Shown here piece by piece: positions 1-64,000 of a stretch of 64,000 bases of DNA. The translations under genes and the position numbers were made by a program. The notes under the pieces were generated by a model. It made no database searches. It worked only from the letters and a program-made list of their open reading frames with translations, and had not been told where the DNA came from. Source of the stretch: Clostridium cylindrosporum DSM 605 (lineage in GTDB: Bacteria; Bacillota; Clostridia; Clostridiales; Caloramatoraceae); contig NZ_LFVU01000002.1 in NCBI RefSeq assembly GCF_001047375.1, positions 62,001 through 126,000 of the forward strand, given 5' to 3'. How positions within the stretch are numbered: the first letter of the stretch is position 1; each line of letters begins with the position of its first letter.

Positions 1-23
1 TATAAGATATTTATAAGCATTAA

Positions 24-54
24 AAATGTACCTAAATAAAATCTAGGTACATTT
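24..54 (-). terminator. Rho-independent terminator after the VWA gene
   Basis: An 11-base perfect stem (24-34 with 44-54) around a 9-base loop. On the minus strand it is followed by TTTTTAATGC. It lies 10 bases beyond the stop of the VWA-domain gene and so closes the MoxR-VWA operon. Confidence 0.8.
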
Positions 55-64
55 AAAAAAGTAC

Positions 65-1546
65 TTATAATGTAAATAATGTTTCATTTGTAGCTTCTAC
101 AGCTTCATTAGTTAACTCTCTCAAAAGAATTTGGGTGTCATTTATTTTGTTTAGTCCCTCTTCAATATTATCTGCTACATTTACTGTAATCATTCTAAAC
201 TGCTTTTTCTCTTTGTTCAAAATAAATTCTTCTATAAAATCTTCATCTAGTGGTGCCTTACCATCTGTTATAAAGATAATATCAGCATATTTATATTTTG
301 CTGTATTTATTAGTTTCATAGCCTCTGTTAAAGGTTCAACAAAGTTTGTTCCACTTCCAATAAATCCCGTTGCTAAATCATACATCTTTCTAGGCTCTAT
401 TTTTCTTTTATTAAATTCTATAACTTGTCCTACTTTATAGGAAAAAAGTATACCAACAAAATCCCTTTTTTGTTTGAATGCTATATCAAGTAATGCAATA
501 GCAACAGATTTTGACCATACTTCAAGTTCTCCTTCCATTGAACTTGAGGTATCTATACAGCATATAATAGGACCCTTTGATTTTATTCTATTATTTTTGT
601 ATTTATATGACAAAAGTTCTTTTTGATGATATTTTTTATAAAAACTTTTTTTAGTTATTTCATTTGCTAAAAGAAGCTTTTCCGAAGGAAGAACCTTATG
701 AATTTCGTCACCTAGCTTTACACCACAAATTTCTTGCCCTTCTTCTCTGGTTCTTCTTTTTTGAAGTTGACTTGCAGAGGCTTTAAATCTTCCTGCCATT
801 TCAGATATTTGCTTAACTTTTTTTAGTCCCTTAAGTTTTATAGCAACTTCTACTTTTTCATCGTAGGATGTTGGAGTCATTTTTCCGTCATTAAGTCCCC
901 ATGATTTAATAGTAGAGTTTATACCAATAAACTCTTTATATGCTGCAGATACACTTTTATACAATATATTAGAAGACAAAATACTTTTTTCTAGATCATT
1001 AATACTATTCTCTATAGAGGTTTCAAAACTAGTAATTTTCTCCTTCATAAGCTTTGATTCCTGTAGTTTTAACTCATCTTTACTACTTCTATATTCTAAA
1101 CATAGCTTTTTATAATCACTTAAAGCCCTTTTATAAGAAAATAATGCTTTTTCATATGATGCAACTTGACTTTTAAAATCATTATTATTATTTATAAACT
1201 TTATATAGTTTTGTATAAAATATTTTCCTATAAGTTCAGATCCTAAAAGTGAATTAAAGTAATTAACATTGCAGCTTTTTCTATATGAATCAAATTCATC
1301 TGTTTCAAATAGTTTAGTTATTAATCTATTGTTAAATTTATACTCTACATTAATTTCCTTCGATGACTTTATTTTAGGCATAGCTTTGAAAAGAGCTAAA
1401 TATATATCTTCACTTAATCTTTCATATGTAGGAAATACCTTTATATATTCCTCGATGCTTTTCTTTAACCTTTTGGAACCTTCGTGTATCTCCATATATA
1501 TATCAAGATCTAATTCAAAATATTCAATGGTATTTTTACTCTCCAC
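65..1546 (-). CDS. VWA-domain protein (ViaA-like partner of a MoxR ATPase)
   Basis: A 493-residue protein with a mostly helical, coiled-coil-prone N-terminal half (about residues 100-200) and a C-terminal von Willebrand factor A domain. The VWA part begins with the metal-site motif DTSSS at residue 332 (DxSxS, MIDAS), followed further on by a GSGTN loop and ITDGKAP. Such proteins pair with MoxR/RavA AAA+ ATPases as chaperone-like machines, as in E. coli RavA-ViaA; the client is unknown. The ATPase gene lies directly upstream with a 19-base gap, so the two form an operon. The start is GTG at 1546, seven bases after AAGGAG. The family call is solid; the cellular role is inferred from the pair. 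Confidence 0.85.
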   Translation of the reverse strand: MESKNTIEYFELDLDIYMEIHEGSKRLKKSIEEYIKVFPTYERLSEDIYLALFKAMPKIKSSKEINVEYKFNNRLITKLFETDEFDSYRKSCNVNYFNSLLGSELIGKYFIQNYIKFINNNNDFKSQVASYEKALFSYKRALSDYKKLCLEYRSSKDELKLQESKLMKEKITSFETSIENSINDLEKSILSSNILYKSVSAAYKEFIGINSTIKSWGLNDGKMTPTSYDEKVEVAIKLKGLKKVKQISEMAGRFKASASQLQKRRTREEGQEICGVKLGDEIHKVLPSEKLLLANEITKKSFYKKYHQKELLSYKYKNNRIKSKGPIICCIDTSSSMEGELEVWSKSVAIALLDIAFKQKRDFVGILFSYKVGQVIEFNKRKIEPRKMYDLATGFIGSGTNFVEPLTEAMKLINTAKYKYADIIFITDGKAPLDEDFIEEFILNKEKKQFRMITVNVADNIEEGLNKINDTQILLRELTNEAVEATNETLFTL

Positions 1547-1565
1547 CTTTATTCTCCTTATATTC

Positions 1566-2747
1566 TTACATCATTAAGTCGTCTTCATCAACCTGTTTTG
1601 ATATATATTCCAAGTAATCCTCAACTTCCTTTTTTAAACTTTCGAACTTTTTCAGAACTCCATCTTCCATAAGTTCTTTTTCCTTCATAATCCTTTTAAG
1701 CTTTTCATATAAATATTCTACAGAACTTTTTATTTCAACTATCATTCTTACGTCAGTTATTGTCTCTGATGCATCTACTATTTCTACATATCTTTTCTTA
1801 ATAGTATTATATTCTTTTTCATATGCAGATACAGATGATTCTTTTAGAACCTCTTCTATTTTTTCAATTTCTGATGGTTCATTCCATAAAACATCACGTA
1901 AACACTTAAAATCACTTGAATTTACAGACTCTCTATTATCAAGAAGGGCACTAACTCTTAGTACCTTTAAGCATTCATTTTGTCTTCTATCAGAAACTAC
2001 TATACCTTCTCTAAGTAATGCATTCATTAGTGCTATATATTCCTTTAAAATAGAATCATCTATCTCAATATTGTCCATTGCTTCTCTTAAAACATTAATA
2101 TCGTCTATTGTTACTGTTGTAGGTGAATCATTTTTTGAACCTTTACTTAAAAAGTTTTTAAGCATTATCATTTTATTTTGTACATCTCCAACATAATCAA
2201 CATACATTCTAAATATCATTCTGTCATAAAGGGCAAGAAGTGAATCCTCCTCTGGAAACTCATTTGATGCCGCAAATAATGATATAAGTGGAACATCCAC
2301 CGGCTTTCCATCGTTATAAAATAACTTTTCGTTTATAAGTGGTAGAAGAATATTAAGTGTAGGTTCATTACACTTAAATATTTCATCTAAAAATACTATC
2401 TCCGCTTCTGGAAGTTTATTTTTTGTAACTCTCACAAATTTATCTTGTTCCATTTCTCTAATACTAAATGGTCCAAGGATTTCAGATGGATCAGAGGTTC
2501 TATTTAATAGCCATGAAAAATATCTTCCGTTTACTATTCTCTTACATAATTCATCTGTAAGAGCACTTTTTGCTGTCCCAGGTGGTCCTATCAATAACAC
2601 TGATTGTCCTGTAATTAACGCCTTTATACTATTATCTATTACTTCATCTCTTTCTACAAATATACTTTTTAGTTCAGATGAAATACTTTGAAACTTACTA
2701 ATTGCATTTTGAACTTTCTGAGTATAGCTAATATTATTTTCTTCCAT
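1566..2747 (-). CDS. MoxR/RavA-family AAA+ ATPase
   Basis: A 393-residue AAA+ ATPase. Walker A is GPPGTAKS at residues 54-61 and Walker B is IVFLDE at 117-122, with the sensor-1 region around LFAASNEFPEE, as in the MoxR class. The C-terminal 100 residues are charged and helical and probably contact the partner. MoxR proteins use ATP hydrolysis to remodel or insert cofactors into client proteins, commonly together with a VWA protein, and that protein is encoded just downstream. A GGAGG site sits upstream of the ATG. RavA-like is the closest named relative, but the clostridial client is not known. Confidence 0.88.
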   Translation of the reverse strand: MEENNISYTQKVQNAISKFQSISSELKSIFVERDEVIDNSIKALITGQSVLLIGPPGTAKSALTDELCKRIVNGRYFSWLLNRTSDPSEILGPFSIREMEQDKFVRVTKNKLPEAEIVFLDEIFKCNEPTLNILLPLINEKLFYNDGKPVDVPLISLFAASNEFPEEDSLLALYDRMIFRMYVDYVGDVQNKMIMLKNFLSKGSKNDSPTTVTIDDINVLREAMDNIEIDDSILKEYIALMNALLREGIVVSDRRQNECLKVLRVSALLDNRESVNSSDFKCLRDVLWNEPSEIEKIEEVLKESSVSAYEKEYNTIKKRYVEIVDASETITDVRMIVEIKSSVEYLYEKLKRIMKEKELMEDGVLKKFESLKKEVEDYLEYISKQVDEDDLMM

Positions 2748-2856
2748 TGTTACTACCTCCTAAACATACAAATATATTATACATTATTTTTTATATTTTA
2801 AAAATTTACTACACCATATATTATAATTCCCAATAAGTAGTATAGCATAAAAATAA

Positions 2857-2889
2857 GACTACCATAGATTTTTTCTATACTAGGTAGCC
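2857..2889 (-). terminator. Terminator after homocysteine methyltransferase/MTHFR
   Basis: Inverted repeat GGCTACC...GGTAGTC (one G:U pair) with an extended TATAG/CTATG stem, followed on the minus strand by TTATTTTTATG. It lies 13 bases past the stop of the 2902-4680 gene. Confidence 0.7.
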
Positions 2890-2901
2890 TAATTTTAATA
2901 A

Positions 2902-4680
2902 TTAATTTATTTTGTCTATAACTCTCTTGACAACCTCTACTCTATTGAATGGAGTTATAAAATAGAACCCATCTACATATGGCTTTAGCTTATTTGCTAT
3001 GCTTGCTGCTATTTCAACACCAACTTCATATCCTTCTTCCTTTGTCATATCCTTATTGAATTTATTGATACATTCTTCAGGAATAAGAATACCTGGAACT
3101 TCATTATGAAGAAACATAGCATTTCTATAACTAACAAGAGGCATTATACCAGCTAATATTTTAGCGTCTTTTCTATCTTTTTTAAGATTTATAAGATAAT
3201 CTATAACCTCTTGATCAAATATAGGTTGAGTTAAGAAAAAGCTTGCTCCCTTTTCTATTTTCTTATCCATTCTTTTTATTTCAGCTTCCTTATTAGTTAC
3301 ATTTAAGTTAAGTGCTCCTCCGATTGCTATCTTGTCCATCTGGAAAACATCTTTATTCATTTGCTCTATTAATTCAATTAACCTAAATGAATTCAGATTA
3401 AATACACTTTTTGTACTTACTCTATCTTCTTCTGATATAGGATCCCCTGTAACTGCAAGAATATTTCTAGTACCTTCAATGTGTGATGCAAGTAGTCCTG
3501 ACCTAATAGCATTAATATTTTTATCTCTGCAACAAATGTGTGGAAGTACATCTATACCCACTTCTCTTTTTATTTTTGTTGCTACCATTAGTGAATCTAC
3601 TCTTGCAAGTGCTCTTGGTGAATCAGCTACGGTTATTAAGTCCACTCCAATTTCTTTGCAAAGCTTAGCTCCATCTATAATCCCACTTATGTCAACTCCA
3701 AATGGAGGATCTAGCTCAACCGCAATAACAAAATTCCCATCAGAAACTTTCTTAGAAAAGGCGCTAGTCTTTTCTATATTTACTTTCTTTTCTGCTATTT
3801 TCACACTTTCAACAGCAAAGGAACTAGGTCCTTCAAATTCTAGCTTTTCTTTTATTTTTGATATATGTTTTGGGGTCGTACCACAGCAACCACCTATTAT
3901 CTTTACACCAAGTGATTCTATATCAACCATCATATCCGCAAAATAATCTGGATTATTAACATATACGCTTCTTTCATTTATAATGTCAGGATACCCAGCG
4001 TTAGGTAGTGCAGATACTATACTACTGCACATATTTATACCCTTTAGTATTTTATATAAGTGCATCGGACCAAGTCCACAGTTAAATCCATAGGCATCTA
4101 CATCTAGAAGCTTTACACCACTTAGAACTGACTCGAGACTAAGACCTCTTCTTGTAAATCCATCCATTGTAAATGAAAACTGAGTTAGTATAAATGCATT
4201 ACTATTTCTTTGTCTTATATATGAAATTACCTTTTTTAAATAATCAAGGCTACTAAAAGTCTCAAATACAAATATATCCGCACCAACTTCTAAAAATGAA
4301 TCAACTATATATATATATTCATCATATAAATCAAATTCCTCATCATCAAATCTTGGCTCTGGTATAGGACCAATACTTGCTCCTACAAATACATCTTTAT
4401 TTTCAGCTACTTTTCTTGCAATTTTATAACCTTCCTGAATTATTTTTTTAACTTCGTTTTTTGATACTCCAAGTGTAATTGAATTAGCAGCAAAGGTATT
4501 TGTTCTAATTAATTTAGCTCCAGCATCTATATATTCTTTGTGTATTCCTTCTATAACTTCAGGGTTTTTTAAATTTGCAAACTCACATTTTGATACATTA
4601 TCCCCTGTAATTTCTGAATAGTATGTACCCATAGCCCCATCAGTTAAAAGTACATTTTCTAATAAATATTCCCTTACCAA
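2902..4680 (-). CDS. Bifunctional homocysteine S-methyltransferase / 5,10-methylenetetrahydrofolate reductase
   Basis: A 592-residue, two-domain enzyme. Residues 1 to about 290 are a homocysteine S-methyltransferase barrel with the zinc-binding cysteines C201 (FNCGLGP) and C265-C266 (IIGGCCGTTP). About residues 310-592 are a methylenetetrahydrofolate reductase domain, with SAKVLAGI-like and TQPIFD segments typical of MetF. It would reduce methylene-THF to methyl-THF and transfer a methyl group to homocysteine, giving methionine; B. subtilis YitJ has the same layout. The start is TTG at 4680 after GGGGGA with a 7-base spacing; no better ATG exists upstream. The 79-base gap upstream is too short for a SAM riboswitch. 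The gene lies downstream of aroF and may be cotranscribed with it. Confidence 0.93.
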   Translation of the reverse strand: MVREYLLENVLLTDGAMGTYYSEITGDNVSKCEFANLKNPEVIEGIHKEYIDAGAKLIRTNTFAANSITLGVSKNEVKKIIQEGYKIARKVAENKDVFVGASIGPIPEPRFDDEEFDLYDEYIYIVDSFLEVGADIFVFETFSSLDYLKKVISYIRQRNSNAFILTQFSFTMDGFTRRGLSLESVLSGVKLLDVDAYGFNCGLGPMHLYKILKGINMCSSIVSALPNAGYPDIINERSVYVNNPDYFADMMVDIESLGVKIIGGCCGTTPKHISKIKEKLEFEGPSSFAVESVKIAEKKVNIEKTSAFSKKVSDGNFVIAVELDPPFGVDISGIIDGAKLCKEIGVDLITVADSPRALARVDSLMVATKIKREVGIDVLPHICCRDKNINAIRSGLLASHIEGTRNILAVTGDPISEEDRVSTKSVFNLNSFRLIELIEQMNKDVFQMDKIAIGGALNLNVTNKEAEIKRMDKKIEKGASFFLTQPIFDQEVIDYLINLKKDRKDAKILAGIMPLVSYRNAMFLHNEVPGILIPEECINKFNKDMTKEEGYEVGVEIAASIANKLKPYVDGFYFITPFNRVEVVKRVIDKIN

Positions 4681-4759
4681 CTTGTAATCCCCCTTACGTT
4701 ATACTCTATGAAGTGTAGCTGAGACTATAATATACCTACAATAAAGTCTTATTATTTAA

Positions 4760-5782
4760 TTATATACCTTCTATATCTCTACCTTCAACCTGCGCTAAAA
4801 CCTTTATCTTATCCATTATCTTACTAAATTCTTCAGGCTTTATAGACTGTGCACCATCACAAAGCGCCTTTGCTGGATTGTTATGAACTTCTATCATAAG
4901 TCCATCTGCCCCTGCAATTACCGCTGACTTAGCTAGTGGCTCAACAAGCCAATTTTTCCCTGTAGCATGTGATGGATCTACAATAACAGGAAGATGTGTT
5001 AACCTCTTAACTACTGGAATTGCACTTAAATCAAGGGTATTTCTTGTGTATGTTTCAAATGTACGTATTCCTCTTTCACAAAGAATTACATTTTCATTTC
5101 CACCTGCCATAATATACTCAGCAGACATTATCCACTCTTCAATCGTTGAAGATAAACCTCTTTTTAGAAGTATAGGTGTTTTTGTTTTTCCAAGCTCTTT
5201 TAGAAGATGAAAGTTTTGCATATTTCTCGCTCCAACTTGAATAACATCAACTCTATCTACAAAGTCATTTAAGTCTTCAGTTGCCATTATTTCTGTAACT
5301 ATTGGAAGTCCTGTTTCCTTTTTTGCCACTTCAAGAAGTCTAAGTCCTTCTTTTTCTAGGCCTTGAAAACTATAAGGTGAAGTTCTTGGCTTAAATGCCC
5401 CTCCCCTTAAAAAGTTTGCTCCACTCTCCTTAACCTTCTTTGCAATTTCTACAATTTGCTCTTCACTTTCTACAGAACAAGGTCCAGCCATTATAGCTAG
5501 ATTTTTACCACCTATTTTATTTCCTAAAACATCTATTATTGAGTTTTCTGGTTTAACTAGTCTATTTGCTTTTTTATATGGTTCGCCAACCTTAAGTACT
5601 TTGTCTACTTCACCAATAGCTATCATCTTATCTTCATCTATTTTTGATGTATCTCCAATAAGTCCAACTATGCAAAAAGTTTCTCCCTGTGACAAATGTG
5701 TTTTTAAACCTAAGGCTTCTACATAATCCTTAACCTCTTTTATTGACTCATCCTTACATTTAGGATTCATTATTACTATCAT
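4760..5782 (-). CDS. aroF: 3-deoxy-7-phosphoheptulonate (DAHP) synthase
   Basis: A 340-residue enzyme for the first step of the shikimate pathway, condensing phosphoenolpyruvate and erythrose 4-phosphate. The first 70 residues form a small ferredoxin-like regulatory domain. The class I AroF/KDSA-type barrel follows, with MAGPCSVES, the GARNMQNF and LLKRG segments, and the metal-site motif DPSHATG near residue 270. This is the Thermotoga/Bacillus-type architecture, unrelated in regulation to E. coli AroG. The ATG follows a GGGGGC/GAAGGG site. It stands apart from other aro genes here, and the MTHFR gene is the next gene downstream. Confidence 0.95.
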   Translation of the reverse strand: MIVIMNPKCKDESIKEVKDYVEALGLKTHLSQGETFCIVGLIGDTSKIDEDKMIAIGEVDKVLKVGEPYKKANRLVKPENSIIDVLGNKIGGKNLAIMAGPCSVESEEQIVEIAKKVKESGANFLRGGAFKPRTSPYSFQGLEKEGLRLLEVAKKETGLPIVTEIMATEDLNDFVDRVDVIQVGARNMQNFHLLKELGKTKTPILLKRGLSSTIEEWIMSAEYIMAGGNENVILCERGIRTFETYTRNTLDLSAIPVVKRLTHLPVIVDPSHATGKNWLVEPLAKSAVIAGADGLMIEVHNNPAKALCDGAQSIKPEEFSKIMDKIKVLAQVEGRDIEGI

Positions 5783-5931
5783 TGTTTTGCCCCCTTCTTA
5801 AGAAAAACTACCTTAATAACCCCATATGAATTTATTTCGTATATTATAACATACACTAATACTTATATATATATATTATCGAAAATTATTCTGCCATATA
5901 ATTACAATTTAATATTAATTTCCTCATTCAC

Positions 5932-6876
5932 CTAGTTAAACTTAAGTGTTTCTATTAATCTATCCTTGGCTAAGTAAGACTCATTAAATACTGCTTTTGC
6001 ATTATCTATGTAATCCTCTGGATTTTTCAAAGCTGGACTGAAATGAGTCAATATTAATTTTTTCACATTTGAATTTGCAGCTATAGAAGCAGCCTCTTTA
6101 AATGTCATATGTTTATTTCTTATCGCTTTATCAATATCCTCTTCTTTTCCATATGTACCTTCACATACAAACAAATCACTATTATAAACAAAATTATTAA
6201 TATCTAATATTGGTCTTGTATCTGTAATATAACTAATTTTCAAACCTTCCCTTTCTGTCCCAAGAACCATTTCCTTTGTATATAACTTATTATCTATGAT
6301 AATTTCTTCTCCAATTTGGAGTTTATTCCATATATTTTTAGGGACATTATTTTCAATTGCTTTTTCAATATTAAATTTGGGGTTTCTCTTTATATAAAAA
6401 CTATATCCAAAACAAGGACTAGAATGCTCAAGCTCTATTGAACTTATTTGAATATTCATTGGCTTAAACAAAACTCCTAATTCTTTTATAGAATATTTAT
6501 CACCAAAATCAATACTTCCACTATAGTTCTCAATAACTCTTAACTCATATGGAAGATAAGGAACTATATACATAAGACTTTTTACAGCCTCGGCTATTCC
6601 CTTTGGTCCGATTATTATTAAAGGATCTACCTTGCCACTATTACCAATAGTTGATAATAACCCTGGTAGACCTATTATATGGTCTCCATGAATATGGGTA
6701 ATACAAATAATATCTATTGTTTTAAATCCTCTTCCTACCATTTTCATTGATACCTGTGTACCTTCTCCACAATCAATTAAAATCTTTCTGCCTTCATAGT
6801 TTATCATCATTGATGCTAAGCTTCTTTCAGGAGTTGGCATTCCCCCTCCACAGCCTAGAAATATTATCTCCATCAT
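5932..6876 (-). CDS. rnz: Ribonuclease Z (tRNA 3' endonuclease)
   Basis: A 314-residue metallo-beta-lactamase-fold nuclease that cleaves the 3' trailer of tRNA precursors. The zinc motif is HIHGDH at residues 61-66, and other ligands are visible as HSSPCFGY, SYITDTRP and LTHFSPA. Length and the mid-protein insertion (about residues 150-210) match the short form with an exosite arm. Two tandem ATGs (6876 and 6873) both sit behind GAAGGTG. It is a single gene facing away from neighbours with no evident operon partner. Confidence 0.95.
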   Translation of the reverse strand: MMEIIFLGCGGGMPTPERSLASMMINYEGRKILIDCGEGTQVSMKMVGRGFKTIDIICITHIHGDHIIGLPGLLSTIGNSGKVDPLIIIGPKGIAEAVKSLMYIVPYLPYELRVIENYSGSIDFGDKYSIKELGVLFKPMNIQISSIELEHSSPCFGYSFYIKRNPKFNIEKAIENNVPKNIWNKLQIGEEIIIDNKLYTKEMVLGTEREGLKISYITDTRPILDINNFVYNSDLFVCEGTYGKEEDIDKAIRNKHMTFKEAASIAANSNVKKLILTHFSPALKNPEDYIDNAKAVFNESYLAKDRLIETLKFN

Positions 6877-6978
6877 AATTAAACACCTTCACTTTAAAAT
6901 ATCTAATTCCTTATAATATTTTAGTATTGGATACTCTACTAATATTATGCGTTTTATATACTAAATCTATATTAAAAA

Positions 6979-7013
6979 AGTGCAATATCCTCTTCTTTAA
7001 GAGCCATTGCACT
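6979..7013 (-). terminator. Terminator after cheV
   Basis: Stem AGTGCAAT/ATTGCACT (6979-6986 with 7006-7013) extended by a CTCTT/AAGAG inner stem. It is followed on the minus strand by TTTTTTAATA. It begins 8 bases after the cheV stop. Confidence 0.85.
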
Positions 7014-7020
7014 ATAATTT

Positions 7021-7920
7021 CTATCTACATTCTATTAAATCATCTATAACATTCACTAGTGTTGAAATATCAGGTTTACTTAACTGTGCATCTGCACCAA
7101 CAGCCTCCCCTTTATGCTTTAAATCCTGTGTTATTAGTGATGAGAATATAATAACAGGTAATTTTCTTAAAATATCGTGTTCCTTAACCTTTCTAGTTAA
7201 GGTATGACCATCAAGTTGAGGCATTTCTACATCTGTTATTAGGACTTGTACTTTTTCTTTGAAGTTTTCTCCATACTCATTTGCTAAGCTAATTAAGTAA
7301 TCAAGTGCTTGCTGTCCGTCATCAAACATTACTAGATTAGAGAATCCTGCTTTAGTTAATGTGTTTTTTAATAGTTTTCTTATTAAGGCTGAATCATCTG
7401 CTAGAACTATTCTATAATTACTTCTATCTTTATACTCAACGTTAACTATTCTATCTTCACTAATTCCTGTACTTGGATTAATATCTGTTACTATTTTTTC
7501 AAAATCTAAAAGCTGGATTACCTTTCTTTCTAACATTATGTTTCCTATTACCAAAGAGTTTGCGGATATATCATCAGGTCTAGTAATTTTACTCCAAGGT
7601 ATTCTATGAATAGCTATTACATCATCAACAATAAATGCTACTTTTACTCTATTAAATTCACATATTATAACCTTTGCCTGTGGTTTTTCATTATAGTGTC
7701 CGTTTACTACATAATTTAAGTCAATTAAACTTAAAACTTCATCTCTACAAATCATTAGTCCAGCTATTTCAGGACTTGAATCTGGTATACTAGTTATTTT
7801 ATCTAATAGAACAACTTCCTTTGTCTTTATAACATTTATAGCATAAAACTGATTATTTATCTTAAACTCTAGTATTTCTACCTCTCCAGTTCCTGATTCC
7901 AGTAATATTTTGCTTTGCAT
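7021..7920 (-). CDS. cheV: Chemotaxis adaptor protein CheV
   Basis: A 299-residue protein with an N-terminal CheW-like coupling domain (about residues 10-150) and a C-terminal response-regulator receiver domain (about 168-299). The phosphoacceptor is D230 in LITDVEMPQLDG, and the acidic pair is ADD at 184-186. CheV links chemoreceptors to the CheA kinase and aids adaptation when phosphorylated. The gene is monocistronic, with a terminator downstream and GAGGTG before the ATG. Two chemoreceptor genes occur near the other end of the window, consistent with a motile organism. Confidence 0.95.
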   Translation of the reverse strand: MQSKILLESGTGEVEILEFKINNQFYAINVIKTKEVVLLDKITSIPDSSPEIAGLMICRDEVLSLIDLNYVVNGHYNEKPQAKVIICEFNRVKVAFIVDDVIAIHRIPWSKITRPDDISANSLVIGNIMLERKVIQLLDFEKIVTDINPSTGISEDRIVNVEYKDRSNYRIVLADDSALIRKLLKNTLTKAGFSNLVMFDDGQQALDYLISLANEYGENFKEKVQVLITDVEMPQLDGHTLTRKVKEHDILRKLPVIIFSSLITQDLKHKGEAVGADAQLSKPDISTLVNVIDDLIECR

Positions 7921-8079
7921 AGTCGCACCTCACTAACTAAATACTTTAATTATTTATCGTCCTGTTAGGGTAATATAAAAAGGGTGTTAAGTAAATTTTA
8001 AGTTAAAATAATCCTAAGTTACCTTATAGTATAAGTCTTTAAAATATATATATGAGAAATTTTCAATAGAAATTATAAA

Positions 8080-8120
8080 AAAGGATTATAGGTCTTAAAT
8101 TTCAATCCCTATAATCCTTT
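8080..8120 (-). terminator. Terminator after the DEAD-box helicase gene
   Basis: A 13-base perfect stem (8080-8092 with 8108-8120) with TTTTTTATAA following on the minus strand, 13 bases beyond the helicase stop. Confidence 0.88.
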
Positions 8121-8132
8121 TAAAGCTATATT

Positions 8133-9575
8133 CTATTTCTTTGCAGCTTGTATTGCAACTTTTTTACCTTTAATAGATACCTCTTTATACTTTTTAAGAA
8201 TTTTAATTCCTTTTCCATTTAAAATATCTACATATGAGAATCCATCTTGAATATCAATTATACCTATATCATCACCAGTTAAATCATCTAAGTTACTAAA
8301 ACAACCTAGTATATCTAGCGCTCTTATCTTCTTTTTCTTACCACCATTTATGTGTATTTTAACAACATCACTATGGACTTTTTTCTTTTCTACACCTGTT
8401 TTATTTGCAAACTTTTTTTGACTTTCTTCAAATATCTGTTTGCCTTTCATTACATCTTCATTAGATGGGCTTTCTATACATTCTATTGTGTGACCTACAT
8501 AGTCTTCAATTTGTTCTAAGAACTTTTTATCTCTTTTTGATACCAAGGATATTGCGTCACCCTTTTGACCCTTTCTCCCTGTTCTTCCGATTCTATGTAC
8601 ATAGCTTTCTCTTTCCTGTGGAACTTCATAGTTAAATACATGAGTTATATGATCTATGTGTATTCCCCTTGCTGCAACATCTGTTGCAACTAAAACTTTA
8701 AACTCCTTATTCTTAAATCTCTCCATCGTCTTTATTCTATCTTCTTGATCCATATCTCCATGTATCTGAGCTGTTAAAATATGCTTTCTTTTTAAAGATT
8801 CAAACACTTTTTTAACCATTTCTTTAGTATTACAAAATACAATTGCTGCTTCAGGAGATTGTGAATATAGAAGATCGACTAATATTAAATTTTTTTCTTC
8901 ATTTTCAACATTTATGAATTTCTCACTTATATTACCCTCTGATAAAATGTTTGAATCAATTTTCAAGATTTCAGCATTTTTCATATAATCTTTACATAAA
9001 TCATTTATTTCTTCAGGAATCGTTGCAGAGAAAAGTGCTGTAGTCTTATCATTCTTTATACAATTAAGAATTTCCTTTACTTGATCTATAAATCCCATAT
9101 TTAACATTTTATCCGCTTCATCTATTACAAGAAATCTAACATTATCTAAAATTAAATTCCCTCTATTAATATGATCTTGTAATCGCCCTGGAGTTCCAAC
9201 TACAACATGAACTCTTTGTTTTAATTCTCTTACTTGATCATTAAATGGTTGTTTACCAAAAACTGCTGCACATCTTACCTTTTTAAGTCTTCCTATATTT
9301 CCTATTTCTTCTTTAACTTGAAGAGCTAATTCCCTAGTCGGAACTAAAATAATAGCCTGTACTGCTGAGTTTTCAATATTAATATGTTCACAAATTGGTA
9401 TTCCAAAACTTGCAGTTTTTCCACTTCCTGTTTGTGATTTCACGATTATATCTTGTTTCTTCAAAAGAAATGGTATTGCTTCAATCTGTACCTTAGAAGG
9501 CACTTTGAAACCTAAGTTATTAATTGCTTTTAAAAGGTTTTCATCTAAATTAAATTGATTAAATTTTTCTATCAT
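8133..9575 (-). CDS. dbpA: DEAD-box RNA helicase with DbpA-type RNA-binding domain
   Basis: A 480-residue ATP-dependent RNA helicase. Motif I is SQTGSGKT (47-54), motif Ia PTRELA, motif II DEAD (152-155), motif III SAT (183-185) and motif VI HRIGRTGRKG. The last 75 residues (about 405-480) are a small DbpA/RRM-like domain that in B. subtilis YxiN and E. coli DbpA binds helix 92 of 23S rRNA, so a role in large-subunit assembly is likely. It starts 17 bases after the stop of an upstream 205-residue gene, so the two are cotranscribed. CshA/CshB-type helicases lack this C-terminal domain. Confidence 0.92.
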   Translation of the reverse strand: MIEKFNQFNLDENLLKAINNLGFKVPSKVQIEAIPFLLKKQDIIVKSQTGSGKTASFGIPICEHINIENSAVQAIILVPTRELALQVKEEIGNIGRLKKVRCAAVFGKQPFNDQVRELKQRVHVVVGTPGRLQDHINRGNLILDNVRFLVIDEADKMLNMGFIDQVKEILNCIKNDKTTALFSATIPEEINDLCKDYMKNAEILKIDSNILSEGNISEKFINVENEEKNLILVDLLYSQSPEAAIVFCNTKEMVKKVFESLKRKHILTAQIHGDMDQEDRIKTMERFKNKEFKVLVATDVAARGIHIDHITHVFNYEVPQERESYVHRIGRTGRKGQKGDAISLVSKRDKKFLEQIEDYVGHTIECIESPSNEDVMKGKQIFEESQKKFANKTGVEKKKVHSDVVKIHINGGKKKKIRALDILGCFSNLDDLTGDDIGIIDIQDGFSYVDILNGKGIKILKKYKEVSIKGKKVAIQAAKK

Positions 9576-9592
9576 AAATTCTCCTTAAACTA

Positions 9593-10210
9593 CTATAATT
9601 TATATAAAATTTTTTTAAAATATGAAGTAAATCCTTTTCTATCCTCAGAGATATATTTTATATCCTCAATATTATCGACTAAATCATTTTTTAAATTTGC
9701 TATAAAACTTAAAAGTGTACTTTTTTCCACCACTTTATAATCATCTAATATTATAACATTTTTTAATATTATTCCATCTAAAGTTTCATATATTAATTTT
9801 ATAGTATCACCTTTAATGTTATGTCTATAATCAACTATAGGTGCTACTTTTATGTAGTTACTATATTCTCCACATACACTTGAATCTACTATATAGTATG
9901 CTTTTTCCTCTTCTTTAACAGATATGAACCAAATTTGACCTTCTTTTATCATTGGCTGTTCATATCCTTTAAATACGTTTTTAAATTTTTCAAAACTCAC
10001 TCTACCTTCTGAAGCCTCTCCAAGGATTCTAAGTAAATTATCATGGGGAATTACAAAGCTACGTCCAGAAATAGCCCATTCAATATATAAAGGATCCACA
10101 TTACACTTCTCCAAGAACATATTTAATGTATTATTTCCTTTAGCTATATGTAAAAGTTTTTCAAAATGTCTTATCTTCTCTTTTTCTATTACTATTAACC
10201 CTTTCCCCAT
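9593..10210 (-). CDS. Hypothetical protein; possible HTH domain joined to a MazF-like barrel
   Basis: A 205-residue protein I do not recognise by name. Residues about 20-80 can be read as a Cro/CI-like helix-turn-helix (FLEKCNVDPLYIEWAISGRS, then NLLRILGEAS). Residues 90-190 read like the barrel of MazF/PemK proteins in pattern: GQIWFIS at 91-97, KVAPIV at 121-126, a DGI strand at about 145, then VVEKSTL and FIANL near 160-172. No MazF catalytic residues can be assigned with confidence, so this is a pattern match and not an identification. It has a good AGGAG site, and its stop is 17 bases before the DbpA-type helicase, which implies one transcript. Confidence 0.6.
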   Translation of the reverse strand: MGKGLIVIEKEKIRHFEKLLHIAKGNNTLNMFLEKCNVDPLYIEWAISGRSFVIPHDNLLRILGEASEGRVSFEKFKNVFKGYEQPMIKEGQIWFISVKEEEKAYYIVDSSVCGEYSNYIKVAPIVDYRHNIKGDTIKLIYETLDGIILKNVIILDDYKVVEKSTLLSFIANLKNDLVDNIEDIKYISEDRKGFTSYFKKILYKL

Positions 10211-10257
10211 TTTCTTACTCCTAAATTTTTTTTATTTTACACTATTAATTATATTAT

Positions 10258-10287
10258 AAAAAGGATGTAGTTTTACATCCTTTTTAT
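10258..10287 (-). terminator. Perfect terminator hairpin with no clear gene in front of it
   Basis: A 12-base perfect stem AAAAAGGATGTA/TACATCCTTTTT around a four-base loop. T-runs border it on both strands. The only minus-strand reading frame ending at it is the 40-codon frame at 10284-10406. It may end that transcript or insulate the 9593-10210 gene from reading through. Confidence 0.65.
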
Positions 10288-10406
10288 AATATAATTTCAA
10301 ACTTTTTAAGAATATAAATCCTTGCAGGAGTTAATATATTAGCTATTTTCTCCAAATTCAAAGCTTTTATTCCTTCCGCACCTATATTTTTATCATATAT
10401 TACCAT
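10284..10406 (-). other. Possible 40-residue ORF or gene remnant in the 10211-10526 gap
   Basis: A 40-codon ATG-initiated minus-strand frame whose TAA stop falls inside the terminator hairpin at 10258-10287. The peptide is amphipathic and basic (LEKIANILTPARIYILKK in its second half). There is no Shine-Dalgarno sequence before the ATG, so it may be a decayed 3' end of a lost gene and not an expressed gene. The remainder of the gap (10407-10526) appears to hold only upstream sequence for the ferritin-like gene. Confidence 0.25.
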
Positions 10407-10526
10407 AACTAATAAATTATATCAATTTGTGCCTATATTTATATTAGAAACCTGATAGTAATATTACTAATTTCTAATCATAAAATAATATTGTAACTAT
10501 ATAAACAATTGCAAGGAGTTTAATAG

Positions 10527-11039
10527 ATGAAAAATAGCTTCATGGTTAACCTACCCTATCCAAAGATTAATATATCTGAAAAAAATCCTTACTATGCAAA
10601 AATAATTTTACAAAACTACGCAGGAATGGTTTCCGAATTTTCAGCAGTATCACAGTATACTTATCAAAAAATAAAACTTTTTAAGTCTTATCCTGAAATA
10701 TCAGAGGTTTTACTTAAAATTTCTATAGTTGAAATGCACCATCTTGAAGTACTTGGTAAAATGATAATCGAACTTGGAGATGACCCAGGATTTTGGATAA
10801 AGAAAAAAGATAAATATAACTACTGGAGCCCAAAATTTGTTGATTATACCAATGAACCAAAAGCTATTATAAAGTCTGATATTACAGATGAATTAAAAGC
10901 TATAAAGCAATATGAAAATAGTATAAAAGTAATTCATGATGAAAATATAAATGCTATACTTAAGAGGATTATTTTAGATGAAGAACTTCATATAAAGATA
11001 TTAACAGGAATCTATGATAAATACTTTAGCAAATGTTAA
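10527..11039 (+). CDS. Ferritin-like (rubrerythrin-type) diiron protein
   Basis: A 170-residue four-helix protein. Candidate metal ligands are E37, the ExxH at E69-H72 (EMHH), E122, E130 and a second ExxH at E152-H155 (EELH), the pairing expected of a ferritin-like diiron site. There is no rubredoxin-type Cys4 domain, so it is not a full rubrerythrin. Similar stand-alone proteins occur in clostridia, and CotJC at 47.5 kb is a distant relative of the same fold. A role in peroxide or metal handling, perhaps in spores, is inference. The gene stands alone, with AAGGAG before the ATG and a terminator after it. Confidence 0.8.
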   Translation: MKNSFMVNLPYPKINISEKNPYYAKIILQNYAGMVSEFSAVSQYTYQKIKLFKSYPEISEVLLKISIVEMHHLEVLGKMIIELGDDPGFWIKKKDKYNYWSPKFVDYTNEPKAIIKSDITDELKAIKQYENSIKVIHDENINAILKRIILDEELHIKILTGIYDKYFSKC

Positions 11040-11048
11040 TTTATATAG

Positions 11049-11077
11049 AAGGGTTGTGACGCAAAAACACAACCCTT
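11049..11077 (+). terminator. Terminator after the ferritin-like gene
   Basis: A 10-base perfect stem AAGGGTTGTG/CACAACCCTT with a 9-base loop, followed by TTTTTACC on the plus strand, 10 bases after the stop. Confidence 0.9.
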
Positions 11078-11189
11078 TTTTACCGTAATATATTTTATAC
11101 TTTTACAGTTATTTTTTATGTTATAATTATTAAGCTATCATAATAATAGGATTTTGATCCTTATAATGTATGTAAAGGAGATTTTAACT

Positions 11190-12077
11190 ATGAAATTAAA
11201 AAGATTACTAGGCAAAATATTAATTGGGATATTATTTATATCCGCAACTACTTCTATTACTACTAAAACAGTATATGCCGACTCTTATAAAGTTGTTACA
11301 TTAGGTGCTGACCTTAACAGTAATCAAAAAAATGAAATGCTAAAGTATTTTAATGTTGATAAAAAAGAAGCTAATATACTTGAAGTTACCAAAAGTGAAG
11401 AGGAAAAATACCTAGGAGGTGTTGCTTCTTCAAAACAAATAGGAACAAAATCTATTTCTTGCTCATTTGTAGAACCAACAAGTAGCGGTGGACTTCAAAT
11501 CTCAACCCATAATATATATTGGGTTACTGAAAGTATGATTAGAAACGCTTTGATTACTGCAGGAATAGAAAATGCAATTGTTAAAGCTGGTGCCCCTTTT
11601 AATGTATCTGGTACTGCTGCATTAACAGGCATACTTAAGGGCTTTGAAAATAGTAAAGGCGGAGAAAAAATAGATGAAAATAAGAAAAAAGCTGCTAATG
11701 AGGAAATAATCGTAACCGGTGAACTTGGTGAAAAAGTTGGACAAGACGAAGCAGCAAACATAATAAATGAAGTTAAAAAGGAAGTAATTAAAGAAAATCC
11801 TACAGGGGAAAAGGAAATCGAAAAAATAGTTGTTAATGTAACAAATAACTACGGTGCAAACCTTAGTCAAGAAGAGATTCAAAAAATAACAGATTTAATG
11901 AATAAAATCAATAACCTTGATTTAGACTTTAATAAAATTAAAGATCAATTAAATGATGCAACTTCCAAGCTGAAGGATGTTATTTCAAGTGATGAAGCTA
12001 AGGGTTTCTTTGAACAGGTAAAGGAGTTTTTCTCAAATCTATTTATATCCATAGGCAACTTAATTGGTAATAAGTAA
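11190..12077 (+). CDS. Secreted DUF1002 protein
   Basis: A 295-residue exported protein. The ATG at 11190 is chosen because AAAGGAG lies directly upstream with usual spacing; the frame is open for 12 more codons but without a ribosome site. The N-terminus is a classical signal peptide: KLKRLLGK, a hydrophobic stretch to about residue 25, and a probable cleavage after VYA near residue 31. The body matches DUF1002, a secreted Firmicute family of unknown function (YVTES-like and GTAALTGILKGFE segments). The C-terminal third is heptad-rich and ends with a hydrophobic tail (FFSNLFISIGNLIG). No enzymatic motif is visible. Confidence 0.82.
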   Translation: MKLKRLLGKILIGILFISATTSITTKTVYADSYKVVTLGADLNSNQKNEMLKYFNVDKKEANILEVTKSEEEKYLGGVASSKQIGTKSISCSFVEPTSSGGLQISTHNIYWVTESMIRNALITAGIENAIVKAGAPFNVSGTAALTGILKGFENSKGGEKIDENKKKAANEEIIVTGELGEKVGQDEAANIINEVKKEVIKENPTGEKEIEKIVVNVTNNYGANLSQEEIQKITDLMNKINNLDLDFNKIKDQLNDATSKLKDVISSDEAKGFFEQVKEFFSNLFISIGNLIGNK

Positions 12078-12098
12078 CTAACAATATAATTACTTACA

Positions 12099-12138
12099 AA
12101 ATATCAGGTATAAAGCTATAGCTTTATACCTGATATTT
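12099..12138. terminator. Bidirectional terminator between convergent genes
   Basis: An 18-base perfect stem (12099-12116 with 12121-12138) with AT-rich flanks, lying between the convergent DUF1002 gene and aminotransferase gene. It probably serves both. Confidence 0.85.
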
Positions 12139-12148
12139 ATATATAGGC

Positions 12149-13441
12149 TTATTTGATATGTCTTGTAATTATTTTTTTCAATACATCAATAAACTCATCA
12201 ATCTCTTCTGTTGTATTATACAAACCAAAACTTGCTCTAACCATACCTGGCATATCTACACCGTTAATTATATAGTTATATGCTTTTTCATTACTTATAC
12301 CTAATAGTCTTCTCACATATGAATGAGCACAAAATCCACCATGTCTGACGGCTATAGCTCTATAGTCTGCAAGTCTTTCTGCTACTATGTTATGGCCTAC
12401 CCCCTCAATATTAAAAGGAACTACACCAAGCCTTTCAGTGCACTTGCTATCACCATATAACACAATTCTATCAATGTTTGATAACTTCTTTATTGCATGA
12501 TCTCTTAGTTCATCTTCGTGAGTTTTAATATTATCAAACCCAATTGATATAAGTGATTTCATTGCGGTAACTAAGGCAATTACCCCAATAAAATTAGGTG
12601 TCCCTGCCTCATACTTACCCGGAGATTTTTGCCAATAGACATTATCATCTAGTACTGCCTCCACAGCTCCTCCTCCGTAAAGGAACAAATTTCCATCATT
12701 AAATGCTTCCCTAAGTCCTACAACTACACCACTTCCAAAAGGTGCGTATAATTTATGTCCTGAAAAAGTCATAAAATCAATATGGTCATCATTTTCATTA
12801 CCCGCCATATTTATAGCTCTATGTGCTATTAGTTGGGCAGCATCAACAACTATTTTTGCACCATATTTATGTGTTATCTGTGCTATTTTATTAATATCAT
12901 TAATATATCCAGTCACATTTGATGCCCCACTAATACTTACAAACTTTACTTTACCTTTTAAGTTTTTAAGTTTTTTTTCTATATCGTTTATGTCTATTTT
13001 TCCATTTTCATCAACATCTATATATTCTACTTTAGATACATATCTCCAAGGAATATCATTTGCATGATGCTCCATTCTAGTTGTTAATACCACTTCATCA
13101 CTTTCTTTAATTAAAGACCTAGCAAGTAGATTAATACCTTCAGTGGCATTCTTCACATATATAACAGTATAATCCTTTCTATTAGAAAGATTAAAAAAAT
13201 CTAATATAAATTCCCTAGCCTCTTCATAAGCGTCAGTACAATACTCTGACTTTTGTCCTTTACCTCTACCAATTGACCCATACATTAATATATTTTGTAT
13301 AATCATATTATTTACGCATTTAAATGGTGGTGTAGTTGCTGCATTATCAAAATTTATAGGAACTACACAACGTCCATCTTCTAATGCTACTGGCATATTT
13401 ATTCCTGCAAATAGTTTTCTATAATCCAATTTTTTATTCAT
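12149..13441 (-). CDS. Class V aminotransferase-fold PLP enzyme (cysteine desulfurase-like)
   Basis: A 430-residue PLP enzyme. The cofactor lysine sits in TFSGHKLYAPFG near residue 230, preceded by VVDAAQLIAHR with the cofactor-contacting aspartate. A cysteine in RHGGFCAHSYVRRLL near residue 375 is placed like the persulfide cysteine of NifS/SufS-type desulfurases, although the surrounding motif differs from the usual RxGxHC. Desulfurase or selenocysteine lyase activity is therefore plausible but not proven. No iron-sulfur scaffold or suf gene is next to it, so it is not part of an assembly operon here. It has a strong GGAGG site before the ATG. Confidence 0.82.
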   Translation of the reverse strand: MNKKLDYRKLFAGINMPVALEDGRCVVPINFDNAATTPPFKCVNNMIIQNILMYGSIGRGKGQKSEYCTDAYEEAREFILDFFNLSNRKDYTVIYVKNATEGINLLARSLIKESDEVVLTTRMEHHANDIPWRYVSKVEYIDVDENGKIDINDIEKKLKNLKGKVKFVSISGASNVTGYINDINKIAQITHKYGAKIVVDAAQLIAHRAINMAGNENDDHIDFMTFSGHKLYAPFGSGVVVGLREAFNDGNLFLYGGGAVEAVLDDNVYWQKSPGKYEAGTPNFIGVIALVTAMKSLISIGFDNIKTHEDELRDHAIKKLSNIDRIVLYGDSKCTERLGVVPFNIEGVGHNIVAERLADYRAIAVRHGGFCAHSYVRRLLGISNEKAYNYIINGVDMPGMVRASFGLYNTTEEIDEFIDVLKKIITRHIK

Positions 13442-13504
13442 ACTCTTACCTCCTTCCTACTAATATATTCACGCCATTAACTTAGAGTTACCTTTATAAA
13501 AATA

Positions 13505-13545
13505 AAAAGGCAATTAATAGAATTCTATCCTATTAATTGCCTTTT
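13505..13545 (-). terminator. Terminator after the 142-residue hypothetical gene
   Basis: A 16-base perfect stem (13505-13520 with 13530-13545), followed on the minus strand by TTTTTATTTTTATA. It begins 7 bases beyond the stop of the 13552-13980 gene. Confidence 0.9.
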
Positions 13546-13551
13546 ATAATC

Positions 13552-13980
13552 TTAATCTAAAATTATATTGTTAAAAACTCCAAATTCCTTTATAAGTAAA
13601 CTTGGCCAGTCAGAATTTTCAACTTCTATCCAACTATGATCGATATTAAGCTTTTTAAGCCAAGCATTAATACCACTTCCTACTTTTCCTGCATCTGCAC
13701 ATTCTCTTCCAAATGTTTCTTTGATTATTTTTAATACTTCAAGTTGTTCATCTCTTTCAAGGTTTCTACCTACAAAATCATCTAAAAAATCTACACATTC
13801 AATGTATGAAACACTATCTTCACTATAAAGTTCATTAACTAGATCTTGTCTTTTTTTATTTAAATCTTTTTGAACATCCTCTATTTCTTCCAAATTTGAC
13901 AGATATTTTTTTGCTAATTTTAAAGCTGCAATATCCTTGCCTATTTTTACTATTGATCTTTCCACTTTTAAAAATCTCAT
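13552..13980 (-). CDS. Hypothetical protein
   Basis: A 142-residue protein I do not recognise. It is acidic and mainly helical, with a charged coiled-coil-like stretch at about residues 20-50 (LEEIEDVQKDLNKKRQDL). A more conserved-looking end contains GRECADAGKVGSG and WLKKLNIDHSWIEV. No membrane segment, signal peptide or metal motif is visible. AAGGTGAT precedes the ATG, and a strong terminator follows, so it is a single-gene transcript. It could be a cytosolic accessory protein; no function is assigned. Confidence 0.7.
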   Translation of the reverse strand: MRFLKVERSIVKIGKDIAALKLAKKYLSNLEEIEDVQKDLNKKRQDLVNELYSEDSVSYIECVDFLDDFVGRNLERDEQLEVLKIIKETFGRECADAGKVGSGINAWLKKLNIDHSWIEVENSDWPSLLIKEFGVFNNIILD

Positions 13981-14183
13981 ATAAATTTATCACCTTATAT
14001 AAAAAATTTTGCTATTTAACCTAGCAATCTTTTATATTATATCATATTAAATAAACTGACTTTAACAATAATGAGTGAGAATTTTTATACTGGACATAAT
14101 AAATTATGATGTAAAATTTATATAAAAAAGTTAAAATGTTTCGTATATTTTAGTAGTTTTTATATAAATCGATAATTTTTTAT

Positions 14184-14212
14184 TTGTAATTGTTGAAAAT
14201 TTATTCTATAAT
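14184..14212 (+). promoter_or_regulatory. Likely sigma-A promoter of the spermidine operon
   Basis: TTGTAA (14184-14189), a 17-base spacer, and a perfect TATAAT (14207-14212), about 60 bases before the speD start. No hairpin leader is evident between them. Confidence 0.65.
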
Positions 14213-14270
14213 TACATCAATAAATTTTAATTTATTTATTTTATCGTAAAGGAGATTGATTTGAAAAGAA

Positions 14271-15125
14271 ATGGAAAAAGCGCAACCAAATAAACTAAAA
14301 TTACATGGATTTAATAATCTAACAAAAACTTTGAGCTTTAACATGTACGATATCTGCTACACAAAAACAGAAGTAGACAGAAATGCATACATTGAATATA
14401 TTGATGAGCAGTACAGTGCAGATAGGCTTACTAAGATTTTAACTACAGTTACTGAAATTATAGGCGCAAATGTTTTAAATATTGCAAAGCAAGACTATGA
14501 TCCACAGGGGGCTAGTGTAACCATTTTAATTTCAGAGGGACCTGTAGAGTCAGTACCAGGATCTCCTACAACAGCATCACCTGGTCCATTACCAGAAACA
14601 GTTTTAGCTCATTTAGATAAAAGCCATATAACTGTTCATACTTACCCAGAATACCATCCACATGAAGGTATTAGTACGTTTAGAGCGGATATTGACGTAT
14701 CAACTTGTGGTGAAATATCTCCACTAAAGGCGCTGAACTTTCTTATTCATTCCTTTGATGCGGATATAATGACTATTGATTATCGTGTTAGAGGATTTAC
14801 ACGTGATATCGGAGGTCAAAAGATTTATATCGATCACCCAATTGACTCTATACAGAACTTTATTCCAAAGAACATTAAACATCTGTACAATATGATAGAT
14901 GTTAATGTGTATCAGGAACACATATTCCATACAAAGTGTAAGTTAAAGAAGTTTGATTTAAATAACTATTTATTTGGTTACACCAAGGATGATCTTCATC
15001 CAGGTGAAGCGTCAATGATCGTGAAAAAAGTAAAGAAAGAAATGGACGAAATTTTCTATGGTACTAATGTAGAAGAAGCTATGTTTGAGCCGGAGGACTA
15101 TGATAATTATGAAAAAACATTGTAA
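14271..15125 (+). CDS. speD: S-adenosylmethionine decarboxylase proenzyme, E. coli type
   Basis: A 284-residue proenzyme that cleaves itself to a pyruvoyl enzyme and makes decarboxylated SAM, the aminopropyl donor for spermidine. The processing site is K117-S118 in [14 protein letters not shown], followed by [11 protein letters not shown] and the family's FTRDI segment; this is the large class 1A (E. coli) type and not the small Bacillus SpeH type. The ATG is the first possible start because an in-frame TGA lies 9 bases upstream. The AAAGGAG site is rather far (16 bases), which may lower initiation. Its 3' end overlaps the next gene, indicating coupling. Confidence 0.96.
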
Positions 15126-17433
15126 TACTCCTCTTCTATCTAGGGTTATAGAATATGCCCATAAAGATGTTACGTGTTTTGATGTTCCAGGTCATAAACG
15201 AGGAAATTACTTAGAAGAATTAAAGGAAGTTTGGGGAGAGATGACTCTGAAAATGGACGTTAATTCTTCTAAAACTGTTGACAATCTATCTAATCCAACA
15301 GGTGTAATTAAAGAAGCTGAAAGCCTAATTGCAGATGCCTTTCAATGTGATAACGCTTTCATGCTTGTTAATGGCTCAACATCAGGAGTTCAATATATGA
15401 TAATGGCTGCACTGGAACATGGAGATAAGGTTATACTTCCAAGAAATGTTCATAAGTCAGCAATAAACGCTCTAATATTATCAGGTGTTAGACCTATATT
15501 TATTGAGCCAGAAATTGATGTAGAATACGGAATAGTAAACGGAATTACACCGGAAGCTCTAAGTCATGCTTTAGATCTTCATAACGATGTTAAAGCAGTA
15601 CTTGTTATTAACCCTACTTATTTTGGAGCTACATCTAATCTTAAGGAGATTATAAGGATTTCTCACGATAGGGAAATCCCTGTTTTAGTTGATGAAGCCC
15701 ATGGTGCACACTTTAATTTTCACCCTGAGCTTCCTTCTTGTGGTGCTGCACTTGGAGCGGATTTAGTTACTGTAAGTATGCATAAAACAGGTGGTTCACT
15801 TACTCAATCCTCTGTTTTATTACACAATGAAGGATTTATTTCTAAAACAAAGGTACGTTCGACTATCAATCTCCTACAAACCACTTCTGCTTCTTATCTT
15901 TTAATGTCTTCTATAGATTTAGCTAGAAAAAAGCTTGTTTTAGAAGGCGAGGAAAGACTAGGCAAGCTTTTAGCATTAACTAAAAATGCAAAACGAGAAA
16001 TAAATAAAATTCCTGGACTTAAGTGTATTCAAAGAGATTCTTATATTAACTCTAAGGGAGTATATGATTATGATGAACTAAAAATTGTAATCAAAGTAAG
16101 TGATCTTGGTTTATCAGGCTTCTTTGTATATGATTTATTAGTTAACGAGTACTCCATTCAAATGGAACTTGCTGAGCCTAATGTAGTTCTAGCTATTGTT
16201 TCATTTGGGGACACTGAAGATACAATTAATAAGCTTGTTGAAGCCCTAATGGACGTAAGTAAACGCTTCTTTAATACTTTGCCTAAAAAGGACGTAGATG
16301 TTTTATCAAGTTTAAAGAACCCTAAGATTTTACTTACTCCAAGAGATGCCTACTATCATCCTAAAAAGCTTATGCATATAAAGGATACTGAAGGTCTTGT
16401 AGCAGGAGAGTCAATAATGGTTTACCCACCTGGTATTCCTTTAATAATCCCAGGAGAACAAATCACTAAAGAAATTATTGATCATTATCTATATCTTAAG
16501 GACGAAGGTACAATAACACTTAATGAAGATGATGACCCATATATGATACAAATATTAGATAAAAGTCAGGAGGACAATATGATAGATTTATGGTATACAG
16601 AGAACCACCAAGAGGACACTAAGTTTTCAATAAAGGTTAAGGAACATATTCACTCAGAAAAGTCTGAATTCCAACAAATCGACTTTTTTGAAAGCGATAC
16701 TTTTGGTAGATTCTTTACTCTAGATGGACTTATGATGGTAACAGAAAAGGATGAATTTATTTACCATGATATGATTACTCATATTCCTATGGCTGTAAAT
16801 CCAGCTATTAAAAATGTACTTATAATTGGTGGTGGAGATGGAGGAACTGCTAGAGAAGTTCTAAGATATTCATCTGTTGAAAAAGTAGATATGGTTGAAA
16901 TTGACGAAAGAGTTGTAAGACTTTGTGAAAAATACCTTCCTATAACTGCTGGAAAACTTACTGATGAAAGACTTACTCTTCACTTTGAAGATGGTCTTAA
17001 GTTTGTTCAAGATGCAAAGGATTCAACCTATGACCTTATACTAGTAGATTCAACTGATCCAATAGGGCCTGGTGAAGGACTTTTCACATATGAATTCTAT
17101 AATAACTGTAAAAGAGTTTTAACTGATGAGGGTATACTTATAAACCAACATGAGAGCCCATATTACTCAACTTATTCACATGAAATGAAAAGGGCTCATC
17201 TAAAGATCAAGGAAACTTTCCCAATAGCTAAGGTTTATCAATTCCATATGCCAACATATCCATCAGGACACTGGCTATTTGGATTTGCATCAAAGAAATT
17301 TGATCCAATTAAGGATTTAAAGGCTGATGTATGGAATTCACTAAACATTAAAACAAAATACTACAACACAGATCTTCATATCGGAGCATTTATGTTACCT
17401 AGCTATGTAAAGGATGAACTAAACAATGCTTAA
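15109..17433 (+). CDS. speA-speE: Arginine decarboxylase-spermidine synthase fusion
   Basis: One open frame of 774 residues from ATG 15109 (in-frame ATG 15100 and TTG 15085 are alternatives; GGAGG is at 15092-15096). Residues 1-490 are a PLP-dependent, aminotransferase-fold Orn/Lys/Arg decarboxylase of the Bacillus SpeA type, with DEAHGAH at 195-201 and the cofactor lysine K226 in MHKTGGS. Residues 491-774 are a complete spermidine synthase, with the dcSAM motif [10 protein letters not shown] from 574 and VDSTDPIGP further on. Between them is only a short acidic linker. An AGGAGG at 16568-16573 precedes an in-frame ATG at 16579, so a free SpeE can also be made. Arginine decarboxylase fits because agmatinase follows. 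The fusion is unusual; it could reflect a small indel. Confidence 0.88.
16568..16581 (+). promoter_or_regulatory. Internal ribosome binding site and ATG at the speA/speE junction
   Basis: A consensus AGGAGG (16568-16573) is followed after 5 bases by ATG (16579-16581), the expected N-terminus of a stand-alone SpeE (MIDLWYTEN). In the +1 frame the same bases read TGA TAG (16580-16585), the arrangement of an ordinary ATGA gene overlap. The site therefore looks like an ancestral gene boundary retained inside the fused frame. Confidence 0.8.
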
Positions 17434-18280
17434 TACTTATTCAACTAGTTCATTTATAGGATTCGATTCAAACTATGAAGATTCTACAGTAGTAATGTTT
17501 GGTGCTCCATTTGATGGAACTACAAGTTTTAGACCAGGAACAAGATTTGCTCCTGCGCAAATTAGAATTGATTCATACGGCCTTGAAACCTATTCTCCTT
17601 ATCTTGATCTTGATCTTGAAGATTTTAAGATTTCAGATATAGGTGATGTAGATATGCCATTTGGTAATACCGAAAAAGCCTTAGAAGCAATTAAAACTAC
17701 CTCAAAAGCGATTATTGGAGATGAGAAAAAACCACTTTTAATTGGAGGGGAACACCTAGTGTCCTTACCTGTAATTGAAAGTCTTTACAATGCTTATCCT
17801 GATCTTCATATAATACATTTTGATGCACACACTGATCTTCGTGAAGATTATATGGGAGAGAAGCTATCCCACGCAACGGTTATAAGACGTGCCCATGATA
17901 TTCTTGGTGATAATAGAATATACCAATTCGGCATAAGATCTGGAACTCGTGAAGAATTCAAATGGTCAAACGATCATACTATTATGAATAAATTCGACTT
18001 ATCTACACTAGAAAGTGCTGTTAAGAATCTTTCAGGTAAGCCTGTTTATTTAACAATTGACCTTGATGTTCTTGATCCATCTGTTTTTTCTGGTACAGGA
18101 ACTCCTGAACCAGGTGGAATAACAATGAAGGAACTATTAAATGGTATTAACATAATGAAAGATCTTAACTTAGTTGGTGCAGACGTGGTTGAACTTTCAC
18201 CAAGTTTTGATACTAGTGGAGTTTCAACAGCAGTAGCATGTAAAGTTATTAGAGAAGTATCTTTGATTCTTGCAAAGTAA
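17426..18280 (+). CDS. speB: Agmatinase
   Basis: A 284-residue ureohydrolase that converts agmatine to putrescine and urea, the step between arginine decarboxylase and spermidine synthase. The binuclear manganese motifs are present: GGEHLVS, HFDAHTDLRED and DLDVLDPS. Length is usual for the family. The ATG overlaps the speA-speE stop by 8 bases, so translation is probably coupled, and a terminator follows. With speD and speA-speE this completes arginine to agmatine to putrescine to spermidine in one transcript. A generic ureohydrolase such as formiminoglutamase is less likely given the context. Confidence 0.95.
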   Translation: MLNTYSTSSFIGFDSNYEDSTVVMFGAPFDGTTSFRPGTRFAPAQIRIDSYGLETYSPYLDLDLEDFKISDIGDVDMPFGNTEKALEAIKTTSKAIIGDEKKPLLIGGEHLVSLPVIESLYNAYPDLHIIHFDAHTDLREDYMGEKLSHATVIRRAHDILGDNRIYQFGIRSGTREEFKWSNDHTIMNKFDLSTLESAVKNLSGKPVYLTIDLDVLDPSVFSGTGTPEPGGITMKELLNGINIMKDLNLVGADVVELSPSFDTSGVSTAVACKVIREVSLILAK

Positions 18281-18284
18281 ATTA

Positions 18285-18317
18285 AAAAGGTATGAAAGAC
18301 TTACTTTCATACCTTTT
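18285..18317. terminator. Bidirectional terminator after speB
   Basis: A 14-base perfect stem AAAAGGTATGAAAG/CTTTCATACCTTTT around a 5-base loop, between the convergent speB and GGDEF/HD-GYP genes. Confidence 0.88.
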
Positions 18318-18319
18318 AT

Positions 18320-20017
18320 CTATATTCTGTGGAAATTATCCTTATTCTCTTTTATGACCTTAATAAAGACTTTTACTATGTCAGGGTCAAACTGTGTTCC
18401 ACTACACCTTATAAGCTCCTTAATCGCTTCCTCATAGGTTTTACTCTTATTATATGGTCTATCTGATGTCATAGCATCAAAACTATCTACAATCGTTAAT
18501 ACCCTTGCTAAAAACGGTATATCTTCACCCTTTAACTTTCCTGGATAACCTTCTCCATTATACTTTTCATGATGATGAAGTATTAAAGGTGTAACATTAT
18601 TAAGCGAATCTACACATTTAACTATATCCATACCATTTTCAGGGTGGTTTTGCACCATATTCCATTCCTCATCGTTTAAAGGCATCTTTTTATTTAAAAC
18701 TTCCTTAGGAATATTAATTTTACCTATATCATGCATATAAGCACCGTAAATCAGAGTTTTTTTATCTTCCTCAGAAAGATCTAGTTCATCTGCTAAAAGC
18801 CTACTATAGAGAACTACTCTTTCTGTATGAGCATAGGTGTACCTATCTTTAGAGTTAATAACACTTATTAATGTTTTAATTGATGCTATAACTTCAACAT
18901 GCCTTTCCTCTATATTACTTTTTAAATCATCTAATATAGATACATATCTTTCTACTCTGTTTTTCTTAAAGAACTTAGCTTTATATAGGGCATCATCTGC
19001 ACTTTTTAATAGTTCTATATCATTTGATGCTTTATCAGGATAAACAGATACACCCAGTGATACTGTAAGATTTCCATTTGGTTGGTTCTCTTGACCATCA
19101 AAATATGTATTTTCTATATCAATTCTTATTTTTTCTGCTATTTTTATTGCTTCTTCTTCTGTCTTTCTAGGTAGGATTATTCCAAATTCCTCCCCACCAT
19201 ATCTTGCCACTATATCATCATCAGTTACACTTCTTTTAAGGATTGCTCCTATAATCTTAAGTACTTCATCTCCCTTTTGATGACCATATAAATCGTTATA
19301 ATACTTAAAATAATCTATATCTATAAATATCAGTGAAACTGAACTCTTAACATCATCACTATACTTTACACAAGACCTTAAAAAGTCACGAAAATACCTA
19401 TGATTATATACCCCTGTTAATCCATCATAATTAACCATATTCTCTAATTCTTTTATATGTTCACCTTCAATTTTCACGTAAAAGCCTAGTGGCCATGAAG
19501 TTAATATAAATACACCAGATAATATAATATCATTTTCAAAATATGCATTAACAGGTGCACTTGGTGCAAATATTAAATCTATTAAGAGTATAATAGCAGA
19601 GGATGATATGGCAATAATCATTCCTTGTTTAATTCCTGATTGTATAGTAGTTGTAATAACAATAAACAAAAATAAAAATTTATATTGACTCTCATGTATA
19701 CCTGTAAAAAATATTACAGCTAATATTATCCCAATAAAGGTTATATTTTCTATATGTTGAATATAATTATTTTTCTTAATAACCTTTTCTCTTTTTATAG
19801 AAAACATCCATATAGTATAAATAAGCATTAGGGATATAACTACTATGCCTATATAAATAAGCCCATAATTAACATCTGTAGGACTCTCTATATACTCATA
19901 TTGTTTAAAAAAATATTTAAAAACTATTATTAGTACAAAAAGTAAAGTTGATAACTTTACAATTGATAATATATCATTTATTTGTTTTTCTCTATTATTT
20001 TTTATTATACTCATCAT
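18320..20017 (-). CDS. Membrane GGDEF and HD-GYP protein (c-di-GMP synthesis and breakdown)
   Basis: A 565-residue protein with about five to six membrane helices (residues 15-175), a diguanylate cyclase domain and a C-terminal HD-GYP phosphodiesterase domain. The cyclase signature is GGEEF at 274-278 with the upstream metal segment FIDIDYFK; the inhibitory RxxD is absent (TDDD at the expected place). The HD-GYP part has HDIGK at 429-433 and HHEKYNGEGYPG, both intact. One protein can thus in principle make and degrade c-di-GMP, with the membrane part as likely sensor. It lies 56 bases downstream of agrD, separated by a terminator, so it is probably its own transcript. Confidence 0.92.
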   Translation of the reverse strand: MMSIIKNNREKQINDILSIVKLSTLLFVLIIVFKYFFKQYEYIESPTDVNYGLIYIGIVVISLMLIYTIWMFSIKREKVIKKNNYIQHIENITFIGIILAVIFFTGIHESQYKFLFLFIVITTTIQSGIKQGMIIAISSSAIILLIDLIFAPSAPVNAYFENDIILSGVFILTSWPLGFYVKIEGEHIKELENMVNYDGLTGVYNHRYFRDFLRSCVKYSDDVKSSVSLIFIDIDYFKYYNDLYGHQKGDEVLKIIGAILKRSVTDDDIVARYGGEEFGIILPRKTEEEAIKIAEKIRIDIENTYFDGQENQPNGNLTVSLGVSVYPDKASNDIELLKSADDALYKAKFFKKNRVERYVSILDDLKSNIEERHVEVIASIKTLISVINSKDRYTYAHTERVVLYSRLLADELDLSEEDKKTLIYGAYMHDIGKINIPKEVLNKKMPLNDEEWNMVQNHPENGMDIVKCVDSLNNVTPLILHHHEKYNGEGYPGKLKGEDIPFLARVLTIVDSFDAMTSDRPYNKSKTYEEAIKELIRCSGTQFDPDIVKVFIKVIKENKDNFHRI

Positions 20018-20032
20018 TTGTCCTCATAACTA

Positions 20033-20076
20033 AAAAAATAATAAAAGATCGGATAACCGATCCTTATTATTTTTTA
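20033..20076 (-). terminator. Terminator of the agr-type operon
   Basis: GATCGG/CCGATC core stem with an outer AATAATA(A/G) stem, then TTTTTTTAG on the minus strand. It overlaps the last bases of agrD. Confidence 0.85.
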
Positions 20077-20208
20077 GTTTTCTTCTAAGCATTTTGGCTC
20101 CTCTGGTTGATAGGAATACCATAAACATGCTGATGTTGCTACAACTGATGCTGCAACTGTTGCTATAGCAGCAACCGCCATTAATACTTTGTTACCTAAC
20201 TTTTTCAT
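20074..20208 (-). CDS. agrD: AgrD-type cyclic lactone autoinducer precursor
   Basis: A 44-residue peptide with a textbook AAGGAGG before its ATG. The N-terminus is an amphipathic, hydrophobic leader (MKKLGNKVLMAVAAI, up to about residue 23). The core is TSACLWYS around C28, and the C-terminal tail begins YQPEEPK, the charged recognition tail of clostridial AgrD peptides. By analogy with C. perfringens, AgrB would cut after the core and form a thiolactone from C28, giving a five-residue CLWYS ring or a slightly larger one. A second cysteine (C40) sits in the discarded tail. agrB is directly upstream, separated by 34 bases. Confidence 0.92.
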   Translation of the reverse strand: MKKLGNKVLMAVAAIATVAASVVATSACLWYSYQPEEPKCLEEN

Positions 20209-20242
20209 TTTAGTTCCTCCTTAAAAGTATATTTAAAAGATT

Positions 20243-20863
20243 CTATTTTTTTAATATAAAATGTGATGCATTAGTTAGTGTAAATGCTTGCCAAGCTATT
20301 CCTATGTACATACATATAGCATATATTAAGTACTTATTATTTAAGGTAACTTTATAGCTTAGAATTAAACATATAACAATAACTAAATATACACTTAGTA
20401 TAAGTATAGAACCTTTCTTTAGCTTTTTTCTTTTATCCTGATTTCTTATTGGCTTTGCTACACTGTCAACAGGTGCAAACATATAAATCAAATAATATGT
20501 ACCAATAAAAATAATAATTCCAATTAAACTAACTATATAAATATTAAAATCATATATTAACTTTGTTATTAAAAATGTAGGTAATACACAAACTATTGTA
20601 CCAATAACAATACATTTACCTGGAGTATTTGCATGTGCTCCTCCAGAGTATTTTCTAAGTATAGCTGTTGCAAATGATACAATTAAAGATTCAAGTAAAA
20701 CCCCTAAAAACAGTCCAAAGACTGATGTTATAACTATAGAAAGTGTAATTTGAAGTATTGCAAATATACCATAAACTATAACATCCCTTTTATCCCCATC
20801 AAAGTTTAATTCCTTTGAAATATTATTTCCTAATTTATTAGCTACTTTATCTACCTTAAACAT
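20243..20863 (-). CDS. agrB: AgrB-type membrane endopeptidase
   Basis: A 206-residue integral membrane cysteine protease that trims the AgrD C-terminus and takes part in thiolactone formation. The catalytic pair H77 and C84 is visible in GGAHANTPGKC, at the same numbering as in S. aureus AgrB. Four to six membrane helices follow. The gene overlaps its upstream neighbour by 8 bases and precedes agrD by 34 bases. No agrC or agrA lies in this window, so the receptor is elsewhere or is a different two-component system, as discussed for C. perfringens VirSR. The ribosome site is somewhat distant from the ATG, which fits translational coupling. Confidence 0.95.
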   Translation of the reverse strand: MFKVDKVANKLGNNISKELNFDGDKRDVIVYGIFAILQITLSIVITSVFGLFLGVLLESLIVSFATAILRKYSGGAHANTPGKCIVIGTIVCVLPTFLITKLIYDFNIYIVSLIGIIIFIGTYYLIYMFAPVDSVAKPIRNQDKRKKLKKGSILILSVYLVIVICLILSYKVTLNNKYLIYAICMYIGIAWQAFTLTNASHFILKK

Positions 20864-21323
20864 TTTTCAACTGTCTTCTCCTTTTTAATAAAAAGTAACA
20901 AATCAATACTACTATCCATATAACCAATAATGAAGGTATGCCATAAAATATTTTTTGTATTGGATTAGCAAAAACTTCACTTATATTCATATCTAAAATT
21001 TTTTCTATAATAAATACATTTAACCCTTCACATAAAAGCTGAATTATTAATATTAATATACTTGCCTTAATACAACTTATAATATCTATTTTATTTATAA
21101 TAGAACTTGTCACTATAATAGCTATTAATGATAAAACAGTATGTACTCCATAATTAATTGGAAGACTTCTAATTAACAAAAATGAAATTGCTACTACAAA
21201 CCCTGAAATCATAAATCTAGATACCTTTACCTTAAATTTTGAGAATGTTAGTATAGCAAATACAAATAAAAAGGCTTCAGGTATAGCTCTAAATAAAAAT
21301 TCTATAAACGGTAACTCTAACAC
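20856..21323 (-). CDS. Membrane protein resembling the AgrC sensor domain without a kinase
   Basis: A 155-residue protein with five or six membrane helices and a short basic end (KRRRQLKNV). The first 130 residues resemble, in my judgement, the N-terminal membrane sensor of clostridial AgrC-like GHKL kinases (IPEAFLF near residue 14, RSLPINYGVHTVLS near 52). No histidine box or ATP-binding domain follows, because the frame ends and agrB begins. The start is GTG at 21323, eight bases after AAGGAG. It sits inside the agr operon between a DUF5317 gene and agrB. It may bind or chaperone the peptide, but this is inference and no family search was possible. Confidence 0.75.
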   Translation of the reverse strand: MLELPFIEFLFRAIPEAFLFVFAILTFSKFKVKVSRFMISGFVVAISFLLIRSLPINYGVHTVLSLIAIIVTSSIINKIDIISCIKASILILIIQLLCEGLNVFIIEKILDMNISEVFANPIQKIFYGIPSLLVIWIVVLICYFLLKRRRQLKNV

Positions 21324-21342
21324 TTGTATTTCTCCTTTTAAA

Positions 21343-21894
21343 CTATAATTTAATTATTCTACTTTCATTTATTTTTTTAATAGCAGCATAAATAATAATA
21401 AACACAAAAACTCTAATAAATATATCTCCAATACTCAAAATACTATACCCTAAATCAAATATATCTGTTAAGCAAATATATTTTACAGATGAACTTCCCA
21501 ACACGTGGATATCATTCACCTTAGAAAATGAATCTACTTTAGCATATCCTGTTAAATAAGATAATGCAGGAAAAACAGGCATCATTCCTGAATTAGACTT
21601 TATAGCAATATCATTTAAAAGTCCTCCAAGCACTATAAAAGCTGAACCTATTATAGCCTTTATATATATTTCATGCTTAAATATAATAAATAGATATGTA
21701 CAAAGATACGTTGTCTTTAAAATTCCAGAATATTGTACTAAAAAATAATTACCTAGAAATATATTAATCTGTGCAATTATAATTATAAGTTCCATAAAAA
21801 TTACGGGATAAAACTCCCACGAATTAAACACAGGTTTTATATTATATCCCTTTACTTTTGCAAAAATCATAGCTAAGATAACAGTTTCAATCAT
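21343..21894 (-). CDS. DUF5317 family membrane protein
   Basis: A 183-residue membrane protein with about five helices. It carries the marks of DUF5317: a central NSGMMPVFP segment and a late SIGDIFIRVFVF segment before the last helix. Its function is unknown. It is the first gene of the four-gene agr-type operon, and the next gene begins 19 bases after its stop; GAGAGGA precedes the ATG. C. perfringens agrBD is likewise preceded by two small membrane genes as I recall, which suggests a conserved accessory role in peptide signalling. Confidence 0.78.
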   Translation of the reverse strand: MIETVILAMIFAKVKGYNIKPVFNSWEFYPVIFMELIIIIAQINIFLGNYFLVQYSGILKTTYLCTYLFIIFKHEIYIKAIIGSAFIVLGGLLNDIAIKSNSGMMPVFPALSYLTGYAKVDSFSKVNDIHVLGSSSVKYICLTDIFDLGYSILSIGDIFIRVFVFIIIYAAIKKINESRIIKL

Positions 21895-22093
21895 AGTATT
21901 CCTCTCTCAATTTGCACAAACATTATTTAAATTTTTAGAACAATTAAAAATCTATGGCTTAATCCCTACTAATTATTATACTACTTTTAATCTACTTTTC
22001 CATATTTTTTCTATTTTTTTATATTAATTTAACAAAAATTCATCATTTTTTTACTTTTTTATACATTTATATATATATTTATTCAAAAATTAT

Positions 22094-22127
22094 AAAACAC
22101 CTAGAAAAAACTTTCTCTAGGTGTTTT
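22094..22127 (-). terminator. Terminator after the MATE gene
   Basis: A 12-base perfect stem AAAACACCTAGA/TCTAGGTGTTTT with a T-rich end on the minus strand, 31 bases beyond the MATE stop. The rest of the 21895-22157 gap shows only AT-rich sequence upstream of the agr operon. Confidence 0.85.
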
Positions 22128-22157
22128 ATCGTCTTTATAGAAAAATCATTAAAGTTA

Positions 22158-23513
22158 TTAAGAGTATTTAATTCTTCTAACTACCTTTTTCCATAGAATA
22201 AACCTATATACACTAAAAGCAACAATTCCCTTTAACATACTAGATATTGCTATACTCCACCAAACTCCATTAACTTCAAAGTAATCAATTAAAACTAAGG
22301 CTAGTGGAACTCTAATTACTGTTAATGACACACTTATAATAGCTGAGTATTTTGTTGAACCAAGTCCGGTAAACGCACCATTAGTAATCATCTCAACTGC
22401 AGCAAGGATTTGTGAAATTCCAATTATTCTTAAGTAATCTGCTGTAATCTTTATGGTTATTATATCTCTCACAAATATTGCTGCTAACCTTTCAGGTATA
22501 GCTATAAATGCAATTGTAATAAATAATGTATAAATTGTTCCGAGTATCAAGGAGATTTTATATCCGCTATTTATTCTATCTAGCCTTTTAGCTCCAAAAT
22601 TTTGACCAACAAAACTTGCAGCAGCTCCATTAAACCCACCAATTATAGTAAAAGTTATTGATTCTATTTGAAGTCCAATCTTTTGAGCTGCTATAGCATC
22701 AGCTCCGAATTTAGAAATAATTTTTGCTAAGGCAATATTTATCAAAGTAAATATTATTCTTTGCATAGAATTTGGAATACCGAGTCTCATTATTTCCTTT
22801 AGTGCAATAATATCAAAGTATTTTTTAAAGTTTACAGTATAAAAATCCTTTGAAAAATAAACCGACATTATAAATACAACGATATTAGAAATCACCGTTG
22901 CAATTGCTGCACCATTTACACCTAATTTAAAAGTATATATAAAAATTGGATCTAGTATTATATTTAAAATCAATCCTATTCCACTAATCTTTAATGATAT
23001 TTTATTATTACCAAAGCTAGAAAAAATTCTAGTATAAAAAGTATTAAAAAACACTATTACCATTGTTGAACCATTAATTAAAAGATATGATAAAGCTGAC
23101 TTATTAACTTTCAAATCATTTATTCCAAGAAAGCCTATGAGACTCTTACCATAAATTAATATAATTGACCCAAATATTATACCTAGGGTAAAGTTTAATA
23201 TAAAAGAAGTATTTATATATTTATTTACTTCTTCTTCATCTTTTTTTCCTAAGGCATGTGCTACTTTAACACTCCCTCCAATAACCACCATTGCATTTAC
23301 TGAGTATCCTAGTCCAATGTAAATACTAGATGCTCCTATACTCGCAACAGCACCACTACCAAGTCCTCCAACCCAAATCATATTTACAAAGTTATATGCA
23401 AATTGCAAAAGTGAGGTTACCACTAATGGAGTTGCAAGAGATAGTATAACTTTTAAAACGTTCCCTTTTGTTAAATCTATTTTTTTCATCTTTTGTCCTA
23501 CCATATACTTCAT
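22158..23513 (-). CDS. MATE family efflux transporter
   Basis: A 451-residue protein with twelve membrane helices in two similar halves, as in the MATE (MatE) family of Na+ or H+ coupled drug exporters. Segments such as LATPLVVTSLLQFAYNFVN near the N-terminus and GGFNGAAASFVGQNFGA near residue 290 are characteristic of the family. AAGGAG stands seven bases before the ATG. The gene is close behind the ABC transporter genes (45-base gap) and may be in the same transcript. The substrate cannot be read from sequence. Confidence 0.92.
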   Translation of the reverse strand: MKYMVGQKMKKIDLTKGNVLKVILSLATPLVVTSLLQFAYNFVNMIWVGGLGSGAVASIGASSIYIGLGYSVNAMVVIGGSVKVAHALGKKDEEEVNKYINTSFILNFTLGIIFGSIILIYGKSLIGFLGINDLKVNKSALSYLLINGSTMVIVFFNTFYTRIFSSFGNNKISLKISGIGLILNIILDPIFIYTFKLGVNGAAIATVISNIVVFIMSVYFSKDFYTVNFKKYFDIIALKEIMRLGIPNSMQRIIFTLINIALAKIISKFGADAIAAQKIGLQIESITFTIIGGFNGAAASFVGQNFGAKRLDRINSGYKISLILGTIYTLFITIAFIAIPERLAAIFVRDIITIKITADYLRIIGISQILAAVEMITNGAFTGLGSTKYSAIISVSLTVIRVPLALVLIDYFEVNGVWWSIAISSMLKGIVAFSVYRFILWKKVVRRIKYS

Positions 23514-23558
23514 ATTATAACTCCTTAAAAAGAGCTACTTTTTTATAAATCAAAATTA

Positions 23559-26500
23559 TTAGTCAATTGACTTTAAAGATTCTACCATATTTATTTTTTT
23601 AAGTTTATAATACATAAACCAATTAACTAAAAGCCCAAAAACAATTGTTAATAATGCAGATATAATATAACTAAATAGTTTAATATCTCTTCCAAACATA
23701 ATTGATTCAAGTTCTGCTGTTACCATAATGAATCTATGAAGAAAAGTACCTAAACTAAGCCCAAATAAACTTCCAATAAAAGTTAATATAATATTTTCTC
23801 TAAATACATATGAAGACACTTCATTATCATAAAATCCTAAAACCTTTATAGTTGCTATCTCTCTTAGTCTTTCACTTATATTTACATTTGTAAGATTATA
23901 TAAAACTACAAAAGCGAGAGCACCTGCTGACACTATCATAAGAAGTACTACATAATTTAAGTTAGAAATCATGCTATCAAATGATTCCATCAAGGTTGAA
24001 GTAAATTTAATGGAATTAATGTTTGTCTCTTTCATTATATCAATTGAGATAGCTTTTTCAATTTCTTTATTGGTATTTTTCACTTTTAAAAGTATTTGAT
24101 TGTATTTTACTTCCTCATTAAAAAGATTTTTATAAAATTCAGGAGTCATGTAAACATAGTGAGAAATATAATTTTCTGATACTCCCTCAACTAATACATT
24201 ATGCTTATTTTTATTTTTATCCTCAATGGATATAAAGTCTCCTATTTTAACTCCTAATATTTTAGAAATCTTTTCTGTAATAATTACCCCTTTATTAGAA
24301 ATAGTATATTTTTCTCCAGATACTCTATTTATAGTATTTACAAAGCTATTCATTTTACTTGAATTTTCTAAAACAAATATATTAACTTCTTTCTCTTTAT
24401 TTCCTTTAGATACATTAATATTCTTTATTCTTACATTTTCAAAATCTAAAATTCTTTTATCCTTAGATATAGCTTCTAAGTTCTTATTTTCTTCAATACT
24501 TAGAACCTCAGACTTATAACTTGCAACTGCATTATACTTAAAAACATCACCATATTGTTTTTCAACAATTGATGAAATTGAATCACGAATTCCAAATCCA
24601 CTTACCAAAAGAGCTGTACAGCCTGATATACCAATCACAGTCATAAAAAAACGCTTCTTATATCTAAAAATATTTCTTGCAGTTACTTTCTGTATAAAGT
24701 TCATTCTACTCCATATAAAACCTATTCTCTCAAGTAAAATTCTCTTTCCTTGTTTTGGAGCTTTAGGCCTCATTAAAAGTGATGGTTCCTCTAATAGTTC
24801 TTTATAACAAGCAAGCAATGCAGATAAGGTAGTTACTAATGTAGCTACAAGGATTGCAATTAAAGAAACTCCAATATCAAAATTTAAGATTATAGGTGGC
24901 AGTGTGTAGGTCATACTTGTATATGCGTTATATATGACAGTAGGAAATACAGTTAATCCTACAATAAGTCCAAGTATACTTCCTCCAATACTAGCAAAAG
25001 CTGCATATACTATATATTTAAATGCAATAGAGGCTTTATCGTAACCAAGACCCTTTAATGTACCGATATTTACTCTTTGTTCATCTACCATTCTTGTCAT
25101 AGTTGTAAGACATATAAGTGCCGCTACTAAAAAGAAAAATAAGGGAAATACCTTTGCAATAGCACTTATACTTTCAGCTGAATTTCCAAAGTCAACAAAA
25201 CCATAGTTAGCATTTCTATCTAGTACATACCATTTACCTTCCTTAATACCTTTTATGTCTTTTTCTTTTTGTTTAATCTCATTATCCGCTTTTAAAAACT
25301 CTCTATCCGCTTTTTCTTTATTTTTATTATATATATTTTCAGAACTTAAAATCTTAGCTTTACCCCTTTTTATCTCTTCTTTAGCTTTAACAAATTCTTT
25401 TTGCGCTAAAACTTCACTATTCTTAATTTTTAATCTTTGCTTACTTATTTCTTCCTTTGCATTGGCAATTGTAATAAAAGATTCTTTAAATTTTATTTGA
25501 GATAATTCTAACTCTTGCATCTTTAAATCTAAATTCTTTTTAGCACTGTCTATATAAGATTCTAATTCAACAAGAGTTTTTCTTGTATCAATTATTTTCT
25601 TCTCTAATTCCTTTTTCTCAATATCTGATTTATTACCATAGGCTACTTCATTTTCCATGAAACTTATTTGAGATTTTAACTCATTTATTTTATTTTGCTC
25701 TTCTCTTATTTTAGTTTTAGAAAGCTCTAAATTCTTTTCAACGCTAGGTTTATTTTTTATAAAATCGTTATAACTATTATTTAATGCTTTCTCATTAGCT
25801 ATAAGATTATTTTCTTCCATATCTATTCTAAATTTGGAGTCTTCAATAAGCTTTTTAAAACTACTTTCTTTTTTAATTAGTTGCTTTTCCCCTTTTTCTA
25901 AGTCATCCTTAGCTTTATTTATTTTTATTTTTGCATTTGAAAGCTCTTTATATGCTGAGGATCTTTTATCATTTAGCTCTTTCTTTCCAGCTTCTAACTT
26001 TTCATTTGCATCACTTATAACTTCATCGTATCTTAATGAAGCTCTTTTCTTACCTAAGTTTTCTATTTCTTTTTTTACCTTTTTCACATTTTCATCATAC
26101 TCATCACTATAGGAAAGTAGACCTTTTGTTCCCTTTAATGTTATATTTACATCAGTATATATTTTACTTTTAAACTCATCTTTAGGTACCATAATAAAAG
26201 TATCAAGCTGACCGTTTCCAATTGTACTGCTACCCTTTTGCTCAGAAATATAATATGGTGTTTGAACCTTACCTACAACTGTGTACTTAGTATTTTTAAA
26301 GGTATCTTCCAAACTTTCATTATTATCACCATAAATCTCTATCTTTGAGCCTATGTTAATATTCTTTTCCATTAGTGAAGATTCAATTACACATTCTCCG
26401 AGTTTAACTGGAAACCTTCCTTCAACTAGGCTTGGCTTATTTATATATTCTCCAGGTTTATCACTTAATTTATCTAAATCAAGTGAATGTACTCTAATTA

Positions 26501-26816
26501 CTAATTCTTTTTTATCAATATTAGTTAGAACATCTTTGGAATAACCTCCTGAAGTTCTCTTAACTTCTTTTATTTTGCTCAATTCATTTATATCACTATC
26601 TGTTAATCCAAGATTTGAAATAAGTTGAATATCCATAAGATTATTTCTATCAAAATAATTATCTGCTGTTGACTCCATTATTGGCGATGCAACATTTACA
26701 CCTGCAAAAAAGGCTACCCCTAATGCAACAATAAAAAATATAGACAAAAACCTTCCAATAGACTTTTTAACTTCTCGAGTAGTATCTTTAATAATAGAAA
26801 ATTTCATAACTACCAC
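23559..26816 (-). CDS. Large FtsX-type ABC transporter permease with coiled coil
   Basis: A 1085-residue permease. There is one membrane helix near residue 20, an extracellular region of about 540 residues, three helices (about 555-680), a fourth near 730, another extracellular domain (about 755-945), and three final helices in an FtsX fold. Residues about 270-520 of the first extracellular region are a long charged coiled coil rich in Lys and Glu (for example EKKELEKKIIDTRKTL). The ATPase of the pair is encoded immediately upstream and overlaps it. The GTG at 26816 has AAAGGA close by; ATG 26807 is the alternative. MacB/YknZ-like exporters of peptides or lipoproteins are the nearest relatives. 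The substrate is unknown. Confidence 0.88.
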   Translation of the reverse strand: MVVMKFSIIKDTTREVKKSIGRFLSIFFIVALGVAFFAGVNVASPIMESTADNYFDRNNLMDIQLISNLGLTDSDINELSKIKEVKRTSGGYSKDVLTNIDKKELVIRVHSLDLDKLSDKPGEYINKPSLVEGRFPVKLGECVIESSLMEKNINIGSKIEIYGDNNESLEDTFKNTKYTVVGKVQTPYYISEQKGSSTIGNGQLDTFIMVPKDEFKSKIYTDVNITLKGTKGLLSYSDEYDENVKKVKKEIENLGKKRASLRYDEVISDANEKLEAGKKELNDKRSSAYKELSNAKIKINKAKDDLEKGEKQLIKKESSFKKLIEDSKFRIDMEENNLIANEKALNNSYNDFIKNKPSVEKNLELSKTKIREEQNKINELKSQISFMENEVAYGNKSDIEKKELEKKIIDTRKTLVELESYIDSAKKNLDLKMQELELSQIKFKESFITIANAKEEISKQRLKIKNSEVLAQKEFVKAKEEIKRGKAKILSSENIYNKNKEKADREFLKADNEIKQKEKDIKGIKEGKWYVLDRNANYGFVDFGNSAESISAIAKVFPLFFFLVAALICLTTMTRMVDEQRVNIGTLKGLGYDKASIAFKYIVYAAFASIGGSILGLIVGLTVFPTVIYNAYTSMTYTLPPIILNFDIGVSLIAILVATLVTTLSALLACYKELLEEPSLLMRPKAPKQGKRILLERIGFIWSRMNFIQKVTARNIFRYKKRFFMTVIGISGCTALLVSGFGIRDSISSIVEKQYGDVFKYNAVASYKSEVLSIEENKNLEAISKDKRILDFENVRIKNINVSKGNKEKEVNIFVLENSSKMNSFVNTINRVSGEKYTISNKGVIITEKISKILGVKIGDFISIEDKNKNKHNVLVEGVSENYISHYVYMTPEFYKNLFNEEVKYNQILLKVKNTNKEIEKAISIDIMKETNINSIKFTSTLMESFDSMISNLNYVVLLMIVSAGALAFVVLYNLTNVNISERLREIATIKVLGFYDNEVSSYVFRENIILTFIGSLFGLSLGTFLHRFIMVTAELESIMFGRDIKLFSYIISALLTIVFGLLVNWFMYYKLKKINMVESLKSID

Positions 26817-27514
26817 TCAATCCTTTCTACAGGTACTGGTTTCTCATTTTTTTCTATGTTATGTATCTTGCCGTTTCTTACAGTAATTATTTTGTCTCCC
26901 ATTGGTGCCAAAGCCATGTTATGAGTTATAACAACTACCGTCATACCTATTTTTCTATTAGTGTCTTGTAAAAGTTTAAGTATAGACTTTCCTGTATTAT
27001 AATCTAAAGCTCCTGTAGGTTCATCACAAAGTAATAGCTTAGGATTCTTAGCTAAAGCCCTTGCAATTGCAATCCTTTGTTGCTCTCCTCCTGATAGCTG
27101 AGATGGAAAGTTATCACGTCTACTCTTTAAACCTACCGCTTCTAGAATTTCCTCAGGATTAAATGGGTTTTTACATATTTGTGTTGCAAGTTCTATATTC
27201 TCTATTGCAGTTAGATTTTGTACTAAATTATAAAACTGAAATACAAAACCTATTTCATGTCTTCTGTATGCGGTTAAACTTCTTTGATTATAGGAACTTA
27301 TGTCTTTACTGTCTACAAAAACTCTTCCACTAGTTGGCATATCCATTCCGCCTAAAATATTTAATATAGTACTCTTACCTGCTCCACTAGCTCCGGCAAC
27401 CACAACAAATTCACCTTTGTTAATAGAAAAATCTACTCCATCAAGTGCATTTATTTTTACCTCACCCATTTTATATGTCTTTTTAACATTAGAAAATTCA
27501 ATAAAACTTACCAA
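26810..27514 (-). CDS. ABC transporter ATP-binding protein (MacB/LolD type)
   Basis: A 234-residue ATPase. Walker A is GASGAGKST, the signature is LSGGEQQRIAIARAL and Walker B is LLLCDEPTGALD, all intact. It belongs to the MacB/LolD class that energises FtsX-fold permeases. The start is TTG at 27514 behind GGGGG with a 7-base spacing; the native sequence is MVSFIEFSNVKK. Its stop overlaps the GTG of the permease gene, so the two are coupled. Energy is probably used to extrude or release a substrate at the membrane surface and not to import it. Confidence 0.93.
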   Translation of the reverse strand: MVSFIEFSNVKKTYKMGEVKINALDGVDFSINKGEFVVVAGASGAGKSTILNILGGMDMPTSGRVFVDSKDISSYNQRSLTAYRRHEIGFVFQFYNLVQNLTAIENIELATQICKNPFNPEEILEAVGLKSRRDNFPSQLSGGEQQRIAIARALAKNPKLLLCDEPTGALDYNTGKSILKLLQDTNRKIGMTVVVITHNMALAPMGDKIITVRNGKIHNIEKNEKPVPVERIEW

Positions 27515-27624
27515 GACAATTCCCCCTTAAGCAATTTCTAAATTCATTATTTTTATGATAAAAACTATTACCATATGATTACAATAATACATTTTTTTAC
27601 CTAAGTGTATAGTTTAAACAAATT

Positions 27625-27661
27625 AAAAAGAAACCGTAAAATAATTTTACGGTTTCTTTTT
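27625..27661 (-). terminator. Terminator after the DUF1846 gene
   Basis: A near-continuous perfect inverted repeat (AAGAAACCGTAAAAT paired with its complement) with a T-run on both sides, 31 bases beyond the stop of the 27692-29200 gene. Confidence 0.9.
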
Positions 27662-27691
27662 ATATAAATTCATATTTAATAAGAATAAGAT

Positions 27692-29200
27692 TTATGCATT
27701 ATAATATAAGTTCGCTGTTGGGTATTCAGGATCACTTGTAATATCTATACCAAGTTTTCTAAATGTTTGTTCATCACTTCTACTTAATATAGTAGTAGAA
27801 TGTGCTTGAGACCCCTTAAGCATTGATAATTTTTCAAGGGCTACTTGAGCTGTTGGATTTGTAACTGCACATATACTCAATGCCATTAAAATTTCTTCAC
27901 AGTCTAGTGGAGTGTTTTTACTATTAAGAGTATTAGATTTAAGATTTATAATTGGTTCAAGTATAACAGGTGATATTAAATGTATATCATCAGAAATATT
28001 AGCAAAATGTTTAACTGCATTTAATATTACAGCAGCAGTTGCATCCATAACGCAAGAACTTTTACCTGTAAGAATTGAACCATCCTGAAGTTCTATAGCA
28101 ACAGCTGGACAAACCTCATTTTTTGTTGATTGTTCTTTAAGCTTTGCAGAGTGTTCTCTAGCTGGTATAACAACCTTTCTATCTGTTTCTTTTAGATTAA
28201 GCTCTTCCATAATAAGCTTTACTCTATCAAAAGTATCTTTATCTACGTATCCTTTTTTGTATTCACATCCAGTTTTAAAGTATCTTCTTATAACTTCTTG
28301 TCTTGATGCTTCCTTAACTATCTCATCATCAATAATTCCAAAGCCTACTCTATTAACCCCCATATCCGTAGGTGATTTATAAATAGACTCTTCTCCTGTA
28401 ATTTTTTCTATAATTCTCTTTAACACAGGGAATGTTTCAATATCTCTATTATAGTTAACAGATACTTTATTGTATTCGTCAAAATGGAAGGAGTCTATCA
28501 TATTTACGTCCTTTAGATCAGCTGTTGCAGCTTCATACGCTATATTTAAAGGATGTTTAAGTGGAACGTTCCATACCGGGAAAGTTTCAAACTTTGAATA
28601 TCCTGCAACTTTACCTTTTTTATATTCATGATATAGCTGGCTTAAGCAAGTTGCAAGCTTACCACTTCCAGGACCTGGCGCTGTAACAACAACTATAGGC
28701 TTTGTTGTTTCTATGTATGGATTTTTACCATATCCTTCGTCACTTACTATAGTATCTACATCTGTAGGATATCCCTTAGTTGCTTCATGTTTATAAACCT
28801 TTATTCCACGTCTTTCAAGCTTATTAATGAAAACTGTGGTTGCAGGCTGTCCGTTATATCGAGTAATAACAACACTGTTAACATCAAGTTCATGACTTCT
28901 AAGATCATCAATAAGTCTTAAAACGTCTATATCATAGGTGATCCCAAAATCTCCTCTTATTTTATTTCTTTCTATATCTCCTGCATATACACAAATTACA
29001 ACTTCTACTTTTTCTTTTAACTTGTGTAATAATTTAATCTTTGCATTCTCATCAAACCCAGGTAAAACCCTTTTTGCATGAAGATCAAAAAGAAGCTTTC
29101 CACCAAACTCTAAATATAATTTGTCATAATTATTAACTCTTTCTAAAATAAATTTGGATTGTTCTTCCAAGTATTTTTCATGATCAAATCCTATCTTCAT
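27692..29200 (-). CDS. DUF1846 family protein
   Basis: A 502-residue protein matching DUF1846, a family widespread in anaerobic Firmicutes with structures known but function unsettled. Visible features are a P-loop-like loop at [18 protein letters not shown] near residue 175, an N-terminal [14 protein letters not shown] helix, and a C-terminal region with [14 protein letters not shown]. It is a single-gene transcript with its own terminator. The protein might bind a nucleotide through the glycine-rich loop, but this is inference. GAGGTAG precedes the ATG. Confidence 0.88.
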
Positions 29201-29403
29201 ATCTACTACCTCGCTACACTTTAAAATATCCTTATCTATTATTACATAATTTTATTCTTTAGTAAAATACTATTCTAATATATTACGCAATCTATTTTTC
29301 AATAATAAAAACCCTTTTTTATTATTTACCACTAAGATATATTATCACAAATATCAAGCATAAAAAATAAAATTATTAATGGAATTTTTATACTATAAAA
29401 ACA

Positions 29404-29437
29404 AAAGAGTAGGTTATATAATATCAACCTACTCTTT
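29404..29437 (-). terminator. Terminator after leuA
   Basis: A 12-base perfect stem AAAGAGTAGGTT/AACCTACTCTTT with T's following on the minus strand, 11 bases beyond the leuA stop. Confidence 0.88.
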
Positions 29438-29447
29438 ATAATTACAT

Positions 29448-31112
29448 TTATTTATATAGTCTATTTATAGCGCTGAATACAGCCTTTACAGATGCTAATG
29501 TAATATTACTATCTACACCTACACCATATGTTTCACTTCCATTATCTTCTCTTTTTAATTTAACATAAGCGGCAGCCTTAGCCTCTGAACCTCCACCTAA
29601 TGAATGTTCATTATAATCAAGTATTGAAGTATTAACAAGGTTATTCTTGACTAGAGCCTTCTTTAGTGAGTCTATTGGACCATTACCTTCAGCTTCAATA
29701 TCCATTTCTTCGCCACGGTAAAGAAGCTTAACATTAACTCTTGTTACTTCATTTCCTTCAGATGATTCATCGCTAACTCTACATTTAATTAACTTAAATG
29801 GTGATTCCTTTTCTAAGTACTCTTCCTTAAACTTATCCATAATTGTATCAGCAGATACTTCACCCTTTTCCTCTGATACCCCTTGAATAATACTTGCAAA
29901 TTCCTTATGCATTAATTTTGGCATTTTAAATCCAAAATATTGTTCCATTACAAATGCCACTCCACCTTTACCAGATTGACTATTAATTCTAACTAATGCT
30001 TCATATTTACGTCCTAAATCACTTGGATCAATAGGAAGATATGGTACTTCCCATATATCACTATCTCTTTCCTTGTATTTTTTAATTCCCTTGTTTATAG
30101 CATCTTGATGTGATCCTGAGAATGCTGTAAATACAAGATCCCCTGCATAAGGATGTCTTATATGAACAGGTATCTTACAACATCTTTCATATACATCAAT
30201 AATCTTTTCAATATCCTCTATGTTAAGTTCTGGGTTTACACCATGTGAAAACATGTTAAAGGCAATGTTTAAAACATCTACATTCCCAGTTCTCTCACCA
30301 TTTCCAAATAATGTTCCTTCAATTCTATCAGCTCCAGCAAGTAGTGCAAGTTCCGCTGCTGCAACTCCTGTTCCCCTATCATTATGAGGATGTACACTTA
30401 TGATAATACTATCTCTGTTTTTAAAATTTCTTCCCATCCATTCAATTTGATCAGCATAAACATTTGGAGTATCCATTTCAACAGTTGAAGGTAGATTAAT
30501 TATTACCTTTCTATCAGGAGCTGCACCCCATGTATCTACAACTTCCTGACATACATCTAGTGCATATTCAACCTCTGTTCCTGTAAAGCTCTCAGGTGAA
30601 TATTCAAGAACTATTTCACCATTAAATTTATCCGCATACTCTTTTACAAGCTTTACTCCATCAACTGCAATTTTTTTAATTTCTTCTTTACTCATATTGA
30701 AAACAACATCTCTTTGAAGTATAGATGTAGAGTTATAAATGTGAACAACTGCCTTTTTCACATCCTTTAATGCCTCAAAAGTTCTTTCAATAAGATGTGG
30801 TCTTGCCTGTGTTAATACCTGTACTGTAACGTCATTAGGAATCATATTCTCATCAACAAGTTTTCTTAGAAAGTCAAATTCTATTTGTGATGCTGATGGA
30901 AATCCTACCTCTATTTCCTTAAACCCAATTTCTACAAGTAAATTAAACATTTCAACCTTTTCTTCAACAGTCATTGGATTAACTAGTGCTTGATTTCCGT
31001 CTCTTAAATCAACGCTACACCAAATAGGTGCACTAGTTATCTCCTTATCTGGCCATGTTCTATCCTTTAACTTAATAGTTTCAAACCTTTTATATTTTTT
31101 GTAGTTTAGCAT
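29448..31112 (-). CDS. leuA: 2-isopropylmalate synthase, LeuA2 type
   Basis: A 554-residue enzyme for the first committed step of leucine synthesis, joining acetyl-CoA and 2-oxoisovalerate. The catalytic barrel includes SVDLRDGNQALVNP near residue 32 and the metal-binding HPHNDRG near 240. The C-terminal 120 residues form the leucine-sensing regulatory domain. The long form starting with YKKYKRFETIKLKDRTWPD matches the LeuA2 subfamily. A GGGGGA site precedes the ATG. A T-box leader lies directly upstream, so transcription depends on uncharged tRNA. No other leu gene is adjacent. Confidence 0.95.
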   Translation of the reverse strand: MLNYKKYKRFETIKLKDRTWPDKEITSAPIWCSVDLRDGNQALVNPMTVEEKVEMFNLLVEIGFKEIEVGFPSASQIEFDFLRKLVDENMIPNDVTVQVLTQARPHLIERTFEALKDVKKAVVHIYNSTSILQRDVVFNMSKEEIKKIAVDGVKLVKEYADKFNGEIVLEYSPESFTGTEVEYALDVCQEVVDTWGAAPDRKVIINLPSTVEMDTPNVYADQIEWMGRNFKNRDSIIISVHPHNDRGTGVAAAELALLAGADRIEGTLFGNGERTGNVDVLNIAFNMFSHGVNPELNIEDIEKIIDVYERCCKIPVHIRHPYAGDLVFTAFSGSHQDAINKGIKKYKERDSDIWEVPYLPIDPSDLGRKYEALVRINSQSGKGGVAFVMEQYFGFKMPKLMHKEFASIIQGVSEEKGEVSADTIMDKFKEEYLEKESPFKLIKCRVSDESSEGNEVTRVNVKLLYRGEEMDIEAEGNGPIDSLKKALVKNNLVNTSILDYNEHSLGGGSEAKAAAYVKLKREDNGSETYGVGVDSNITLASVKAVFSAINRLYK

Positions 31113-31140
31113 CTATATTCCCCCTTATCCCACTGCCATA

Positions 31141-31373
31141 AAATAAATAAAAACCGCGTAAATCATTCCTATTGGAGCGATTTACGCGGTACCATCCAAA
31201 TTTTCTCTTAATTAAAATAACGGTAATAACCGGCGAAGCTTACTTAATTTCACCCCGCTGCTCATGAGCAAGTTCAAAAGTGATAGTTTGAGGACTCTCA
31301 CCATACGTCCATCTCTCTTTAAAACCTCTTTCTTTCTACTACTCTCAATCAATGCTTTAATTCAGTATTGTTT
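31141..31373 (-). promoter_or_regulatory. T-box riboswitch leader of leuA
   Basis: A leader of about 230 bases on the minus strand. The T-box core TGGTACCGCG is at 31185-31194. Its terminator is a 12-base stem (31153-31164 with 31179-31190) followed by TTTTTATTTATTTT; the same T-box strand can pair in the alternative antiterminator. The bases GAACTTGCTC at the presumed specifier loop offer CTT (31270-31272) as a leucine specifier codon, in agreement with the gene; this placement was not folded. When leucyl-tRNA is uncharged, readthrough into leuA is expected. Confidence 0.92.
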
Positions 31374-31380
31374 AAAGGCA

Positions 31381-31409
31381 ATGTTACTATATTTTAATTT
31401 ATATGTCAA
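31381..31409 (-). promoter_or_regulatory. Sigma-A promoter of the leuA T-box leader
   Basis: On the minus strand: a perfect TTGACA (31404-31409), a 17-base spacer and TAACAT (31381-31386). Transcription would start near 31373. There is only limited room between this promoter and the stop of the PHP gene at 31424. Confidence 0.85.
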
Positions 31410-31423
31410 TATCTTTTATAAAT

Positions 31424-32134
31424 TTATTTTATTCCAAGTATCTCTAAAGGGTTTTCAGTAAAGTTTAAAACTAATTTACTTGGAAAATCTGCTTCTTCTA
31501 ATACATCTATGCAGTTAGCGAATTCACCAACATCATAATATATATGCGAGTCACTTCCTAAAATTATCATTACCTCATGTTCTTTGCAAAGTCTTAGCAT
31601 TGTTTTAACATTTTCTCTTGCACCAACTCTATGAGCATTTGGATTTAATGACGAGTTATTGACCTCAAGAAGTACTCCATTGTCCTTAGCTGCTTTAACT
31701 AAAGCTTCATAATTAATTGGAACCCTATTATCATCTGGGTGTCCAATTATTTTTATATATGGATTTTCCATTGCCTTAATTAGTGAATTTGTATTTTCCT
31801 CGCATTCTCCAACCTTTATACATGGTGGATGAATACTTGCAATAGCATAGTCAAGTTCTTCTAAAACATTATCTGAAACATCGATATTACCCTCAAAATC
31901 TATAATATTAGCCTCGATTCCTTTAAGGATTCTGACTCCATTTATAGTTTCTTTTAAAACTCTTAAATTTTGAAAATGAATAATATCTGAACTTCCAGGC
32001 ATTGTAGGAGCATGATCCGATATTCCAAGAATCTTAATCCCTTTTTTAGCTGCCTCATCAATATTCTCTTTAATTGTACTATATGCATGCCCGCTAGATA
32101 TAGTATGCACATGTACATCTAAAATTGCTTTCAT
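31424..32134 (-). CDS. PHP-domain hydrolase (YcdX-like)
   Basis: A 236-residue protein of the polymerase and histidinol phosphatase (PHP) superfamily. The metal-binding clusters are visible as DVHVHT near the start, SDHAP near residue 40, ASIHPP near 100, IGHPDD near 135 and SDSHI near 195. This arrangement matches E. coli YcdX-type phosphatases, which hold three metal ions. The substrate is unknown. It stands between RNase J and leuA and shares no clear operon with leuA, which has its own promoter. A TTGGAG site precedes the ATG. Confidence 0.9.
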   Translation of the reverse strand: MKAILDVHVHTISSGHAYSTIKENIDEAAKKGIKILGISDHAPTMPGSSDIIHFQNLRVLKETINGVRILKGIEANIIDFEGNIDVSDNVLEELDYAIASIHPPCIKVGECEENTNSLIKAMENPYIKIIGHPDDNRVPINYEALVKAAKDNGVLLEVNNSSLNPNAHRVGARENVKTMLRLCKEHEVMIILGSDSHIYYDVGEFANCIDVLEEADFPSKLVLNFTENPLEILGIK

Positions 32135-32210
32135 TGTCTCAACTCCAATTATTATAGTTATTATAATATAACTATACCATATACTGTGTAAATTAAATTA
32201 TAATATGAAG

Positions 32211-33869
32211 TTAAATTTCCATAATAATAGGTATTATGCTAGGTCTTCTTTTAGTTTTTTCGTATAAAAATCTTTCAATTGCTCTTCTAGTAGTTGTCTT
32301 TAAAACGCTCCACTCCACAATTCCTCTTTCTAAACATCTTTCTATTTCAATTCTAGAAATCTCTTTAACTTCTCTTATTAACTCCTCAGACTCTTTTACA
32401 TATACAAAGCCCCTTGTAATTATGTCTGGTCCAGCAGCTAGGGTACATGTTTCTCTTTCAATTGTAAATACTACAGTTAACATTCCGTCTTCCGCTAGTA
32501 CCTTTCTATCCCTAAGAACTACACTTCCAACATCTCCTACACCAATACCATCTACAAAAATCTTCCCTGTTTTTACCTTGCCCGAAATATTGGCAGATTG
32601 TTTTGATAGTTCTAGTACTTGCCCAGTTTTAACTATGAAAACCTTCTCGTGATTCATTCCAAGACTTTTAGCAAGGTCTCCATGTAATTTTAAGTGTCTA
32701 TACTCTCCATGCACTGGCATAAAATATTTAGGATGTACTAATGTATGTATAAGTTTAAGTTCTTCTTGACAAGCGTGTCCTGATACATGTACCTCTTCCA
32801 AATCTTTATATATAACCTTTGCACCCTCACTTAGTAACTTATCAATTACTCTAGATATTAGCTTATCATTTCCAGGAATAGGCGAAGCAGAAATGATAAA
32901 AAGATCATTTGGCTCAACTTTTATTTTTCTGTGGGTTGAAAATGCAATCCTAGCAAGTGAAGCCATAGATTCACCTTGGCTTCCTGTGGTTATTATTGTT
33001 ACTTCTTCGCTTTTATGATCTGTTAGTTCGTCTATATCTAACTTATATTCCTCTGGAAGATGTAAATAACCAAGTTCAATTGCTACATTAGATATATTTT
33101 CCATACTCCTACCATTAAATGCAACTTTTCTTCCATACTTAATTGAAGCATCAATAATTTGCTGCATTCTATGGATGTTGGATGCAAATGTAGCAACTAT
33201 AACTCTACCCTCTGCCTTAGAAAAAATCCTACTTAGTGTTTCACCAATTTTCCTTTCTGATATTGTATATCCCTTTCTCTCTACGTTAGTACTGTCTGCC
33301 ATAAGAAGCAGTACTCCTTCCCTACCAAGGGCTGAAATTCTATCAAAGTCCATAACTAAGCCATCAATTGGAGTATAATCCACCTTAAAATCCCCTGTGT
33401 GTAGTATTACTCCTACTGGTGTATGAATAGCTAATGAGCAAGAATCAGCAATACTATGTGTATTTCTTATAAACTCAACACTTAAAAATTCTAAATTTAC
33501 AGTGTCTGAAACTTTAACATCATATAACTTTGCTACATCAAGCATTTCATGTTCTTTAAGTTTTGTTTTTATTAATCCAAGTGCCAGTTTTGTTCCATAT
33601 ACAGGAACATTAATCTGTTTTAAAATATATGGTAATGCACCAATATGATCCTCATGTCCATGTGTTATAAAAAATCCTTTAACCTTATCCTTGTTATCAA
33701 GTAAGTAACTTACATCAGGTATTATAAGGTCTACACCATACATCTCCTCATCTGGAAAAGCAACACCACAATCAATTACAATAATTTCATTTTTATATTC
33801 AATAACTGTCATATTTTTCCCTATTTCTCCTAGTCCACCTAAGGGAATCACTTTAACATTATCATTCAT
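32211..33869 (-). CDS. rnj: Ribonuclease J
   Basis: A 552-residue metallo-beta-lactamase/beta-CASP ribonuclease, the main 5' exonuclease and endonuclease for mRNA turnover in Firmicutes. The zinc motif is HGHEDH at 70-75, with HTGDFKVD and HVSGHA-type ligands further on, and the family's C-terminal domain near 450-552. Length is usual for RNase J1. It starts with ATG after AAAGGAG. No paralogue (RNase J2) is in the window. Along with RNase Z and the DbpA-type helicase, this gives three RNA-metabolism enzymes in the same window, on separate transcripts. Confidence 0.95.
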   Translation of the reverse strand: MNDNVKVIPLGGLGEIGKNMTVIEYKNEIIVIDCGVAFPDEEMYGVDLIIPDVSYLLDNKDKVKGFFITHGHEDHIGALPYILKQINVPVYGTKLALGLIKTKLKEHEMLDVAKLYDVKVSDTVNLEFLSVEFIRNTHSIADSCSLAIHTPVGVILHTGDFKVDYTPIDGLVMDFDRISALGREGVLLLMADSTNVERKGYTISERKIGETLSRIFSKAEGRVIVATFASNIHRMQQIIDASIKYGRKVAFNGRSMENISNVAIELGYLHLPEEYKLDIDELTDHKSEEVTIITTGSQGESMASLARIAFSTHRKIKVEPNDLFIISASPIPGNDKLISRVIDKLLSEGAKVIYKDLEEVHVSGHACQEELKLIHTLVHPKYFMPVHGEYRHLKLHGDLAKSLGMNHEKVFIVKTGQVLELSKQSANISGKVKTGKIFVDGIGVGDVGSVVLRDRKVLAEDGMLTVVFTIERETCTLAAGPDIITRGFVYVKESEELIREVKEISRIEIERCLERGIVEWSVLKTTTRRAIERFLYEKTKRRPSIIPIIMEI

Positions 33870-33956
33870 TATCGCTATTTCTCCTTTAAAACATAATATA
33901 CTCTAATGTTATTATTCCTAATAAATCTAAAATATATAACACTACAACTCTATTTA

Positions 33957-34628
33957 TTATTTATCTTCTATACTATCCATAGAATTAAGTACTATTTTCA
34001 TAGCGATAAAATCGTCTAAAAAACCAATAGGAACTATAAAATCAGGCAGGACATCTGTTGAAGTTATAAAGTATAAAAGCGCACTTCCTGTTAATATAAT
34101 TTCTCTTAAAGAAGTATTCTTGGAACAAAATCTTTGATACATATGCGTTAACTTCTCTAGAAATGCACCACTTCCATTAAGATTAGTTAATTTTTTCTCA
34201 AAGTTTTCATATATAATATTTTTACCCTCAGTAGTTTTTGCATATTCCTCATATTTTTTAAGTTCAAAGGATATAGTCTTTTTAAGTTCACTATTCTCTG
34301 GTAGTTCTATCATCTTTAATAGGGATTCCAATTCATCATAATTTTCATCAAAACAGTAAGTTCCTTTATCCCTCATACAAATCTTATTATCCACCTTAGA
34401 TAAATTGTATCCAGCAGCTTGCAAAAGGACTTCTAAAGAAATATTAAGTGCCTTTGAAAACCTATCTAAGTGATTCATATTAGCTTTCTGCTTATTATTT
34501 ATTATTCTAGATATAGTAGCTTTATCAATTTCAGTTTTAATACTTAGCTTACCAATTGATAATGAATTTTCTTCTAATAAACTCTTCAAAATAGTACCTA
34601 ACTTCCCATTATCATTTCTATCCTCCAC
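33957..34628 (-). CDS. HTH (XRE) protein with C-terminal DUF1232 domain
   Basis: A 223-residue protein. Residues about 15-65 are an XRE-type helix-turn-helix (SIGKLSIKTEIDKATISRII). The C-terminal 50 residues match DUF1232, a short membrane-associated hairpin (LYFITSTDVLPDFIVPIGFLDDF). The pairing suggests a membrane-tethered or membrane-responsive transcription factor. The start is set to GTG at 34628, because AAGGAG is eight bases upstream of it; a GTG at 34637 overlaps that site and is a poorer choice. It stands between ytaF (divergent) and RNase J. No operator can be assigned. Confidence 0.85.
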   Translation of the reverse strand: MEDRNDNGKLGTILKSLLEENSLSIGKLSIKTEIDKATISRIINNKQKANMNHLDRFSKALNISLEVLLQAAGYNLSKVDNKICMRDKGTYCFDENYDELESLLKMIELPENSELKKTISFELKKYEEYAKTTEGKNIIYENFEKKLTNLNGSGAFLEKLTHMYQRFCSKNTSLREIILTGSALLYFITSTDVLPDFIVPIGFLDDFIAMKIVLNSMDSIEDK

Positions 34629-34807
34629 TTTATCCACTCCTTATAGCCTTAAAGTTTTAATCTTAATTAAATATATGAGTTACATAAGATATAAGTTCTA
34701 CTAATTCATCTATTTTGTTGAGATATTGCTAACAATGTGTTGACGTAACTGTAACACTTTACATATTTCTTAATAAAATAGATTAATAAAATATTTAAAG
34801 GAGTGAA

Positions 34808-35434
34808 ATGAAAATGCTCGAATCTATTCTTCTTGTTTCCCTTTTATGTGTTGACTCATTTGTTGTAAGCTTTGGATACGGTACAAACAATATTAAACTG
34901 CCTATAAAGTCGATAAATATAATTACACTTGTATCCTCCTTAGTTCTTGGTATATCCTTATTCTTAGGTTCTATTATAAGCAGGATACTAACCCCTTCCA
35001 TAACCTTAGCTATCTGTTTTTCTATTTTATTTCTAATAGGTTCTTTAAGATTATTTGAAAGCATATTAAAATCATATCTTAGAAGAAAATCAATTAACTC
35101 TAGAAACTATACATTTAATATTTTTGATGTGAAATTTAATATTGATATGTCTGTCGCTAAGGAGTGTTTAGATAGGAATAAAACGAAAATTGTAGGTGTA
35201 AAAGAAGCCTTTTCTATTGCATTAGCTTGTTCCCTTGATGGAATGGCTATTGGCTTTGGAGCTGCCTTAGTTGGTATTAACTATATTGAAGTTATAATAT
35301 TATCTTTTATATTTAATACAATTGTACTGATACTTGGTAGCTTTATAGGCCGAAAAATTAATGAAAAGATAAGTTTAAACCTATCGTGGATTAGTGGACT
35401 TCTCCTAATTATAATAGCATTTATGAAGCTATAG
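34808..35434 (+). CDS. ytaF: YtaF-type sporulation membrane protein
   Basis: A 208-residue membrane protein with six helices and two related halves, as in the YtaF/MntP fold. Each half has an aspartate motif: LLCVDSFVVSFGYG near residue 12 and ACSLDGMAIGFGAALVG near 137. B. subtilis ytaF is a sporulation-associated gene of unknown transport function, related to the manganese exporter MntP. Two methionines are close together; the first (34808) has AAAGGAG with good spacing. It is divergent from the HTH-DUF1232 gene and has its own terminator. Confidence 0.88.
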   Translation: MKMLESILLVSLLCVDSFVVSFGYGTNNIKLPIKSINIITLVSSLVLGISLFLGSIISRILTPSITLAICFSILFLIGSLRLFESILKSYLRRKSINSRNYTFNIFDVKFNIDMSVAKECLDRNKTKIVGVKEAFSIALACSLDGMAIGFGAALVGINYIEVIILSFIFNTIVLILGSFIGRKINEKISLNLSWISGLLLIIIAFMKL

Positions 35435-35454
35435 CAGTAATACTTGTAAATAAA

Positions 35455-35483
35455 AAAGGTATAGAAAAAACTCTATACCCTTT
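35455..35483. terminator. Bidirectional terminator between ytaF and the ABC-2 permease
   Basis: Stem AAAGGTATAG/CTATACCCTTT (one bulge) with poly-T on the minus strand and a weaker T-run on the plus strand. The two flanking genes are convergent. Confidence 0.8.
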
Positions 35484-35508
35484 AATTAATTTATTTATGA
35501 CTTACTTG

Positions 35509-36570
35509 CTATATTCTTCTATATTTTTTAAGTACTAAGGAATTTAATATAATAAAGACTAACGTATACCCAATTAAAACAACTATATCTAGATATATAT
35601 CCTTTAAACTTGCTCCTCTTATAGCTATACTTCTTAAGGCATCAGCACCATAAGTTAATGGAAATACCTTCGATAGTATACTCACCCATAAAGGAGCTTC
35701 CCTTAAGGAGAATAATCCGCAGAATAGTATTTGTGGAACAATTACTATTGGAATAAACTGTATAAGCTGAAATTCATTTTTAGCAAATGCGGATAAAAAT
35801 GTTCCAAGTGACAAGGATACAGCTGCTAAAAGAACATTTACTATTAATATAGAAAGGAAACTGCCTTCTATAATTAGGTTTAATCCATATATCATAAATA
35901 GTTGTATAACAAGGGTTTGAATTAAAACAAAAAATCCAAAGCCCCAAAAGTATCCAAATACTATTTCTATTCTTTTTATAGGTGTTGCAAGGAGCCTATC
36001 TAGTGTTCCACTTATCCTTTCTCTTAGAAAAGCTATTCCAGCCATTAGGAATACAAAAAAGAATATAAAGAATCCCATCATCATAGGTGCAATAGAATCA
36101 AATAATGACATATTTTCATTTCCGTTAATATACTGAAATTCAATTTCTATTGGTTTAATTTTAAGCTTTGAGTACTTCATTACATCAGAAACTATTTCTT
36201 TAGTATAATTTGAAGTTGACTCTAGTATGCTTTTTTTAACTACTCCATTTATATCTGTTTCTGAACCCTCTAAACTAACCTTTAAACCCCCATTTGCAAA
36301 TTCTACAATTCCATCTATCTCTCTATTTTTAAGTTTATTAAATGATAAGTATCTATCCTTTACAGCAACTATATCAGCCTTTTTTTCAAGTTCTGATTTT
36401 ACCTTTGAAGGTAAGTTAATAATTTCTAATTTCGGTCTACTTAGTGAGGAATTCAATATTACATTTAATAAAAATATAACAAAGATTGGGGCAACAATCA
36501 AAAGTCCAAGTGAACGTTTATCTCCTTTTATTTGTTTTATTATTCTTTTTGCAACAGTAAAGCTTCTCAT
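35509..36570 (-). CDS. ABC-2 type transporter permease
   Basis: A 353-residue permease. There is one membrane helix near the N-terminus, an extracellular loop of about 130 residues, then five helices, the ABC-2 (DrrB/YhfI-like) layout. The ATG at 36570 is chosen because GGGAGG lies upstream with normal spacing; the frame is open 20 codons further but overlaps the ATPase gene with no ribosome site. The ATPase gene ends 1 base before this start, so the two are coupled. A TetR regulator is the next gene upstream. Drug or lipid export is likely; the substrate is not readable. Confidence 0.88.
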   Translation of the reverse strand: MRSFTVAKRIIKQIKGDKRSLGLLIVAPIFVIFLLNVILNSSLSRPKLEIINLPSKVKSELEKKADIVAVKDRYLSFNKLKNREIDGIVEFANGGLKVSLEGSETDINGVVKKSILESTSNYTKEIVSDVMKYSKLKIKPIEIEFQYINGNENMSLFDSIAPMMMGFFIFFFVFLMAGIAFLRERISGTLDRLLATPIKRIEIVFGYFWGFGFFVLIQTLVIQLFMIYGLNLIIEGSFLSILIVNVLLAAVSLSLGTFLSAFAKNEFQLIQFIPIVIVPQILFCGLFSLREAPLWVSILSKVFPLTYGADALRSIAIRGASLKDIYLDIVVLIGYTLVFIILNSLVLKKYRRI

Positions 36571-36571
36571 A

Positions 36572-37306
36572 CTATATTTCCTCCCTTGAAGTACTAAAAT
36601 ATAAAAATGCTTCATCAATATTATCTGCATTAGATATTTTCATTAACTCCTTAGGACTACCATCAGCTATAATTTTTCCATCTCTTATCAAGGATAGTCT
36701 GTCACAGTTATAGGCTTCATCCATTACATGTGTAGTAACAATAATTGTTCCCCCAAGGGATTTAATTCTTTTAAACTCATTCCAAAAGTTTTTTCTAAGT
36801 AAAGGGTCTATTCCTACTGTTGGTTCATCAAGTATTAATAGTATTGGATTGTGAAGTAATGATATTGCAAGGGATAGTCTTCTTTTCATTCCCCCTGAAA
36901 AATTTTTAACTAACTTTTTCTTATTATTAATTAGATCAACGAGCTCTAGAACCTCATCAGCTCTTTCCTTAGCTATCTTTCCTTTTATTCCATATAACTC
37001 AGCAAAAAACAATATATTATCAAGTGCACTTAAATCATCATACAATGCATCGCTTTGTGCCATATATCCAATACTTTGTACAACCTCAAGTGAGGGAATT
37101 TTATATCCTAGTACCACAACTTCACCTTGAGATGCCTTTACCATTCCCATTATACTTTTTATTAAAGTGGTTTTACCAGATCCTGATGGGCCAAGTAGTC
37201 CTATGATTTCCCCCTTTGGAATCTCTAAGCTGATATTATCTAAAATAATATTTTTATCATATGAAACCTGGAGATTTGAAATACTAACAACACTTTCTTT
37301 TTCCAT
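36572..37306 (-). CDS. ABC-2 transporter ATP-binding protein
   Basis: A 244-residue ATPase. Walker A is GPSGSGKTT, the signature is FSGGMKRRLSLA and Walker B is LLILDEPTVGID, as in the CcmA/DrrA class that drives ABC-2 exporters. The start is set to ATG 37306 behind GAAGGA (6-base spacing); a TTG six codons upstream is possible but lacks a site. It lies 24 bases downstream of the TetR gene and directly upstream of the permease, so regulator, ATPase and permease are one operon. Confidence 0.9.
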   Translation of the reverse strand: MEKESVVSISNLQVSYDKNIILDNISLEIPKGEIIGLLGPSGSGKTTLIKSIMGMVKASQGEVVVLGYKIPSLEVVQSIGYMAQSDALYDDLSALDNILFFAELYGIKGKIAKERADEVLELVDLINNKKKLVKNFSGGMKRRLSLAISLLHNPILLILDEPTVGIDPLLRKNFWNEFKRIKSLGGTIIVTTHVMDEAYNCDRLSLIRDGKIIADGSPKELMKISNADNIDEAFLYFSTSREEI

Positions 37307-37330
37307 GTTCATTCCTTCTTTCAAAATATT

Positions 37331-38014
37331 TTATATATTTTCTTTGGCAATTCCATAAAGAACTACATCAATCATCTTTCTCATTTCCTCCTCCTTATTT
37401 TCCCATACCAAATACTCTGAAACTAGGTCATTGAAAATAATAAACCCAATTAATGAGCTAATAATACTTCTTGAAATAAGGCTTTTATCTATATTTCTAA
37501 AATTATTATTTTCTATATTTCCTTCCACAAACCTATCTATTAATTTCGTTAATTTCGGAAATATTTCCTCCTTTAAGATCTCAAATAATTCTTCAAAGTA
37601 CATAGCCTCCACTAAAATTGTTTTAAGTAAAGGATAATTACAGCTAATAATTTTCAATCTATATACTAACAGTCTACTCATTTCATTACATAAATTTTCT
37701 CCACAACTTTCAAGCTTATTTTTTTCATAGTGTAATTCAAGAAAAGGAGTTAAAAAATCTATACTTATTGGAACAAGTAGACCAAACAGTAGATCCTTTT
37801 TAGATTTATAGTAATTAAAAATGGTTCCCTCAGACACATTCGCCTCTCTAGCAATATCGCTTATTCTACTTCCTCGAAACCCTTTTTGGGAAAATACTTT
37901 TATCGCAGAATCAAGTATTTGTTTCTGTGTCTTTGAAATATTAATTTCATACTTACATTGATTATTGAGAAAATCCCTTAAATCTCTAGAATTATATATT
38001 TTTTCATTATACAT
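37331..38014 (-). CDS. TetR/AcrR family transcriptional regulator
   Basis: A 227-residue regulator. The N-terminal DNA-binding region (about residues 20-70) has the TetR signature: ILDSAIKVFSQKGF, then ISDIAREANVSEGTIFNYY and KKDLLFGLL. The remainder is a helical ligand-binding domain. It precedes the ABC-2 exporter genes in the same operon and follows the YhgE/Pip gene after a terminator. The inverted repeat TACTGA-N4-TCAGTA over the YhgE/Pip promoter is a good candidate operator for it. It may repress the Pip gene and the exporter; its ligand is unknown. Confidence 0.9.
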   Translation of the reverse strand: MYNEKIYNSRDLRDFLNNQCKYEINISKTQKQILDSAIKVFSQKGFRGSRISDIAREANVSEGTIFNYYKSKKDLLFGLLVPISIDFLTPFLELHYEKNKLESCGENLCNEMSRLLVYRLKIISCNYPLLKTILVEAMYFEELFEILKEEIFPKLTKLIDRFVEGNIENNNFRNIDKSLISRSIISSLIGFIIFNDLVSEYLVWENKEEEMRKMIDVVLYGIAKENI

Positions 38015-38053
38015 TCTCTCTTCCTCCTAAAAGCAAATTTAAATCTACTTGAA

Positions 38054-38087
38054 AAATAAACCCTAGGGTATAATCCTAGGGTTTATT
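38054..38087 (-). terminator. Terminator between the YhgE/Pip and TetR genes
   Basis: Perfect stem AATAAACCCTAGG/CCTAGGGTTTATT with a short loop, lying after the YhgE/Pip stop (38106) on the minus strand. It separates that gene from the tetR-ABC operon. T-run moderate (TTTTTCAAG). Confidence 0.8.
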
Positions 38088-38105
38088 AGTAAGAGTATTA
38101 TTTAA

Positions 38106-40586
38106 CTATTTAGTATTTAATTCTTCACTTACCTTCCCAACAGAATGCTTTCTTCCTTCTATAACTTCTTGTAGTCTTTCACCTACATTTTTGAATACAA
38201 TAGTTATTGTTAAGAATACAAGCATAATTATTCCTAGTATTAGGGCATCCTTTCCAATCAAGGAATAATCTATTGTAGTTGCAGAAATTACTTCCCTTAA
38301 TATTTCAACGCTATAGGTAAATGGCATATAAGGGTGTAATGCCTTAAATATGTTTGGCAATACCTCTATTGGGTATGTTCCAGAACATGAAGTTAACTGT
38401 AATATTAGAAGTACTATACTTAATAATCTTCCTGCATCTCCAAATAGGGATATTAAACATTGTACAATTGAAACAAATACTAGTGAGAAAAATATTAGAA
38501 CTCCAAAATACGCAAATAAGTTTGTTGGCTTTAATCCTAATTTTAATAATGCAAATCCAAGTAAAAGTGCCTGCATAATACCTACAAATCCAAATGATAA
38601 GAACTTACCAAAAACCTTATTAAACTTAGATGTGTTTAAATCATCATCTGTCTTTGATGATATTACAAAGAACATCATAATTGCTCCTACCCAAAGTGAT
38701 AGAGACATAAAATATGGGGCAAATCCTGTTCCGTAATTTGCTACTTTATTAGTAGGTGCCTTTACTACTTCAACAGGTTTTGAAACAAATTCTCCCATTG
38801 TTTTTGATGAATTTACAAGTCCAGATTTAATTTCATTTGAACCATCCTTTAGCTTATCTGAAAGCTCCTTAGAACCGTCATAAAGCTTTCCTACTCCATC
38901 CTTTAATTCTGGAATTTTGCTACCTAGTTCACTTACACCTGAGTTTAATTTAGTTTGTCCATCAAGTAATACCCCTGACCCTGTCATCATTTGTTTAGAT
39001 CCATTATATAGTGCACCTACCCCTTCAGTAAGTTGCACAGAACTTCCTTTCAGTTCTTTAAGCCCTCCATTAATTTGACCTGCACCATTATTCAGCTTAC
39101 TTATTCCGCTGTTTAATGTAGTCATATTATCTGAAACAGCCTTTAATCCACTTCCAAAAGAACCTGGATTTTTCTCATTAAGTCCTGCCTCAAGAGCATC
39201 AAGCCCTGTACTTATTTTACTCACACCAGAGCTTATAGCACCTAAATTGCCTGCGAGCTTTGTTGTTGCATCAGCATACTGGCTTACCTTATCTGTGTAG
39301 TTTTGAACACCATTATTATATTCATTAAAACTTGAACTTAAACTTTCTGTTCCTTGCTTTAATTTTTCAAGCTTTACCTTAGCATCTTTATTAGCTTCAT
39401 TATATGCTTGTAGCTTTTGAAGTGCCGATTCTATATCTTTTTTATCTCCAGTTTCTATAGCCCTTTGAAGATCCTCTGATACTGAATTCATTACCTTAGA
39501 TGAAGTTGATACACCACTTATTAAATCATCAACTCCGCTTTTAACTTTACCATATCCATTTAAAAGTTCATTTGAAGACTTTGATATTTTTTCTCCTCCA
39601 TCTTTAAGAGCTGATGATGCACCTTCTAAGCCCTCTGTTTTTCCTTTAGAACTTCCTGATAAAGCACTATTTAATTGATCAGCACCTTCTTTAAGTTGAT
39701 TCACTACTGGATAAATACTTGCATTAAATGAATCGTAAAGCTTTTTACTACCTTGTGAAAGCTTATTTGATCCACTTCCTGCAGACTCTAAACCATTTTT
39801 CAATTCATTTGAACCATCATATAACTTATCTACCCCTGTGTTTAGCATTGGTATCTTATTATTCATTTGTCCTAGTCCATCACTAACTTGTGATATTGCT
39901 AAATTTAGCTTTAACTGTCCATCATATAGTTTATTTGATCCATCTTGTAATTTATTAACACCATCTGAAAGCTGAGGTGTTTTGTCATTTAACTTACTTA
40001 TTCCATCATATAACTTCCCACTTCCATCTGCTGCACTAGTAAGTCCATCCTTTACATCGTACAGTTTATCAAATGATCCAGTTACATAATTATCTGTAAC
40101 ACTTTCAATAATATTTCTTTTTAATTCTTCCTCAACCTTTGCGCTAATTTGAGAAGCTAAGTAATTTTTCTTTTCATTACATACTAATTTTAAATTAGCT
40201 ACTTGAGGTTTTCCTTCCTTTGCAGAAATAATCTTTTGTGAGAAGTCTTCAGGTATTACAAATTTAGCATAATATTTATTTCCTGCAACTCCTTGATCTG
40301 CATCTTTTTCTCCCGTAAATCTCCAGCCTACATCTGTATTATCTTTAAGGTCATTAATCATATCCTTACCATAGTTTACAGTATCTCCATCTAGTTTTGC
40401 TCCCTTGTCTAAGTTTACAACTGCAACTGGCATTTCATTTAATCTGCTGTAAGGATCCCAAAAAGCATCTAAATATAGTAAAGAATATAAAAGTGGAACA
40501 ACTATTATTGCTATTACTGACACTCTTATTATTCTGTTTTGTAAAATACTTTTTATGTCCTTACCTGCTACTTGTAGAAAATTCAT
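38106..40586 (-). CDS. YhgE/Pip family ABC-2-type membrane protein
   Basis: An 826-residue protein of the YhgE/phage infection protein family. An N-terminal helix (about 15-35) is followed by an extracellular region of about 560 residues, then about five or six helices (about 600-800). The extracellular region carries repeats with LYDG, LNSG and KLxDG-like units spaced about 11 or 15 residues apart (for example KLYDGSNELKNG). ATG 40586 is chosen because GAAGGTGAGG lies upstream; longer readings back to 40655 cross the promoter. Homologues act as phage receptors (Lactococcus Pip) or WXG-secretion-like EsaA relatives. A TetR operator sits on the promoter. Confidence 0.88.
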   Translation of the reverse strand: MNFLQVAGKDIKSILQNRIIRVSVIAIIVVPLLYSLLYLDAFWDPYSRLNEMPVAVVNLDKGAKLDGDTVNYGKDMINDLKDNTDVGWRFTGEKDADQGVAGNKYYAKFVIPEDFSQKIISAKEGKPQVANLKLVCNEKKNYLASQISAKVEEELKRNIIESVTDNYVTGSFDKLYDVKDGLTSAADGSGKLYDGISKLNDKTPQLSDGVNKLQDGSNKLYDGQLKLNLAISQVSDGLGQMNNKIPMLNTGVDKLYDGSNELKNGLESAGSGSNKLSQGSKKLYDSFNASIYPVVNQLKEGADQLNSALSGSSKGKTEGLEGASSALKDGGEKISKSSNELLNGYGKVKSGVDDLISGVSTSSKVMNSVSEDLQRAIETGDKKDIESALQKLQAYNEANKDAKVKLEKLKQGTESLSSSFNEYNNGVQNYTDKVSQYADATTKLAGNLGAISSGVSKISTGLDALEAGLNEKNPGSFGSGLKAVSDNMTTLNSGISKLNNGAGQINGGLKELKGSSVQLTEGVGALYNGSKQMMTGSGVLLDGQTKLNSGVSELGSKIPELKDGVGKLYDGSKELSDKLKDGSNEIKSGLVNSSKTMGEFVSKPVEVVKAPTNKVANYGTGFAPYFMSLSLWVGAIMMFFVISSKTDDDLNTSKFNKVFGKFLSFGFVGIMQALLLGFALLKLGLKPTNLFAYFGVLIFFSLVFVSIVQCLISLFGDAGRLLSIVLLILQLTSCSGTYPIEVLPNIFKALHPYMPFTYSVEILREVISATTIDYSLIGKDALILGIIMLVFLTITIVFKNVGERLQEVIEGRKHSVGKVSEELNTK

Positions 40587-40613
40587 ATCCTCACCTTCCT
40601 TATTTAGTTTTTG

Positions 40614-40629
40614 TACTGAGTAGTCAGTA
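40614..40629. promoter_or_regulatory. Inverted-repeat operator over the YhgE/Pip promoter
   Basis: TACTGA (40614-40619), GTAG, TCAGTA (40624-40629): a perfect 6-base inverted repeat with a 4-base centre, typical of a TetR dimer site. It overlaps a minus-strand -10 (TATACT) that has TTGAAA about 18 bases upstream. Binding would block RNA polymerase. The TetR at 37331-38014 is the nearest candidate. Confidence 0.7.
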
Positions 40630-40733
40630 TAATATATAATATATACCTTTTTCAAAAAATATCAAGTGAAATTTTGTTAATTTTTTAAAAATCTATATAA
40701 TTTAATCAAACAGGTATTCTAGAAATAATAAAA

Positions 40734-40756
40734 AAAGCCACATAAAATGTGGCTTT
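40734..40756 (-). terminator. Terminator after the DUF454 gene
   Basis: Stem AAAGCCACA/TGTGGCTTT with a TTTTTTTAT tail on the minus strand, 9 bases beyond the stop of the 40765-41148 gene. The rest of the 40587-40764 region holds the YhgE/Pip promoter. Confidence 0.88.
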
Positions 40757-40764
40757 AAATAGGC

Positions 40765-41148
40765 TTAATTATTTTCTAATTTAATAGTTTTTATCTTGAA
40801 TATAAAGTAATATAACTTTACTATTATAACAAGTAAAAGTATCAATGTTACTACAGGCTTATTTACCAATAACATTGATACTATAATCATAGTATCTGCA
40901 AATATTAATATTATTATCTTTCTTTTAAGTGTCATTGACTTTTCTCTTATAAATTCTTCTAAATGCTTCTTATAGATTTTACTACCTTTAAACCAAATGT
41001 TTATCTTTTCTGATCCTCTAACAAAACAAAAGGATGAAAGAAGTAAAAATGGTGTTGTAGGCAGTATAGGTAGTACTATTCCTATAAACCCAAGTATTAA
41101 TGATATAATTCCTACTGTCACATATATTATTTTTTTAAATCTACTCAA
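40765..41148 (-). CDS. DUF454 (YbaN-like) inner membrane protein
   Basis: A 127-residue protein of the YbaN/DUF454 family. There are two N-terminal helices with the family signature (GFIGIVLPILPTTPFLLLSSFCF), a conserved RGSEKINIWFKGSKIYKKHL stretch and two further helices. The function is unknown; homologues occur next to varied genes. The start is TTG at 41148, 5-6 bases after AGGGGG. It is a single-gene transcript with its own terminator. Confidence 0.85.
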   Translation of the reverse strand: MSRFKKIIYVTVGIISLILGFIGIVLPILPTTPFLLLSSFCFVRGSEKINIWFKGSKIYKKHLEEFIREKSMTLKRKIIILIFADTMIIVSMLLVNKPVVTLILLLVIIVKLYYFIFKIKTIKLENN

Positions 41149-41232
41149 TTTATCCCCCTACTACTTAATACAATATTTTATAATTAATATACTATTTACC
41201 TTACTACAATTATAATATATCAAAAATCAAAA

Positions 41233-41271
41233 GTAGAGTGTTTTAAACTTATAAGTTTATAATCACCCTAC
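41233..41271 (-). terminator. Terminator of the thiD-thiM-thiE operon
   Basis: Stem GTAGAGTG/CACCCTAC (with one G:U or mismatch) extended inside by AAACTTATAAGTTT. It is followed by TTTTGATTTTTG on the minus strand and lies 8 bases after thiE. Confidence 0.82.
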
Positions 41272-41278
41272 CTTATAA

Positions 41279-41896
41279 TCAATTATCTAATTTTTTTATC
41301 CAAGCTTGACATTCACTTTTAATATTAGCCGCCCCTAATATAGCTGATATTACTGCATATCCTTCAATATCGTAAGGCTTTAAAATATCAATATTATTTA
41401 AAGTTAAACCGCCTATAGCGACAATAGGTATATTTACATTGCTTTTTATTGACTCTAAAGTTTCAAGGGAAACATCCTTTGCATCCTTTTTTGTTTTAGT
41501 GCCAAATACAGCACCTACACCTACATAGTCTGCACCGTTTTCTTCAGCCTCTATTGCCTCCTCTAGGGTTCTAGCTGAAACACCTAGTAACTTATCTTCT
41601 CCAATAAGCTTTCTAACTTCATTTGCTGGCAAATCACTTTGTCCAATATGTACACCATCAGCACTGCAAATAAGCGCTATATCTACTCTATCATTTATTA
41701 TGAACTTAACATTGTATCTATTAGTTAACTCTCGAAGCTTAATGGCCTTCTCTAGAAATTCTTTACCTGATGCATCCTTCTCTCTAAGTTGTAGTGTAGT
41801 TACTCCACCTTTTAGTGCCTCTTCTATACAATTATAAAAATCTCTCCCATTTAATATACTAGAGTCTGTTACTAAATATAGATTAAAATATTTCAT
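41279..41896 (-). CDS. thiE: Thiamine phosphate synthase
   Basis: A 205-residue TIM-barrel enzyme that joins HMP pyrophosphate and thiazole phosphate into thiamin phosphate. Family motifs are LVTDSSIL, LQLREKDASGKEFL, FIINDRVDIAL, GVHIGQSDLP, VGVGAVFGTKTKKDA and IPIVAIGGL. All key segments are intact, which contrasts with the second ThiE-like protein at 49.5 kb. It is the last gene of the thiD-thiM-thiE operon behind the TPP riboswitch at 43.65 kb. It begins 20 bases after thiM with a weak ribosome site. Confidence 0.95.
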   Translation of the reverse strand: MKYFNLYLVTDSSILNGRDFYNCIEEALKGGVTTLQLREKDASGKEFLEKAIKLRELTNRYNVKFIINDRVDIALICSADGVHIGQSDLPANEVRKLIGEDKLLGVSARTLEEAIEAEENGADYVGVGAVFGTKTKKDAKDVSLETLESIKSNVNIPIVAIGGLTLNNIDILKPYDIEGYAVISAILGAANIKSECQAWIKKLDN

Positions 41897-41916
41897 TTTA
41901 TACTCTTAACCTTTCG

Positions 41917-42699
41917 CTACTCATCTATTTTACTAAGTTCTTTTAATTTATCTTCTGTTAAATCATATACACTATTCATTAGACTTTCTTTAAAACTTCC
42001 TATGGATGGATTTTCAGTATCTGCTATCTCACCACTTAAAGACATAGTAATAACTCCCATAGCTGCACAGCCTAATACATCCTTTGATGCTCCTAAATAA
42101 CTTCCTATTAAGCTGGCGCTCATGCATCCAGTTCCAGTAATGCTTTTAAGTTTACTTGTTCCATTAAGTATTTTAATTACCTTTTCCCCATTTGTAATAA
42201 GATCCACTTTCCCAGTAGCAACTACTACACATTCAAGCTTTTTTGAAACTTTTTTTATTATATCTGAAATATCTTCTTCATTATCAAAAGAATCAACACC
42301 TTTTCCTCTAACATCAAAGCCACCGATATGCTTTATTTCAGATATATTTCCCTTAATAACATCAAACTTAACTTCATTTAATAATCTACTTGTAAATTCA
42401 CTTCTTGTTTTTGTTGCAAATACACCTACTGGATCAAGAATCACTGGCTTATTATACTTATTTGCAGCTATTCCTGCTTTAACAAATAAATCCAGATGTG
42501 ATGAATTCATAGTTCCTATATTTATTACAACAGAGTTTGATATACTTACTATTTCTTCTACCTCTTCATATGAATAACTCATTAAAGGACTAGCACCAAT
42601 TGCAAGTGTAATATTAGCACAATCATTTATTGTTACCTCATTTGTATAATGAAGAACTAGTGGATTTATCTCCTTCACCTTATTTATTAATTGAAACAT
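41917..42699 (-). CDS. thiM: Hydroxyethylthiazole kinase
   Basis: A 260-residue kinase that phosphorylates salvaged hydroxyethylthiazole. Family segments are PLVLHYTNEVTINDCAN, GASPLMSY, VNIGTMN, VILDPVG and the catalytic TGTGCMSASL near residue 195. It precedes thiE and follows thiD, and all three have strong ribosome sites (AAAAGGGGGAA here). Its presence alongside a full thiazole-synthesis operon at 49.5-53 kb shows the organism can both make and salvage the thiazole moiety. Confidence 0.95.
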   Translation of the reverse strand: MFQLINKVKEINPLVLHYTNEVTINDCANITLAIGASPLMSYSYEEVEEIVSISNSVVINIGTMNSSHLDLFVKAGIAANKYNKPVILDPVGVFATKTRSEFTSRLLNEVKFDVIKGNISEIKHIGGFDVRGKGVDSFDNEEDISDIIKKVSKKLECVVVATGKVDLITNGEKVIKILNGTSKLKSITGTGCMSASLIGSYLGASKDVLGCAAMGVITMSLSGEIADTENPSIGSFKESLMNSVYDLTEDKLKELSKIDE

Positions 42700-42722
42700 T
42701 GTAATTCCCCCTTTTAAAACAT

Positions 42723-43520
42723 CTATCTCTCAAAGTTATGAAAATGATGTACAGGTCCAACACCATGTCCTATATCAAAACTTCTCTTTATCGCTTCAGT
42801 TATATAGTCCTTACTAAGCCCTACAGCCTTTTCTATAGAATATCCAAGGGCTAAATATGATGCTATTGCTGATGATAATGTGCATCCTGTACCATGGGTG
42901 TTTTTCCTATCTAGTCTTTCAGAAGTAAATCTTTCTATGATATCCTCTCCTATTAAAAGGTCAACTGCATCTCCTTGTAGGTGTCCCCCCTTCATAAGAA
43001 CATATTTAGGTCCCATTTTAAGAATTGCTTCCCCAGCTTCTTTCATATCATCTAATGAGTTTATTTTTACTCCTGTTATTTCTTCAGCCTCTAATACATT
43101 TGGTGTAACTATAAATGCCTCTGGAATAAGATATTTTACTAGATTTTGTTTTGCTTCCACTTTAAGAAGGTAATATCCACTTTTAGATATCATAACTGGG
43201 TCAACAACTAGATATTTAGGTTTGTATTTTTTAAGTGATTCAACTATTTCAAGTATTATTTCAGGACTTGAAACCATTCCTATTTTAACCGCAACTGGAG
43301 GTATATCCTCACATACCACTTCTATTTGTTTCCTTATTATTTCATTTGATAATTCCTCAACCAAGAACACTCCCTGAGTATTTTGGGCTGTTATTGCGGT
43401 AATGACACTCATTCCATATGTTCCAATAGCGCTAAATGTTTTAAGGTCTGCTTGCACTCCAGCTCCTCCTGAAGAGTCTGATCCTGCAATAGTTAAAGTC
43501 GGAATTTTATAATTACTCAT
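42723..43520 (-). CDS. thiD: Hydroxymethylpyrimidine (phosphate) kinase
   Basis: A 265-residue kinase that phosphorylates HMP and HMP phosphate. Visible motifs are [20 protein letters not shown] at the N-terminus, VVDPVMIS, and the C-terminal [12 protein letters not shown] anion-hole loop. The ATG at 43520 is chosen because GAAGGGAGG is directly upstream; the frame stays open for 27 more codons, but those lie inside the riboswitch terminator. It is the first gene of the thiD-thiM-thiE operon. Confidence 0.95.
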
Positions 43521-43545
43521 TTTAATCCTCCCTTCAAAATAAAAA

Positions 43546-43576
43546 GCAGCTATAATCCTAGCTTGGATATAGCTGC
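43546..43576 (-). terminator. Riboswitch expression-platform terminator (thiD operon)
   Basis: Stem GCAGCTATA/TATAGCTGC (43546-43554 with 43568-43576) then TTTTTATTTT on the minus strand, between the TPP aptamer and thiD. Premature termination when thiamin pyrophosphate is bound is expected. Confidence 0.85.
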
Positions 43577-43647
43577 AAATGTATGCACATATAAAATACA
43601 CTAAACATATATGAATTTAACATATGTTAATGAATCCTATAAATTCA

Positions 43648-43735
43648 AGTAGCTTTCCTACGCTGGTATTATCCAGATCAGGTACAAGGGTTGATAAATT
43701 ATCTCTCAGCCATTTTGGCACCCCTAGCAAATTAT
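43648..43735 (-). promoter_or_regulatory. TPP riboswitch (THI element) of the thiD-thiM-thiE operon
   Basis: On the minus strand: GGGGTGCC...GGCTGAGA at the 5' side, then ACCCTTGTACCTGATCTGGATAATACCAGCGTAGG, of which CTGATCTGGATAAT and CCAGCGTAGG are hallmarks of the TPP aptamer. P1 and the TPP-binding helices can be drawn. It controls transcription through the hairpin at 43546-43576. Confidence 0.96.
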
Positions 43736-43750
43736 TTAATTTATGCTTTA

Positions 43751-43778
43751 ATTATATCCCAATTAATTGATTTTTCAA
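43751..43778 (-). promoter_or_regulatory. Sigma-A promoter of the TPP-regulated thiD operon
   Basis: Minus strand TTGAAA (43773-43778), a 16-base spacer and a perfect TATAAT (43751-43756), just upstream of the aptamer. Confidence 0.75.
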
Positions 43779-43816
43779 AAAGTATTTTTATATTTATGTT
43801 AATTAATATAAATATA

Positions 43817-43857
43817 AAAAGGTCTTAATGAAAACATACGTTTCATTAAGACCTTTT
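43817..43857 (-). terminator. Terminator after the APC transporter gene
   Basis: A 17-base perfect stem (43817-43833 with 43841-43857) followed by TTTTTATATTT on the minus strand, 22 bases after the transporter stop. Confidence 0.9.
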
Positions 43858-43879
43858 AAAAAGTACTATTTAGTAAATA

Positions 43880-45205
43880 TTAATTTTCACCACATTTATT
43901 TTTATGATAGTTATATACATAAAATGGTATTCCAACTAACATTAAAATGAAGCCCCACATAACTATCTCAGCGCCTGATCCATATATAGTCCATATAGTA
44001 TAAACAAATGCTAATAATGGAACAATTGCTTTCTTTATAAATATCTTAATATCAAACTTTTCCTTACCATTAAACATTAAGAACATTTCTGCAGCAGCTG
44101 TTAATAGGTAAATAGGTAAAAATGATAATGTTGCTAGTATAGTTATAAACGTAAAGGCTGCAACCATACTCTTTTGATAATTCATAACAAGTAGTATGTT
44201 TACAAGAACTGATCCAATAATTAATGAGTTAGTAGGAGTATTATACTTTGAATGTAGCTTCCCGAAAAACTTAGGGAATACTCCATCTTCTCCTGCAGCA
44301 AAGGCTACACGAGCTGTAGATAATAACCAACCCATTGTTGTTCCTAAAATACATATAACAATTGCTATTGTAAGAGGTTTTCCAATGGAGCTACCAAGTG
44401 TTAATGATAATATATCTGTAAATGGTGCTGTACTCTTTGCTAGCTGATCGTTTGGCATTGCCCCAATACTTACAACACTGATTAACATATAAATCACAGC
44501 TGTTATAATAATACCGTAAATTGTACTTTTTCTTACATTTTTCTCTGGGTTTTTAATTTCTCCTGCTGTTACGGCAGCGCTTTCTAAACCAACAAATGCC
44601 CATAATGTTGAAGTAGCTGCAAGTGGAATTGTACTTAATCCCTTACCAGCTGGCATTAATGGTGTAAAGTTACTTGAGTCAAAACTAAAGAATGCTATAA
44701 TAACAAATAGTCCAAAGAAACAAATTTTAAATGCAGTAGCAAATGCCTGGAACTTTCCTGCTTGCTTTACATTTACAATGTTAATAATAGTAAAAATCCA
44801 TAATACCGCACTTGAATAAATTATTGAATATAATGGGTTATTTAATGCTGGTATTAATGCAGCGCTATAACTTGTAAGCGCAACTACTATAGCAGCATTT
44901 CCAATCCAAGAACCATTCCAATAAAGCCATGCACATAAGAATCCTGTAAAGTCCCCAAATGCTACTTTAGTATACTGATATGCACCACCTGTTTGTGGAT
45001 ACTTTGAACCTAAATTAGCAAATGAAATTGCTATAAGTATTGAACCCCCTGCTGTAAGAACCCAAGCAATTAATGTAGCAAGTGGTCCTGATAATTGTGC
45101 CAGTGTAGCTGGAAGCATAAATACACCTGAGCCTATCATGTTTCCACACACAAGCATCGTAGCTACGAATAAACTAATCTCTTTTTTTAATCCTTTGCTT
45201 TCCAT
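43880..45205 (-). CDS. APC-family amino acid transporter, probably for lysine
   Basis: A 441-residue, twelve-helix transporter of the basic amino acid/polyamine antiporter group (AdiC/YvsH-like). The first helix carries the family's unwound substrate loop GNMIGSGVFMLP near residue 22; ANLGSKYPQTGGAYQYTK follows near 65. Sequence alone would permit an arginine-ornithine or arginine-agmatine exchanger, but the leader is a lysine riboswitch that would shut expression off in lysine. That argues for lysine uptake (or lysine/cadaverine exchange). It is a single-gene transcript with a ribosome site AGAGG close to the ATG. Confidence 0.88.
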   Translation of the reverse strand: MESKGLKKEISLFVATMLVCGNMIGSGVFMLPATLAQLSGPLATLIAWVLTAGGSILIAISFANLGSKYPQTGGAYQYTKVAFGDFTGFLCAWLYWNGSWIGNAAIVVALTSYSAALIPALNNPLYSIIYSSAVLWIFTIINIVNVKQAGKFQAFATAFKICFFGLFVIIAFFSFDSSNFTPLMPAGKGLSTIPLAATSTLWAFVGLESAAVTAGEIKNPEKNVRKSTIYGIIITAVIYMLISVVSIGAMPNDQLAKSTAPFTDILSLTLGSSIGKPLTIAIVICILGTTMGWLLSTARVAFAAGEDGVFPKFFGKLHSKYNTPTNSLIIGSVLVNILLVMNYQKSMVAAFTFITILATLSFLPIYLLTAAAEMFLMFNGKEKFDIKIFIKKAIVPLLAFVYTIWTIYGSGAEIVMWGFILMLVGIPFYVYNYHKNKCGEN

Positions 45206-45234
45206 ATTCCTCTCCTATTTTTAGGTAAAAAAAT

Positions 45235-45260
45235 AAGCTCAAAGCTAAAACTTTGGGCTT
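45235..45260 (-). terminator. Riboswitch terminator ahead of the APC transporter
   Basis: Stem AAGCTCAAAG/CTTTGGGCTT around CTAAAA, then ATTTTTTTACC on the minus strand. It lies between the lysine aptamer and the ribosome site, where an expression-platform terminator should be. Confidence 0.88.
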
Positions 45261-45283
45261 GCATTATTAAAATTACAAACACA

Positions 45284-45449
45284 AAGATAGCTCTCCACAA
45301 TACTATTGTGACAGTCTTGCACATATTATGTACAAAACCAGCATATTCCCTTAAAGCGTTAGAAATATACTTCGGCAATAATCCCTTTCATATTGAGTCA
45401 TCGTGCTTACCTTATCAATACTACTCTTAATTACTGCTACCTCTATCTT
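45284..45449 (-). promoter_or_regulatory. Lysine riboswitch (L-box)
   Basis: On the minus strand the conserved blocks occur in the right order: AAGATAGAGGT at the 5' end, AAGAGTA, GAAAGGG, TTGCCGAAG, TGCTGG, GACTGTCA and GGAGAGCTATCTT at the 3' end. P1 is AAGATAG with CTATCTT (45443-45449 with 45284-45290). A terminator follows at 45235-45260. Lysine binding should cause termination before the APC transporter gene. Confidence 0.95.
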
Positions 45450-45478
45450 ACCTAGATATTTAAAATTATTTCTATGTA

Positions 45479-45507
45479 ATTGTAATCAAATTCATACATT
45501 CTGTCAA
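45479..45507 (-). promoter_or_regulatory. Sigma-A promoter of the lysine riboswitch transcript
   Basis: Minus strand TTGACA (45502-45507), a 17-base spacer and TACAAT (45479-45484). Transcription would start about 20 bases before the aptamer. This promoter, the aptamer and the terminator fill the 45206-45589 gap. Confidence 0.85.
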
Positions 45508-45589
45508 TTTTTTTTATATTTATACATAAAAACACAAAAAAATATTCTATTTGAGTTAATATACCCCATAAACTTTAGTAATCTTTGTA

Positions 45590-46039
45590 TTAACTATGTA
45601 TATTTAGTATTTTTCTACATAGATTAATTAGACTCTCTTCAAATTTAACATTATCTTCCTTTTGCCTTTTTTTAGGTCCCTTAACTCTTCCTCCCGCATC
45701 TCTTATTTTTTTAGATATATGCCTACTATATAAAAGCTGATCTATGTTTAAACTATCATATATAAGTCCGTTTTGATTAATAGGAAATCCACTCTTAGAC
45801 AAAACCATTGCGGCAAGTCCATAATCCTGTGTAACTACAACATCTCCTTTATTTACTTTGTTTACAAGGGCAAAATCCACTGAGTCTAAACCCTTTGATA
45901 TGACTATAGTCTCTACACCTTCTCTATGAAACGTATGTGAAGTATCACACATTATAATAACTTCTAAATTAAACATTTTTCCTACTTTTATTGATATGTC
46001 AACTACAGGACATCCGTCTGCATCTATTAATATCTTCAT
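45590..46039 (-). CDS. YaiI/YqxD family protein (DUF188)
   Basis: A 149-residue protein of the UPF0178/YaiI/YqxD family, a PIN-like fold often annotated as DUF188. Conserved parts are KILIDADGCPVV at the N-terminus, then DTSHTF, SKGLDSVDFALVNKVNKGDVVVTQDYGLA and RAGGRVKGPKKR-like segments (here RDAGGRVKGPKKR). Acidic residues of a nuclease-like site are present, but activity is unproven in the family. ATG 46039 is chosen because AAAGGAG is upstream; the longer reading to 46072 overlaps the next gene. It is cotranscribed with the SDR gene. Confidence 0.88.
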   Translation of the reverse strand: MKILIDADGCPVVDISIKVGKMFNLEVIIMCDTSHTFHREGVETIVISKGLDSVDFALVNKVNKGDVVVTQDYGLAAMVLSKSGFPINQNGLIYDSLNIDQLLYSRHISKKIRDAGGRVKGPKKRQKEDNVKFEESLINLCRKILNIHS

Positions 46040-46053
46040 ATTTTCTCCTTTAT

Positions 46054-46842
46054 CTAGTCTAGTAGCTTCCATCCTTTAACTGCAATTTTATAATAAATAA
46101 ACTTCGGAGTAAATCTTGAAGCTACACACATAATTTTATTTCCAAACCCTGGGATAACAATAACCTTTAATTGCTTTTCTATCTTGCCTAGTGACGTACT
46201 AACTACTTCTTTTGGTGTCATCCATCTAACTACACCTTTATTCTTAAGTTTATCTTCATCCATTTTTAGTTTTTCGTGAAAATCAGTTCTTGTAAATCCA
46301 GGGCATAGAGCCTGAACCTTTATATTATAATCAGCAAGTTCCAATGCTAATGATTGAGAAAAGCTTGTCAAAAATCCCTTTGTAGCACAGTACATACCTG
46401 AAGTCGGAAATGAATTAAAGGAAGCTATCGAGCTAACGTTAATTATATATCCTTTTTTTCTCTTCTTCATCCCCTGAGAAATAACATGACAAAGCTTAAC
46501 TGAAGCTAAAATATGTACATTAATCATCTCTTCTTGATTTTCATATTTATCCCTTGTAAATGTATCCGCTGCACCGTGTCCTGCATTATTTACTAAAAAC
46601 TCAATATTATCTTTTTCCTTAAGAAATTCTATAAATGAATCTAATTCTTTTTTATTTGATAGATCTAAAACCTTTACTTCTACTTTTACATTAAACTCTT
46701 TCTCTATATCAATAGACACCTGATTTAACAACTTATCACGCCTACCAACTATTATTAAATTATATCCTTTTTCAGCAAGCCTTCTACTAAATTCTTTCCC
46801 TATACCACTGGTAGCTCCAGTTATAACTGCTACTTTATCCAT
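46054..46842 (-). CDS. Short-chain dehydrogenase/reductase
   Basis: A 262-residue SDR enzyme. The cofactor motif TGATSGIGKE is near residue 8, NNAGHG near 86, and the catalytic Ser-Tyr-Lys set is NVSSIAS, then YCATK near 150. An Arg in VGRRDKL near residue 33 suggests NADP preference. This subgroup (DltE/YqjQ-like) acts on unknown carbonyl substrates. A strong GGGGGA precedes the ATG. The DUF188 gene follows after a 14-base gap. Confidence 0.88.
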   Translation of the reverse strand: MDKVAVITGATSGIGKEFSRRLAEKGYNLIIVGRRDKLLNQVSIDIEKEFNVKVEVKVLDLSNKKELDSFIEFLKEKDNIEFLVNNAGHGAADTFTRDKYENQEEMINVHILASVKLCHVISQGMKKRKKGYIINVSSIASFNSFPTSGMYCATKGFLTSFSQSLALELADYNIKVQALCPGFTRTDFHEKLKMDEDKLKNKGVVRWMTPKEVVSTSLGKIEKQLKVIVIPGFGNKIMCVASRFTPKFIYYKIAVKGWKLLD

Positions 46843-47061
46843 AATACTTCCCCCTAAAGTAAGAATCTCACACTATTATTCCATTTTAATAATTTCCGAT
46901 TAGTATACCATAAATTGTATACTAATTCTATTTAAACTAATATTGATTCCTATTCCATGTTTACAAAAAATTATAAATTACCCTTTACATAAGTATCACA
47001 AATATATTTAATTTACATAGTATATATAGAGATAACATTTAAAGAAAGGGAGATAATTCTT

Positions 47062-47235
47062 ATGTACCAAGACAAGCACAAAGACCATAAGTGTTTTTGC
47101 ATTAAAGAATACGCTGAAGCATATGTATTGCCTCAAGTTTACGAAAATTTATTTTCAGTAGAAAATGCCTTTAAAAAAGGAACCATATTTATGGATCTTT
47201 ATAGGCCATATCATCAAAAAGAAAGCATACATTAA
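47062..47235 (+). CDS. cotJA: Spore coat protein CotJA
   Basis: A 57-residue protein encoded just before cotJB and cotJC. It shows the CotJA pattern: a cysteine-bearing N-terminus (HKCFC), AEAYVLPQVYENLF, then a GTIFMDLYRPY segment. It is shorter than the roughly 80-residue B. subtilis protein, missing part of the proline-rich N-terminus. A GGGAG ribosome site precedes the ATG. CotJA is needed to bring CotJC into the spore coat. The 46843-47061 gap upstream probably carries a sporulation promoter; CATAGTATA at about 47015 resembles a sigma-E -10, but this is weak. Confidence 0.9.
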   Translation: MYQDKHKDHKCFCIKEYAEAYVLPQVYENLFSVENAFKKGTIFMDLYRPYHQKESIH

Positions 47236-47255
47236 TTTTTAATGAGGTGATTTAT

Positions 47256-47507
47256 ATGCATGGAAATAGTTTGTTAGATGCTATAAGAAAATATCAATTT
47301 TATGCTGTAGAGCTTAACTTATTCCTTGATAATTTTCCACATGATGAAAAAGCTACAAGGGATTATGAACTTGTTTCTCATAGATTGAATTGCTTAATAA
47401 ATAAGTATGAACATGAATATGGACCGCTTACAAACTTTGGTTCATCATTCAAAAATAATCCTGAGAAATGGGTAAACCAACCATGGCCATGGGAAAGTTA
47501 TAAGTAG
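47256..47507 (+). CDS. cotJB: Spore coat protein CotJB
   Basis: An 83-residue protein with the CotJB features: YQFYAVELNLFLDNFP at the front and the end motif NNPEKWVNQPWPWE. It belongs to the inner spore coat with CotJA and CotJC. ATG 47256 is chosen because GAGGTG is six bases upstream; a GTG at 47247 lies inside that site. The gene is 20 bases after cotJA and 12 bases before cotJC, an operon order that is typical of spore formers. Confidence 0.93.
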   Translation: MHGNSLLDAIRKYQFYAVELNLFLDNFPHDEKATRDYELVSHRLNCLINKYEHEYGPLTNFGSSFKNNPEKWVNQPWPWESYK

Positions 47508-47519
47508 GAGGATAGTAGT

Positions 47520-48092
47520 ATGTGGTATTATGTTAAAACTTTAGAATATCCAGTAAATCTTAAAAACTCAAAGGACCTTAGAATGGCAAAGTATCTTATT
47601 ACTCAATATGGAGGTCCAGATGGTGAGCTAAGTGCGGCTCTTAGGTATTTAAATCAGCGTTTCTCAATGCCAACTAATAAATCTAAGGCACTTCTTACTG
47701 ACATTGGTACAGAAGAAATGGCCCATGTTGAAGTTATTGGAACAATGGTTCACCAACTTATGGCTAATGCATCATTAAAAGAAATAAATGAAGCTGGACT
47801 TGCTGGACATTATGCTGACCATGGAAGAGGACTATTCTATACTGATGCTACTGGTAACCCTTGGACAGCAACCTATATACAGACTAAAGGTGAAGCAATT
47901 GCAGACCTTACTGAGGATATGGCTGCAGAACAAAAAGCTCGTGTAACCTATGAATGGTTAATAAACTTAACAGATGATCCAGCTATTAAAGATATATTAA
48001 AGTTTTTAAGAGAAAGAGAAGTTGTACACTTCCAAAGATTCGGAGAAGCATTAAATGATGTTCAGGAAAAAATGAAGGATTATAAATCGTAA
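47520..48092 (+). CDS. cotJC: Spore coat protein CotJC (manganese catalase fold)
   Basis: A 190-residue protein of the manganese-catalase family, four-helix with a dimanganese site. Candidate ligands are visible in EELSAALRYLN-type (here GELSAALRYL), the ExxH of EEMAHVE, and the late EREVVHFQRFGE. It contributes to the spore coat and may detoxify peroxide. An AGGAGG site precedes the ATG. It completes cotJABC and is followed by a terminator shared with the convergent DUF815 gene. Confidence 0.94.
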   Translation: MWYYVKTLEYPVNLKNSKDLRMAKYLITQYGGPDGELSAALRYLNQRFSMPTNKSKALLTDIGTEEMAHVEVIGTMVHQLMANASLKEINEAGLAGHYADHGRGLFYTDATGNPWTATYIQTKGEAIADLTEDMAAEQKARVTYEWLINLTDDPAIKDILKFLREREVVHFQRFGEALNDVQEKMKDYKS

Positions 48093-48097
48093 AAATA

Positions 48098-48127
48098 AAA
48101 GAAGGCTTAAATATTTAAGCCTTCTTT
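48098..48127. terminator. Bidirectional terminator after cotJC
   Basis: A 14-base perfect stem AAAGAAGGCTTAAA/TTTAAGCCTTCTTT with a 2-base centre and T/A-rich flanks on both strands, between convergent cotJC and DUF815 genes. Confidence 0.88.
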
Positions 48128-48135
48128 TTATTTTC

Positions 48136-49308
48136 TTAAAGAGTATTTAGGGACATTATGAATTGCTTTGCAATTCTACCTGAACGCCCTGTATTTAAGG
48201 CTGCCCATTGTAGCGCTTTTTCTTTTAGTATATCCTCTTGTATATCAATACCCTTAATTTTTGCAAGTTCCATTACTATATTAAGGTATTCTACCTGACT
48301 TGCAGAAGTGTAAGTTAATGTTATACCGAATCTTTCTGATAATGAATACTTTTCTTGTCTAGTGTCTGATACATGTATGTCTTCACCTTGTCTATCATTC
48401 CATGTTTCACGAATAAGATGACGTCTGTTTGAAGTTGCATATATTAGTATATTTTTTGGCTTAACTTCAACTCCACCTTCTATTAATGCCTTCATATTTT
48501 TGTATTCAGACTCAAATTCCTCAAATGATAGGTCATCAAGGAATAAAATAAACTTAACTCCTCTATTTCCTATAACTGATAATATATTATTAAGATCCAT
48601 AAAATCTGATTTATTAAGTTCTAATACTCTAAGACCACTACTACTATACTTATTTAGTAGTGCCTTTATTGATGATGATTTACCTGTGCCACTATCACCA
48701 AATAATAATACATTATTAGCATCATTGCCCTTTAAGAATTCCTCTGTATTTTTAACCAATATACTTCTTTGTCTTTCATAACCTATTAGTTCATCAAATG
48801 TTATTGGGTCACATTTATCAATTCCAATTAATCCAACTTCACGACTCCATTTAAATGCCTTATATCTATTCATAAGGCCTGCTCCATTTTTATAGAATAA
48901 TTCTAATAATTGGTCTAATATATCCTCTGGCTTTTCATTATTATTCATTATACTAAGGATTTTTTCTTCCTTGCTATTACCTTTATCCTCCATATTGCAA
49001 AACTCCATGTGGGTATTAAATAAGTATACTATTTTTTCGATATCCTTAAGTGCTATATTATATATAGCACTTTCTACATTTTTACCCTTATGTTCTGCCA
49101 TTAGTGTAAGTGGATTTTCATCATTAGAGATTAAATAACATATGTAAGACTTTAATATGTTACCCTCTAAAGAAAGTCTATAGCCCTCTCTAAGTAATTC
49201 TGATAAAGTCTTGTTATAAACTTCTTGCTTATACTCCTTTTTTAGTTCTATTAAGTTTTGTATAATACTACTATTATTAAAACTATCAAATAAAATAAAC
49301 TGCTCCAT
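48136..49308 (-). CDS. DUF815 family AAA+ ATPase
   Basis: A 390-residue protein. The N-terminal 160 residues are a variable helical region; an AAA+ domain follows, with Walker A FGDSGTGKSS near residue 195 and Walker B FILFLDDLSF near 250. This is the DUF815 family, distant relatives of orc1/cdc6-like and RarA-like ATPases with no known client. ATG 49308 is chosen (AAAGGGG with 9-base spacing); an ATG two codons upstream is also possible. It is convergent to cotJC and has no operon partner. Confidence 0.87.
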   Translation of the reverse strand: MEQFILFDSFNNSSIIQNLIELKKEYKQEVYNKTLSELLREGYRLSLEGNILKSYICYLISNDENPLTLMAEHKGKNVESAIYNIALKDIEKIVYLFNTHMEFCNMEDKGNSKEEKILSIMNNNEKPEDILDQLLELFYKNGAGLMNRYKAFKWSREVGLIGIDKCDPITFDELIGYERQRSILVKNTEEFLKGNDANNVLLFGDSGTGKSSSIKALLNKYSSSGLRVLELNKSDFMDLNNILSVIGNRGVKFILFLDDLSFEEFESEYKNMKALIEGGVEVKPKNILIYATSNRRHLIRETWNDRQGEDIHVSDTRQEKYSLSERFGITLTYTSASQVEYLNIVMELAKIKGIDIQEDILKEKALQWAALNTGRSGRIAKQFIMSLNTL

Positions 49309-49463
49309 AAACATATTCCCCTTTACTTTTTCATAAATTGATTAAATTTAACTTTATACAACATTCTATATTAATTTAATTGTACTCCTTAAAATTATAT
49401 AATATCAAGATAATTTAAAATAAAACATCTATATGTATATAATATCTACCATAACTAGTACAA

Positions 49464-49503
49464 AATCAAAAGGAACTCCACACTATGGGAGTTCCTTTTG
49501 ATT
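49464..49503 (-). terminator. Terminator of the thiS operon
   Basis: A 16-base perfect stem (49464-49479 with 49488-49503) overlapping the last codons of the TenI/ThiE-like gene, followed by TTTTG on the minus strand. Confidence 0.85.
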
Positions 49504-50082
49504 ATTATCAAGTAATTTATCGATTAAATCTTTAACATTATTACTTTGCATTATTTCACTCATGATTCCTATTCCATTTGCCCCAGCATCATAAACTTCT
49601 CTAAAGTTGTACCTTGTAATTCCTCCTAAAGCTATAACCTTAGTATCTACCCTATGTGCTATTTCTCTTATAAATTCTACTCCCTTACCTTCTACTCCCT
49701 TTTTACACTTAGTTGCATATACATTTGATGCAAGTATATAACTTGCTCCTTTTTTATTTGCAATTATTGCTTCTTCAAGGGTGTGAACAGAAACTCCAAC
49801 TATAAAGTTATTAGTTAACTTATAATTAAGAAAATCATTAAATGTAAGATGTATACCAAATGCTCCAACCTTTTTAGCACATTCAATATTCGAATTTATT
49901 ATTATTTTAGTTTCTTCACTAATTGTATGTTTTATTTTATAATATAGCTTTTCTAAATTACATGTAGAAAGATCCTTCTCTCTTAATATAATCCTTTTAA
50001 CACCAGAGTCTGAAGCTTGTTTCAAAACCTCTATGTATCTTTTTTCACTAACTAAATGTCTATTTGTAATTAGGTATATCAT
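49483..50082 (-). CDS. tenI: TenI/ThiE-like protein (second thiamin phosphate synthase family member)
   Basis: A 199-residue TIM-barrel protein related to ThiE, last gene of the thiazole operon. It keeps the outline of the fold (YLITNRHL, IILREKDLS, GIHLTFND, SVHTLEEAI, VIALGGI), but several ThiE substrate residues are changed (IINSN in place of the usual IINDR; VYATKCKKGVEG in place of VFGTKTKK). That fits TenI, the thiazole tautomerase, better than a second synthase. It directly abuts thiH (stop 50083, start 50082). The bona fide ThiE is at 41.3 kb. TenI versus ThiE2 cannot be settled from sequence alone. Confidence 0.85.
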   Translation of the reverse strand: MIYLITNRHLVSEKRYIEVLKQASDSGVKRIILREKDLSTCNLEKLYYKIKHTISEETKIIINSNIECAKKVGAFGIHLTFNDFLNYKLTNNFIVGVSVHTLEEAIIANKKGASYILASNVYATKCKKGVEGKGVEFIREIAHRVDTKVIALGGITRYNFREVYDAGANGIGIMSEIMQSNNVKDLIDKLLDNNQKELP

Positions 50083-51186
50083 TTATATTCTTTCCCAATC
50101 CTTAAAAATTGGTTGATATCCAAGTTTTTTAATCATAGCCTTTATCTCTTCAGCGCTTCTATTATCTTCAATTTCAAACTGCTCTTCTCCAGCATCCTCT
50201 AGAGTATTTCCTCCAACTTTTGTGCTGACTCCTGCACTAAGTTTTCTTACACCAAGTGGAATTAAACTATCTCTAAATCCCTTTCTCTCCCTAGTTGATA
50301 TATTTATATCTGCAGTAGGATTAAATATCTTAAAAGCTAGAAGCATTTGCACAAAATTTCTATCATTTACCTCATTAATATCATCGAAATCTCCTTCACA
50401 TGGTCTTATCCTTGGAAGGGCATAACTGATGCCTACATCTCTATACTTTCTTGAAATATATTCCCCATGTAATGCTGTAAAAAAGGCATCTTTTCTAAAA
50501 TCACTAAGACCAAGGAGTGCTCCAAGACCTATATTTCTCATTCCAGACTTTGCCCCCCTTTCAGGTGCATCAAGTCTAAATTTAAAATCCTTTTTAGGCC
50601 CACTTATATGAACCTTATCATATACCTTTTCATCATATGTTTCCTGATATATAGTCAAACTATCTACTCCCGAATCAATTAGCTCGCTATATTCCTCCTC
50701 TGTCATTGCATATACCTCTATAGCAATTGATGGAAACATGTTTTTAAGTACATTTACACAGTCTTTAATATATGAAATAGGTGTATGGTATTTGCTTTCT
50801 CCTGTTAAAATTAATATATGTTTAAATCCTTTTTTACTTATATGTTTACCTTCACTTGCTACTTCTTCTAATGTAAGTTTTTTTCTATGTATATTATTTT
50901 CTGCATTATAACCACAATATGCACATTTATTAACACAGTAATTTGCTAAATACATTGGAGTATACAAAAGCACACTTCTGCCAAAATGATTTAAAGTCAA
51001 ATCATATGACTTTTGTGCCATTTCTTCTAGTAATTCCTGTGCTTTAGGTGATAATAAATTAAGTAAATCTTCATAACTTAAATTACTTTCATTTATACTT
51101 TTTCTCACATCTTCAGTTGTAACTTTTTTAAAGTAATCCTCAAAATCAAATTTTTTAAACATTTCTATTGTTTCATAAAAACTCAT
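50083..51186 (-). CDS. thiH: 2-iminoacetate synthase ThiH
   Basis: A 367-residue radical SAM enzyme that splits tyrosine to dehydroglycine for the thiazole ring; the anaerobic route, where Bacillus would use the glycine oxidase ThiO. The iron-sulfur motif is CVNKCAYCGY near residue 86 (CxxxCxxC). Further family parts are YALPRIRPCEGD and STRERKGFRDSLIPLGV. It follows thiG after 6 bases. Presence of ThiH and absence of ThiO agree with an anaerobic lifestyle. Confidence 0.95.
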   Translation of the reverse strand: MSFYETIEMFKKFDFEDYFKKVTTEDVRKSINESNLSYEDLLNLLSPKAQELLEEMAQKSYDLTLNHFGRSVLLYTPMYLANYCVNKCAYCGYNAENNIHRKKLTLEEVASEGKHISKKGFKHILILTGESKYHTPISYIKDCVNVLKNMFPSIAIEVYAMTEEEYSELIDSGVDSLTIYQETYDEKVYDKVHISGPKKDFKFRLDAPERGAKSGMRNIGLGALLGLSDFRKDAFFTALHGEYISRKYRDVGISYALPRIRPCEGDFDDINEVNDRNFVQMLLAFKIFNPTADINISTRERKGFRDSLIPLGVRKLSAGVSTKVGGNTLEDAGEEQFEIEDNRSAEEIKAMIKKLGYQPIFKDWERI

Positions 51187-51192
51187 TTCTAC

Positions 51193-51963
51193 TTATCTCC
51201 CATCTAAAAACCCTGTTAATGGGGATGAGGCATTAGCTTTATTACTTACTTCTCCGAATTTAGATAAATATCCGAGTCTCCCACCTTCAACTGCAAGCTT
51301 AAAGGCCTTTGCCATTTGAACTGGATTTTTTGATGTTGCAATAGCAGTATTAACTAAGCATGCAGCAGCTCCCATTTCCATTGCCTCCATAGCCTGTGAG
51401 GGTTTACCTATTCCTGCATCTACTATTATTGGAGCATCTATTTCTTCTATCATCATTTTTATTAATTCCTTTGTCTCAAGTCCCCTATTACTTCCTATTG
51501 GAGACCCGAGTGGCATAACTGCTGCTGCACCTGCTTCAAGCATTCTTTTACCATAATAAATATCAGGACTCATATAAGGTAGAACCACAAAACCTTCCTT
51601 TGCTAAAATTTCAGTAGCCTTTAATGTTTCATGATTATCCGGCATAAGGTATTTGTTATCAGAAATAACTTCTATCTTAATCCAGTTACCACATCCCATA
51701 GCCTTAGCGAGTCTAGCTATTCTTACCGCCTCATCTGCATTTCTTGCTCCTGATGTATTAGGAAGCAGTATGCTATCTTTACCTATATACTCTAGTGGGT
51801 TTTCATCTTTATTATCAAAATTTACCCTTCTTAATGCCATAGTAATTACCTGTGAACCACTTTCCTCTAATATATTAGGTATTAGACTATTAGATGAGTA
51901 TTTACCTGTTCCTACAAATAGTCTTGATTTTAAAGTAACTCCCCCTATACTTAGCTTGTCCAT
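51193..51963 (-). CDS. thiG: Thiazole synthase
   Basis: A 256-residue TIM barrel that builds the thiazole phosphate from deoxyxylulose phosphate, the ThiS thiocarboxylate and dehydroglycine. Segments are [10 protein letters not shown] at the start, [16 protein letters not shown] with the Schiff-base lysine near residue 95, and the phosphate-binding [21 protein letters not shown] 51963 is chosen (GAGAGTG upstream, usual family length); ATG 51981 has no ribosome site. It follows thiF after about 26 bases. Confidence 0.95.
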
Positions 51964-51989
51964 AATAACACTCTCTTTCATACTTAAAT

Positions 51990-52814
51990 TTATACATCTA
52001 TTTCTTCACATAAAATTCTAACAACCATATTAACCATATGGTTAGCACAAATTGCAACTCTTGGGGCCATTAATCCTGAACCCTCCTTTGCTCCATTTAC
52101 CCCATCGCCACATAAGTAAAATTTACTGGTTATCTTTTTAGTTTGTATTAAGTTAGATGAATAATATCCAGCCATACCTGAAGATGCAATTAAATATGTA
52201 TCCTTCATTTTAGTTAAAACTTCATTTGATAAAGTTGACTTACAAATAGGGCAATCAAAGGCTTCTAGAATAATATTACAATCATTAAAAACACTTTTAA
52301 TATTGCTTTTATCTAAATACAGTTTATGTATAGTAATATTCATAAATGGATTAATCTTCTTTAAAATATCCCTAATTGCTTCTACCTTTAGTTTTCCTAT
52401 ATCATCAATAAAATACTGTTGTCTATTTAGATTCGAAGGCTCCACTACATCATAATCACATATTACTATTTCCCCAACCCCCATTCTTGCTAGAGATATA
52501 GCTATATTTGAACCAAGACCCCCTGCCCCTGCAACACCAACTTTTGACTTTTTTAACTTCTCAAAAACTCCTGGAGTATGCCTTGCAATCATAAGATTTT
52601 CTAGTTCTTTTTCTGTTGGGATTTCACCCTTCTTTATTAGAGTAACTCTATCCGCTTCTTTTAAAGGAACATCTTCCTTTATTTGAAATCCATTGAGTAC
52701 AATAACATCTGAATCTTTCTTGTACTTATTTCTTATCGAAAAAGCTGTGTCATTACTATCAGCTTCCACGTATAATTCATTTACCTTTATTTTAATTTTA
52801 GCCACCTCCAACAA
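51990..52814 (-). CDS. thiF: ThiS adenylyltransferase ThiF with an N-terminal ubiquitin-like domain
   Basis: A protein of about 268-274 residues. Residues 7-70 are a ThiS-like beta-grasp domain ([14 protein letters not shown] to VTLIKKGE) that lacks the terminal Gly-Gly; the E1-like fold follows with [14 protein letters not shown] near residue 95 and NLNRQQYF near 130. It activates the ThiS C-terminus with ATP. A CPIC pair near residue 187 may hold sulfur or metal. The start is uncertain: no ATG exists; TTG 52814 overlaps thiS, while GGAGGTG points to an ATT near 52796. It overlaps thiS by 17 bases at the longest. Confidence 0.88.
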
Positions 52815-52992
52815 AACTCAATACCTCAATACTATCATTTTCCCTAAGTAAAAAAGTTCTATATTTATCAATAGGAACTATTTCAAGATTTACTTCTACA
52901 ACAACCTTTTTTTCCTCTAGATTTAGCTCATTTAATAGCTCTTTAACCGTTACTTCTCTTTCAAAACTTAATTCTTTACCGTTTACCTTCAT
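52798..52992 (-). CDS. thiS: Sulfur carrier protein ThiS
   Basis: A 64-residue ubiquitin-like carrier ending in FVGGG, so the Gly-Gly tail needed for adenylation and thiocarboxylation is present. VNGKELSFE at the front and [14 protein letters not shown] at the end are characteristic. It is the first gene of thiS-thiF-thiG-thiH-tenI behind a TPP riboswitch, with GAAGGGAGGG before its ATG. Confidence 0.95.
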   Translation of the reverse strand: MKVNGKELSFEREVTVKELLNELNLEEKKVVVEVNLEIVPIDKYRTFLLRENDSIEVLSFVGGG

Positions 52993-53029
52993 TCTCTACC
53001 CTCCCTTCTAAATCTTCAAAAAACAAAAA

Positions 53030-53056
53030 ACTTCTAACATAAAATATGCTAGAAGT
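53030..53056 (-). terminator. Riboswitch expression-platform terminator (thiS operon)
   Basis: Stem ACTTCTAACATA with TATGCTAGAAGT (53030-53041 with 53045-53056), then TTTTTTGTTTTTTG on the minus strand, between aptamer and thiS. Confidence 0.85.
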
Positions 53057-53115
53057 AAATCACAAAATAAACAATTTAGATAGTATATCTATATTGCATT
53101 ATTAATATTAAGTAA

Positions 53116-53203
53116 TCTGCTTCCCTACGCTGGTATTATCCATATCAGGTTATAAGAGTTAGGATACATATCCCTCTCAGCCTTACGGCACCTCTAGCAT
53201 TTC
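53116..53203 (-). promoter_or_regulatory. TPP riboswitch (THI element) of the thiS operon
   Basis: Minus strand: AGAGGTGCC...GGCTGAGA, then ACCTGATATGGATAATACC and AGCGTAGGGAAGC, the TPP aptamer signature. This second copy differs from the first at 43.65 kb mainly in the variable arms. It controls the thiazole operon by the terminator at 53030-53056. Confidence 0.96.
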
Positions 53204-53220
53204 TTACCATTACTAAATTA

Positions 53221-53249
53221 ATTATATATATTGTTTAGTTATTCTTCAA
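53221..53249 (-). promoter_or_regulatory. Sigma-A promoter of the TPP-regulated thiS operon
   Basis: Minus strand TTGAAG (53244-53249), a 17-base spacer and a perfect TATAAT (53221-53226), upstream of the aptamer. Confidence 0.78.
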
Positions 53250-53265
53250 GTGTTTAAAACATTTA

Positions 53266-53919
53266 CTATATTACTGTTTGATTAATTTTTTGTATTAATC
53301 TAATTATGTAACTTAATGTATGAAAGTCTCTATCAATATAATCATGAATATTTCTTAATCCATTTATTAGGCTCTTCTCATCAAAGTTCTCAAGTAATAT
53401 CATAATATTAAGTAGATTTATATTGCCTTCCTTTGTATCAAATATTCTTGAATTTTTTACGCATTTATTTTTAATAACATCTTCAACTGCACTTTTTAAT
53501 TCATCACTTATTTTAAGATCAGGCATTTTATCAAATACTCTAATTCCAGAATCATTTATATCAATATTCTTAGCTTTTTCTAAATCAGTTGACATAAAAA
53601 TAGTATTCTTAAACTTAGCGTCCTTAAAATCAGTTCCATCTAAATTTACAGAGTCAAATATACTATTTTCAAATACAGCACTAATAAACTTACTACCCTT
53701 TAAATTTGCTCCAACAAACTCTGCTCCCTTAAATGTACATTTAAATAAGTAACAAGACTTAAAATGAGCTCCTCTAAAGCTTGCAAAATCAAAATTTGAA
53801 TTAGAAAAGTTACAATTATAACAATTGCTTCTTTTAAGATTTTTGTACATAAAATTCTTATCTTTTTTCTCTATGTTATTATAGTTAAAACTTTCTTTAT
53901 TAACTTCATTTTTAGCCAT
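53266..53919 (-). CDS. Pentapeptide-repeat protein
   Basis: A 217-residue protein. Residues about 30-130 hold tandem five-residue repeats of the A(D/N)LxX type, for example CNFSNSNFDFASFRG, VGANLKGSKF and SVNLDGTDFKDAKF. They would form a right-handed quadrilateral beta-helix. The C-terminal 85 residues are helical and unlike the repeat. The start is ATG 53919 after GGAGG. Some such proteins mimic DNA and protect gyrase; others have no known role. No toxin or quinolone gene is nearby. Confidence 0.88.
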   Translation of the reverse strand: MAKNEVNKESFNYNNIEKKDKNFMYKNLKRSNCYNCNFSNSNFDFASFRGAHFKSCYLFKCTFKGAEFVGANLKGSKFISAVFENSIFDSVNLDGTDFKDAKFKNTIFMSTDLEKAKNIDINDSGIRVFDKMPDLKISDELKSAVEDVIKNKCVKNSRIFDTKEGNINLLNIMILLENFDEKSLINGLRNIHDYIDRDFHTLSYIIRLIQKINQTVI

Positions 53920-54048
53920 TTTTACCTCCATGGAACTTTTATCTTTTATGTTCCAATCTAAATATTATATATAATTGTCTTAAAAGTCAATTTATTATAA
54001 ACTCTAAGATAAAAACACTAATATTATATTTTATATTTCCGATGTACT

Positions 54049-54579
54049 CTAGGATAACTTAAGATTATGTTTATCAATCAAATTACTATATGTTTTTATA
54101 TCATCCTCTGTCATATAAAATATTGGAAACTTAAGATTATAATTCCCCCAAATGGTTAATGGACATTTAAAAAAATAAAATGTAATAAAAAACAACTCCC
54201 TTGTACAAAGCCTTACTAAAAATCCAATTATTTCTTCATCCATAACCATAAAATAATTTGAATTTAACCTACAATTTCTTATTTTCATTAAGATGATTTT
54301 ATCCTCTTCATTTAAAGCATTATAAAGATTCTCAAATTCCCCATTAGTTAATCTAGGTAGATAAAGATCAACTATTAAATTTTCCTTATTTGATTTGCTT
54401 GTGCGATAAATATCTTTAATAAAACCAATAAAATCTTCCTCGATTAAACATAAATCTTTAACTTCCTTAGGTTCTAACACTGCATTGTTATAATTATTTA
54501 AGCCGTCAATTATACTCTCAAAACGAATCTCTACCTTTTGGTTAAACTCCTCTTCACTAATACTTAATAAAGCATTCAC
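54049..54579 (-). CDS. Hypothetical protein
   Basis: A 176-residue protein I do not recognise. It is acidic in the first 60 residues (ISEEEFNQKVEIRFESI, EPKEVKDLCLIEEDF) and ends in an aromatic-rich stretch (RELFFITFYFFKCPLTIWGNYN) that might be a surface-bound or single buried segment. It starts with GTG at 54579 behind GGGGG/AGGT. It lies between the pentapeptide-repeat and FAD-Rieske genes, all on the minus strand. Could be a cytosolic partner; no domain evidence. Confidence 0.65.
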   Translation of the reverse strand: MNALLSISEEEFNQKVEIRFESIIDGLNNYNNAVLEPKEVKDLCLIEEDFIGFIKDIYRTSKSNKENLIVDLYLPRLTNGEFENLYNALNEEDKIILMKIRNCRLNSNYFMVMDEEIIGFLVRLCTRELFFITFYFFKCPLTIWGNYNLKFPIFYMTEDDIKTYSNLIDKHNLKLS

Positions 54580-54656
54580 AAGACCTACCCCCTAATCGTC
54601 TAGTCCTACTTATTTCCCTTATAGTATCTTTTAGATACCATACTTTCTTTACTTAT

Positions 54657-56096
54657 CTAATAGTCATTAAGTCCTTTTATTGCTGGACTATCTAACCAGT
54701 TTCCTTTGTAATCAAACCTTGAACCATGGCAAGGGCAATCCCATGACAGTTCATCAGCATTCCACTGCAATTGGCATCCTAGATGAGGACATTTTGTTGT
54801 TACAACAAACTCCTTACCATTATCATCTCTATACACACCAACTTTTTCTCCATTATATTCTACAATTCCAGCATGACCTTTTTTGATGTGTCCTATTTGT
54901 TCATTTGGAATGTCAATTTTTTGTGCTATAAAGTTTTTGGCAGTTTCTATTGTATCCTCCATTATAGTATCAATTGAAAGTGACATATCAAATCTTCTAG
55001 GAGAAAAAATTTCTGAAAAATCATTTTCCTTACCGAGTATCATGTCACTGTTAATTATAGCTGCCACCATAGAACTTGTCATTCCCCATTTATTAAATCC
55101 AGTTGCTACATAAACATTATCTGTTGAAGAGGAATACTTACCAATATAAGGAATACCATCTATGGTCATACAATCCTGAGCAGACCAGTGATATTTTTCT
55201 CTTGAATTTGGATAGAGAATCTTTGCTACCTCCCTTAGCTTTTCATAGCATCCTCCCTCTTCATTTTTACCTGTTCTTTTAGGGATACCTCCAAATAATA
55301 ATAAATCTTTATAATTTCTAAAGGAATACCCACTTTTATCAATATCAATTAACATACCCTCAACATCATCCGCATTTTCTAAAGCAATAACATGAGATCT
55401 TTCTTGATGCATTCTTAAAAAGTAATATCCTGGAACATTTACAATTGGATAATGTGTTGCAACAACTATATGCTTGGCATTTATTTTGCCTCTATTGGTG
55501 ACAACTAAATTTTCTTCAACTTCTATTACTCTTGTATCTTCATAGATAGTTAAGTCCTTTGATATAACATCTAAAAACTTTAGCGGATTAAACTGTGCTT
55601 GATTATTATATCTTAATGCTGCCTTAACATTAAATGGCAGTTTTACTTTATCTACAATTTCTGCATCTATTCCAAGTTTTTTAGCTGCTTCATATTCTAA
55701 TTTCAGAGGTTCTGTCTCTCCTAATGAGTATACATAGGCTGGTTTTTCCTCAAATTCACAATCTATATTATTTTCATAAACTATATCTCTAAATGTATTT
55801 AAAGCAAGATTATTAGCGTTTAAATACATAAGTGCCTTTTCTTCTCCAAATTCTTTTATTAATTTATCATAAATCAGATCATGCTGAATAGTTATCTTAG
55901 CTGTAGTATTTCTTGTATTTCCACTAGCAATTTCCTTAGCTTCGATAACAACTACGTCTATACCATTTTTCTTTAATAAATACGCCGTTAAAATTCCCGC
56001 AATTCCTGCTCCAATTATAACAGTATTAACTTCTATATCTTTATTTAATACTTCTCTTTTTTTAAAGCTACAACTTTCACTCCATACAGAATTCAT
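54657..56096 (-). CDS. FAD-dependent oxidoreductase with C-terminal Rieske domain
   Basis: A 479-residue protein. Residues about 20-360 are a DAO-type FAD fold with the dinucleotide motif VIIGAGIAGILTAYLLK, and residues about 395-479 are a Rieske [2Fe-2S] domain with both ligand pairs present (CPHLGC and CPCHGS, near 435 and 455). Proteins of this layout act on unknown amine-type substrates. It is notable in an organism judged an anaerobe, since a Rieske-linked flavoprotein would often serve oxygen or electron carriers. It stands alone with GAGGTG before the ATG. Confidence 0.92.
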   Translation of the reverse strand: MNSVWSESCSFKKREVLNKDIEVNTVIIGAGIAGILTAYLLKKNGIDVVVIEAKEIASGNTRNTTAKITIQHDLIYDKLIKEFGEEKALMYLNANNLALNTFRDIVYENNIDCEFEEKPAYVYSLGETEPLKLEYEAAKKLGIDAEIVDKVKLPFNVKAALRYNNQAQFNPLKFLDVISKDLTIYEDTRVIEVEENLVVTNRGKINAKHIVVATHYPIVNVPGYYFLRMHQERSHVIALENADDVEGMLIDIDKSGYSFRNYKDLLLFGGIPKRTGKNEEGGCYEKLREVAKILYPNSREKYHWSAQDCMTIDGIPYIGKYSSSTDNVYVATGFNKWGMTSSMVAAIINSDMILGKENDFSEIFSPRRFDMSLSIDTIMEDTIETAKNFIAQKIDIPNEQIGHIKKGHAGIVEYNGEKVGVYRDDNGKEFVVTTKCPHLGCQLQWNADELSWDCPCHGSRFDYKGNWLDSPAIKGLNDY

Positions 56097-56376
56097 AAAA
56101 TCACCTCATACTTAGTATTCCATTTTCTTCAAAATATAAACATATTAACTATAAAACAAAATACTTTAAACATTCTTATGAACCTTGAAATAAATTATAT
56201 CAAGCTCAATTATTCTCTTTCTTCAATCAACCTTTCTATTAATATAATTATGCCTTTATAAGATGCCATTTCTACTTAAAAATAGATATATCAAAATTAA
56301 AATAATATTATGATGGCTAGTAAATAATAGTTTTAAGAGATTATGATCTTAATTAACTATCAAAGGAGTGTTAAAA

Positions 56377-56883
56377 TTGTTAAGTTATGTTGTTGCAATA
56401 TCCGAAAATGGAGTTATGGGAATAAATAATACTCTTCCCTGGCATATCCCAAATGACCTAAAATTCTTTAAGGAAGTTACACTTAGTAAAAGTAAAACTA
56501 TGATAATGGGACGAGAAACCTTTGAGGCGCTTCCTAAAATTTTACCTGAAAGACACCATATAGTAATAACTCGAAACAGGAATTACAAAATAAACAGCGA
56601 TAATGTAACTATTATTCATAATATAGATGACTTAAAACCTTACATTGAAAGCCCTGAAGAATATTTTGTTATAGGAGGCGGCCAAATCTTTTCCCTGCTT
56701 ATGCCCTATGCAGAAAAAATGTATTTAACTATAATACATGAAGAATTTAAAGGTGATACTTTTTTCCCAAAGTACAATAAAGATGAATGGAGAATCCTAA
56801 GTAAGGAAGAAGGCGTTGTTGACAGTAAAAATAAACATAACCATACAATTTATATTCTTGAAAGAATAAAGAGTATAAATTAG
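56377..56883 (+). CDS. folA: Dihydrofolate reductase
   Basis: A 168-residue enzyme that reduces dihydrofolate with NADPH. The active site is visible in NGVMGINNTLPWHIPNDLKFF, with the catalytic acid at D27 or so, and MGRETFEALP and VIGGGQIFSL further on. The start is set to TTG 56377 with AAAGGAG eight bases upstream; a GTG at 56368 overlaps that site. No thyA is adjacent. The upstream gap (56097-56376) shows no other gene, only AT-rich sequence. Confidence 0.94.
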   Translation: MLSYVVAISENGVMGINNTLPWHIPNDLKFFKEVTLSKSKTMIMGRETFEALPKILPERHHIVITRNRNYKINSDNVTIIHNIDDLKPYIESPEEYFVIGGGQIFSLLMPYAEKMYLTIIHEEFKGDTFFPKYNKDEWRILSKEEGVVDSKNKHNHTIYILERIKSIN

Positions 56884-56900
56884 ATCCTATACAATTGTTT

Positions 56901-56931
56901 AAGGCTCCTACTTTTATTTCTTAGGAGCCTT
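56901..56931. terminator. Terminator between convergent folA and 56951-57577
   Basis: A 10-base perfect stem AAGGCTCCTA/TAGGAGCCTT; T-runs are weak on both sides, so it may act for either gene. Confidence 0.65.
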
Positions 56932-56950
56932 CACTACTACATTATTAAAT

Positions 56951-57577
56951 TTAATTATTAAACTTTATTTTGTATATCTCTCCAACCTTTACAATAGCAA
57001 TATCTAATATGTTTATTAATTTTTCTAAACTTTTTACGTTATTTATAAATTTAATATTATTCTTATCTACAAGCTTTTTAATCATATTAATAATATCTTT
57101 CTTTTGTTGAGAATCTAAGTTAAGGTCATTATTAAGACACTCTCTATTTATATATATTAATGTATTCCATATTTGCTCATCAGAAATTCTGTCTAAGTCC
57201 ATCAAAACCCATGTAAAATCTTTTCTTCTTAAGTTTTCAGGATATGCCTGTTTAAAAAACTCTATAAAGTGATTTGTCTTTTCAGGGTCTTTTTCCTTTA
57301 CATATTTTCCAAGCTGTGATTTTAAATTATTCTTAAGGTGAAGAATTGTATTTGGCTTTATTGAACCTTTTAAATCATCAATGTGTTTATAAATATAATT
57401 ATATGTATCTTGAATCTTTTCTTGATTTATATCTTCCTTTTTAAGTATCTTTACTATATCAATGTACTCTAAAATATTTTTCTTGCAATTTAGCTCTTTA
57501 TTGTATAACATTTCACAAAGCTTTTCTGGAGTTAATTCTTCTATTTTATTCTTATTAATTAATTCTTCTCTATTCAT
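56951..57577 (-). CDS. Hypothetical protein
   Basis: A 208-residue, charged, helical protein I do not recognise. It is rich in Lys, Asn and Glu, without membrane segments or signal peptide. A central more conserved-looking part reads RKDFTWVLMDLDRISDEQIWN. A leucine-heptad stretch lies near residues 85-100. It has only a weak ribosome site (GAAAGAAG). It is convergent to folA and has no apparent operon partner. Confidence 0.65.
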   Translation of the reverse strand: MNREELINKNKIEELTPEKLCEMLYNKELNCKKNILEYIDIVKILKKEDINQEKIQDTYNYIYKHIDDLKGSIKPNTILHLKNNLKSQLGKYVKEKDPEKTNHFIEFFKQAYPENLRRKDFTWVLMDLDRISDEQIWNTLIYINRECLNNDLNLDSQQKKDIINMIKKLVDKNNIKFINNVKSLEKLINILDIAIVKVGEIYKIKFNN

Positions 57578-57773
57578 AACTACTTCTTTCCTTATCTATA
57601 TTTTTTGCTCTTTTATTTTACCACAAGATTTAAAATTTGTTCTAATATAGTTTAAAATTTAAAAATATTAATTCAAACTAAATAATTCCTTTAAAATAGT
57701 TGAGTAAATTACTTAACTATTACAAATAATATTTACTGATATTAATTATATTTATAAGTAAGGAGAGATATTT

Positions 57774-57971
57774 ATGTCAAGTAGAACTGGAATAGTTAAA
57801 TGGTTTGATAAAGAAAAAGGATATGGATTTATATCCGCTGATGCTGGTGATGACGTTTTCGTACATCACTCTCAAGTTAAAGGTGAAGAACTAAGTGAAG
57901 GTGTTAGTGTTAGCTTTGATATTGGTGAGGGGCAAAAAGGTCCTATGGCAATAAATGTTCACACCATATAG
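57774..57971 (+). CDS. cspA: Cold-shock protein (CspA family)
   Basis: A 65-residue OB-fold RNA-binding protein. RNP1 is KGYGFI and RNP2 is [22 protein letters not shown] is the family signature. It would melt RNA secondary structure in the cold or at growth changes. AAGGAGAG precedes the ATG. Two tiny genes follow in the same direction within 55 bases and without a terminator between them, so they are probably cotranscribed. Confidence 0.95.
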
Positions 57972-58024
57972 ACTCTTATAAAATTTCCACAGTTAAAATA
58001 ATTTAATTGTTAGGAGGACTTTAA

Positions 58025-58195
58025 ATGGACAATAATAAAAATAGAATGAAAGATAGACCTAAGTCTAATGCAGAAAAAAGAAAAATGTACTCTGAAGCAG
58101 GATCTGAGATAGGTATTATAGATAGAGTGAAAATTGGCTCACATTCAAATGGTAAAAAATACACAAAAAGATCAAAATTATCTCATAATAAATAG
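58025..58195 (+). CDS. Small basic protein behind the cold-shock gene
   Basis: A 56-residue very basic protein (many K/R, few hydrophobic residues) that I do not recognise. It begins MDNNKNRMKDRPKSNAEKRK, has a short hydrophobic centre (GIIDRVKIG) and ends KRSKLSHNK. A consensus AGGAGG lies 7 bases before its ATG, which argues that it is a real gene. It starts 53 bases after cspA and ends 12 bases before another small gene. The composition suggests a nucleic-acid-binding or disordered protein. Confidence 0.75.
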   Translation: MDNNKNRMKDRPKSNAEKRKMYSEAGSEIGIIDRVKIGSHSNGKKYTKRSKLSHNK

Positions 58196-58207
58196 GAGGC
58201 GATTATC

Positions 58208-58354
58208 ATGGGTAAGAATAATTCTTCAAGCAAAAATCACAAAGCTACTCCTGATCCAACATCACCAAATTATGTAGAATATGCAAAAAATAAAGCTAAT
58301 GAAAATACTCCCTATGCCAAGGATGAACCATCTTTGCATACAAAACATGAATAG
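58208..58354 (+). CDS. Small polar protein behind the cold-shock gene
   Basis: A 48-residue polar, disordered-looking protein that I do not recognise, with MGKNNSSSKNHKATPDPTSP at the front and YAKNKANENTPYAKDEP afterwards. An AGGAGG ribosome site lies 9 bases upstream, overlapping the end of the preceding small gene. Its proline/asparagine-rich make-up vaguely recalls small spore proteins, but no family assignment is possible. It is the last gene of the csp cluster; the hairpin at 58382-58424 follows. Confidence 0.7.
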   Translation: MGKNNSSSKNHKATPDPTSPNYVEYAKNKANENTPYAKDEPSLHTKHE

Positions 58355-58381
58355 ATTTTAGTTTTCCCTATACTTTAGATA

Positions 58382-58424
58382 AGGTCTAAGATATATAGTG
58401 ACTTATGCTATATATCTTAGACCT
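58382..58424. terminator. Terminator hairpin between the csp cluster and chemoreceptor gene
   Basis: A 17-base perfect stem (58382-58398 with 58408-58424); T-runs are modest on both strands. It lies between convergent transcripts and could serve both. Confidence 0.75.
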
Positions 58425-58440
58425 ATTATTAATTCTTATA

Positions 58441-60138
58441 TTATATTTTAAATTTTGAAACCAATATTTGTAGCTCCCCTCCAAGCTCTGCTAAAGTATG
58501 TGCTTCATAAACTAAAGATTCTATTGATGAATTTTGCTCCTGGGCTGATGCAGATACCTCCTCTGTAGCAGCGGCTGAATTTTCTGCAATAATATTCACA
58601 GATTCTATAGAATCTACAACCTTCTCTGAATCTTTTAAAATTTCCTGGGAAATCATAGCAACATTTGACACTTGCTCTACAACTCTGTGAATTTCACTTG
58701 AAATAGTCTTAAATGCTTTACTTGTATCATCAACTGCTTTTACACCATTTTCTACTTCCATGGCACCTTTGCTCATAACTTCTACTACTGTTTTAGTTTC
58801 ATTTTGAATACTTTCAATCAAAACTGTAATCTCCTCTGCTGAATTTGAAGACTCTTCAGCAAGCTTTCTAACTTCTTCAGCTACTATTGAAAAACCTTTT
58901 CCATGTTCCCCTGCACGAGCTGCTTCTATTGCTGCATTTAGTGCTAGTAAATTTGTTTGCCTTGAAATATTTTTAATAACCTCAATAATTTCACCTATTT
59001 TATTTGATTCTTTTCTAAGTTTATTAATAACATATGCCATTTGCTGTGTAACATTTTTAATTTCACCAATTTTACTAACAGCATTATCTGCTTCTATAAC
59101 ACCATTAATTGTAGCATTTTCTACCATGTTAGAGCTATCGCCTATAGATTCTATTCTTTGTGAAATATTCTTAATAGAATCTGACATATTCTTCATAATA
59201 ATATTCACTTCATTAATTGATTTAGATTGGTCTAGTGAACCTAAAGCTAGTTCACTAATTGTTTGTGTAATTTCAAAATTTGCAGAACTATTTTCCTCAC
59301 ATGTAGCATTTAATTCCTCACTTGTATATGTAACCTTGTTAGCCACATGGATAATTTTTTCAAGCATATCTTTTAATGATATTATTAGTGAATTAGTTGA
59401 ATCTCCTATCATTCTTATTTCATCATTAGTTTTTATATTAACTTCCTTTGTTAGGTCTCCATTAGCTATACTACTAATGATACTTAAAACCTTATTAGTA
59501 GAAGTAACTATGTTCTTCGTTATATATATAGCAAAAACTAGGGCAAATAAAAGCGCCATAGTTAAATATATTATTATTTGCATTTTGGCACTATTAATTG
59601 ATTCATCTGCTCTTTTTTGTCCTTGAAGCATATATGCATTATTTAGGTCTACATTTTTTTCAAGGGCTACCCTCGAAGCATCGTAGTATTCTTGGCTTTT
59701 GTTAGCAATTGTTTGTGCTTCTATATCCTTATTAGCTTTGCTCATCACCATTGCCTGATTTGAAACTTCTAAATATAAATCCCAATTTTTCTTGAATTCA
59801 TCATAATATGATTTTTCTTCACCACTTGAAATAGTTGGTTCATATGTCTTCATATTCTCATTAACTTTTTCAATATATTTATTCAAAACCTCTTCATACC
59901 TTAAACTTTGCATGTTATCAGTAGTTAAGATATGTTGATAAAGAACTCTACGACAATTACTAGTATTAATTTGCATTTCCATCAAACTTTTAGAGCTTGG
60001 ATACTGATTTTTCATAATATCATCCTGAGCACTTTTTACACTATTAAATTTAAACATATTGTTTATACCTAAAAATAAAAATATCACTAGTATTGCACCA
60101 AATCCAACACCTAACTTTACTCCAATTTTAAACTTCAT
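58441..60138 (-). CDS. Methyl-accepting chemotaxis protein with four-helix-bundle sensor
   Basis: A 565-residue chemoreceptor. Membrane helix one is near residues 8-28, then an all-helical extracellular sensor of about 155 residues (4HB_MCP-type), helix two near 188-210, a HAMP domain and a long cytoplasmic signalling bundle. The hairpin tip reads [17 protein letters not shown], the CheA/CheW contact region. Methylation helices flank it. The ligand is unknown. A strong AGGAGAAG precedes the ATG. Confidence 0.95.
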
Positions 60139-60248
60139 TAATATCTTCTCCTCTTTCTGTATAATACCTATATCTAAATATCCAAAATATATTATACCAC
60201 CTTTTGCTATAATTACTATTTATTTTACAGCAAACCTTTCCATAAAAC

Positions 60249-60282
60249 AAAAACCCTCAACAAAGGTTTGTTGAGGGTTTTT
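60249..60282 (-). terminator. Terminator after the flavin amine oxidase gene
   Basis: A 16-base perfect stem AAAAACCCTCAACAAA with its complement (60249-60264 with 60267-60282), then TTGTTTTATG on the minus strand, 14 bases after the stop. Confidence 0.9.
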
Positions 60283-60296
60283 ATTTTATAATTTAA

Positions 60297-62021
60297 CTAT
60301 TGATTTTCCAGATGCAATTTCAACTGCTCTGCAATACTATTAGCCGCATTCATCCCAGAGTTTAAAGCTCCTTGCATCCATCCATGCTTTAATGATGTAT
60401 GTTCACCTGCAAAAAATACTCTAAAATCGTATTCTGCTTTCACTGATGCATAGGCAAAAAGTCTTTGCTGTTCAGGCATAAAATATGCAAATCCTCCAAA
60501 AACGCCTTGCACATTATCCCATAATACACTTTCATAGTCATCAACTACTGAATCAAGATATCCCTTTGGGAGTCCATTTACAGCCTCAACTTGTCTCTTG
60601 ATTATTTCAATACGTGTCTTTATCTCAACGTTACCTAAACGCATAGCATCTTGCCCCATATTATAGGATGCTGTTATAACACCAAATTTATTATATAATT
60701 TATTAATTTTACTTTTCTCATTTTTTGTTACATCTATATTTGCAATAGGAGGATATGCAGGATACCATGTAGTCTGTATAGATAAATCAGTTACAGATCC
60801 ACCCCCTATTATTCTCTCTCTCTCATTACCTCTTTCCCAAAAACGTTCATTACACAAAAACAAAGTTTTGTGAGCTGATTCATAATTAAATTCTTTAATA
60901 GCTTGCATCTTTTCATTACTAAACATAGGATATATATTTACACTACGAAGACTTGAAAAGGGAATTGTACAAATAACAAAATCAAAGGTTTCGCAGCAAC
61001 TTTCTAATGACATCTCATCTTTATATTCTAGTGTTACCTTATTATTATTACATCTATATATACTAGATACTCTTTTCCCATTTTTGTAAACTACTTTTCC
61101 TAAATCCTTTTTTTCAATACTCTTATACTCTTTAGGATAAGTAGACATTAAGGAATTATAAAATGCTAATGGCAATTTAGATGTACCACCAACTATCTCA
61201 TATCTATAGGAGTTATCTACTGTATATTCATCTAACATATTTTCATTATAGCTCCCTGTGTAAAAAGTTCCAGTAAATGGATCAAGTCCTGAAAGCATCT
61301 CAATTGCAGCTTCACTTAGATTCAATCTTTCAAAAACCTGTCTTGTGCTGAAACTACCTAAAAAATTAATTTCTTTAGAATAACTTTCCCTAGCCTGTAA
61401 TAATTCCTTCCTAATTGATGGGTCTAACTTCAACAAAGGTGTTGTTAATGCATAATCCAGAAGTTTTTTCCAAGATGTATTCCTTTCCTGTGGAGTTAAG
61501 TTAAATTCAGGGTAAATTTTCTCCATTACATTTTTTCCATCAGGGTCGTTTCTTACACGCTTATTTCTAACATAGATAAATGCATTTTCATTTTCTTGAA
61601 TAAATGGTCTTGTTTTTAAGTTAAATGTATTAATATAGTGCCAACTACTTTCGTGACTTACTGGAATACGCATAGCGCCAAGTTCACCATAAAGTAATTT
61701 CTCTTTATCAAAGTAATAAGTATATACTCTTCCACCAATACGCTTTCCTTCCATTTCAAATATAGTAATATCAAAACCAAGCTTTCTAAGTTCAAATGCA
61801 GATGATAAACCTGCAAGACCACCACCAATTATACCTACCTTAACACCTTTACCAGCACCTGGTGATGCAATTTTTGTAATATCTCTTGGTGGACCAAGTA
61901 GGCTAATTAAGTTTTCATAATCTTCAACACGATTCTCTTCTATCAAAGCTCTTTTAAGCATTTCATGTCTTTGCTCATTTGTTGGATTCGGTGGATAAAT
62001 ATATTTAATATCTTCTAGCAA
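60297..62021 (-). CDS. Flavin monoamine oxidase-family protein (FAD amine or L-amino acid oxidase)
   Basis: A 574-residue flavoenzyme. After a short N-terminal extension, the dinucleotide motif GGGLAGLSSAFELRKLG begins near residue 66, then EMEGKRIGGRVYT, and a C-terminal FAD part (FFAGEHTSLKHGWMQGALNSG) ends the protein. It matches the amine oxidase/L-amino acid oxidase group; the substrate is not readable. The start is TTG 62021 with GGAG ten bases upstream. It sits between two chemoreceptor genes on the same strand. Oxidases of this type usually give peroxide, which is unexpected in an anaerobe. Confidence 0.9.
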   Translation of the reverse strand: MLEDIKYIYPPNPTNEQRHEMLKRALIEENRVEDYENLISLLGPPRDITKIASPGAGKGVKVGIIGGGLAGLSSAFELRKLGFDITIFEMEGKRIGGRVYTYYFDKEKLLYGELGAMRIPVSHESSWHYINTFNLKTRPFIQENENAFIYVRNKRVRNDPDGKNVMEKIYPEFNLTPQERNTSWKKLLDYALTTPLLKLDPSIRKELLQARESYSKEINFLGSFSTRQVFERLNLSEAAIEMLSGLDPFTGTFYTGSYNENMLDEYTVDNSYRYEIVGGTSKLPLAFYNSLMSTYPKEYKSIEKKDLGKVVYKNGKRVSSIYRCNNNKVTLEYKDEMSLESCCETFDFVICTIPFSSLRSVNIYPMFSNEKMQAIKEFNYESAHKTLFLCNERFWERGNERERIIGGGSVTDLSIQTTWYPAYPPIANIDVTKNEKSKINKLYNKFGVITASYNMGQDAMRLGNVEIKTRIEIIKRQVEAVNGLPKGYLDSVVDDYESVLWDNVQGVFGGFAYFMPEQQRLFAYASVKAEYDFRVFFAGEHTSLKHGWMQGALNSGMNAANSIAEQLKLHLENQ

Positions 62022-62114
62022 ATCCTTTCAACTCCAAATAGTTCTATATTAATTATATTATTCATAAAGTAACAAAAGAGTTCGAGCCTAAATATTCTCT
62101 TTAGTTTTAAAGAG

Positions 62115-62149
62115 AAAAAAGAGGTGTAGTATTTAACACCTCTTTTTTT
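62115..62149 (-). terminator. Terminator after the partial chemoreceptor gene
   Basis: Stem AAAAAAGAGGTGT/ACACCTCTTTTTT with a T-run on the minus strand, 12 bases beyond the stop of the 62162 gene. Confidence 0.88.
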
Positions 62150-62161
62150 AACTCGTTATAT

Positions 62162-64000
62162 TTATACTTTAAAATTATTTATAAGTTTTGCTAGGTCCTC
62201 ATTCATAGAATTCAGCTTATCTATAAGCTCAGAGGTTTTTACAATAGATGTTGTCTGTTGTTCTGTTGAACTACTAACCTCCTCTGCACATGCAGCATTT
62301 TCATGGGCGATAGACGCTATATTTTCTATAGATGACAATACAATATCCTTTGCCTTGGATATTTCCTTCATATTATCATTTAAAACACTTACACTATTTG
62401 TAACCTCTAAAGTAGATGTATTCAATCCCTCGAAGGCTACATTGGCATCCTTTACTGAGTTCTTAGCTTCATCCATAGCTTGTCTTGACTCTTCTACACT
62501 TTTTGTAGTTAAGTTTATTAGACTTATAATTTCACTAACTATATTCTGTATTTTTGTTGATGACTTTTCAGATTCCTCTGCAAGTGTACTTACTTGTCCA
62601 GCTACAACTGAGAAACCTCTTCCATGTTCTCCGGCTCTAGCTGCCTCTATTGCAGCATTTAAAGCTAGTAAATTAGTCTGATCAGCAATTGATTTTATTG
62701 TATCAACTATATTTCCAATAGAATTTGACATATTTAGAAGCTCATTGATATTTTTATAAACTGTATCTGCCATATTAGTAGATTCTTGTAGTTTATTATT
62801 TAATAACACAATTGAATCTTTACCTGATTGACTTTTATCATTCATGCTATCAGTACTTTTAACTACTTCTTCAAGTTCAACTGTTCCTACGTTTATTTTT
62901 TCATTTAAAACATTAGTTAAATCTAATGTATCAGTTGTACTATTAGCCTGAACACTAGAACCTGAGGCTATTTCTCCTATTGCGCCAGCAATTTCATCAC
63001 TTGAACTTGTAATAACTTTAGTGTGATTTCTAATTTCTCTATTATCCTCAACTAATTGCACAGATAATGTTTGAATTCTACATACAAGATCTCTTATTTT
63101 ACTAATAGTAGTATTTAAACTTTTTGAAACAATTCCAAGCTCATCACTTGAATTATGCTCTATTTCAACAGTTAGATCTCCTTCTTCAAGTCTTTTTATA
63201 CCACATAGTATCTTATCTATAGGTTTTATAGCTGTCTTTGTAATTATTATATAGACTATTATTGAAGAAGTAATAACCACTAATAAAACTATAGCAATAA
63301 TAATACCTCTTAATTTATTATTAAATGAATTTAGTGAATCTAAGCTTTGATCAATTACTATATAATTATTATCAAACTTTTGGTATGTGTATAACATTGT
63401 TTTTCCATTATAATCATGTTTTACAGAACCTGATTCACCTTTAATTAATTCTTTTCCGTTATTTACTTCAGAAATCTTCTTTCCTTTTAGAGCTTTATCT
63501 GGATGGAATAGTATTATACCATCACTTGAAACAACAAATGCTTTGCCATCATTACCTAGTTTCATATTAGTAAGAAGATTCTCCATATTCAATGTGCTTT
63601 TTATACTTATTATAGCCTTAGGAGAGAACCCTACTTGTACTATTCCTCCATCTGGACCTTTAACTCCAACAAACTGAAATAACTCACCATCTACCCCCTT
63701 TGGCATAGGTTCCTGTGCTAGACTATCGATTTTTCCACTTAAAATATCTAAAAAAGGCTTTGTTTGTTCCGAGTCTGCAAAATTAAAGTTAATATATTCC
63801 GGTACATTAGCATAAGTTATTACTCCTTGCTTATTTATAATACATATCTCTTCTACATTTAAACTACTTGCAAGGCTCTTTAGTGATTCAACTGAACGTA
63901 AATTTTGATTATCATTTAATATACGTGCAATACTATTTGCCAGTGGGATTGCATTTTTAGATATAGTTTCTGTTGTAGTCTCAACAGCCTTTTCTTGATT
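62162..64000 (-). CDS. Methyl-accepting chemotaxis protein with Cache sensor (5' end cut by the window)
   Basis: At least 612 residues; the frame is open without stop to the right edge of the window, so the N-terminus is missing. The ATG at 63706 is internal and is not used as the start. The visible part has the second half of a Cache-type sensor ([10 protein letters not shown], then [20 protein letters not shown]), a membrane helix near the [14 protein letters not shown] segment, a HAMP domain and a signalling bundle with the tip [17 protein letters not shown]. Cache domains bind amino acids and other small molecules. Neighbouring amine oxidase suggests, but does not show, a link to amines or amino acids. 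Confidence 0.93.

Follow-up and report, generated by a model that had tools for sequence, protein, structure and literature searches.

An agrBD cluster of Clostridium cylindrosporum with a predicted c-di-GMP enzyme as candidate receptor of the signal peptide

The agr loci of many clostridia have agrBD but neither agrC nor agrA, which raises the question of how these agrBD-only organisms read the signal. The agrBD locus of C. cylindrosporum, found in a 64-kb window (the whole stretch of DNA analyzed), prompts the same one: what reads its peptide? Next to agrB and agrD we found neither an AgrC GHKL kinase nor an AgrA LytTR regulator; their neighbors instead code for a DUF5317 protein, a 155-residue membrane protein, here termed X155, and a protein combining GGDEF and HD-GYP domains (Table 1). 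A complete agrBDCA system at the locus is hence rejected. Searches of the genome, which is 96% complete, recovered no AgrA-like LytTR regulator, the single LytTR protein being at 155 aa too short for an AgrA, and no convincing AgrC: the GHKL matches are weak and fall in long kinase frames of other kinds, and the best PF14501 match reaches 34 bits in a 707-aa frame. At this level of completeness, it is possible that an AgrC or AgrA was missed.

Table 1. Features of the agrBD cluster, with positions in the window.
Feature	Position	Strand	Evidence
Terminator of upstream gene, bounding the cluster	22092..22129	-	
DUF5317 membrane protein, first gene of the cluster	21343..21894	-	PF17248, E 4.8e-19
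X155, 155-aa membrane protein, GTG start	20856..21323	-	Overlaps agrB by 8 bases
agrB, membrane protease/cyclase	20243..20863	-	PF04647, E 9.5e-43; H77 and C84 invariant
agrD, 44-aa signal precursor	20074..20208	-	TIGR04223, 44.7 bits; AAGGAGG and ATG
Predicted ring CLWYS (C28-S32)	20113..20127	-	Conserved Cys and Y/H/F-Q, 105 relatives
Tail Cys40 codon, common family state	20089..20091	-	Cys in 71/105 relatives
Terminator-like hairpin between agrD and the sensor gene	20044..20065	-	
Sensor protein, 6-TM, GGDEF and HD-GYP, 565 aa	18320..20017	-	PF00990, E 6e-45; PF13487, E 2e-41
Six-TM sensor domain, residues 1-190, candidate peptide receptor	19448..20017	-	
GGDEF domain, GGEEF motif intact	18959..19432	-	
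HD-GYP domain, HDIGK and GYP motifs intact	18377..18874	-	
Two-way terminator closing the cluster, downstream end	18285..18317	.	

The short agrD frame encodes MKKLGNKVLMAVAAIATVAASVVATSACLWYSYQPEEPKCLEEN, with an AAGGAGG 7 bases 5' of its ATG. It is the sole match in the genome to the AgrD family model TIGR04223 (E 1e-11; its bit score compares with a curated cut-off of 19) and displays the traits of the family, namely an amphipathic leader, a cysteine-bearing core and an acidic tail with the conserved proline. Since it lies 34 bases 3' of an agrB, in which the catalytic His77 and Cys84 are conserved without exception across 20 relatives, the frame is real, far beyond chance. Judged by its sequence, it is a true AgrD, the precursor of an ordinary bacterial cell-to-cell signal. 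A preliminary description of the locus had arrived at this identity from the order of leader, core and charged tail, and had placed C28, Y33 and C40 correctly; it also took the sequence to be new, which holds as well, as the core CLWYS is absent from the other 104 distinct AgrDs that we collected. Thus, we are dealing with an ordinary member of a known family that has a new ring sequence; its end, LEEN, is a little unusual, with most relatives having LRE or LRD. The five-residue ring of that description likewise finds support, as opposed to its six-residue alternative and its odd tail cysteine; the conserved neighbors, and with them the candidate receptor, had escaped it.

The size of the ring can be approached through comparison. 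Our AgrD set was drawn from loci in two genome collections by a pattern (Cys or Ser at the start of the core, then four residues and an aromatic-type residue followed by Gln) and comprises 105 sequences distinct in their last 32 residues. The core residue is Cys in all 105, even as the pattern would admit Ser, and the four variable ring positions are followed by Tyr (98), His (6) or Phe (1), with Gln next. In between, the cores are highly variable (97 distinct ones), the third ring position usually being Trp (64) or Phe (24), and the leader ends in TSA, ASA or SSA in 93 sequences. It is this combination of an invariant Cys, four variable residues and Y/H/F-Q that fixes the predicted ring as C28-S32. 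In C. thermocellum, LC-MS/MS of the AgrD peptide identified a five-residue ring without a tail, cleaved before the equivalent Tyr (PMC5322536), and a synthetic five-residue ring elicits a response in C. perfringens (PMC7492741). A five-residue thiolactone, CLWYS, is hence a well-supported prediction for C. cylindrosporum, its size being extrapolated from these relatives; tail-less thiolactone rings of this kind are known to rearrange (S-to-N) to a plain cyclic peptide of equal mass (PMC11297923). The calculated [M+H]+ is 653.275 for the CLWYS ring in either form and 816.339 for the six-residue ring.

The preliminary description had also entertained cleavage after Y33, giving the six-residue ring CLWYSY, and had regarded the second cysteine, C40, as an unusual feature that might affect ring formation. 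Beyond the mere presence of Y33 and C40, nothing speaks for either a six-residue signal or a ring altered by Cys40, and we consider this alternative very improbable. The longer ring is disfavored because it would draw the conserved first residue of the tail into the signal, and we reject it on the conservation of Y/H/F-Q throughout the set; the cut before Tyr in the C. thermocellum peptide also stands against it. As to the cysteine, 71 of the 105 AgrDs share it at position 40, 20 have Ser there, 8 have Ala and the remaining 6 have other residues, such that this position appears to tolerate small residues with Cys as the commonest. Being the majority state, Cys40 is unlikely to have any special effect on the ring, and a special role for it is rejected. 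It may have looked odd from comparison with C. perfringens alone: that species falls in the Ser minority, since the complement of its published agrD reverse primer translates as PKSLRDE.

Turning to the neighbors, we fetched 80 named loci by their AgrB and clustered the adjoining ORFs. The families recovered are agrB (80), the sensor protein (77), X155 (74) and DUF5317 (46), and the next most frequent one occurs at only 7 loci; hence, the agr block is a discrete unit, and general conservation of gene order as the cause of the cluster is rejected. The order conserved in the named genomes is (DUF5317)-X155-agrB-agrD-hairpin-sensor protein: X155, present in 74-75 of the 80 relatives, is mostly immediately 5' of agrB, the sensor gene directly follows agrD in 75 loci, and DUF5317 is found in 46-48. 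The block extends beyond Clostridium to Fonticella, Tepidibacter, Anaerosolibacter, Marinisporobacter and others; within the genus, C. homopropionicum (ring CLWFS, locus L135) and C. tunisiense (L103) are among those that share it. The AgrB of the window is 50-52% identical to those of Clostridiaceae as against 37-38% to that of Fonticella from its own family, in which only 3 of 17 genomes have an AgrD; the cluster (18320-21894) may thus stem from a donor among the Clostridiaceae, the trees being weakly supported. Two oddities among the loci deserve mention. A contig of Lutibacter sp. B2 (L129), labeled Bacteroidota, has the clostridial cluster, and the two trees agree in placing it with Marinisporobacter; this record is probably mislabeled or contaminated. 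Another locus (L152) has two agrD-like ORFs (4073 and 5634), one of them before agrB.

The hairpin between agrD and the sensor gene is part of this conserved arrangement. Of the 61 relatives in which the spacer is short, 49 have a similar one, with 2.0 expected from shuffles, and among sequences chosen for having the hairpin its stem stays paired even as both of its strands change. A hairpin sequence of this kind is also contained in the C. perfringens primer agrR1, just after agrD. The hairpin may cap the agr transcript or let a fraction pass, and it probably limits transcription of the sensor gene; because it divides the two, agrD may be transcribed separately from the sensor gene.

The sensor protein has the motifs of a bifunctional GGDEF/HD-GYP enzyme intact (RYGGEEF, HDIGK and EGYP), and is thus predicted both to make c-di-GMP, via its GGDEF domain, and to break it, via its HD-GYP domain. 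Its GGDEF domain seemingly lacks the Arg of the RxxD inhibitory site common in relatives, having a Thr at residue 265. Across the 75 sensors adjacent to agrD, the output is a GGDEF domain in 62, of which 58 also have HD-GYP within that frame, and a histidine kinase in 13; the eight kinase-type sensors that were checked by Pfam are all PAS + HisKA + HATPase. The six-TM domain of the sensor protein in the window shows 43-56% identity to that of most of these agr-linked PAS-HisKA kinases (some are lower), and the sensor-domain tree has one change between the GGDEF and kinase forms, with modest support (83). In these comparisons, output domains are seen to have been swapped naturally at a single locus. 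As the sensor is the part kept at the locus while the outputs change, the six-TM domain is likely to be the peptide receptor, with this exchange as our main argument. The structural model of the domain (pLDDT 86) finds its best matches in six-TM domains of nucleotide cyclases, with Z-scores up to 12.5 for adenylyl cyclases and of 10.6 for the diguanylate cyclase ImcA, values within the range that helical bundles reach through arrangement alone.

X155 accompanies this sensor closely. Among 218 genomes of the order, 113 have both X155 and the sensor domain, 2 have X155 alone, 4 the sensor alone and 99 neither; X155 lies within 4 kb of 130 of the 150 listed sensor genes. Further, its evolutionary distances correlate with those of AgrB (partial r 0.47) and the sensor (0.43) but not with those of the HD-GYP part (-0.06), where the points are not independent and saturation may affect fast-evolving membrane proteins alike. 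X155 has no match above cut-off in Pfam or NCBIfam; it is predicted, at high confidence, to be a five-helix membrane protein, the AlphaFold model (pLDDT 93.8) having five long helices and no fold match in the PDB. The idea that it is a broken AgrC sensor is not supported, given its short frames, the lack of kinase fusions and this lack of a PDB match: the matches listed in the 218 genomes are in frames of about 150-200 aa, with one 367-aa exception, and show no sign of kinase fusion. In three loci (L113, minus strand, about 1227-3568; L144; L180), X155 lies beside a kinase-type sensor gene away from agrB-agrD, which suggests that they are a pair in their own right. In a close relative of C. 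perfringens (G214), whose AgrD core CIWFT is one reported in some C. perfringens isolates, we recovered the full order DUF5317-X155-agrB-agrD-GGDEF/HD-GYP. Published primers for CPE1563 and CPE1562 map to DUF5317 and X155 of this locus (L235), some with several mismatches and the X155 primer with six; by this mapping, X155 is probably CPE1562 of the C. perfringens operon. The portions of the literature covered by our search held no described function for X155.

The genome also has candidate readers of the sensor's product. It has three c-di-GMP-I riboswitches; of the genes just after them, as judged by eye, one codes for a predicted secreted protein, one for a chemoreceptor-like protein and one for a predicted exported protein, and c-di-GMP is thus probably in use in C. 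cylindrosporum. Within the window, no c-di-GMP riboswitch reached the gathering score; other RNA elements there, all on the minus strand, are a lysine riboswitch (45280-45453), a T-box leader (31170-31361) and two TPP riboswitches (53105-53205 and 43638-43735). Elsewhere in the window, a 782-aa ORF (15085-17433, plus strand) is a fusion of an Orn/Lys/Arg decarboxylase with a spermidine synthase and is directly followed by an arginase/agmatinase-family gene (17426-18280), constituting a fused polyamine pathway.

We favor, with somewhat better than even confidence, the view that this is a quorum-sensing system of the agr type, with a membrane c-di-GMP enzyme, along with X155, as the reader of its peptide. 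To elaborate, AgrB would cut AgrD before Y33 and close the five-residue thiolactone CLWYS, with the tail YQPEEPKCLEEN acting as a recognition handle for AgrB and its cysteine having no special role. Removal of the leader near A27/C28 would then leave a ring with little or no exocyclic tail. Outside the cell, the sensor protein whose gene follows agrD would respond to this ring, probably in concert with X155, and the six-TM domain would control GGDEF and HD-GYP such that cell density becomes a c-di-GMP level read by the riboswitches; the hairpin after agrD would limit transcription of the sensor gene. From the genes and their comparison, we infer the binding of the peptide by the sensor, the role of X155 and the direction in which c-di-GMP would change. 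That a quorum receptor can work when coupled to a nucleotide cyclase has a precedent by analogy in Vibrio, where a six-TM quorum-sensing receptor drives an adenylate cyclase in a laboratory fusion (PMC4821796). More tentatively, and at a little less than even confidence, we propose a widespread clostridial class of agr systems in which X155 and the six-TM receptor would pass a cyclic peptide to a GGDEF/HD-GYP enzyme, allowing one-step control of c-di-GMP without a kinase or response regulator, with recombination having placed the same receptor on a histidine kinase in certain lineages.

Systems of this kind can have a receptor located elsewhere, since the signal of C. perfringens acts through the kinase VirS (PMC7492741). 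By extension, the AgrD peptide of C. cylindrosporum might be sensed by a distant VirS-like histidine kinase, with the GGDEF/HD-GYP gene merely co-regulated or a downstream target of quorum sensing. The hairpin setting the sensor gene apart from agrD is consistent with this, as is the presence in the genome of several long kinase frames that match GHKL weakly. However, the same sensor domain follows agrD on a PAS-HisKA kinase at 13 loci, sensor and X155 are nearly always co-inherited, and the genome, at its 96% completeness, yielded no VirR/AgrA-type regulator, its sole LytTR protein being the short one noted above; we therefore regard a distant kinase as unlikely, albeit a serious contender. 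A different division of labor would have X155 alone as the peptide receptor, or as a partner handling the signal (by import, export or modification), with the six-TM domain of the sensor only listening to X155. After the sensor protein, X155 is the best-conserved partner of agrB, and its distances track both AgrB and the sensor. Moreover, in C. perfringens the two upstream genes are co-transcribed with agrBD and the fragment holding them was needed for complementation, an agrB mutant being complemented by the four-gene fragment and not by agrB with agrD (PMC2706048). This result may, however, stem from a promoter missing in the shorter clone, and X155 has neither a structural nor a family match to back such a role, which we deem improbable.

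If the reading in which the sensor protein receives the peptide is true, peptide quorum sensing and c-di-GMP, two major signaling systems, are joined in one protein, and a portable six-TM sensor, borne by either a kinase or a c-di-GMP enzyme, is a direct candidate for the way in which agrBD-only clostridia read their signals. The cluster appears to be new among agr systems in having a c-di-GMP enzyme in the receptor's place: the titles and abstracts that we searched hold no description of agrBD or agrD beside a diguanylate cyclase, GGDEF or HD-GYP gene, and an earlier mention in the literature is possible.

The closest known counterpart is the agr-like locus CPE1563-CPE1562-agrB-agrD of C. perfringens (PMC2706048), which likewise has two genes 5' of agrBD in one operon. 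Its ring, CLWFT or CIWFT, is close to CLWYS, and neither organism has agrCA at the locus; the two differ in that C. perfringens has a tail Ser and a receptor reported as VirS, whereas C. cylindrosporum has a tail Cys and a candidate GGDEF/HD-GYP sensor. The GGDEF/HD-GYP gene after agrD, present in the relative's locus L235, is not discussed in those parts of the C. perfringens agr literature that our search covered. With the agrBDCA system of Staphylococcus aureus, the present one shares AgrB, AgrD and a predicted thiolactone signal; AgrC and AgrA were not found here, and the place of the receptor is taken by a c-di-GMP enzyme as its candidate. C. autoethanogenum (PMC8748961) resembles our cluster and its kinase version in having agrBD, an agr-linked histidine kinase, no agrA, a five-membered ring and a Pro-x-x-Pro tail, and differs in the order agrD1-agrC1-agrB1 and in its kinase being named AgrC1; this kinase is presumably related to the kinase version recovered here (e.g., L132 and L133). 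Finally, the Vibrio chimera (PMC4821796) is like the sensor protein in placing a six-TM quorum receptor on a nucleotide cyclase; however, it was made in the laboratory and answers to CAI-1, whereas the combination in C. cylindrosporum is natural and its predicted signal is a peptide.
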